DNA of 30,581 nt from a virus: positions 1 to 30,581 of IMG/VR virus record IMGVR_UViG_3300032331_001082. One strand, 5' to 3'. This document shows positions 1 to 30,581 of the stretch, piece after piece. The first letter of the stretch is position 1. The number at the start of each line of letters is the position of its first letter. The translations under genes were made by a program, and so were the position numbers. The notes beneath the pieces are model-generated. The model saw only the letters and a list, made by a program, of their open reading frames with translations, had not been told where the DNA came from and searched no databases.

Positions 1-2
1 CT

Positions 3-731
3 TCAACTTTGACAGAATCACTTGATGTTTCTTCTATTGCTCTAGGTAACCCAAATCAGGTTACAGTAACACTACAAGAGTACGGCTCAGCCGTAACAAC
101 AACTAAGAAGTTAAACCTAACTTCATTCAACGATGTAGATGCAGCACGTGCTGATATCATCGCTTATACCGCTGCAGACTCTATCGATTCTGTTGTCGCC
201 TCTGTTCTAACAGCAGGTTCTAACGCAATCTATGCAGGCACAGCAACCAACACAGCAGGAATCACTGCAACTCAGTTAATCACAGTATCTGACATTCGTC
301 AGGCTGTAACTGAACTTCGCACCAACAAGGCTCTGCCTCGTATCGGTGAGTTGTATGCAGGATACCTACACCCACGTCAGACTGCTGACCTTCGTGCTGA
401 AACAGGAACTGGTGGATTCCAGGACCTAACTAAGTTCGTTGATCGCACTCCGTTCGTCGCTGGTGCTGTTGGCGTAATTGAAGGTGCTTTCATTGTTGAA
501 ACACCTCGCGTTCCTTACGCATCAAATGGAACAACTAACGTTTATAAGGCAGTAATTGCCGGACGTGAAGCGCTTGCAGAAGCGCAAGGTCAAGATATCT
601 CTACGATTATCGGACCTCAAATCGATGCGTTGCGTCGTTACCACACAATCGGTTGGTACTACTTCGGCGGATGGTCTCTACTTCGTCAAGCAGCTATCTA
701 TCGTGTGGAATCTGCTGCAACAAACGGTTAA
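3..731 (+). CDS. Major capsid protein, N4-gp56-like, 5' end missing
   Basis: Open at the left edge, so only the last 242 residues are present. The visible part begins in an LTESLD-type segment, carries a beta-rich stretch with VTLQEYGSAV, and ends with WYYFGGWSLLRQAAIYRVES. That order (a TLEQYG-like strand after an N-terminal arm, a helix with LRTNKALP, then a final aromatic WYYFGG block) is what I associate with the N4-gp56 family of HK97-fold capsid proteins. It would be the main shell subunit of the head. It is followed by a string of very small virion-type genes. The family call is from recognisable segments only; a different HK97-fold coat family remains possible. Absence of the N-terminus is due to the window edge, not a mutation. 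Confidence 0.8.
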   Translation, partial: STLTESLDVSSIALGNPNQVTVTLQEYGSAVTTTKKLNLTSFNDVDAARADIIAYTAADSIDSVVASVLTAGSNAIYAGTATNTAGITATQLITVSDIRQAVTELRTNKALPRIGELYAGYLHPRQTADLRAETGTGGFQDLTKFVDRTPFVAGAVGVIEGAFIVETPRVPYASNGTTNVYKAVIAGREALAEAQGQDISTIIGPQIDALRRYHTIGWYYFGGWSLLRQAAIYRVESAATNG

Positions 732-788
732 TAAATCCGTTAGGTGGGAGGTGGGTCAAACCACCTCTCATCACTTAGAAAGGAAGTT

Positions 789-1139
789 ATGCCACAAGTA
801 TTAGTTGGTTATTCAATTAACACACCTTGGCAGTACCAGACGTGGGGAGCAGGTCAACCTTGGCCTGATAAATATTCTCGTCTTGCTGGTAGACCAATCA
901 CAGGTGGAACATCTTCGGGACCTATTAACCCGTTCTTAACTGATATTGCTCGCGGTGTAACTTTAATTATTAACGATGGAGAGGTTGAAGAAACCTTATA
1001 TCCATATCAAGATACTTTATATAATGCTGATTACTACTTCCTCGGTGGTCACGTCTATAGCATTAGTATCGAACAGGGTGACTTTATGGCATCCAAAGGA
1101 TATGGCGATTACCTAACACCAATTTATGAGGAGCAATGA
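789..1139 (+). CDS. Unknown protein downstream of capsid
   Basis: A 116-residue protein. I chose ATG 789 because AAAGGAAG sits just upstream at 779-786, whereas the longer in-frame form from 744 would start inside the capsid-gene trailer. It is rich in Tyr, Gly and Pro, with segments such as YSINTPWQYQTWG near the start and DTLYNADYYFLGGHVYSIS near residue 80-98. No membrane segment or catalytic motif is visible. Its position directly behind the capsid gene and ahead of other small virion-type genes suggests a head decoration, completion or connector role, but that is inference from position only. Its TGA overlaps the next ATG (ATGA), implying coupled translation. Confidence 0.75.
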   Translation: MPQVLVGYSINTPWQYQTWGAGQPWPDKYSRLAGRPITGGTSSGPINPFLTDIARGVTLIINDGEVEETLYPYQDTLYNADYYFLGGHVYSISIEQGDFMASKGYGDYLTPIYEEQ

Positions 1140-1417
1140 GTAACTGTACATCAAGCTGTAAGACTCAAGATCACCAATCATACGGTGACTGTATAAAGCA
1201 GAACTCACCAATGTTCGCAGGATGTTTTCCAACTAGACAAGGTTGGGATAAAGACAAAGAGAATAAAGATAACAAAGAATTAAGTTCCTACTGGTCTGCA
1301 TTAAAGCAGGGAGTAGAGCCAGTATCTACAAAACAAAAAGATATAGATGCTGCAATGAAAATATCAAATGATGTAGGCAAGGCCTTTGATGGCAACACAA
1401 TGGGATTTAGAGACTAA
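1136..1417 (+). CDS. Small Cys-rich unknown protein
   Basis: A 93-residue protein starting at an ATG that overlaps the previous stop. Four or five cysteines lie in the first 30 residues (CTSSC, DCIKQ, GCFP), which could bind a metal or form disulfides, followed by a charged, Lys/Asp/Asn-rich middle and a helix-like C-terminal half. I do not recognise a family. It sits between capsid and tail genes, so a minor virion or assembly protein is the simplest guess. Confidence 0.65.
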   Translation: MSNCTSSCKTQDHQSYGDCIKQNSPMFAGCFPTRQGWDKDKENKDNKELSSYWSALKQGVEPVSTKQKDIDAAMKISNDVGKAFDGNTMGFRD

Positions 1418-1447
1418 GCGTCACTAAATAGAAAATAGGAGCAAACT

Positions 1448-1612
1448 ATGAAGAAAATGAAATCATCCGGTGGCGCTGAATCCACCAATGACACAGGCTT
1501 CCGTAAGGGAAGTTCTAAAGGAATCACTAAGTCAACTATGGCTGGTGCTACTTCTAAGACTAAAGGCAGTGTTGCTAAATTTGCTGGCGGTAAGAAGAAG
1601 GTGACCAAATAA
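1448..1612 (+). CDS. Tiny basic Gly/Ser/Lys-rich protein
   Basis: A 54-residue product from ATG 1448, with ATAGGAG at about 1434-1440 as ribosome binding site. It is strongly basic and low in complexity, made mainly of Lys, Ser, Gly and Thr, ending in KKKVTK. No domain is recognisable. Such small basic proteins are common near capsid genes and may associate with packaged DNA, but nothing in the sequence proves this. Its stop overlaps the next start as TAATG. Confidence 0.6.
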   Translation: MKKMKSSGGAESTNDTGFRKGSSKGITKSTMAGATSKTKGSVAKFAGGKKKVTK

Positions 1613-1698
1613 TGTGCGCTGTATGTGGATGCGGATACGCTAGCTACGACGATATTGAAACTGGTGCTCCTGCTAAGGAAGCCCCAAGCCAGAACTAA
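1612..1698 (+). CDS. 28-residue Cys-containing micro-ORF
   Basis: This ORF starts at the ATG inside TAATG and ends in another TAATG at 1696-1700. It encodes only 28 residues beginning MCAVCGCGYASYDD, with three cysteines in a C-x2-C-x-C cluster that could bind a metal. The exact stop/start overlaps on both sides are the main argument that it is translated and links its neighbours. It may serve chiefly as a coupling ORF. No function can be assigned. Confidence 0.5.
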   Translation: MCAVCGCGYASYDDIETGAPAKEAPSQN

Positions 1699-1925
1699 TG
1701 GCCCGTCAACTTTACACCGAATCAGGTGACAAGAAGGTTGATGCCAAGTTAATGAAGCGGTTAACTCCTGCTCAACGCAAAGCGTTTGAGAAGATGGATG
1801 AGAAACACCGCAAGGTTAAGTATCAGAGTGAAGATACCAAATTAGATAAACAAATTATCAAGAAGATTAAGGCGAAACCTAATGGCAAAAAAGTCAAAAG
1901 CAAAGGCAATAAAAAAAGAGGCTAA
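1698..1925 (+). CDS. Lys-rich small protein
   Basis: A 75-residue, very basic and helical-looking protein. It has MKRLTPAQRKAFEKMDEKHRK in its first half and a C-terminal tail that is almost entirely Lys, Gly and Asn. It begins at a TAATG junction. The end of the gene overlaps a second small gene in another frame from 1882. Likely a DNA- or capsid-associated protein by composition and position; no family recognised. Confidence 0.6.
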   Translation: MARQLYTESGDKKVDAKLMKRLTPAQRKAFEKMDEKHRKVKYQSEDTKLDKQIIKKIKAKPNGKKVKSKGNKKRG

Positions 1926-2052
1926 AGTAATGGGTGAGTTCAAAAGAGGAACTCTACATTCTGGTAGCAAAAAAGGACCAGTAGTTAAGTCTCGTAAACA
2001 AGCAGTTGCAATCGCTTTATCTGAAGCCGGTAAGTCTAAAAAAAAGAAGTGA
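1882..2052 (+). CDS. DUF6496-like small basic protein
   Basis: A 56-residue ORF in a different frame from 1698-1925 and overlapping it by 44 bases. The core at about residues 17-50 (VMGEFKRGTLHSG, KKGPVVKSRKQAVAIALSEAG) strongly resembles the short DUF6496 family found in phages and some bacteria. Function of that family is unknown; the RKQAVAIALSEA stretch looks like a single amphipathic helix. ATG 1882 is preferred because a basic leader before VMGEFK is usual in the family, but ATG 1930 would keep the whole core. Confidence 0.7.
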   Translation: MAKKSKAKAIKKEAKVMGEFKRGTLHSGSKKGPVVKSRKQAVAIALSEAGKSKKKK

Positions 2053-2060
2053 GGTAATAG

Positions 2061-2347
2061 GTGTCATACGGTTATTTTGGTTCAACCCTTGTAGATGAAT
2101 TAAATCGTCTAGCCAACGGTGGCACCTATCCTCCTAGAGCGGATTACAAGGATACCGCTGCAGCAGCTAAGGCTTGGGCTAAGGCTAAGAGCGTATCTCT
2201 AGGTAAGATAACAGATACAGTAGGAGTTATTAACTATATTGGTGGTATTACTACCCGTACCAATATGTTAGATATTGCTGGTATCTGTAACAAGATCGCT
2301 GGTACTACTGGGTTGGAGCCTGCCGCAGCACTGCGTGAGGTGGCTAA

Positions 2348-2351
<4 letters not shown>
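2061..2351 (+). CDS. Unknown helical protein, virion region
   Basis: A 96-residue protein from GTG 2061, with GAGGT about 6 bases upstream. It is Ala-rich with a likely helix around AAAAKAWAKAKS and a C-terminal helix ending GLEPAAALREVAN. No cysteines, signal or membrane segment. The conserved-looking motif VGVINYIGGITTRTNMLDIAGICNKIAG suggests a compact fold but I know no function. It is translationally coupled to the next gene (stop TGA overlaps TTG 2348), which places it with the tail/collagen genes. Confidence 0.7.
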
Positions 2352-4248
<1,897 letters not shown>

Positions 4249-4257
4249 ACTTTCTTT

Positions 4258-5319
4258 ATGAAAGTTGCCGTATATTCAATAGCCTTAAACGAAGCAAAGC
4301 ACGTCAAGAGATGGTATGAGTCAACCAAAGAAGCTGACTACCACGTTATAGCAGATACCGGTTCAACTGATGATACCGTTAAGATTGCTAAAGAACTTGG
4401 AATAATAGTTCATACAATCTCCGTTAAACCGTTTAGGTTTGATGATGCTAGAAACGCTTCCCTTGCTTTAGTACCAGCCGATGCTGATTACTGTATCGCA
4501 ATGGATATGGATGAGATTATGCTTCCAGGTTGGAGAACAGGATTAGAGCAGGCTTATAAAGATGGAACACATAAACCTCGTTATAGATTTGTAACAGATT
4601 TTAATCCTGATAAAACACCTAAAGCATCTTTTCTAGGATTTAGAATCCATACTAGAAATAATGTTAGATGGTCTTATCGGATCCACGAAGTACCGCAAGG
4701 TTATGATCGTGAGGGTGAAGAGACATCTAAAGAATATGACATAGAGTCTTGGCACTTACCAGATGGCGAGAAGTCCAGAGGTAATTACCTGCCTATGCTT
4801 GAACTGGCAGCTAAGGAAAACCCTGATAGTAGAAACTTGTACTATCTAGGAAGAGAATATTTTTACCATAATAAATCTTTAGAGGCTACAGAAACTTTAA
4901 AGAAGTATTTAGATGTCAGTATATTTCCAGCAGAAAAATCTTACGCACTACGGATTCTATCTAAGACAGATCCCGATAATGCAGAAGAGTATTTGATAAA
5001 AGCAACTGAAGTTTATCAAAGCAGGGAATCTATATTAGCTTTGGCTAACTATTACTACCACCAGAAAAAGTGGAAAGAATGTAACAGGGTAGCCAAGATA
5101 AGCCTAGAACAAACTGTTAGAACAAATGAGTTCTTATCAGAGGATTGGGCTTGGACTCATATGGCAGATGACTTGATTGCAGTATCCGCCTGGAACTTAG
5201 AGCAATGGCAAGAGGCATATGAGCACGGTAAGAAAGCAGCAGAAATAACACCAACAGATGAAAGATTACAAACGAATTTAAAGTTTTACAAAGAAAAGGT
5301 GGGTAATGACAACACTTAG
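4258..5319 (+). CDS. GT2-type glycosyltransferase with TPR-like C-terminus
   Basis: A 353-residue protein. The first ~120 residues form a GT-A fold: VAVYSIALNEAKHVKRW start, ADTGSTDDT nucleotide-sugar loop near residue 36, and a DMDE metal-binding (DXD-like) motif near residue 83. After about residue 190 come helical repeats (NLYYLGREYFYHNKSLEATETLKKYL, ALANYYYHQKKWKECNRVA) that look like tetratricopeptide repeats, a common partner of this family. It would transfer a sugar from a nucleotide donor to a protein or glycan acceptor. The gene lies between a Thr-rich collagen-like protein and a neck-like protein, so a virion protein is a reasonable acceptor (inference). Its end overlaps the next gene by 14 bases. 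The ribosome site is weak. Confidence 0.85.
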   Translation: MKVAVYSIALNEAKHVKRWYESTKEADYHVIADTGSTDDTVKIAKELGIIVHTISVKPFRFDDARNASLALVPADADYCIAMDMDEIMLPGWRTGLEQAYKDGTHKPRYRFVTDFNPDKTPKASFLGFRIHTRNNVRWSYRIHEVPQGYDREGEETSKEYDIESWHLPDGEKSRGNYLPMLELAAKENPDSRNLYYLGREYFYHNKSLEATETLKKYLDVSIFPAEKSYALRILSKTDPDNAEEYLIKATEVYQSRESILALANYYYHQKKWKECNRVAKISLEQTVRTNEFLSEDWAWTHMADDLIAVSAWNLEQWQEAYEHGKKAAEITPTDERLQTNLKFYKEKVGNDNT

Positions 5320-6208
5320 TCAATTGATCTCCGAGGTTAGATCAAATCTTGCAGGCTATACACTTCGCCAAGATCGCATCACTAACCTAGCCAATGTTGG
5401 CGGCATTACCGCTACTGACCTGTCTATTCAGATTGGATCAGCAGAAAACCTTGCTAAAGGTGTTATTGAGATCGAAGATGAACTTCTTTGGATTACATCA
5501 TTTGATAGAACTAACTTAACTCTTAACGCAATACCAGGATTCGGTAGAGGATATCAAGGAACTACCCCTGCTCCTCACCCTGAAAACGCTCAGATTACTA
5601 TGACTCCTACCTTTCCTAGAACAACTATTAGACAAGCAATCAACGATACGATCAGTTCTTTCTATCCAAAACTATTTGCTATCTATTCAACTACCTTTAC
5701 CTTTAATGCAGCGCAGGTTGCATACCAATTACCAGATGATGCACGAGATGTGTTGTATATATCTTGGCAAACTGTTGGTCCATCTAAAGAATGGCTACCA
5801 GTTAACAAATGGCGTATCGATAAAATGGCTAACGTAGCAGCATTTAATACAACAAAGACGGTAAACATTTATGACAAAATTATGCCTGGTCGTACAGTAC
5901 AAGTCTACTATTCAGCTCTACCAAATAACCTCACTAATAGTACTGATAATTATACAACAGTTACGGGATTACCAGAATCCACAAGGGATGTTACTACTCT
6001 CGGTGCTGCGTACAGATTACTGTCTTATCTTGACACCGGTAGAATTAACCTTACCAGCGCTGAGGCAGATCTAGCCGACGCTAAGTTACCTTCAACATCT
6101 GGTGCTTCTGCATCTAAGTATGTCTTCGCTTTATACCAACAACGTCTACAAGAAGAGTCTGTTAAATTGCAATCACTGTTCCCTATCAGAACTCACTACT
6201 CCAAGTAA
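5306..6208 (+). CDS. Neck/head-tail adaptor-like structural protein
   Basis: A 300-residue protein from ATG 5306, with AAAGGTGG upstream inside the glycosyltransferase gene. The N-terminal part has MTTLSQLISEVRSNLAG followed by a beta domain; around residues 105-125 TIRQAINDTISSFYPKLF; and a C-terminal helical bundle with RDVTTLGAAYRLLSYLDTGR. The latter, plus a long helix QQRLQEESVKLQSLFP at the end, resembles adaptor or neck proteins that join portal to tail. No enzyme motif is visible. Placement after capsid-associated genes and before fibres fits. The family name cannot be fixed without a structure search. Confidence 0.6.
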   Translation: MTTLSQLISEVRSNLAGYTLRQDRITNLANVGGITATDLSIQIGSAENLAKGVIEIEDELLWITSFDRTNLTLNAIPGFGRGYQGTTPAPHPENAQITMTPTFPRTTIRQAINDTISSFYPKLFAIYSTTFTFNAAQVAYQLPDDARDVLYISWQTVGPSKEWLPVNKWRIDKMANVAAFNTTKTVNIYDKIMPGRTVQVYYSALPNNLTNSTDNYTTVTGLPESTRDVTTLGAAYRLLSYLDTGRINLTSAEADLADAKLPSTSGASASKYVFALYQQRLQEESVKLQSLFPIRTHYSK

Positions 6209-6217
6209 GGAAGAAAA

Positions 6218-6751
6218 ATGGCCCGTGTCTATTCCTCAACCAGCGTAGCAACTACTCTGGCTACTGCTTTGACCAATATAGGTACCAGTATGGTTGTTAC
6301 CTCTGGCGGTGGAGCACCACTAATCCAAGGATCAGGCTTTACTGCTGGTGATATCTTTACTATTGCTATTGATCCTGATACCCAAATTGAAGAGATTTGT
6401 TATGTCACCGCTAACTCCGGTGATACCTTTACAATTACTAGAGCACAAGCTGGTTCCTCTGCTGTAGCACACGCAAGCGGTGCAACTGTAAGACACGTAC
6501 TTACTAGCGCAGATTTAGTTTATTTTAGAGATGGTGTAACTACCGCTAACGCGGCAATACCTGCATCTACCCTAACTACAAAAGGTGATTTATTAACTCG
6601 CACAACAGCAACCTTACAAAGATTAGCTGTAGGAAATAACGGTCAATACCTACAAGCAGATAGCACTCAGACTGCTGGCCTTAAATGGGCAACAGTTACA
6701 GTGCCAGATACAGATCCAACAGCAACAGTATTTATGCTGATGGGTGCATAA
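6218..6751 (+). CDS. Tail fibre/appendage protein
   Basis: A 177-residue protein with AAGGAAG just upstream of ATG 6218. The first half is beta-rich with GDIFTIAIDPDTQIEEICYVTAN and ITRAQAGSSAVAHASGATV, a recurrent module in phage appendage proteins. Residues ~115-155 contain STLTTKGDLLTRT and RLAVGNNGQYLQADSTQ, a very widespread phage fibre linker motif. The C-terminus ends VFMLMGA, closely like the IFMLGGM end of the collagen-like protein. A trimeric fibre or fibre-tip component is likely. Confidence 0.75.
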   Translation: MARVYSSTSVATTLATALTNIGTSMVVTSGGGAPLIQGSGFTAGDIFTIAIDPDTQIEEICYVTANSGDTFTITRAQAGSSAVAHASGATVRHVLTSADLVYFRDGVTTANAAIPASTLTTKGDLLTRTTATLQRLAVGNNGQYLQADSTQTAGLKWATVTVPDTDPTATVFMLMGA

Positions 6752-6775
6752 CAACCAACAACTAAGGAGAAATAA

Positions 6776-7105
6776 ATGGCAACAACTTATAAGGTGTTGG
6801 GACAAAGCAACCCAGCAGCAACAACAGCAACAACGCTATACACAGTACCTGCATCAACACAAACAGTAGTATCAACTATCGTAATTGCTAACCTAACAGC
6901 ATCTGCTGCAACATTTCGTATTTCAGTTCGCCCTGCTGGTGCAGCGCAGACTAATGCTATGTATGTAGCTTATGATGTAACAGTCGGCGCGTCTGACTCA
7001 ACAGCACTAACACTAGGTATTACAATGGCTACAACAGATGTACTAACTGTATATGCTTCAACTGCAAACGTTTCATTCACAGCTTTCGGAAGCGAGATAG
7101 CATAA
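6776..7105 (+). CDS. Small beta-rich tail-associated protein
   Basis: A 109-residue protein with a strong AAGGAG site before ATG 6776. It is Ala/Thr-rich and looks like an all-beta sandwich (YKVLGQSNPAATTATTLYTVP, STIVIANLTASAATFRISVRP, DVLTVYASTANVSFTAFGSEIA). Proteins of this shape and size are very common among phage fibre gene clusters. It may cap or decorate the neighbouring fibres. No specific function can be given. Confidence 0.7.
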   Translation: MATTYKVLGQSNPAATTATTLYTVPASTQTVVSTIVIANLTASAATFRISVRPAGAAQTNAMYVAYDVTVGASDSTALTLGITMATTDVLTVYASTANVSFTAFGSEIA

Positions 7106-7108
7106 CAA

Positions 7109-8377
7109 ATGGCAATTTCCCGCGTAAAAACTTCATCTATACTTCAGGGTTTTCCCAAGAGTAGGTCTTTGCTTGCGGGAAATGCTGCCTATCTTCCTTA
7201 TTTTGCTTTATATGGTAAAAGTAATGATGTTGCTGGTACTAATAGTGCTAGACAACCTTATTTTGACAATGCCTCAAATGTTTACTTTAGTGCAACAAAA
7301 ACCATTAATAAATGGAATAGTGGCGCAGTAGTTTGGTCAAAGGTTTCAACTTCAACAAATTTAGGTAGTCTTTATGATGTTGCACTTGATCCTAATAATA
7401 ATGTTTATGTATGTGGTGGTACTGCTGCTGGAATACTTGCTGAGTATAATTCATCAGGCACTTTGCAGTGGCAAAGAACAATATCTAATCTAAGTTATTA
7501 TACTAACTGTGTTGCAGATTCAACGGATGTATATGCCGTAGCATCAGAAACTGCGGCGGCATTAGGTTATCTTGTAAAATATAATGGATCAGGAACCTTG
7601 CAATGGCAAAGATTAATAGGTACGACTAATAATTGTTATCTAGATGGTATTGCACTAGATTCCAGTAGTAATGTTTATGTTGTAGGCAGATTTAATAATC
7701 TTCAAAAACAATGTTTATTAAAATTTGATTCATCTGGAACAAATTCATTTAAAAAAGAAATTACTTTGGGAAGTGCGCCTAACCCATTGAGTAATATTGT
7801 TGTCTCATCAACTAATAATTTATATGCTGTTGGTTGGTATTCCAATAACACTAGTGGTCAATATGAAGGAGTAATCTACAAGTTTGATACAAGTGGTGCA
7901 ATAACTTGGTCAAATAAATTTACCAAATCAGGTACAAATATATTTACAGATTATATTGCTTTAGATTCAAGCGAAAATGTATATGTAGTGGGTAATGATT
8001 CTGCTGGCATTGTTCTTCTTAAGTATAATTCATCAGGTACTTTGCAATGGCAAAGAAAAATAACAGGAACAAATAATCCTGGTTCTGGTGGCGTAGCTAT
8101 CACGCCAAATGGAGATATAGTAGTTAATGGATCAATTAATAATGGCACCAGTACTCAAGTTTTTCAAGCTTATCTACCTAGTGATGGTAGTAAAACTGGC
8201 ACTTATACTTTAGGTGCAATTAGCATAACTTATGCTGTTTATACAGGTAGTTCTGCTGCTAGTGGTGCAACAATAGCAAATTCATCACAAACTATTTCTA
8301 CGCCATCTTATACAAGCACCACTTCTACTGAAACAGATTCATCTACAACTTGGACTATTGTAAAGGCAGGTTTGTAA
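7109..8377 (+). CDS. Beta-propeller tail fibre protein
   Basis: A 422-residue protein. Residues 1-32 (MAISRVKTSSILQGF, LLAGNAAYLP) form an anchor segment also seen in the gene at 8660. Then come about six repeats of roughly 45-55 residues, each with a DxxxNVYVxG strand and a K(Y/F)xSSGTLxWQR strand, as in SBBP/NHL/PQQ-like beta-propellers. The last ~70 residues are Ser/Thr-rich and end in STTWTIVKAGL. Blades repeat at DNA level too, e.g. near 7445, 7577 and 8025. The protein would be a fibre with a propeller head for binding a cell-surface ligand (inference). Its TAA overlaps the next ATG as TAATG. Confidence 0.75.
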   Translation: MAISRVKTSSILQGFPKSRSLLAGNAAYLPYFALYGKSNDVAGTNSARQPYFDNASNVYFSATKTINKWNSGAVVWSKVSTSTNLGSLYDVALDPNNNVYVCGGTAAGILAEYNSSGTLQWQRTISNLSYYTNCVADSTDVYAVASETAAALGYLVKYNGSGTLQWQRLIGTTNNCYLDGIALDSSSNVYVVGRFNNLQKQCLLKFDSSGTNSFKKEITLGSAPNPLSNIVVSSTNNLYAVGWYSNNTSGQYEGVIYKFDTSGAITWSNKFTKSGTNIFTDYIALDSSENVYVVGNDSAGIVLLKYNSSGTLQWQRKITGTNNPGSGGVAITPNGDIVVNGSINNGTSTQVFQAYLPSDGSKTGTYTLGAISITYAVYTGSSAASGATIANSSQTISTPSYTSTTSTETDSSTTWTIVKAGL

Positions 8378-8673
8378 TGTTTTATTTCAATACAGTTACT
8401 AAGGAATATCCTAGACACATAGGAGATTTACAATTACTTGGTTGGCAAGAAAATACCAAACTGCCCGAAGGTTGGGTTGAAGTAACAGATGATCAAATTC
8501 CGTTAGTAACGCCTGAACAAACTTATGAAATGGTTGAGCCAAAATTAGTTAATAACATTTGGACTGCTCAATTCTTAATAAGAAACCGCACTCAATCTGA
8601 AATTGATAGGCAAAAGGCATTGACCCAAGAATTAAATGAAAAGTTAACAAAGGGCAACTATGGCAATAACTAG
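8377..8673 (+). CDS. Tail fibre assembly-like protein
   Basis: A 98-residue protein; ATG 8377 overlaps the previous stop and is preferred to the in-frame 8350 start inside the propeller gene. It has YPRHIGDLQLLGW near the start, LPEGWVEVTDDQIP, and YEMVEPKLVNNIWTAQFLIRNRTQSEIDRQKA, followed by a charged helix. A short beta domain ending in the phrase about how a value is written (ExxKxVNxxW) plus a helix is typical of tail fibre assembly chaperones and related XkdW-type proteins. Its place between two fibre genes agrees. It probably helps fold or trimerise the adjacent fibres. Confidence 0.65.
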   Translation: MFYFNTVTKEYPRHIGDLQLLGWQENTKLPEGWVEVTDDQIPLVTPEQTYEMVEPKLVNNIWTAQFLIRNRTQSEIDRQKALTQELNEKLTKGNYGNN

Positions 8674-9250
8674 TATAAAGACAGGTTCATCCTTTACCAA
8701 CCTGGTCAAGTATGACAACTTCCTTGGCCCGAATTCAGCCTACATTCCACCTTCATTTGAATCTATTGCTAGTGCTAGTCCAGCAGGGTCATCAACTACT
8801 ACTTTTTCTAGCATATCTGGAAGTTATAAATCTCTTCAAATAAGAATAAATGGTATAATTCCTACTGGTACATCTAACTCAATTCTTATTCAATTTAATG
8901 GAGATACAGCAACCAATTATAGTTTTCATCAATTATATGGAAACAATGGTACTGCTGGCGCTGCTGGAAGTGCAAGTACAACTTATATGGTTGCTTCTGG
9001 TTATCCATATGGTTCGGCTGTTGATTCATACCCAACAGGAGCAATTGTTGATATTCACGATTACGCAAGTACAACTAAAAATAAGACAATAAGATCTTTT
9101 TCAGGTTGGGAACATAACGCAGCAACTACTGGCGAGGTTTGTTTACATTCAGGTCTTTGGCGTAATACCGCAGCAGTGACATCTATTAGAGTTTGGAGTA
9201 GCGTTAATTTTGGTACAGGTACTTCAATTGCTTTATACGGAATTAAGTGA
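8660..9250 (+). CDS. Fibre protein, anchor plus beta-rich head (paralogue 1)
   Basis: A 196-residue protein overlapping the previous gene by 14 bases. Residues 1-32 (MAITSIKTGSSF, FLGPNSAYIPP) are the same anchor as in the propeller protein. From about residue 35 it carries a domain that is repeated in the next two genes: TTTFSSISGSYKSLQIRI, SILIQFNGDTATNYSFHQLYGNNG, and LWRNTAAVTSIRVW ... FGTGTSIALYGIK. The domain looks all-beta. It may be a receptor-binding head held on the particle by the shared anchor; the next two genes have the head without the anchor. Confidence 0.7.
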   Translation: MAITSIKTGSSFTNLVKYDNFLGPNSAYIPPSFESIASASPAGSSTTTFSSISGSYKSLQIRINGIIPTGTSNSILIQFNGDTATNYSFHQLYGNNGTAGAAGSASTTYMVASGYPYGSAVDSYPTGAIVDIHDYASTTKNKTIRSFSGWEHNAATTGEVCLHSGLWRNTAAVTSIRVWSSVNFGTGTSIALYGIK

Positions 9251-9259
9251 GGAACTAAA

Positions 9260-9766
9260 TTGGCAACCACATACGATAAAATTGCAACAACGACATTAAG
9301 TAGTGCTGCTGCAACTATTACCTTTTCATCTATTGCTGCAAGTTGGACAGATTTAAAATTAATATTTACTGGCACAACCACTGTGGCAGGACAATATATT
9401 AACCTTACTTTTAATGGAAGTTCTGCTGCAAATTATTCTTGGACTGTATTGCGCGGAAATGGAACTGTGGCTGGAACTGGTACCGCAGTAGATGAAACTA
9501 AAATACAACTTGGAGATTATTTAGTTTCTGGAAGTTCTACAACTATTCCATTTTTTACCACAATGGATGTATTTTCTTATGCAGGTTCTACTAACAAAAC
9601 TTTATTAAGCACTACATCTAACGACTTAAATGGCAGCGGAGCAGTAATCAATTTAGTAGGATTATGGCGTAGTACTGCCGCAATTACTTCAATAACATTA
9701 ACCATTTCTGCAAATAATTTTGCAACAGGAACAAGCGCAACACTCTACGGAATACTAAAGGCGTAA
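9260..9766 (+). CDS. Beta-rich fibre-head paralogue 2
   Basis: A 168-residue protein from TTG 9260 with TGAGGA upstream. It consists of the domain seen in 8660-9250 without the anchor: ATITFSSIAASWTDLKLIF, NLTFNGSSAANYSWTVLRGNG, and GLWRSTAAITSITLTIS ... FATGTSATLYGIL. Start to end the landmarks align at similar spacing with its two neighbours. Sequence identity is moderate by eye, so the duplication is not recent. Likely receptor-binding or decoration protein. Confidence 0.7.
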   Translation: MATTYDKIATTTLSSAAATITFSSIAASWTDLKLIFTGTTTVAGQYINLTFNGSSAANYSWTVLRGNGTVAGTGTAVDETKIQLGDYLVSGSSTTIPFFTTMDVFSYAGSTNKTLLSTTSNDLNGSGAVINLVGLWRSTAAITSITLTISANNFATGTSATLYGILKA

Positions 9767-9768
9767 CT

Positions 9769-10275
9769 ATGGCAACCTATACTTTAATCAGTTCAAATGT
9801 TTTAGCATCAAGTGCGGCATCTGTTACCTTCTCATCAATACCTGCTACTTATACGGATTTGGTGTTAAGGATAAGTGCAAGATCAGCCACAGCGTCTGCT
9901 ACCGACCAATTAGTTTTAACATTTAATTCTGATTCAGGTGCCAATTATTCTATTACTCGTTTATATGGAAATGGTGCTACGGCAGTATCTAGCAGTTCTA
10001 CTGTAATGCTTGCAGGAATTATTAACGCTTCAACAACTACTGCAAGTACATTTTCAAATACGGAAATATACATACCAAATTATTTATCAAAAACTAGCAA
10101 GCCAATGTCCACCTTTTCCGCACAAGAAAACAACACAACAACAGGAATTGATAATGTTAATGCTATGCTTTATCGCAATACTTCAGCATTAACATCTATT
10201 GTTATTACAAACACAAGTGCAACTAATTTTGACATAGGCTCATCATTTTATTTATACGGAATATCCAACGCTTAA
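9769..10275 (+). CDS. Beta-rich fibre-head paralogue 3
   Basis: A 168-residue protein, the third tandem copy: ASVTFSSIPATYTDLVLRIS, VLTFNSDSGANYSITRLYGNG, and MLYRNTSALTSIVITN ... FDIGSSFYLYGIS. It is exactly as long as paralogue 2 and begins 3 bases after its stop. Variation is concentrated between the landmarks, as expected for a receptor-facing surface. Function as for paralogues 1 and 2. Confidence 0.7.
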   Translation: MATYTLISSNVLASSAASVTFSSIPATYTDLVLRISARSATASATDQLVLTFNSDSGANYSITRLYGNGATAVSSSSTVMLAGIINASTTTASTFSNTEIYIPNYLSKTSKPMSTFSAQENNTTTGIDNVNAMLYRNTSALTSIVITNTSATNFDIGSSFYLYGISNA

Positions 10276-10288
10276 CAAAGGAGAAGAA

Positions 10289-10513
10289 ATGCCAACTAAA
10301 GTAATCGTAGATTGTTCAACAGGTGAAACCACCGAAGTTGAATTAACAGTTGAGGAGATTGCTGATCTAGAAACAGCACGCTTAGCAGCTGAGGATCAAC
10401 GCAAGGCAGCAGAGGCAGAGGCAGCAGCAGTTGCTGCAGCTAAAGAATCTGCTAATGCAAAGTTAGCAGCACTTGGTTTGTCTGCTGACGAAATTGCAGC
10501 ACTAAGCAAGTAA
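10289..10513 (+). CDS. Small coiled-coil protein
   Basis: A 74-residue protein with AAAGGAG upstream of ATG 10289. After a short beta start (MPTKVIVDCSTGETTEVEL) it is one long Ala/Glu-rich helix with heptad-like spacing and ends AKLAALGLSADEIAALSK. Such proteins commonly close fibre cassettes in phages and may act in tail assembly. Its TAA overlaps the next ATG (TAATG). Confidence 0.7.
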   Translation: MPTKVIVDCSTGETTEVELTVEEIADLETARLAAEDQRKAAEAEAAAVAAAKESANAKLAALGLSADEIAALSK

Positions 10514-10950
10514 TGTTGCTTTGCACAAAGTGCAACATATCTAAGCCGGAATCCGAGTTTCATCGAGAGGCTCGGAATCCTAATAGAAATTATAAACGCT
10601 CTAATTGTAAATCTTGCGATGCTGAAAAGAATCGTAAGTATATCTCTAATCCGATAGTTAAATTAAAGCGTAATGCTAAAAGGGTTGAATGGAACCGAAA
10701 GGTCAATGCTTCCTTTCCGCCTGAATTGTTTAATGAAAGATTTGAAAAACAAGGTAACTGTTGCGCTATATGTAAAACAGTAGTTGCTGGTGGTAGAGGA
10801 GCGTTTCACGCTGACCATAACCATCAAACAAACCAACCAAGAGGCATACTTTGTCACAACTGCAATGTAGCACTTGGTAATTTTAAAGATAACCTAGAGT
10901 TGCTTCAAGCAGCTATTGAGTACCTTAATAAATATTCGGAGGTTGAATAA
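10513..10950 (+). CDS. Endonuclease VII-like HNH endonuclease
   Basis: A 145-residue protein. An N-terminal zinc knuckle (CTKC at residues 4-7, CKSC at about 32-35) is followed by a basic linker and a C-terminal recombination endonuclease VII-type domain: CAIC, then FHADHNHQTNQPRGILCHNC, then ALGNFKDN. The DHNH core with two CxxC-type pairs is the beta-beta-alpha-metal active site. It cleaves DNA, either as a junction resolvase or as a free-standing homing-type nuclease. The gene sits alone among tail genes, which favours a mobile HNH gene, although TAATG overlaps at both ends show it is well integrated in the operon. Confidence 0.85.
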   Translation: MLLCTKCNISKPESEFHREARNPNRNYKRSNCKSCDAEKNRKYISNPIVKLKRNAKRVEWNRKVNASFPPELFNERFEKQGNCCAICKTVVAGGRGAFHADHNHQTNQPRGILCHNCNVALGNFKDNLELLQAAIEYLNKYSEVE

Positions 10951-12914
10951 TGTCGTATGGTTCTGATGTCACCGAGGCAATTCCCTATACCCTCTCGAAC
11001 CCTCCAGTTAATTCATCATATAGCGGATCAACCGTTGCCTACGATATTGCTATTGGTGGACAACCATTCTTCTTAGAGACAAGTGATGACTCACCATACC
11101 GCAGAGTAACTGCTAAATATCGTAAAGATCAGTTAGATACCACCAGAGAACCTGGTGAACAGACTCTTACCGGTTGGTGGATCCGTTCTCAATCAACATT
11201 CCACTTAGGTCAAGGCATTAAGTTCTTTGAACCAGCACAAGATGAAGGTCTTCGTTTCCAATACAAGTATTCCAAAGGTTGCGACATCTGGACTAAAGGT
11301 CAAGTAACCTTACTTAAAGATGTTACCTCTAGTAATGCAACTACTGGAACTATTAACACTAACTTGCGCCCATATCAATACGCCAGATCTATTCGCTGGT
11401 CTAGTATTGATGGCATCCTACTTCACGATGATTACACTATTCGTAAGATCTCAGTTGGCGGAACTGCTACAGCTTTCCAGACCAATGTGTCTGGTACTGA
11501 TGCCCCTATATTCTCAGTATGTGATGACGGTGTTAATGCCTATTGGATAACTAATTCAGCACCTAGTTCTGGTAATTTACAGGTGTATAAAAAAGCATTA
11601 ACTGCTGATACAAGCACAGCAGCTACCCTTATGTTTACTACCGTTGGTACTACAGTTACTAACGCAGTTATTGAGTTTACTAAAGAGCGTCTTGTCGCTG
11701 CTATCAATAACAAAGTTTATGAGTTTGCAACAACTGCTTCAGTATTACCTAGCCCAGTTTATACTCATCCTAATCCAAATATAATTTTTACCTCTATCAC
11801 CTCATCAGGTGCCGCTATCTATCTTGGTGCCTATAGCGGTATTCAATCTAATATCTTAAAGTTCACCCTAGAAACTACCGGTGCTATGCCTACATTAAGT
11901 AGCGCTATCACTGCTGCTGAATTACCAGTAGGTGAGAGAGTATTTAGAGTTGCTTATTACCTAGGTTATGTGGCTATTGGAACCTCTAAAGGTTTACGTA
12001 TAGCAAGCGTATCCGATGCTAATGGCTCCCTTGCCTATGGTCCTTTGTTATTTGAATCAGAGCAAGCTGTCTACGATGTAGCATTTAGAGATAGATACCT
12101 TTGGTGTACCACCAATGTTGACGGTAACCCTGGCATAACCAGAGTAGATCTAGGTCAACAGGTGGGAACTAACTTAGTCTTTGCCTACGCTTGGGATCTA
12201 TATAAGCCTGGTGTTACAGGTCGCTTGACTACCGCCTGTGCCTTTAACGGTAACACTACTCAATTAACTTTTACAACTAACTATGTAGCTACTGCTGGCG
12301 CTGTCTATATTGAAGAGGCATCTACCTTGGTACCTACTGCTACCTTAGAGACTGGCTTTATCCGTTACAACACTTTAGAAAATAAGATCTTTAAAACCTT
12401 AACACCACGTTTTGATACTACTAATGGTGGTATAACTATTTACTCAGTTCAATATGATAATACTGAGATTACTTTAGGTTCTTTTCCGCAAGGCTCAAGC
12501 CTTGATGTAATTGGCGTTGCCTACCCTGCCACACCTCAACAGTATTTAGGCTTTAAGTTTGATTTTACTAGAGATACAAATGACTCTACTTTGGGTCCTA
12601 CCTTTACTGGATACCAGGTCAATACACTTCCATCTATTCCACGCCAGCGAATGATTCAATACCCCGCTATGTGTTATGACTTTGAAATGGATAAGTTTAA
12701 CAACCAAGCTGGCTATGACGGAGCAGCCTATGCACGTCAACAAACGCTAGAACAAATAGAAGATATTGGAGATACTGTATTGATACAAGATTTCCGTACC
12801 GGTGAATCCTATCTAGGACTAATCGAAGAGCAAGATTTCATTAACCGAACACCAACTGACAAGCGTTACTCCGGCTACGGAGGAGTGCTTTTAATTACTA
12901 TCCGAAAGGTATAA
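10950..12914 (+). CDS. Large tail structural protein (nozzle/tubular-like)
   Basis: At 654 residues, the longest protein in the window. It is almost all beta with repeated four-strand units (about residues 140-420: RSIRWSSIDGILLHDDYTIRKIS, DRYLWCTTNVDGNPGITRVDL), suggesting a beta-propeller-like body. Near the N-terminus it has GGQPFFLETSDDSPYRRVTAKYRKDQLD and LGQGIKFFEPAQDEGLRFQYKYSKG; near the C-terminus a compact domain with RMIQYPAMCYDFEMDKF and GYGGVLLITIRKV. It is followed at once by the lysis cassette. A tail tube/nozzle or major tail-tip protein of a short-tailed phage fits length and place; a minor tail protein is the alternative. No enzymatic motif seen. Confidence 0.65.
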   Translation: MSYGSDVTEAIPYTLSNPPVNSSYSGSTVAYDIAIGGQPFFLETSDDSPYRRVTAKYRKDQLDTTREPGEQTLTGWWIRSQSTFHLGQGIKFFEPAQDEGLRFQYKYSKGCDIWTKGQVTLLKDVTSSNATTGTINTNLRPYQYARSIRWSSIDGILLHDDYTIRKISVGGTATAFQTNVSGTDAPIFSVCDDGVNAYWITNSAPSSGNLQVYKKALTADTSTAATLMFTTVGTTVTNAVIEFTKERLVAAINNKVYEFATTASVLPSPVYTHPNPNIIFTSITSSGAAIYLGAYSGIQSNILKFTLETTGAMPTLSSAITAAELPVGERVFRVAYYLGYVAIGTSKGLRIASVSDANGSLAYGPLLFESEQAVYDVAFRDRYLWCTTNVDGNPGITRVDLGQQVGTNLVFAYAWDLYKPGVTGRLTTACAFNGNTTQLTFTTNYVATAGAVYIEEASTLVPTATLETGFIRYNTLENKIFKTLTPRFDTTNGGITIYSVQYDNTEITLGSFPQGSSLDVIGVAYPATPQQYLGFKFDFTRDTNDSTLGPTFTGYQVNTLPSIPRQRMIQYPAMCYDFEMDKFNNQAGYDGAAYARQQTLEQIEDIGDTVLIQDFRTGESYLGLIEEQDFINRTPTDKRYSGYGGVLLITIRKV

Positions 12915-12919
12915 CGCAA

Positions 12920-13120
12920 ATGTCTATCGCTGATTGGGCAACCACCATATCAGGCTTCTTAGCCGTAGCAGTATTTATTGGAGCAACTATTAGGTATCTG
13001 ATTAAGAATTATTTATCAGAGTTAAAGCCTGATGGTAATGGTGGCCACAATTTAGAAGGAAGAGTTGCCCGTATTGAACAGCGAGTAGATGACATCTATA
13101 AGATGTTAGCGGAGCGGTAA
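12920..13120 (+). CDS. Small one-pass membrane protein, holin/spanin-like
   Basis: A 66-residue protein with one hydrophobic segment at residues 9-28 (ISGFLAVAVFIGATIRYLI), then a charged tail with a coiled-coil-like GRVARIEQRVDDIYKML. This layout is seen in many small phage lysis-region proteins. It is coupled by TAATG to the peptidase gene, so it likely assists lysis, as a holin or holin regulator. The second hydrophobic protein at 13503 is the other holin candidate. Confidence 0.7.
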   Translation: MSIADWATTISGFLAVAVFIGATIRYLIKNYLSELKPDGNGGHNLEGRVARIEQRVDDIYKMLAER

Positions 13121-13506
13121 TGACAGAGGTAGTTAAGAAGGCACAGCCTGCTTGCACAGCATTACTAAGACAGGCTACTGCTAAGTGGCCTAAGAGAAGT
13201 AAGAAATCTGATGGGTTACTACCATCTGCAGCACATATAAAACAAAGTCCTAACTCAGATCACAACACTGGGTTTGGCGTAGATTTAACCCACGATCCGG
13301 TCAACGGACCAGATTGTTCTGTCTTGTTTAAGACATTTAGAGATGATCCTAGGGTTAAGTATCTAATCCATAATGGAAAGATATGGTCAAAGGAAAAGGG
13401 TGAAAACCCTTACAAGGGTGTGAATCCCCACAAGCACCACCTACACGTCTCCGTAAAGGCGGGTATGGGTGCAGACACATCACCTTGGTTTAAGGAGGAA
13501 AAATGA
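13120..13506 (+). CDS. M15-like peptidase endolysin
   Basis: A 128-residue protein with a VanY/M15-like zinc peptidase arrangement: SDHNTGFGVDLTH (candidate ligands His48 and Asp55) and HKHHLHVSV (His107, His109). It would cut peptide stems of peptidoglycan during lysis. There is no signal peptide and no separate cell-wall binding domain, so export would depend on a holin; both flanking genes encode small membrane proteins. Short for an endolysin, but close to the size of a lone M15 domain. Confidence 0.8.
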   Translation: MTEVVKKAQPACTALLRQATAKWPKRSKKSDGLLPSAAHIKQSPNSDHNTGFGVDLTHDPVNGPDCSVLFKTFRDDPRVKYLIHNGKIWSKEKGENPYKGVNPHKHHLHVSVKAGMGADTSPWFKEEK

Positions 13507-13709
13507 AAGATCTATTAGCTAAGTTAAAGAGCAAAGAATTTAAGTGTATGGCTAAGTCTTATGGCCGTGCAGTCCTTGCTTCAGCAGTAACTATGGGTGT
13601 ATCTCTGGCAGCAGATGTAGCACCTCAGTACGCAATTCTAATCGGTTCAATCGCAGCCCCTGCAGTTAAATGGGCTGATAAGGCAGAGAAAGAGTTTGGT
13701 CGTAAGTAA
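13503..13709 (+). CDS. Holin-like small membrane protein
   Basis: A 68-residue protein with AAGGAGG upstream of ATG 13503. A basic N-terminal helix (MKDLLAKLKSKEFKCMAKS) precedes two modest hydrophobic stretches, LASAVTMGVSLAADV and YAILIGSIAAPAVKW, and a charged end. Two short membrane segments after an endolysin gene suggest a holin. It is the last gene before the terminator at 13739-13769. Confidence 0.65.
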   Translation: MKDLLAKLKSKEFKCMAKSYGRAVLASAVTMGVSLAADVAPQYAILIGSIAAPAVKWADKAEKEFGRK

Positions 13710-13738
13710 CTTTTAGTTCACTGCGAGGTAAGACAGAG

Positions 13739-13769
13739 GCCGCCCTTAACGGGGCGGCTTCTTTTTTTG
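13739..13769 (+). terminator. Rho-independent terminator of late block
   Basis: Stem GCCGCCC (13739-13745) pairs with GGGCGGC (13752-13758) over a 6-base loop, followed by TTCTTTTTTT. It closes the plus-strand virion/lysis block 30 bases after its last stop codon. Confidence 0.9.
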
Positions 13770-13772
13770 TGC

Positions 13773-13997
13773 CTACATTTTGTCAGCAGGACAAGGTACA
13801 CATACCAAGTTGCCACAACTAGCACAGGTTGCATCTAGGTAGTACCAACAGATCTCGTAATCATCAAACTGAACTAGCACAGTGAACAGGCTTGAACCGC
13901 AAGGGCATATATGAAGTGGTCCTAATGAACGAAGATCAGAGCCAAATTTAGATGGGAGTTTTTCCTTGTTTTTTCGCAGCGTTGGTAGACGGAACAC
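13773..13997 (-). CDS. Small zinc-ribbon protein
   Basis: A 74-residue minus-strand protein. GTG 13997 has AAGGAT 7 bases upstream. A basic start is followed by CPCG at about residue 32, a beta stretch TVLVQFDDYEICWYYLDATC, then CASCGN and CVPCP. Five or six cysteines in CxCG/CxxC pairs indicate a zinc ribbon. It is the only minus-strand gene between two plus-strand blocks and ends almost against the late terminator. Possibly an early regulator or a moron-type gene; function unknown. Confidence 0.7.
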   Translation of the reverse strand: MFRLPTLRKNKEKLPSKFGSDLRSLGPLHICPCGSSLFTVLVQFDDYEICWYYLDATCASCGNLVCVPCPADKM

Positions 13998-14015
13998 CCA
14001 GTATCCTTACTAATC

Positions 14016-14040
14016 ACAGCCCGTAAGGGCTGTTGTTTTA
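14016..14040 (+). terminator. Weak hairpin terminator before early block
   Basis: ACAGCCC and GGGCTGT (14016-14022 / 14027-14033) form a 7-bp stem with a GTAA loop, followed by TGTTTTA. It could stop read-through into the early block. The T-tract is modest. Confidence 0.55.
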
Positions 14041-14156
14041 TTCGCTGACGCTCATATTGTAATCATACATACCCCTCCGACAAAGCATCTGGTGACTAAC
14101 GGCGTGTCGCTGATCACTATGTGGTATCTTTATCCACAAGAAATAAGGAGGGGACT

Positions 14157-14729
14157 TTGACAACTGTCGTCGGAGTACAAGGTAAAACGTTTTGTATCTT
14201 AGCTGCTGATTCACAAATCACCGAAGATAACTTACGAACTATTTCTTTAAAGACGCCTAAGATAATTGAGAAAGGTCAGTACCTTCTTGCGATCACCGGT
14301 GATACTCGGCCTGGTGATATCTTAACTTACAACTGGAATCCGCCAGCTTACAAAGGTCAGGATGAAGTTCAGTTTATGGGTAAGCGAGTTATCCCATCTA
14401 TCATCAAAACATTTACCGATAACGGGTATGCCTGGAATGATGGTGATAAAGATAAGGATGCTGGCTTTGATTATCTGTTGGCTTTCAACGGATTCATATT
14501 CCATATTGCATCTGATATGTCATTCATTCAATCCGAAGCTAACTACTACGGTATCGGATCCGGTGGTCAGTTTGCTTTAGGGTTTATGTATTCTAAACGC
14601 AGCGATAGATTCTTAGTTCAAGATGAAGCAGCGGAGTTAGCACAGAAGGCGGTAGAGATAGCGTCGTTGCTTGACATCAATACCTGTCCTCCGATACAAA
14701 TAGCAGTACAGAAAAGAAAAGTTAAATAA
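14157..14729 (+). CDS. Proteasome beta/HslV-like N-terminal-threonine protease
   Basis: I choose TTG 14157: AAGGAGGGG lies just upstream at 14145-14153, and this start gives Met-Thr-Thr-Val-Val-Gly, so methionine removal exposes Thr1 as in HslV, with no propeptide. In mature numbering, Asp17 falls in ILAADSQ, matching proteasome/HslV Asp17; a Lys at 34 (PKII) fits Lys33 with a one-residue insertion; GIGSGGQFALGF at 131-142 matches the conserved GSGG loop; and AAELAQKAVEIASLLD is the usual late helix. Length 189 fits HslV (about 175) or a short beta subunit. It should be an Ntn-hydrolase that forms rings and degrades proteins. No partner ATPase (HslU, Mpa/ARC) is visible here. An inactive or regulatory homologue is possible, but all key residues seem present. 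First gene of the early plus-strand block. Confidence 0.85.
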   Translation: MTTVVGVQGKTFCILAADSQITEDNLRTISLKTPKIIEKGQYLLAITGDTRPGDILTYNWNPPAYKGQDEVQFMGKRVIPSIIKTFTDNGYAWNDGDKDKDAGFDYLLAFNGFIFHIASDMSFIQSEANYYGIGSGGQFALGFMYSKRSDRFLVQDEAAELAQKAVEIASLLDINTCPPIQIAVQKRKVK

Positions 14730-14899
14730 TGAATAAGACTTGGAAGGTTGCTCTTCTTGAGGCCTATGACAAAGGTTATCAAGATGGTATAATTGCTGCT
14801 AGAGATACCGATTTAAATTGGGAAGAACAAAATAAATTAAGACAACAATGGATCTTGGATAATCCAGATGCAGATTATGAAGGGTGGATGTCAATATGA
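14729..14899 (+). CDS. 56-residue protein between protease and nuclease
   Basis: ATG 14729 overlaps the protease stop (TAATG), and its own TGA overlaps the nuclease ATG (ATGA). The product is acidic and rich in aromatic residues: MNKTWKVALLEAYDKGYQDG, then RDTDLNWEEQNKLRQQW and NPDADYEGWMSI. The EAYDKGYQDG part resembles short helices in phage small proteins. Unknown function; its tight coupling to the protease makes it a candidate partner or adaptor, which is only inference. Confidence 0.7.
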   Translation: MNKTWKVALLEAYDKGYQDGIIAARDTDLNWEEQNKLRQQWILDNPDADYEGWMSI

Positions 14900-15843
14900 A
14901 AGATTTATTGATTGAGATTTTAAGAAACAAAGATGCGGCCCGTAGTCGCAGTACACAAAAACAGGTTGGACCGTCTGAGTTGGGAGGATGCCGCCGTAAG
15001 GTTTGGTATCGTCTTAATGACCAACCTGAAACTAATGAGAACGAGTTAAAGCTCGCTGCCATTATGGGTACTGCGATTCACGCAGAGATTGAAAAGGCTT
15101 TGGCTATTGCTGATCCAACTGGTGAGAAGTATCAGGTGGAAACAGAGGTTGAATACAATGGAATGAAAGCACACATCGACCTATGGATTCCTGAAACTGG
15201 TGATGTTGTAGATTGGAAAACTGTTAAGGTTAAAAACCTTTCATACTTTCCATCACAACAACAACGGTGGCAGGTGCAGGTGTATGGCTACCTTCTTGAC
15301 AAATCGGGTAAGGGGAAACCTCGTACTGTTAATTTGGTAGCCATCGCTAGAGACGGTGATGAGCGTGATGTAAAGGTTTATTCTGAAGCATACGATCCTG
15401 CTATTGCAGAAGAGGCAATGAACTGGTTAGCTGCTATCAAGGAATCACCTAGCGCACCAGAGCCTGAGAAGGATGAGAATTATTGTAAGTTCTATTGCAA
15501 GTACTATGACGCCACCGGTGAGATGGGTTGCGTTGGCTTAAAAAAAGAACGTATCAAAGAGGCAGAGGTGGTGATTGATGATCCCGATGCCGACAAGAAC
15601 GCTTTGTTATATCTACAACTTGATGAACAAGTTAAGAGTTTAACAAACGCAAGGGATTCAATAAAGACATCACTAGAAGGATTTGCTGGCACTACTCACA
15701 GTGGTATCCAAATTACTTGGACATCTGTGGCTGGTCGCAAGCAAGTCGATTCCGATGAAGTAGAAAAACTTCTCGGTTTCGTACCATACAAACAAGGACA
15801 AGAGACCGCCCGTATCTCTGTCAAACCAACTGGAGGAAAATAA
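14896..15843 (+). CDS. Cas4/RecB-like PD-(D/E)XK exonuclease
   Basis: A 315-residue protein; ATG 14896 overlaps the previous stop. Nuclease motifs are in order: GTAIHAEIE (His62), HIDLW (Asp95), VDWKT (Asp106, Lys108) and a QVQVY motif (Gln126-Tyr130). One cysteine near the N-terminus (GGCRRKVWYR, Cys32) and three after the nuclease core (Cys197, Cys201, Cys212) match the Fe-S cluster arrangement of Cas4 and AddB-type nucleases. It would degrade or process DNA ends during replication or recombination. No other CRISPR gene or array is near, so it is a phage recombination nuclease rather than part of a CRISPR system. Confidence 0.85.
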   Translation: MKDLLIEILRNKDAARSRSTQKQVGPSELGGCRRKVWYRLNDQPETNENELKLAAIMGTAIHAEIEKALAIADPTGEKYQVETEVEYNGMKAHIDLWIPETGDVVDWKTVKVKNLSYFPSQQQRWQVQVYGYLLDKSGKGKPRTVNLVAIARDGDERDVKVYSEAYDPAIAEEAMNWLAAIKESPSAPEPEKDENYCKFYCKYYDATGEMGCVGLKKERIKEAEVVIDDPDADKNALLYLQLDEQVKSLTNARDSIKTSLEGFAGTTHSGIQITWTSVAGRKQVDSDEVEKLLGFVPYKQGQETARISVKPTGGK

Positions 15844-16205
15844 TGGCCGCTTCAAATAGCGACACAGCACTACAAGTTAACTTCAAACTAAAAGATGGAA
15901 CACTTGTAAATGTCTATGCCAAGAACAACACAGAGCTAGAGGGACACCTGACACAAATTCAGGATCTATCTACTCTAATCTCATCAGTGTCATCATCACT
16001 GAATCAATCAGCATCAGCTAACGTAGCGGTTGCCTATGCAACTAAAGCATTAAATGCTGCTCCTATTAACGGAGATGCACCAACCTGTAAGCACGGTCCA
16101 ATGAACTATCGCACCGGAGAAGGTGCTAAGGGTGCGTGGCGTGCTTGGATGTGTGGTGCTCCAAAGGGTACAACCGATAAGTGCGACGCCGTCTGGGTTA
16201 GATAA
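15843..16205 (+). CDS. Zinc-ribbon protein of replication block
   Basis: A 120-residue protein beginning in a TAATG overlap. Residues ~1-75 form a beta start (LQVNFKLKDGTLVNVYAKN) and a helical Ser/Ala-rich part; the end carries CKHGPMNYRTG, MCGAP and DKCDAVWVR, a pattern of Cys/His ligands that looks like a single-stranded-DNA or RNA-binding zinc ribbon. It sits between the exonuclease and WhiB. A role in replication is likely by location, but not shown. Confidence 0.7.
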   Translation: MAASNSDTALQVNFKLKDGTLVNVYAKNNTELEGHLTQIQDLSTLISSVSSSLNQSASANVAVAYATKALNAAPINGDAPTCKHGPMNYRTGEGAKGAWRAWMCGAPKGTTDKCDAVWVR

Positions 16206-16208
16206 CCT

Positions 16209-16457
16209 ATGCGGGTTCCCACAGAGTTTGAGAACCCGTTATGTGCCGAAGTAGACACAGAGTTATTCTTTCCCGACAAAGGTGAATACACACAGGCAAA
16301 GAAAGCCAAAGAAGTTTGTAGGAGATGCCCACATCTGAGCGAGTGTTTAGAGTGGGCTATCCCAAACGAAAGATTTGGTATATGGGGAGCAACAAACGAA
16401 AGAGAACGTGGCAGGATGAGAAAGAAATCTAAGTTAAGAAGGGAAGAAGTTGCTTAG
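16209..16457 (+). CDS. whiB: WhiB-family transcription regulator
   Basis: An 82-residue protein with the full WhiB signature: Cys12, then Cys37-x2-Cys40-x5-Cys46 to hold a 4Fe-4S cluster, followed by the turn FGIWGATNERER and a basic C-terminus (RMRKKSKLRRE) for DNA contact. WhiB proteins bind the primary sigma factor and redirect host promoters; phage copies are known in mycobacteriophages and in freshwater actinophages. This is the strongest host marker in the window. The gene has a short spacer after the previous one and overlaps the helicase gene start by 8 bases. Confidence 0.93.
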   Translation: MRVPTEFENPLCAEVDTELFFPDKGEYTQAKKAKEVCRRCPHLSECLEWAIPNERFGIWGATNERERGRMRKKSKLRREEVA

Positions 16458-17286
16458 TTTAAGCAGAGCCTGGGGTGGGGTTAATACAAAAGCCACACCC
16501 TTGAAAGATGTTTGGCCTTCTTTAAAGGAAGCTCAGATTAGATTTCGACGTGGACAAGTTTGTATGGTTGCTGCCGCACCCAATGCAGGTAAGTCTATGT
16601 TCGCTTTGGTTTATGCTTTAAAAGCAGATGTAAGAACTTTATTCTTTTCCGCTGACACTGATACCACAACAGTTATGATGCGAGCAGCATCTCATCTATC
16701 AGGTAATTCACAACTAACCGTTGAGAATAATTTAAATGCCAGTCCTAAATGGTATGACAAACACTTTGATAAGATGAAAAACATTCAATGGGTCTTTGAT
16801 TCATCACCTTCATTAGATGATATTGAGAGTGAGATCAAGGCATACATAGAGTTATACGGTGCTGCTCCAGAATTAATTGTTATAGATAACCTTATGAATA
16901 TTGCTGCTGAAACTGATAATGAATGGGCAGGGTTGCGCTCTATTATGATGGAGTTGCACGATATGGCTCGTCATACTGAGGCTTGCGTCTTAGTTCTTCA
17001 CCACGTTTCAGAGCATAGTGAGTACGGTCAAGGTATGAATCCGCCACCTCGTAGAGCTATTCACGGCAAGGTAGCACAACTTCCAAGCCTGATATTAACA
17101 ATGGGTTATGATCCTTTTAGTAAGCATTTAAGGATTGCTGTTGTTAAGAATCGGTTCGGACCACACGCAGCAGATGGATCTGTATCAGTACCTTTGGCGG
17201 TTGACTATGCTCATTGCCAGATAACTGAGAAAGATGCAGCACCTGTTGTATACAAGAAGTTTGACCAAGCATCCATAATACATTAG
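16450..17286 (+). CDS. RecA/DnaB-type helicase ATPase
   Basis: A 278-residue protein from TTG 16450 with AAGGGAAG upstream inside whiB. RRGQVCMVAAAPNAGKSMFAL gives a Walker A (residues ~42-49, first Gly replaced by Ala), FFSADTDTTTVMMRAASHL the Walker A1/helix region, PELIVIDNLMNI the Walker B and CVLVLHHVSEHSEYG the later strand. It lacks the DnaB N-terminal domain, as in RepA-like or phage DnaB-like helicases. It should form a hexamer that unwinds DNA for the split primase encoded at 20240-21158. Confidence 0.8.
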   Translation: MLSLSRAWGGVNTKATPLKDVWPSLKEAQIRFRRGQVCMVAAAPNAGKSMFALVYALKADVRTLFFSADTDTTTVMMRAASHLSGNSQLTVENNLNASPKWYDKHFDKMKNIQWVFDSSPSLDDIESEIKAYIELYGAAPELIVIDNLMNIAAETDNEWAGLRSIMMELHDMARHTEACVLVLHHVSEHSEYGQGMNPPPRRAIHGKVAQLPSLILTMGYDPFSKHLRIAVVKNRFGPHAADGSVSVPLAVDYAHCQITEKDAAPVVYKKFDQASIIH

Positions 17287-17292
17287 GAAACT

Positions 17293-17964
17293 ATGAACAC
17301 TAACCTAGTAATTGTTCCATCAAGAAGCAGACCTGATTCAATAGATCGGGCTGTTAAATTTATAAAAGAAACCAGCATCATTTCAGATATTTGTGTGGCT
17401 ATTGATGATGATCAATCTGATTTATATCCACGCATAGAGGGTGTTATTTATGAGGTAAACCCAAGACTTAGAATGAATGGCACACTTAATCTGGTAGCTA
17501 ATAAGTATGCCGATAAGTATGAAACTATATTCTTTATGGGTGATGATCATCTACCGCAAACCCTGCAGTGGGATCACTTTTTATCAGAGGCAATTAAGAG
17601 TAAGGGATACGGTCTTGCCTATGGCAATGATCTATTCCAGAGTAAGAACCTAGCCACAGCGGTAATGATGAGCACTAATATCATCAAGAGCTTTGGCTTT
17701 ATGGCACCACCTAAGTTAGTTCATTTGTTTATGGATAACTTTTGGATGCTACTTGGTATGGACATTAATGCTATCTGGTACTTTGATGATGTAATCATCG
17801 AGCACCTTCACTTCTTAAATGGTAAGTCAACTGCTGATGCAGGATACCTTGAGGTTAACGCACCTGAACTATCTAATGCAGATAGAGATGAGTTCCGCAG
17901 GTATGTTGATGAGGAGTACAAGGCAGACCTTGCTAGATTTAAGGAGTCGGTAGGTATCAAATGA
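17293..17964 (+). CDS. GT-A-fold glycosyltransferase-like protein
   Basis: A 223-residue protein with LVIVPSRSRPDSIDRAVKFI at the start, VAIDDDQSDLY near residue 35 and FFMGDDHLPQT near 80, which are the nucleotide-sugar and metal sites of a GT-A fold. It belongs with small glycosyltransferases of phages. The next two genes (a second GT-A protein and an NAD-dependent epimerase) form a sugar cassette within the replication block. Substrate may be modified DNA, a glycan or a protein; cannot be told here. Confidence 0.75.
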   Translation: MNTNLVIVPSRSRPDSIDRAVKFIKETSIISDICVAIDDDQSDLYPRIEGVIYEVNPRLRMNGTLNLVANKYADKYETIFFMGDDHLPQTLQWDHFLSEAIKSKGYGLAYGNDLFQSKNLATAVMMSTNIIKSFGFMAPPKLVHLFMDNFWMLLGMDINAIWYFDDVIIEHLHFLNGKSTADAGYLEVNAPELSNADRDEFRRYVDEEYKADLARFKESVGIK

Positions 17965-18707
17965 AACAGGTAATTTCCTATTCTCTTTATGGCCAACATA
18001 TGAAGTTCTTAATTGGTGCTATAAAGAACGCACAGTTAGCTCAGCGATTCTTTCCTGGGTTTACGGTGCGCTTTTATGTAGGAAATTCTGTACCAACTTG
18101 GTGCCGTTCTACCTTAGAACTGTTCCCTAATGTAGAGATGATACGAGTAGATGAACGGGAAGATAGTGTTGCTAGGCTTTGGAGATTCAGGGCTATCTTT
18201 GATCCAGAGGTAGATGTAGTTCTATCAAGGGATGCTGATGCCCGCCTATCTTATAGAGAAGCAATAGCACACCAAGAGTTTTTAGATTCACCTTATGGTT
18301 TTCATATCATTAGAGATCACCCAACAGGACACGGCTACCTTATCTCTGCCGGTATGTTTGCTTGCAAGACTAAAGATATGCACTTCTTTGAAAAGTTAAT
18401 GAACGAAACTCCTATGAGGGATACATATATGCAAGACCAAGAGTTCTTGTCTAGTCAGATCTATCCGCAGGTAGCAGGTAATTGTTTGATCCACGATCCT
18501 TACTATAACTATCAGCCATCAGAACCTAGCAAGAAGACAATGATCCCTCGCAAGAAGATCAACACCGTCTGCCATATTGGAGCAGCATTAGATGAGAATG
18601 ATGTCTTTGTGTATCGAGCTGACCTTGAAACATCATTACAGGAATCAGGCCACGTTAAATATATATACGATTGGGGTACAGATGAAGATCTTAATTACGG
18701 GAAATAA
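17961..18707 (+). CDS. GT-A-fold glycosyltransferase, DXD type
   Basis: A 248-residue protein overlapping the previous gene by 4 bases (ATGA). It begins KQVISYSLYGQHMKFLIGAI, has FTVRFYVGN and a clear DXD in VVLSRDADARLS, and GHGYLISAGMFACKTKDM as an acceptor-side loop. The pattern resembles family-8 or capsular-type transferases. The last ~25 codons overlap the epimerase start at 18682. It likely acts together with the flanking transferase and epimerase. Confidence 0.75.
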   Translation: MKQVISYSLYGQHMKFLIGAIKNAQLAQRFFPGFTVRFYVGNSVPTWCRSTLELFPNVEMIRVDEREDSVARLWRFRAIFDPEVDVVLSRDADARLSYREAIAHQEFLDSPYGFHIIRDHPTGHGYLISAGMFACKTKDMHFFEKLMNETPMRDTYMQDQEFLSSQIYPQVAGNCLIHDPYYNYQPSEPSKKTMIPRKKINTVCHIGAALDENDVFVYRADLETSLQESGHVKYIYDWGTDEDLNYGK

Positions 18708-19542
18708 AGGATTTGTTGGTAAGTATTTTACCGAAGAGTTATCTGAACTGCCTAACATAAACATCACTGGTGCTGATATCAAAGATGGTATTGATTGCAG
18801 AGATCTGTTTAAGAGAGATGATACTCAGTACGATCTAGTGATTCACCTTGCTGCTATCGTAGGCGGAAGAGAAACTATTGAAGGCAGACCATTAGCAGTA
18901 GCTGATAACTTATCTATTGACTCTGAGTTTTTTCAATGGTGCTTAAAGACTAAGCCTCATAAGATAGTTTACTTCTCATCCTCAGCAGCGTACCCAGTAT
19001 CGTTGCAATGTGATAAGAATATAAAGCTAAGAGAGTTTGATGTTAACCTTAAATTCCCAGGCGCACCTGATATGACATACGGTTGGAGCAAATTAGTTGG
19101 TGAATATCTTGCCCAGTTTGTACCAAATGTCCATATATTTAGACCGTTTTCTGGGTATGGATGGGACCAAGATCTGACTTATCCCTTCCCTATGTACATC
19201 AAACGAGCAGTAGAACGCAATGATCCGTTTGAAGTGTGGGGTCCTGGCACACAAACACGAGACTTTATACATATGAAAGATGTTATTAATGCTGTACTTG
19301 CTGCAGTAAGGGAAGGCATTACCGATCCTACTAACTTAGGAACTGGTAGATCAACATCATTTTTGGAGTTGGCAAAGCTAGCGAGTGAGGCAGTTGGATA
19401 TACACCAGAGATTAAAACTAATCCCGATAAGCCTGTCGGTTGTATGTATAGAGTTTCAGATCCAAGAAAGATGCTAGAGTTCTACACTCCAAAGATTACA
19501 TTAGAGCAAGGCATAGCAGAGGCGGTGAAGAAGTTTGGCTAA
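18682..19542 (+). CDS. NAD-dependent nucleotide-sugar epimerase/dehydratase
   Basis: A 286-residue extended short-chain dehydrogenase. ATG 18682 puts the Rossmann motif ILITGNKGFVGKYF directly at the N-terminus. LVIHLAAIVGG, FSSSAAYP (catalytic Ser) and the YGWSK catalytic pair (Tyr-x3-Lys) are all present, and HIFRPFSGYGWDQ, WGPGTQTRDFIHMKDV complete the fold. It would epimerise, reduce or dehydrate an NDP-sugar, giving the donor for the two upstream transferases. Start overlaps the previous gene by 26 bases. Confidence 0.88.
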   Translation: MKILITGNKGFVGKYFTEELSELPNINITGADIKDGIDCRDLFKRDDTQYDLVIHLAAIVGGRETIEGRPLAVADNLSIDSEFFQWCLKTKPHKIVYFSSSAAYPVSLQCDKNIKLREFDVNLKFPGAPDMTYGWSKLVGEYLAQFVPNVHIFRPFSGYGWDQDLTYPFPMYIKRAVERNDPFEVWGPGTQTRDFIHMKDVINAVLAAVREGITDPTNLGTGRSTSFLELAKLASEAVGYTPEIKTNPDKPVGCMYRVSDPRKMLEFYTPKITLEQGIAEAVKKFG

Positions 19543-19696
19543 TACAGAGATCACATACTTGAAGAAGAAGATTAATAAATTGGAAACTGACTTTGCTTCC
19601 TTTGCTAGTTTACTTATACAAGCAGGGCTGATAGAGGTAGTAGAAGAGAATGGTGAGCGGGTATTCAAGGTAAACAAAGTGAAGTTAGATGCCTAA
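19535..19696 (+). CDS. Small coiled-coil protein
   Basis: A 53-residue ORF from TTG 19535, overlapping both neighbours by 8 bases. It reads LKKKINKLETDFASFASLLIQAG, an amphipathic helix, then LIEVVEENGERVFKVNK. The overlaps at both ends and good amino-acid composition support it; the ribosome site is weak. No function known. Confidence 0.6.
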   Translation: MANTEITYLKKKINKLETDFASFASLLIQAGLIEVVEENGERVFKVNKVKLDA

Positions 19697-20051
19697 CCCA
19701 ACTTACAATAGGCGCAAGGGTGCAGCCTTTGAGATAGATGTAATGAAATGGTTTCGCAAGATGGGTGTACTAGCTGAGCGACTACGCTTATCAGGCAAGG
19801 AAGATGAAGGTGATCTAGTAGTTATCGTTGCTGGTGAGTCATACATCTTTGAGTTAAAGAATACGAAGAAGTTAAACTTAAAGGAGTTCTGGGATGAAGC
19901 GCAAAACGAAGCTGCTAATTACGCTAAGCATCGTGATATTGATAAGCCTTTCTCTTATGTATTATTTAAGAGGAGAGGAGCGGGGATCCACAAGGCGTGG
20001 GTCATCCAAGATCTAACACAATGGCTGGAGGAAAAAAATGCCAACACCTGA
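19689..20051 (+). CDS. Hjc-like Holliday-junction resolvase
   Basis: A 120-residue PD-(D/E)XK nuclease: RRKGAAFEIDVMKWFRKMG (Glu15), LSGKEDEGDLVVI (Asp42), YIFELKNTK (Glu55-x-Lys57). These are the catalytic positions of archaeal-type Hjc resolvases and related phage nucleases. It would cut branched recombination intermediates. The ELKNTKKLNLKEFWDEAQNEAANY helix is typical. ATG 19689 overlaps the previous gene; the end overlaps a 35-residue ORF. Confidence 0.78.
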   Translation: MPNPTYNRRKGAAFEIDVMKWFRKMGVLAERLRLSGKEDEGDLVVIVAGESYIFELKNTKKLNLKEFWDEAQNEAANYAKHRDIDKPFSYVLFKRRGAGIHKAWVIQDLTQWLEEKNANT

Positions 20052-20145
20052 AGGTATAATAACTACATCAACAATATGGACAGAGCCACAACAAGAAGCA
20101 CTACCAGAATTAGTGCAAGAGGAAGAGGTTAAGGAAGAAGAATGA
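20038..20145 (+). CDS. 35-residue acidic micro-ORF
   Basis: ATG 20038 follows GGAGG with a 6-base spacer and its TGA overlaps the next ATG (ATGA at 20142). The peptide is acidic, ending VQEEEVKEEE. Too short to classify; its signals suggest it is translated. Confidence 0.6.
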   Translation: MPTPEGIITTSTIWTEPQQEALPELVQEEEVKEEE

Positions 20146-20324
20146 TCTGCGAACGCTGTAAATCTGGTGGTGAACTGAACAAGATTGGTCAGTTCAAGCG
20201 TGCCAGTAATATGCACGACAAATGTAAAGGGGATTGTGGATGTCAGCACAAGACTGGACCAGGAGTAGGAAGCCGAGCAAAAGTTTTAGCGGAACCTCTG
20301 CGAACTCAGTACCCATTGGAGTAA
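20142..20324 (+). CDS. Small zinc-binding protein
   Basis: A 60-residue protein: MICERCKSGGELNK, then MHDKCKGDCGCQHKTGP. Four or five Cys plus His in two clusters suggest one bound metal. Proteins with the ERCKSGGELN and CxGDCxCQH pieces are frequent next to actinophage primases. It overlaps the primase start by 85 bases in another frame. Function unknown; a DNA-metabolism helper is likely. Confidence 0.7.
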   Translation: MICERCKSGGELNKIGQFKRASNMHDKCKGDCGCQHKTGPGVGSRAKVLAEPLRTQYPLE

Positions 20325-20617
20325 TAGTTCGGTTCTATGGAGGGGAAGTAAGGGAAGGTAAGAACGTATCAGTTAGATGTTGTGTTCATAACGACACTAG
20401 AAAGTCAGCAGTAATTGATACAGTCAACAACCTTTACTATTGCCACACCTGCGGAGTAGCAGGTAATGGCGTTAATATAATTACACACAAGGAAGGATTG
20501 GAGTTTAAAGATGCAGTCAAGCGAGCAGATGAAATCCTTGCTGGTAGCGGCGAACCGATACGCTCAGGCAATAACTCCAGAAACTCTAAAATATCTAGAA
20601 GGACGTGGAATCTCTGA
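20240..20617 (+). CDS. Primase, zinc-finger part
   Basis: ATG 20240 has AAAGGGGA 7 bases upstream, better than TTG 20234. The 125-residue product has a CHC2-like zinc-binding domain: RCCVHNDTRKSAV, then YYCHTCGVAGN, and a following helix EFKDAVKRADEILAG that is the usual link toward the catalytic core. The reading frame then drifts (SGEPIRSGNNSRNSKISRRTWNL) and stops. The Toprim part follows in another frame from 20511. Together they make a normal bacterial-type primase for lagging strand primers. Confidence 0.8.
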   Translation: MSAQDWTRSRKPSKSFSGTSANSVPIGVIVRFYGGEVREGKNVSVRCCVHNDTRKSAVIDTVNNLYYCHTCGVAGNGVNIITHKEGLEFKDAVKRADEILAGSGEPIRSGNNSRNSKISRRTWNL

Positions 20618-21158
20618 AGAGGTTGCTGCTTTATATTCTTTAGGCACAGTCTCTGATCCGATACCAGGACACGAGCACCATATTGGATGGTTATCAATAC
20701 CATACATAACTGCTCTTGGTCTTTGTGTTGGCTTTAAGTTTAGAAGATTAGATGAGGGCAAGCCTAAGTATGGTTCACCTCTAGGTCAGAAGTCGCACCT
20801 GTATAACGTAGCTGATGTATGTAAGTTGTCATCGAGGATAGTTGTATGTGAGGGTGAGCTAGATACTGTAATAGTTTCTGGTGTTTTAAATATGCCAGCA
20901 GTAGGAGTGCCTGGTGTTGCAGCTTGGAAGGATCACTTTAGTAAATTACTTAACGGTTATGATGTTGTATATATCGTAGGCGATAATGATGTTAAAGAAG
21001 ATGGCACTAACCCAGGTGCAGAGTTCTCACGGCGTGTCGCAGGGGAGGTGATAAACGGAACAATAGTACAATTACCACCCAATATGGACATTACGGACTA
21101 TTACTTAGCTAATGGTGCGGATTCAACGAAGCAACTATTGGGGGTTCCAAATGTATGA
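20511..21158 (+). CDS. Primase, Toprim catalytic part
   Basis: A 215-residue ORF overlapping the zinc-finger ORF by 107 bases, shifted +1. LKYLEGRGISEEVAALYSLG opens the primase core; VVCEGELDTVIVSG and VVYIVGDNDVKEDG are the Toprim Glu and Asp-x-Asp metal sites; ITDYYLANGADSTKQLL is the usual final helix. Its own ATG lies deep in the overlap and has no strong ribosome site, so either it is made separately by coupling or by frameshift. Split primases are known in actinophages. Confidence 0.82.
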   Translation: MQSSEQMKSLLVAANRYAQAITPETLKYLEGRGISEEVAALYSLGTVSDPIPGHEHHIGWLSIPYITALGLCVGFKFRRLDEGKPKYGSPLGQKSHLYNVADVCKLSSRIVVCEGELDTVIVSGVLNMPAVGVPGVAAWKDHFSKLLNGYDVVYIVGDNDVKEDGTNPGAEFSRRVAGEVINGTIVQLPPNMDITDYYLANGADSTKQLLGVPNV

Positions 21159-21555
21159 AGAACTCAGACCTGACGGAACTAGCCGTATGGTTGGGAACTT
21201 ACGGGATATTAGTAATCAAAATAAACTACGACAACGGAACAATTTTGATCAAGCCGCAGCCAGTCAAGGAGTAAGCGAAGAGTTTATAGATACAGTAAGA
21301 GAACTCCTAGATGAAGCAGGTAATTTACTTCTAAGAAAACAAATGGACTACGGTCCAACTAATATATCTAAAGCACCAGGCGGTCCGATTAACGGATTGC
21401 GTGTGCGTATGCACGATAAGATTGCAAGAATAAATAATCTAATTGATAAGGGTGTCGACCCACAGAATGAATCGCTTAGAGATTCTTTTATAGATCTACT
21501 TAACTACTCCGCCATATCGATTATGGTTCTTGAAAACAAGTGGCCAAGTGAGTGA
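21151..21555 (+). CDS. Nmad1/DUF1599-like protein
   Basis: A 134-residue protein; ATG 21151 overlaps the primase stop and has GGGGG upstream. The core FIDTVRELLDEAGNLLLRKQMDYGPTN, INGLRVRMHDKIARINNLID and NESLRDSFIDLLNYSAISIMVLE is the signature of DUF1599, also named nucleotide modification associated domain 1. The family is all-helical, probably binds nucleotides and has been linked to base modification. Its neighbours are replication genes; sugar genes lie 2 kb upstream. Confidence 0.8.
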   Translation: MYEELRPDGTSRMVGNLRDISNQNKLRQRNNFDQAAASQGVSEEFIDTVRELLDEAGNLLLRKQMDYGPTNISKAPGGPINGLRVRMHDKIARINNLIDKGVDPQNESLRDSFIDLLNYSAISIMVLENKWPSE

Positions 21556-22183
21556 TGAACTACACCCAACTTTCTACGAATTAGTTCCTAGCGTAGCCAC
21601 AGTTATAGCCCGAAGATTTAAAGGGTGGGTAGATAAGAAGGATGTAATACAGGAGTGCTATGCCTGGTCCTTATCTAAGAACGCACATTTCCTTGAGCAG
21701 TTAAATGAACCTGATCTTAATAAACGCCAGCGTAATGAGAAGCGTATCGCCTACCAGATGAGGCGTATGGCTGAACGCTATGCCCGTAAAGAGAAGGCAA
21801 CCAAGGCTGGCTATCACACTAGCGACGAATCTTTTTATGAAACAACCACTATTGCACAGCTTCTACCCTTTGTAATTCAATCGGTATTACACGGCACCGT
21901 CTTACAACAGGCACAAGATATGATCAATGATGGCACACCAAAGAAACCATCAGCACCTGCTGAGAGCGGTAATCTAATTGCTATCCTCCTTGATATTAAG
22001 AAAGCATATGAGAAGTTAGATGTTGATGAAGCTAAGATACTAGAGCTTAGATACCACGACGCTTGGACTCTTAACCAGATAGCACAATACCTTGAGGTTG
22101 CAGTATCTACTGCTGATCGTAGGTGTGCTAACGCTATGCGTAAGCTACAAGATTTACTCGGAGGGGATACACCTTGGAGTTAA
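21548..22183 (+). CDS. Sigma-like HTH protein
   Basis: A 211-residue protein if begun at GTG 21548; an in-frame TTG at 21530 is also possible. The C-terminal 60 residues are a sigma-70 region-4-type HTH: KAYEKLDVDEAKILELRYHDAWTLNQIAQYLEVAVSTADRRCANAMRKLQ. The N-terminal part is helical and charged (RRFKGWVDKKDVIQECYAWSLSK), recalling sigma region 2. It may direct transcription of late or middle phage genes, working alongside WhiB. Not certain that it is a true sigma factor, since region 2 is divergent. Confidence 0.72.
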   Translation: MSDELHPTFYELVPSVATVIARRFKGWVDKKDVIQECYAWSLSKNAHFLEQLNEPDLNKRQRNEKRIAYQMRRMAERYARKEKATKAGYHTSDESFYETTTIAQLLPFVIQSVLHGTVLQQAQDMINDGTPKKPSAPAESGNLIAILLDIKKAYEKLDVDEAKILELRYHDAWTLNQIAQYLEVAVSTADRRCANAMRKLQDLLGGDTPWS

Positions 22184-22560
22184 AAGAGCCAGAACTATTT
22201 GAATACTTAAAAGAGTTTCACTACTCAGACCTTGAAAAGAGTGAAGAGTTTGATACCTGGGACTGTGTATCTTTAGAACATAAGATGTTTATAGAACTTA
22301 AATCCCGCAAGACACATTACCCTGAATTACTTATTGAAGAGATGAAGTATCAAGCATTAGTTGAGGCAGCGGGTATGCGCTCACTCTCACCTTGGTATAT
22401 CAACGCAACACCAGAAGGTATCTGGGGATTTGATCTGGGCAAACTACCTGAGCCAGCGTGGGCAGATAAGTGGCTACCAAATACAACTGAGTTTTCTAAT
22501 AAATCTAACCGCAATAAACTGGTTGGCTTCCTCAAAGTAAGTGATGGAGTGGTTCTCTGA
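22174..22560 (+). CDS. Putative PD-(D/E)XK-fold nuclease-like protein
   Basis: A 128-residue protein from TTG 22174, with GGAGGGG upstream. DTWDCVSLEHKMFIELKSRKTHYPELLIEEMKYQALVEA reads like a minimal restriction-endonuclease fold: acidic residue, then ELK, then a helix, followed by PWYINATPEGIWGFDLG strands. If so it would be a small nuclease. The match is by pattern only. Ends in a CTGA overlap with the FmdB-type gene. Confidence 0.6.
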   Translation: MELKEPELFEYLKEFHYSDLEKSEEFDTWDCVSLEHKMFIELKSRKTHYPELLIEEMKYQALVEAAGMRSLSPWYINATPEGIWGFDLGKLPEPAWADKWLPNTTEFSNKSNRNKLVGFLKVSDGVVL

Positions 22561-22724
22561 TATACGAATACAAGTGTGCCGTATGCAACGGAGTGATCTC
22601 TGTTGAGCGTTCAATCTCTGACCCTGAGCACACACCTACCTGCTGCAACCAGCTATCCTCCCGCTTATGGTCTGCCCCATCTATCACATTTAAGGGTAGC
22701 GGGTTCTATACAACTGATAAATAA
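22557..22724 (+). CDS. FmdB-like zinc-ribbon protein, CTG start
   Basis: A 55-residue product: IYEYKCAVCNGVISVERSIS, then TCCNQLSSRLWSAP, then FKGSGFYTTDK. This is the FmdB regulatory zinc-ribbon pattern (two Cys pairs, FKGSGFY end). No ATG, GTG or TTG lies between the in-frame TGA at 22542 and the IYEYK start; CTG 22557 with GGAG 7 bases upstream and a CTGA overlap is the only sensible start. CTG is a rare start codon, so low expression is expected. Last gene of the early plus block. Confidence 0.75.
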   Translation: MIYEYKCAVCNGVISVERSISDPEHTPTCCNQLSSRLWSAPSITFKGSGFYTTDK

Positions 22725-22774
22725 TCTGATATAGTTTTATTACCTGCGCCAGAGATTCTGGTGTGAGTGCTAGG

Positions 22775-22817
22775 CAAAATCCTTACGGTTCCTATCCCGT
22801 AGGGATTTTGTCTTTCT
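22775..22817 (+). terminator. Strong hairpin terminator after early block
   Basis: CAAAATCCTTACGG pairs with CCGTAGGGATTTTG across the short loop TTCCTATC, about 14 bp with one G-T pair, followed by TCTTTCT. It ends the plus-strand early block. Confidence 0.85.
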
Positions 22818-22826
22818 AAAGCAGAA

Positions 22827-22860
22827 AGCCCCACCGGAAGGGTAGTGGGGCTATCTTTAT
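22827..22860. terminator. Second, likely bidirectional terminator
   Basis: AGCCCCAC (22827-22834) pairs with GTGGGGCT (22845-22852), followed by ATCTTTAT on plus. On the minus strand the stem is followed by TTCTGCTTT. It lies between converging blocks, so it can stop both. A third small stem, GACCGG/CCGGTC at 22864-22869/22882-22887, follows. Confidence 0.75.
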
Positions 22861-22892
22861 TATGACCGGGAGAACCGTAAACCGGTCAAGAG

Positions 22893-23303
22893 CTAGATCG
22901 TATCAGCAATACCTTGAATAATCCATTCAACTACTGGTACTGCAACTGCGTTTCCCATTTGTTTATAACGGTGGGTATCAACTTGTCCCTCTGTCCAGCC
23001 GTCAGGAAATCCTTGTAATCTTTCACACTCAAGCGGCGTAAGTCTACGCACCTGTGTAGTAGCTACCATAGGCATATTGTTTCCACCTGTTCCCATCCTT
23101 GCTTGTAGTGTATTGATCTTATCATCTTGTAATCTTATATCAGCAACTCTATTACCATAAAATATAATAGTTGTAGCTCTCGTATCCCCGTTATCAAATG
23201 CGTTTAGAGTAGGCACAACTCCACCTTCCACCCAAGTCTCATAGTCTTCATTGGTTTGCGCCCTTCTACTTTTGTTCCACCACAAAGGTTTCACTTCCCC
23301 CAC
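22893..23303 (-). CDS. C5-cytosine methyltransferase, C-terminal part
   Basis: A 136-residue ORF, starting formally at GTG 23303. It contains RRLTPLECERLQGFPDGWTEG (motif IX) and YKQMGNAVAVPVVEWI (motif X), and before these part of the target-recognition region (EGGVVPTLNAFDNGDTRATTI). It lacks motifs I-VIII, which are in the upstream ORF 23266-24093 in another frame. The two together equal one normal Dcm-type enzyme. The first residues of this ORF are probably not native; the true junction is likely near 23266-23275. Can only act if joined to, or paired with, the N-terminal part. Confidence 0.75.
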   Translation of the reverse strand: MGEVKPLWWNKSRRAQTNEDYETWVEGGVVPTLNAFDNGDTRATTIIFYGNRVADIRLQDDKINTLQARMGTGGNNMPMVATTQVRRLTPLECERLQGFPDGWTEGQVDTHRYKQMGNAVAVPVVEWIIQGIADTI

Positions 23304-24093
23304 CTAGATCACCACCATTAGCTCGTAATGTTCCAACACCCTCTTTGTATTGAGCAAATGATGATGAAGTATATCCTTCAACTAAGACATTATCCTCAGG
23401 TCTTTTGTATGAGGTAGCAGTTAAAGTTGCTGGTCCTTCTGTGTAGCCTGCGAAACTTGATTGACCAAAGCTTCTTGCAGTGCTGGCGGTAGTGTCTTGC
23501 CCCTGCGGTTTGCTCTGCGTAGTATTCCTTCGCAAGCCTTCGGACTTAAATAATACTTCTGCGGCACTGAGTCCGTCTCCAGTACGTCTACCAACGATGA
23601 AGACACGTTTTCTCCTTTGGGGAACTCCGAAGTACTGAGCATCAAGCACCCGCCAACTGAAGCTATACCCGAGGTCGGCCATCGTTCCAATGACCACTCC
23701 AAAGTCTCTTCCTTTGTTAGAGGTAAGAAGACCAGGGACGTTTTCAAGGATGAACCACTCAGTTTGCGTTTCTTCAATAAGTCTTGCAATTTCCCAAAAT
23801 AATCCGCTTCTTTCTCCAGCAAGACCACGCCTCTTTCCAGCCACGCTAAGGTCTTGGCAGGGAAATCCGCCTGTAATAATTCCTCTACTAGGTTCAAATC
23901 CTGCTGCAATTAAATCACTTCCTTTCACATTTGTTATATCGGAGAACTGTTTAGCATTAGGGAAATGCTTAGCCAATATTTGTTGGCATTGTTTATCGAT
24001 CTCAACATTAGCTACAACATCTACGCCATTGCGTTCCATAGCCAAGTCAAAACCGCCAACGCCAGCAAATAGCGATACACCGGTCAGTTTCAT
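23266..24093 (-). CDS. C5-cytosine methyltransferase, N-terminal part
   Basis: A 275-residue ORF. GVSLFAGVGGFDLAMER (motif I, SAM binding), GGFPCQDLS with catalytic Cys79 (motif IV), ENVPGL with Glu117 (motif VI) and FGVPQRRKRVFIVG (motif VIII) are intact. The recognition domain begins after about residue 175, with two related pieces (FAGYTEGPATLTATSYK and FAQYKEGVGTLRANGGD). The ORF ends at TAG 23268-23266 just before the rest of the enzyme in a +1 frame. It would methylate cytosine in phage DNA to resist restriction or to mark it. First identified start, ATG 24093, directly follows the transglycosylase stop. Confidence 0.88.
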   Translation of the reverse strand: MKLTGVSLFAGVGGFDLAMERNGVDVVANVEIDKQCQQILAKHFPNAKQFSDITNVKGSDLIAAGFEPSRGIITGGFPCQDLSVAGKRRGLAGERSGLFWEIARLIEETQTEWFILENVPGLLTSNKGRDFGVVIGTMADLGYSFSWRVLDAQYFGVPQRRKRVFIVGRRTGDGLSAAEVLFKSEGLRRNTTQSKPQGQDTTASTARSFGQSSFAGYTEGPATLTATSYKRPEDNVLVEGYTSSSFAQYKEGVGTLRANGGDLGGGSETFVVEQK

Positions 24094-24516
24094 TTAGTAA
24101 TAATTGTGCCTGAGAAAAAACTTCCAGGCTCGACAAGGTGAGTCGTATCGTTTAGCAATGTACTTAAGACCTCTAAGGATTTGATATTCGCTTCGGCTAT
24201 CTTTCTCTCCAAGGAGTTGAGCAATGCCGTAAGCACTTGAGCCTCGTTGGTTCTTTGCGTAGTTATCAAACCTGCTCTCACGGGTCCAAAGGGACTCAAG
24301 GCAGACCCACTCTCTTCCCTGCCACCCGAAACCAGCCTGAGCGTAATCTTTTGCGAGCTTTCTATTGCGATCTTTCTCATCTTTTGTTGCCTTCCTATTC
24401 TCAATTACACCATCAGGGATTCTCCCTAGCGGTGGTGGAAATAATTTATCTTGACCCACTATCAGCAGGCTTAGTGTTGCCATCAAGATCAAGCCATTTC
24501 TTACCCATCTTTTCAT
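24094..24516 (-). CDS. Membrane-anchored lytic transglycosylase
   Basis: A 140-residue protein with an N-terminal hydrophobic segment (residues 7-21, NGLILMATLSLLIVG) that may be a signal or anchor, a charged linker and an SLT-like domain: EWVCLESLWTRESRFD (catalytic Glu in RES, about residue 80), YAKNQRGSSAYGIAQLL and LRGLKYIAKRYDSPCRAWKF. It would cut the glycan strands of peptidoglycan. It is far from the lysis cassette and on the early minus strand, so it may modify the wall early or during entry instead. Its first 70 bases overlap another gene. Confidence 0.82.
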   Translation of the reverse strand: MKRWVRNGLILMATLSLLIVGQDKLFPPPLGRIPDGVIENRKATKDEKDRNRKLAKDYAQAGFGWQGREWVCLESLWTRESRFDNYAKNQRGSSAYGIAQLLGEKDSRSEYQILRGLKYIAKRYDSPCRAWKFFLRHNYY

Positions 24517-24673
24517 CAGCCATCTTCTCCTCTTCTAGATAGAGGCGATAAGTATCAGGATAGGCATTAGCTAACCTGGTAAAGGCTCTCTGTCTAGCTC
24601 GTTGGTAATTGCGCTGGCGAACCGCTTGATCGGCAGCAGATTTTAATCTCTGTGTATTTTTCAAAGTCTCCAT
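24446..24673 (-). CDS. Unknown small helical protein
   Basis: A 75-residue protein, mainly basic helices: LKSAADQAVRQRNYQRARQRAFTRLANAYPDTYRLYLEEEK, then KMGKKWLDLDGNTKP. This arrangement is common in actinophage early genes. It overlaps the transglycosylase start by 71 bases in another frame, which is long for this genome; both frames look coding. No function known. Confidence 0.65.
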   Translation of the reverse strand: METLKNTQRLKSAADQAVRQRNYQRARQRAFTRLANAYPDTYRLYLEEEKMADEKMGKKWLDLDGNTKPADSGSR

Positions 24674-24927
24674 CTCTCCATACAGTCTCCAATAGTGGTT
24701 AATACTATCGGTGTAATCTCTATCTGCTCTGAAGATACTCTTGCGTCCTCGTCATCAGTAATCCACTCTTGCACCCATATTTTACTACCACTAGGGCTAT
24801 TACGATACCACTTTAACGCCTCTAAAGGGCTTTCTCCGCCCCATATGGCTATGTTTTGAGCGTCTGATACCTCATAGAAGATCACTCTCTTTACTGTGCC
24901 ATTACGCAGCTCAACCACATTACTCAC
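24661..24927 (-). CDS. Unknown early protein
   Basis: An 88-residue protein from ATG 24927. It has short strands and a helix: VVELRNGTVKRVIFYEVSDAQN, SPLEALKWYRNSPSG, IWVQEWITDDEDARVSSEQIEI. No catalytic motif or membrane segment. It overlaps both neighbours by 8-13 bases. Function unknown. Confidence 0.65.
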   Translation of the reverse strand: MSNVVELRNGTVKRVIFYEVSDAQNIAIWGGESPLEALKWYRNSPSGSKIWVQEWITDDEDARVSSEQIEITPIVLTTIGDCMERWRL

Positions 24928-25138
24928 TATCTCTCTCCATTCTGTCTAATAGGTGTGGGATAGAGAAGTCGCTCATATCCGGCTCACCGCAAGCATAACT
25001 GCACACATCTTCCCAGACCTCTCTCGTGATCTTCCTCTGTAGGTTTAGCTCTACATCATCTTTTGTATACCATTGGATAACCAAGTCAGCCTCTAATGGT
25101 AGGTTATTTAGAGCTTCTAATACATCTTTTACTTTCAT
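24920..25138 (-). CDS. Unknown small acidic protein
   Basis: A 72-residue protein: MKVKDVLEALNNLPLEADLVIQW is a motif of a small family of phage and bacterial proteins that begins with a helix and a strand (VxDVLxxLxxLPxDAxL). The rest is acidic, with VCSYACGEPDMSDF. ATG 25138 overlaps the upstream stop (ATGA). Role unknown. Confidence 0.65.
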   Translation of the reverse strand: MKVKDVLEALNNLPLEADLVIQWYTKDDVELNLQRKITREVWEDVCSYACGEPDMSDFSIPHLLDRMERDSE

Positions 25139-25266
25139 AGTGCGTTCTCCTTCTCTCTCTCAATCGCTTGATCCATAAGGCAGTCATCGCAGGCATAGCC
25201 CCCGTCATAACTGTTATACCACTCAGGTTTCTTTACTTCCCACCCGCAGAATTGGCAGATGTTCAT
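25135..25266 (-). CDS. Micro zinc-knuckle protein
   Basis: A 43-residue protein with CQFC at residues 4-7 and CDDC at 26-29, 18 residues between the pairs; this spacing fits one tetra-Cys zinc site. ATGA overlaps at both ends (25263-25266 and 25135-25138) show it is coupled. Too small for an enzyme; may bind a protein or nucleic acid. Confidence 0.7.
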   Translation of the reverse strand: MNICQFCGWEVKKPEWYNSYDGGYACDDCLMDQAIEREKENAL

Positions 25267-25403
25267 ACTCTCACCTGATTAGGTAGGCAAGGCACACAAT
25301 AGGCGTAAGTGTGTACATTAACATTACCCTTACTATCTGCCCATACTACATCGTCTTCTTCCATATCCTCATAGCATTTAAAACAAGTAAATAAATTACT
25401 CAC
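25263..25403 (-). CDS. Micro zinc-knuckle protein
   Basis: A 46-residue protein from GTG 25403 with AGAGGA upstream. CFKC at residues 7-10 and CVPC at 36-39 bracket an acidic hairpin (EDMEEDDVVWADSKG). It is coupled on both sides. Function unknown. Confidence 0.68.
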   Translation of the reverse strand: MSNLFTCFKCYEDMEEDDVVWADSKGNVNVHTYAYCVPCLPNQVRV

Positions 25404-25537
25404 TTCATTTCCTCTCTCTCTTTAGTTAGTTGTACCAGCCGTTCGGCTGATCTTGTTATCTCTCTCATATAACTTAGACAATCACACTCAGTAATTGGAA
25501 CCAAGTGATCGCCGCATATTGCCGGTGTAGCTTTCAT
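25400..25537 (-). CDS. 45-residue Cys/His protein
   Basis: Starts in a TAATG overlap and ends in an overlap with the next GTG. ATPAICGDHLVPITECDCLSY gives one Cys, one His and a CDC cluster; then a charged helix. It may bind metal but lacks the neat double CxxC of its neighbours. Unknown role. Confidence 0.6.
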   Translation of the reverse strand: MKATPAICGDHLVPITECDCLSYMREITRSAERLVQLTKEREEMK

Positions 25538-25806
25538 TATGGCCTCTCTTCCGTTAGGCAATCAAGAACATACTCAAACTCAGGGCGTATTTCTAAACCA
25601 GGGAAACCATCACCATCAATATTTTCTAACCGATAGCCGTCTCCCATATTCCAATACAACCAATATCTATTAGCAACACCGGCTTTGTCGGTGATCGTAA
25701 TAGTTTTAACCCAGGCGGTCTCCTCTTTCTCTTCCAATACCACCTGATAGCCCTCTCTCACCATTTCATCAACGGTAATTTCGGGTAGCTTTGCTTGCGT
25801 ATTCAT
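25537..25806 (-). CDS. Unknown early protein
   Basis: An 89-residue, acidic, mainly beta-looking protein: EMVREGYQVVLEEKEETAWVKTITITDKAG, NRYWLYWNMGDGYRLENIDGDG, EFEYVLDCLTEERP. One compact domain, no motif known to me. It has ATGA/TAATG junctions. Could be a host-takeover protein by position only. Confidence 0.65.
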   Translation of the reverse strand: MNTQAKLPEITVDEMVREGYQVVLEEKEETAWVKTITITDKAGVANRYWLYWNMGDGYRLENIDGDGFPGLEIRPEFEYVLDCLTEERP

Positions 25807-25931
25807 ACTCTCTCCCTCTCTATCTCTATTATTTGACTATCTTTAGGTAGTTCTAGCGTAGCCATAGACCACGCCTCATCTTTATTATCTGCTTTAATAT
25901 AAAACTCAGATTTTATTTTCCAATTATTCAT
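25803..25931 (-). CDS. Short protein, phage early type
   Basis: A 42-residue product from ATG 25931, which has GGTGGG upstream. WKIKSEFYIKADNKDEAWSM and LPKDSQIIEIERERV fit a single beta-alpha-beta unit. The longer frame opening at 25997 would overlap a better gene (25924-26052) and contains a different composition, so I use the shorter form. Unknown function. Confidence 0.6.
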   Translation of the reverse strand: MNNWKIKSEFYIKADNKDEAWSMATLELPKDSQIIEIERERV

Positions 25932-26052
25932 TAGCCCACCACTTACCGCAGTATTGGCAGCTATAAGCATTACTATATTGATGATAGATAACCTCACCCG
26001 ATTTCTTACAAGATATGCAAGTGTTATCCTCGCTATAAGTATTTAATTTCAT
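25924..26052 (-). CDS. Micro zinc-knuckle protein
   Basis: A 42-residue protein: CISC at residues 12-15 and CQYC at 34-37. Starts within TAATG. All its codons read cleanly through two overlaps. Same class as the 25135, 25263, 26588 and 27374 proteins. Confidence 0.7.
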   Translation of the reverse strand: MKLNTYSEDNTCISCKKSGEVIYHQYSNAYSCQYCGKWWANE

Positions 26053-26177
26053 TACTTTGCCCCTCTCTTTAGGGCGCGGATAGCTAACTTACTAAGGCTA
26101 TACCCGCCAATAGTGCGGCCTGTTTTCTTCTGCACTTTCGGTTTTTTCTTCCACGCTTTGCCGTTCTTTCTCTCCAT
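26052..26177 (-). CDS. Small basic protein
   Basis: A 41-residue protein with AAGGAAGG before ATG 26177. It is KNGKAWKKKPKVQKKTGRTIG, then a helix YSLSKLAIRALKRGAK. First gene after the promoter at 26244-26271. Possibly nucleic-acid binding by charge. I chose this frame over two other open frames here because it alone has a good ribosome site and a TAATG junction. Confidence 0.65.
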   Translation of the reverse strand: MERKNGKAWKKKPKVQKKTGRTIGGYSLSKLAIRALKRGAK

Positions 26178-26243
26178 AGTGCCTTCCTTCTCTCTCTTGT
26201 TGTTGTTCTCTCATTAGCTTTTAATGAAAGACTACCACCGCCT

Positions 26244-26271
26244 ATCATAGGTGATAAGCGGAGATAGTCAA
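26244..26271 (-). promoter_or_regulatory. Sigma70-type promoter for minus-strand genes
   Basis: On the minus strand TTGACT (26271-26266) and TATGAT (26249-26244) are separated by 16 bases, a near-consensus pair. It lies in a short gene-free gap (26178-26274), about 65 bases before ATG 26177. The -10 core lies inside CTATGATAG, repeated before the first gene of the block at 27611-27603. Confidence 0.7.
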
Positions 26272-26274
26272 GCA

Positions 26275-26430
26275 TTAACTCGCTTTCTTTATCTCTTGTT
26301 TAAATAGTTTGGCCGCTTGCCCTCTCGTGTAATCGTAGTAAGTGCGGGTTAATAGATACTCTCCCGCCCCCTCTCCCACGAACGCAGACAAGACCCACGC
26401 CCCTTCCCGATTTCTCTCGTAGCTGATCAT
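26275..26430 (-). CDS. Unknown small protein
   Basis: A 51-residue protein: ISYERNREGAWVLSAFVGEG, then EYLLTRTYYDYTRGQAAKLFKQEIKKAS. A beta hairpin and a helix; the YYDYTRGQAAKLFKQEI motif looks like a family conserved in actinophages. ATG 26430 overlaps the upstream stop (ATGA). No function known. Confidence 0.7.
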   Translation of the reverse strand: MISYERNREGAWVLSAFVGEGAGEYLLTRTYYDYTRGQAAKLFKQEIKKAS

Positions 26431-26591
26431 CTTGCGCCCTCTCTCTCTTTCTCTCTTGCTTGTAGTTTTCTTACCCTTTCCATACCTTCTAGATGAAAGC
26501 TCGCCAACCGGTCAGCTAGCCAGGCGAGGCCACCAGCTAAAAAGAAAAAGCCGAAGACCCAAAAGCTGACGAGGATTAAATCAATAATCAT
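26427..26591 (-). CDS. Single-pass membrane protein
   Basis: A 54-residue protein from ATG 26591, supported by AGGGTGG upstream and an ATGA overlap with the zinc-knuckle gene. Residues 2-26 are hydrophobic (IIDLILVSFWVFGFFFLAGGLAWL); the rest is a basic amphipathic helix (MERVRKLQAREKEREG). Likely inserts in the host membrane with the charged tail inside. Could be a superinfection-exclusion or holin-type product; unproven. Confidence 0.65.
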   Translation of the reverse strand: MIIDLILVSFWVFGFFFLAGGLAWLADRLASFHLEGMERVRKLQAREKEREGAR

Positions 26592-26704
26592 ATTGACCAC
26601 CCTGTTAAATGGTTTTGAGTAATACAATTAGAACAAGCCCTTACCCATTGACCGTTGATTTTTACGGGGAAAAGAGTTTTTTTATGATTACAAACGGCAC
26701 ACAT
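26588..26704 (-). CDS. Micro zinc-knuckle protein
   Basis: A 38-residue protein: CAVC at 2-5 and CSNC at 24-27, with KKTLFPVKINGQWV between. TAATG and ATGA overlaps bind it tightly between its neighbours. Same class as the others in this block. Confidence 0.7.
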   Translation of the reverse strand: MCAVCNHKKTLFPVKINGQWVRACSNCITQNHLTGWSI

Positions 26705-27009
26705 TAAGCCACCGCCTTTTCTTTAAACAATTCGGATTTTTTGCCATAGGTTGCCACCGAATAAAAGGCTATTCCTTGTTCATCTCTCAATTCCCAACGG
26801 GTGGTTGAATTGATATAGCCCCGATTTTTTAATTCTTCTAGGGCGCGGTGTTCGTATTGCGTTTCATAGCCGTATTCCATAGGCATTATAAAGACTATTT
26901 TTCCATCAACCCAAACACGATTAGAAAAATAGGTGTTGCCATTTACTTTATCAAACCATAAACGCCCCTCAATAAATAGCGAGTTTGGTTTTGTAGTTGC
27001 CTCGTTCAT
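26704..27009 (-). CDS. Actinophage-type unknown protein
   Basis: A 101-residue protein with GGAAGGAAGG before ATG 27009. LFIEGRLWFDKVNGNTYFSNRVWVDGKI is a motif I have seen among phage early proteins; YGYETQYEHRALEELKNRG is a helix, and the end is a beta strand with FYSVATYGKKSELF. One domain. Role unknown. Confidence 0.68.
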   Translation of the reverse strand: MNEATTKPNSLFIEGRLWFDKVNGNTYFSNRVWVDGKIVFIMPMEYGYETQYEHRALEELKNRGYINSTTRWELRDEQGIAFYSVATYGKKSELFKEKAVA

Positions 27010-27030
27010 TTGTTGCCTTCCTTCCGTTTG

Positions 27031-27077
27031 CTGACCTCGTCAGTTGCCGATTTACGGCAAGACCGCCCGAAGGCGGT
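27031..27077. other. Three tandem hairpins in leader
   Basis: CTGAC/GTCAG (27031-27035/27039-27043), TTGCCG/CGGCAA (27044-27049/27055-27060) and ACCGCC/GGCGGT (27062-27067/27072-27077) follow directly on each other with 3-5-base loops. On the minus strand the last has a TTCG tetraloop. No T-tract follows in either direction, so this may be a leader structure rather than a terminator. Confidence 0.6.
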
Positions 27078-27083
27078 TTCGGT

Positions 27084-27374
27084 CTAGTTGAATAATTCAG
27101 GATAAAACTCTTTTACCTGAAACCAAAAGTTTTGGGCGATCTCGTCAGGGTTGTAAATCCCTTCCATATCTCCGCAAACGGTATCAGCGTTTAAATCATT
27201 AAACCCAAAACAACCGTTTGCATTTCCAAAAGCAATAAATTGCTCTTCAGTTAATGAAGGGTGTTCGACACTAATAAAGTGAAACCCTTCGGCAATCTTC
27301 CAACCTTTCGGGGCGGTTTCTTTTAGTTTTAATTGCATTTGATTAAGTGTTGGGTATTTAAAAGCGTTAGTCAT
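27084..27374 (-). CDS. Unknown early protein
   Basis: A 96-residue protein: FKYPTLNQMQLKLKETAPKGWKI, FHFISVEHPSLTEEQFIAFGNANGCFGFND, and EIAQNFWFQVKEFYPELFN. It looks alpha/beta. No catalytic pattern. It starts in a TAATG with the zinc-knuckle gene and ends before the tandem hairpins. Confidence 0.68.
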   Translation of the reverse strand: MTNAFKYPTLNQMQLKLKETAPKGWKIAEGFHFISVEHPSLTEEQFIAFGNANGCFGFNDLNADTVCGDMEGIYNPDEIAQNFWFQVKEFYPELFN

Positions 27375-27541
27375 TATTTCACCGCCTTTAAAATTTCGTT
27401 GGCTTTTCTAATTAGCATTTGACGGTGAAGATCGGAACAACTTTCACAAACCCAATTAACAAAAGTTTGGCCGTTGTCGTATTGAAAATATCTTTTCACC
27501 GTCTTGTTTGTATCTTTTTGACACATTGCGCATTTTTCCAT
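27374..27541 (-). CDS. Zinc-knuckle protein, first of minus block
   Basis: A 55-residue protein. ATG 27541 has AAGGAAGG upstream. CAMC at about 4-7 and CESC at 33-36, then a helix LHRQMLIRKANEILKAVK. It opens the minus-strand operon and lies next to the gene-free region. Zinc-binding; possibly a regulator. Confidence 0.72.
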   Translation of the reverse strand: MEKCAMCQKDTNKTVKRYFQYDNGQTFVNWVCESCSDLHRQMLIRKANEILKAVK

Positions 27542-27554
27542 TTTGCCTTCCTTT

Positions 27555-27571
27555 TTGGGATACCTTCCCAA
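27555..27571 (-). promoter_or_regulatory. Leader hairpin before first minus gene
   Basis: TTGGGA (27555-27560) pairs with TCCCAA (27566-27571) around a 5-base loop. On the minus strand it stands just upstream of AAGGAAGG, so it could affect initiation or mRNA stability. The likely -10, TATGAT within CTATGATAG, is at 27610-27605; no good -35 is visible. Confidence 0.45.
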
Positions 27572-27867
27572 TGGCTTTAGGGTAGCACGAAACTAGCGTT
27601 GTCTATCATAGTTTTTAGGTGTTTCTTTTGAGCGTAAATGTTCAGCTCCACGAGCTGAGCCTGACTTTCAGCTACGAAAAAACCAGGAAACAAGACCGGT
27701 CAGGGTCTAGAGCTTTATGCGTAGCCCCACGAAAAAGGAGAGGAACGGGCAAAAAGAGAGGGGCGAGGTTGCCCTATAAGCCCGATTAGTTAAGGGGCAA
27801 GGGGTAAGAGGTAGGGCGAATTAAGCCACGAACGAGACCAACGAGACCGCAAGAGAAGACGGCAACC

Positions 27868-28016
27868 GTTGGCGGTGTGAGCGGTTGGCGGTGATGAGGG
27901 AGAGTTATTAAATTAGGGGGAGCCGATAGTGCAGACAGCCCTCGCCTCTTTACTAAGCCCCTAAGGCGAGCCAATAGGCGAGCATTACCGCCAAATAAAA
28001 GGCGGTTAGCGGTAAT
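27868..28016. repeat. Direct and inverted repeat cluster
   Basis: GTTGGCGGTG occurs at 27868-27877 and 27884-27893 (16-base period). AGGCGAGC occurs at 27964-27971 and 27976-27983 (12-base period), with the inverse CTCGCCT at 27941-27947. ATTACCGC (27984-27991) and GCGGTAAT (28009-28016) are an exact inverted pair, with CCGCC/GGCGG nested inside. The shared GGCGGT core suggests one binding protein. This resembles iterons beside an AT-rich tract. Confidence 0.7.
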
Positions 28017-28064
28017 CCATTACCCCACATTGTTAAGAAACCCGAGCAGAGGTCACGTACTCCC

Positions 28065-28150
28065 CAAATAAATATTTTTCCTAAAGTCAATATTTTGGGT
28101 CGTATATAGCTATATATAGTGACTTACGTCACATCATATAAAGTTTTTTA
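28065..28150. other. AT-rich tract with palindrome
   Basis: Very A/T-rich, with two AATATTTT copies, the 14-base perfect palindrome TATATAGCTATATA (28103-28116) and the inverted pair GTGAC/GTCAC at 28119-28123/28128-28132. It could be a duplex-unwinding element or a promoter/operator zone. It directly follows the repeat cluster. Confidence 0.55.
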
Positions 28151-28157
28151 CCAGTAT

Positions 28158-28182
28158 GCGGGAAATCGACCAGATTTCCTGC
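28158..28182. other. 10-bp hairpin
   Basis: GCGGGAAATC pairs with GATTTCCTGC (one G-T pair) around the loop GACCA. It stands between the AT-rich tract and the hairpin cascade. Confidence 0.6.
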
Positions 28183-28200
28183 CTTATATATAGTAGGGGA

Positions 28201-28342
28201 GTAAAACGGACTGTTATGAGTTTTACGACCTAGGAGTCGCTACGTCGAAGACTCCGCTCCTAGGTAGCATCCCTAAGGGATGAGTACCATCTTACCCCTC
28301 ACTTCGCTGTAGCTCGTTCGGGCGCCAAGCCCGTTAAACGAG
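28201..28342 (+). other. Four-hairpin cascade upstream of terminase
   Basis: GTAAAAC/GTTTTAC (28201-28207/28220-28226); CCTAGGAG/CTCCTAGG (28229-28236/28257-28264) with the competing inner pair GGAGTC/GACTCC (28233-28238/28250-28255); CATCCC/GGGATG (28268-28273/28277-28282); and CTCGTT+CGGGC/GCCCG+AACGAG (28313-28323/28329-28342). It ends 83 bases before the terminase start. Candidate packaging (cos/pac) site, leader RNA or small RNA. Confidence 0.65.
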
Positions 28343-28425
28343 ATACGCTTTGCGGCAGGTGTAATAGGTTTCTAATCCGGTAATATAAATTCCCCTCCGG
28401 TCTAAAGATTTACGACAGGAGAAGT

Positions 28426-30288
28426 GTGTCCGAAAATTCAGCAGATATCGCCAAGCGAGTAATCCTCGGTGCGGTAGCGCAAGGTATGACCATCGAGCAA
28501 GCCTGCGCCTCAGCCGGCAAATCGATGAAGACCTACGAGTACTACCGTCGCACCGACAAAGTATTCTCCGATAAGGTAGACCGAACTAGATTAGGTTTAA
28601 AAGACAAAGCCTTCGCCTCCGGTGATGTTCACGATATCTCCTTCGCTGAGTTCCGTGAGCGGTTCCTAAATCAAAGAACCTTCCCCCACCAGCAAAATCT
28701 GGTAGATGTAATTGAGGGTCGGGAACCTAGTTGGCTACACCCCGCTATGAAGTGGGAAACCGGTCTAGCCGATAACAGAATTTTAATTAACATCCCGCCA
28801 AACCACGCGAAGTCAATTACGATCACAGTTGACTACGTAACCTGGCAGGTATGTAAGAATCCTAACTTTAGAGTGTTGATCGTCTCTCAGACCCAGCGTC
28901 TTGCAGCAGACTTTCTATACGCCATCAAACAACGATTAACTCATCCGATGTATGAGAATCTGCAGCAAGCATACGCTGCTGGCGTAGGTTTTAATAGCAA
29001 ATCCGCTTCGTGGCAAGCCACCCGTATTACCTTCGGGGACGAGCTTAGAGAATCCTCTGAAAAGGATCCCAATATCGAAGCGGTAGGTATCGGCGGTCAA
29101 ATCTACGGTAAACGTGCAGATATGATCATTATCGATGACGCAGTTACCCTAAGCAACGCAAACGACTTCGAGCGTCAAATCAAGTGGTTAACCCAAGATG
29201 TACGGTCCCGTCTTAACCCAACAGGTAAGTTAATCGTAATCGGAACCCGTGTAGCATCAGTTGATCTATATCGAGAGTTACGTAACCCCGATAGATATCC
29301 AGGCGGCCTAGTCCCTTGGAAATATCTAGCTATGCCAGCATTACTTCAGACAGATGAATCCCCTGAGAAGTGGGAAACATTATGGCCAGCATCCGATCAA
29401 CCGTTTGACGGACAAGGTGAAGATCAAAAGAACGAAGACGGCCTATACCCAAGATGGAATGGTCGCAACCTATTTAATGAACGTCAATCTATGGACGCTT
29501 CCACCTGGGCTTTAATTTACCAACAACAAGATATTTCAGATGATGCCATATTTGATCCGGTATGTGTAAGAGGATCTATTGATGGTATGAGAAAGTCAGG
29601 AGCTTTAAATGCGGGTTATCCAGGTCATCCTAAAGACCTTAATGGATTCACTTTCATTTGTGGCCTTGATCCTGCTATGGTTGGTGACACTGCTGTTATT
29701 TGTTATGCTATTGATCGCAGCAGCCACAAGCGTTATATTGTGGACGCTCATAAGATTACTCGACCTACTCCGGCACAAATTAGGCAACTCATTTTTGACT
29801 GGACAGATCTTTACAAACCTAGTGAATGGATCGTCGAGAAGAACGCCTTCCAAGCTTTCTTAACCCAAGACGAAGGTATCAAGATGCACTTAGCATCTCG
29901 TGGTGTAGTTCTTAAAGAACACCATACCGGTTCTAATAAATGGGATTCAGGTTTCGGTGTGGCATCTATGTCCACCTTATTTGGTACAAAACAATTAGCC
30001 GATGGCAAGCACCATCGAGATAACTTAATACATTTACCTAGTGATCAAACTGAGAACATCAAGGCTCTTATAGAGCAGTTGATAACTTGGTCTCCGACTA
30101 CTAAGGGTAAGACCGATATGGTAATGGCTCTTTGGTTCTGTGAGATCAGAGCAAGAGAGATGCTTAACTACGGACAGTACGCACAGCATCATATGAAAAA
30201 TCCATTCCTATCAAGTTATGAAAGACAAAAACGAGTAGTAGTCAACATCGATGAACTACTTGCGGAGAAGGACACACAGTTCATCTAA
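28426..30288 (+). CDS. terL: Terminase large subunit with N-terminal HTH
   Basis: A 620-residue packaging motor. GTG 28426 has AGGAG 4 bases upstream. Residues ~8-42 form an HTH-like region (VILGAVAQGMTIEQACASAGKSMKTYEYY), resembling the DNA-binding part of small terminase subunits. The ATPase has Walker A NIPPNHAKS (about 122-130) and Walker B DMIIIDDA (about 232-239); the nuclease domain has FICGLDPAMVGDTAVICY, WIVEKNAFQAFLT and DMVMALWF. It cuts concatemeric DNA and pumps it through the portal. No separate small terminase gene is visible next to it. Codons in the first third are more GC-ending than in the fibre genes. Confidence 0.93.
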   Translation: MSENSADIAKRVILGAVAQGMTIEQACASAGKSMKTYEYYRRTDKVFSDKVDRTRLGLKDKAFASGDVHDISFAEFRERFLNQRTFPHQQNLVDVIEGREPSWLHPAMKWETGLADNRILINIPPNHAKSITITVDYVTWQVCKNPNFRVLIVSQTQRLAADFLYAIKQRLTHPMYENLQQAYAAGVGFNSKSASWQATRITFGDELRESSEKDPNIEAVGIGGQIYGKRADMIIIDDAVTLSNANDFERQIKWLTQDVRSRLNPTGKLIVIGTRVASVDLYRELRNPDRYPGGLVPWKYLAMPALLQTDESPEKWETLWPASDQPFDGQGEDQKNEDGLYPRWNGRNLFNERQSMDASTWALIYQQQDISDDAIFDPVCVRGSIDGMRKSGALNAGYPGHPKDLNGFTFICGLDPAMVGDTAVICYAIDRSSHKRYIVDAHKITRPTPAQIRQLIFDWTDLYKPSEWIVEKNAFQAFLTQDEGIKMHLASRGVVLKEHHTGSNKWDSGFGVASMSTLFGTKQLADGKHHRDNLIHLPSDQTENIKALIEQLITWSPTTKGKTDMVMALWFCEIRAREMLNYGQYAQHHMKNPFLSSYERQKRVVVNIDELLAEKDTQFI

Positions 30289-30298
30289 GGAGAAAACA

Positions 30299-30487
30299 AT
30301 GGGACAAACAAGTTGGGTCACTAACGCCGAAGGCGAAGAGGTCTACGTAGATAAAGGCGCTATCACAATGCCTACACCATCTATGGTTGCTAATACAAAG
30401 TATATGGCAGCTAAAGCAGAAGCATCTGCTAAGGACAAAGTTGAATGGCCTACCAACGTTGCAGGTCAAACCGATCAAGGTATGTAA
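30299..30487 (+). CDS. Small protein between terminase and portal
   Basis: A 62-residue protein with AAGGAG before ATG 30299. WVTNAEGEEVYVDKGAITMPTP is a beta hairpin, followed by a helix YMAAKAEASAKDK and a short tail. No known motif. Its position suggests a head-completion or packaging-related role, or none. Confidence 0.65.
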   Translation: MGQTSWVTNAEGEEVYVDKGAITMPTPSMVANTKYMAAKAEASAKDKVEWPTNVAGQTDQGM

Positions 30488-30496
30488 GGAATTTAA

Positions 30497-30581
30497 TTGT
30501 TAAATATAAGAGAGATCACTGCTAAGGTATCTCGTCTACAAACTAAATATGCACAACGCGATGGACGTATGCGTGATGTGC
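30497..30581 (+). CDS. Probable portal protein, 3' end missing
   Basis: TTG 30497 has AAGGA 6 bases upstream and opens a frame that runs off the window. The visible residues LLNIREITAKVSRLQTKYAQ and DGRMRDV fit the start of a portal protein, where a helix with Arg/Lys/Asp-rich residues is usual, and the position after the terminase is right. Only 28 residues are seen, so the name depends mainly on position. Confidence 0.5.
   Translation, partial: MLNIREITAKVSRLQTKYAQRDGRMRDV

Follow-up and report, generated by a model that had tools for sequence, protein, structure and literature searches.

Several described proteasome homologues resemble, to different degrees, the phage protease analyzed here. 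The beta-proteobacterial proteasome homologue (BPH; structures 5ovs, 5ovt and 5ovu) likewise carries an N-terminal Thr1 and apparently works without an unfoldase (PMC8665760), but it is a chromosomal, bacterial protein and its identity to the phage protease is only 22–26%. The AAH proteins share with the latter their place in group I, a compact subunit, the lack of a propeptide, numerous phage copies and hosts which include actinobacteria, a likeness that is set by the published description and not by alignment (PMC8665760). However, the 2021 survey did not find AAH in any Actinobacteria-specific phage (PMC8665760), whereas hundreds of actinophage-like contigs encoding a group I-like protein are described below. 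PPH, a homologue of phages and hosts, is also phage-encoded but comprises about 140 residues and is devoid of the second helix, while the protein studied here has 190 residues, possesses this helix (helices at 51-59 and 70-88 in the model) and belongs to another host group. HslV has the same MTT start, catalytic triad and GSGG loop; the phage protease, by contrast, scores far under the HslV equivalog cut-offs, and its carriers lack an HslU-type ATPase. Finally, the phages gathered in PHROG_1040 (among them Geobacillus virus E3, Tunturi_5, pT24 and DSL-LC01) encode proteins matching the same profile, most other matches being from larger phage genomes (~98–385 kb) while the actinophage sequences form a clade of their own. 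In one of the known phages, Aeromonas phage 2L372X (NC_048770), two adjacent genes (114931-115482 and 115500-23) are both annotated as "peptidase HslV family" and may form a pair, as a phage proteasome homologue made of two subunits. Among all these homologues, a propeptide has been reported only for proteasome beta and HslV (PMC8665760).

The window, i.e., the whole 30,581-bp virus record that was analyzed, covers part of a phage genome, near-complete relatives of which are about 40 kb long; it shows no DNA similarity to sequenced phages. Its open reading frame at 14157..14729 (plus strand, TTG start, TAA stop) encodes a 190-residue protein with the translation (M)TTVVGVQGK...AADSQIT...TPKIIE...GIGSGGQFALG, in which the initial annotation had recognized a proteasome/HslV-like threonine protease. 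This assignment is now confirmed: the protein is a proteasome/HslV-type Ntn-hydrolase, probably of group I, with BPH as its nearest solved relative. It matches Pfam PF00227 (Proteasome; E=9e-9, 35.6 bits, cut-off 22.4) and, over residues 1-188, PHROG_1040 "peptidase HslV family" (E 3.2e-25), while it falls short of the equivalog models for archaeal proteasome beta (33.1 bits, cut-off 224) and HslV (26.8 against 137 and 24.1 against 157.75 bits) and matches no actinobacterial PrcB model. A profile built from 21 relatives retrieved BPH (E 1e-9) and HslV as the closest solved proteins. The structure prediction and comparison suggested in the initial annotation gave the same answer, as the AlphaFold (AF2) model computed with 28 aligned relatives (pLDDT 89, pTM 0.85) adopts the alpha-beta-beta-alpha fold of proteasome beta subunits. 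Its top Foldseek match is BPH (1e-12), and BPH 5ovt also ranks first by Z score (Z 20.4, 174 aligned residues, 26% identity), with the 20S beta subunits at Z 19-20. In the superposition on 5ovt, model residue 2, a threonine, falls on chain residue 1. Within a viral structure library, several phage proteins match the model, including one from the actinophage Daredevil of Gordonia.

The N-terminus of the protein is well defined. A Shine-Dalgarno sequence, AAGGAGGGG (14145..14153, plus strand), is located 3 nt before TTG 14157, and close relatives also have purine-rich sites ahead of the protease start. The codon of the predicted nucleophile, Thr1, follows immediately (14160..14162, plus strand), and a Thr-Thr pair directly succeeds the homologous start in 213/213 relatives with an intact N-terminus, the start codons of which are ATG (137), TTG (42), GTG (32) and ATA or ATT (2). 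The loci L041, L197, L212, L215 and L216 apparently use ATT or ATA as protease start, followed by Thr-Thr. An initiator Met preceding Thr is removed by methionine aminopeptidase. The in-frame GTG at 14121 was considered as an upstream start and rejected, the frame before 14157 being unconserved in relatives, many of which have a stop immediately ahead of the start. Hence, of the two possibilities contemplated in the initial annotation, a TTG start liberating Thr1 without a propeptide agrees with all relatives, and a start further upstream finds no counterpart in them. That an exposed Thr1 would be a special feature of this protein did not hold, as it is the ordinary rule for this group (PMC8665760).

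The catalytic residues of the superfamily (a Thr or Ser nucleophile, Asp17, Lys33 and Gly47) are all present, the lysine being K34 with a one-residue shift. Among 226 distinct sequences (mature numbering), T1 is found in 222/223, the exception having Ser, D17 in 225/225 and both K34 and G47 in 226/226, while S134 is conserved in 184 and replaced by Thr in 35. The shifted lysine and the in-register GIGSGG loop had thus been read correctly from the window alone. In addition, dN/dS values of 0.03-0.06 against the seven nearest relatives indicate purifying selection. As far as can be judged from sequences, this selection and the near-invariant active site argue for a working enzyme and not a decoy. 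Whether this enzyme would cleave peptide bonds deserves consideration, as the superfamily also includes connectase (PMC8665760), and the protein might conceivably be an amidase or a connectase-like protein ligase. We regard such chemistry as very improbable: the model is that of a compact protein and has the elements of the proteasome core, the helical insertion which connectase has between strands 3 and 4 is absent, and the alternative occupant of the same genomic slot, described below, is metallopeptidase-like.

The protease belongs to phages of actinobacteria, as had been proposed from the window alone. WhiB was found in 18/20 protease-bearing phage records tested, and hundreds of freshwater viral contigs together with cultured Planktophila phages carry the protease of this clade, so that the search for Ntn-hydrolases in other actinophages, advised at the outset, was fruitful. 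Among named phages, it retrieved two records under the name ct2KA10 as well as DSL-LC01, which comes from a lake and has been assigned to Actinomycetia. One of the ct2KA10 records, OX376641, has the assembly name LanE43-AprF5 and is therefore phage F5, which was isolated on 'Ca. Planktophila' LanE-43 (PMC10202952); the other, OX376640 (39,112 bp), fits its sister phage E7 (PMC10202952). The protease is not named in the main text on F5 and E7 (PMC10202952). In the phylogenetic tree, window-type, F5-type and DSL-LC01-type proteases form one clade (bootstrap/SH-aLRT 100/99) which stands apart from other phage HslV-like proteins, E. coli HslV appearing as a long branch. Phage copies of proteasome homologues as such were already known (PPH and AAH; Fuchs 2021), and what is new is an actinophage-specific clade of proteasome-like proteases. 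In the 129-kb genome of DSL-LC01, the HslV-like gene (L083:5001-5954) is directly followed by a WhiB gene, and its product ends in a Lys/Arg-rich tail, about 30 residues long, which is absent from the window protein. A search for cellular homologues, conducted with narrow patterns, returned one weak match, to a bacterial protein, among 84,980 species; no cellular source has thus been found, although divergent sources are still possible. Plasmids gave matches at 27-29% only, the defence databases searched gave none, and the literature search retrieved nothing on this locus or on a protease swap in phages.

Since the host is actinobacterial and the superfamily is shared, the protein could be thought to join, replace or block the host 20S proteasome, or to use the host Mpa/ARC ATPase, and the initial annotation had indeed suggested that it may take the place of the 20S particle, hijack it or poison it. 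Of all explanations weighed here, we consider this one the most doubtful. Its equivalog scores, 33 bits for the proteasome (cut-off 224) and 27 bits for HslV (cut-off 137), are far too low, its nearest solved relative forms a stand-alone ring, and both BPH and HslV are double rings made of a single subunit. No alpha-type subunit accompanies it; the 23 apparent tandem (alpha/beta) protease pairs obtained by linkage clustering proved to be chance upstream ORFs. Its active site is kept, though a poison subunit need not keep one, and the unrelated HExxH protein which substitutes for it in some relatives could not join a proteasome. Furthermore, an AAA_2 unfoldase (HslU-type) was found in 0/17 near-complete phage genomes, the control genomes being positive, which extends to these relatives the earlier remark that the window holds no ATPase partner. 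Matches to PF00004 (AAA) in six sister-clade genomes were set aside, as their position and their length are those of the DnaB-like helicase. The 56-residue ORF located downstream (14729..14899, plus strand), whose start overlaps the protease stop (TAATG) and which belongs to no significant family, had been put forward as a possible partner; it lies behind the protease in only 16/133 loci, a count that may be low, because proteins of this length can escape even sensitive searches. With no AAA+ unfoldase found and this small gene seldom conserved, a hijacked host proteasome is unsupported.

In the window, a tail/lysis module ends at a strong terminator-like hairpin (13735..13762, plus strand; 12 pairs, 8 of them G-C, and a T run), followed by a divergent small Cys-rich ORF (13773..13997, minus strand; zinc-ribbon-like, CPCGS...) for which family searches gave no match. 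Then come the protease, the 56-residue ORF and a PD-(D/E)XK exonuclease (Cas4/RecE-like; 14896..15843, plus strand; PHROG_1674 5e-29, PDDEXK_1 6e-8, Cas4 9e-8). The Cys-rich ORF and the exonuclease constitute the left and right borders of a slot which holds the protease in 126/134 window-type loci. Beyond the exonuclease are found genes for a gp49-like protein, a WhiB-like regulator typical of actinobacterial hosts (16209..16457, plus strand; PF02467 5e-19), a DnaB-like helicase (16450..17286, plus strand; PHROG_243 5e-72), which is the P-loop ATPase of the block and not an AAA+ unfoldase, a primase and a sigma factor. Within the same replication-side block, positions 17293-19542 encode two glycosyltransferase-like proteins and a sugar epimerase. 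In locus L539, extra genes are located between protease and exonuclease, one of them PP-loop/PAPS-reductase-like (VKHVVMFSGGIGSWAAA), and the slot thus accepts insertions too. No plus-strand promoter was recognized by consensus upstream of the protease gene. The protease gene is the first one past the lysis terminator and precedes those for the exonuclease, WhiB and DnaB, so that its early expression in window-type phages is plausible, in line with the initial annotation; this part of the proposal does not extend to the sister clade, in which the gene lies behind the portal gene.

F5 and the window relatives are distant kin with a largely shared gene order, in which the protease gene is placed differently. 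In the F5-type sister clade, it directly follows the portal gene in 81/81 loci found via the protease and in 67/80 found via the portal, the remaining 13/80 having no Ntn gene nearby, in some cases through a lack of downstream DNA. A place behind the portal is the usual one for a head-maturation protease. The sister clade thus gives some ground for a role in virion morphogenesis, the protease processing a prohead or ejection protein. Nonetheless, this appears unlikely: despite the similar gene order, the window-type gene lies outside the morphogenesis genes, beside those for replication, and in DSL-LC01 the gene sits among small non-structural genes, adjoining whiB. A portal-capsid place, with presence alongside that module, is found in the sister clade only. 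Moreover, some relatives with the same portal as the F5-type phages have an empty slot behind it, and two of them, G032 and G034, are near-complete genomes from which both the Ntn protease and the HExxH protein are absent. These two genomes also imply that protease activity is not essential across the whole phage group.

A clue to function comes from what replaces the protease. In three near-complete window-type relatives without an Ntn gene, the exact slot holds another protein of 113-132 residues (L397:15159-15557; L393:11923-12264, minus strand; L395:12547-12903, minus strand; family L403-L482) marked by the motif VLMHEVTHAVI or one closely similar. In this family, H53, E54, H57 and a downstream E74/E75 are invariant, and the helix following the motif has a conserved RKRFDVEEVCD stretch. 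Two of the three proteins score just over the cut-off of 27 bits for DUF6782 "putative metallopeptidase" (28.3 and 27.7 bits); further matches are weak ones to M78/IrrE and SprT-like models and one to PHROG_1233, of unknown function. The structural neighbors, IrrE, minigluzincins and SPRTN-like proteins, are weak as well (best Z 5.5, Foldseek E 0.18), and the protease status of the HExxH protein rests therefore on motif, conservation and marginal family scores, which together make it a putative small metallopeptidase. It was found in none of the sequenced phages. The Cys-rich left neighbor and the other border of the Ntn slot frame it in 45/80 loci, the gene lying behind the DnaB-like gene in many of the remaining ones.

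The two proteins were never found together: 0/483 loci hold both, an Ntn gene was found in 0/43 HExxH contigs, and a search of 48 records for the HExxH protein matched only the four Ntn-free window-type ones. Among 50 portal-anchored contigs, 13 have the Ntn gene and 4 the HExxH gene, none having both; the slot is not covered in the other 33, as no exonuclease is shown there. In all 17 portal-anchored window-type contigs which cover it, the slot is filled, never with both and never with neither (13 against 4), a pattern which stands on few cases. In the exonuclease-anchored set, which comprises the closest exonucleases only, the Ntn gene is present in 77/77 contigs with slot DNA; in one contig, additional genes separate it from the exonuclease. 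In a tree based on exonuclease and DnaB, HExxH carriers emerge at two separate places inside Ntn lineages, and a tree joining them into one clade can be rejected (p-AU 9e-81 at a log-likelihood difference of 107.6). The exchange between both proteins has thus occurred at least twice, a number which recombination of the flanks with the slot could inflate or blur.

Collectively, the fold, the conserved active site, the signature of purifying selection, the way in which the slot is occupied and its two or more exchanges make it probable that the protein is an active, stand-alone threonine peptidase of the phage and that the window-type slot, by holding either this enzyme or the HExxH protein, supplies a fixed proteolytic activity. 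Since the slot contains one or the other, protease activity appears to be a fixed part of the window-type replication-side block. After removal of the initiator Met, the amine and hydroxyl groups of Thr1, together with Asp17, Lys34 and the oxyanion site at Gly47, would cleave peptide bonds. This would most likely take place in a ring that identical subunits form by self-assembly, no ATPase being supplied by the phage for the purpose. The targets may be specific, unfolded or partly folded proteins of the host or the phage. A general degradation machine, converting host proteins into amino acids after unfolding by a host chaperone or AAA+ protein in the manner of HslV, might also be envisioned: the fold is HslV-like, the absence of a phage unfoldase leaves only those of the host, and the hosts, which are streamlined bacteria, inhabit lakes poor in nutrients. 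We nevertheless judge this to have little likelihood, as the swap with a small, predicted minimal zincin that forms no compartment fits bulk degradation badly. Together with the lack of an AAA_2 unfoldase, this makes limited or unfolded substrates, processed without ATP, likelier than bulk degradation.

The position of the stand-alone peptidase at the head of the window-type replication-side block further suggests intracellular action, for instance to eliminate a host protein or a defence protein or to control a regulator, and a limited set of targets would be compatible with a part in taking over the host, in countering its defences or in controlling a regulator of the phage. The HExxH protein would then be an active protease performing the same job. 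More tentatively, and with somewhat less than even confidence, we propose that a common group of freshwater actinophages requires one intracellular proteolytic step, supplied at this locus by unrelated enzymes acting on the same target without an ATPase. The two proteases could also serve two different functions sharing a favored site.

The 2021 catalogue of viral proteasome homologues gave no hint of their function and included no actinophage with AAH, the nearest candidate family. Here, the protease emerges as a constant gene of freshwater actinophages of the window type. Its swap for an unrelated HExxH protein at a single locus provides a functional clue, namely that the phage seems to need proteolysis itself. 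These proposals are testable because phage F5, which carries a relative of the protease, has been grown in culture with an isolate of 'Ca. Planktophila'. If correct, they would define the first role for a viral proteasome homologue. The actinobacterial hosts of these phages are among the most abundant freshwater bacteria, and a substrate shared by both enzymes would tell what phages must destroy or activate in them.
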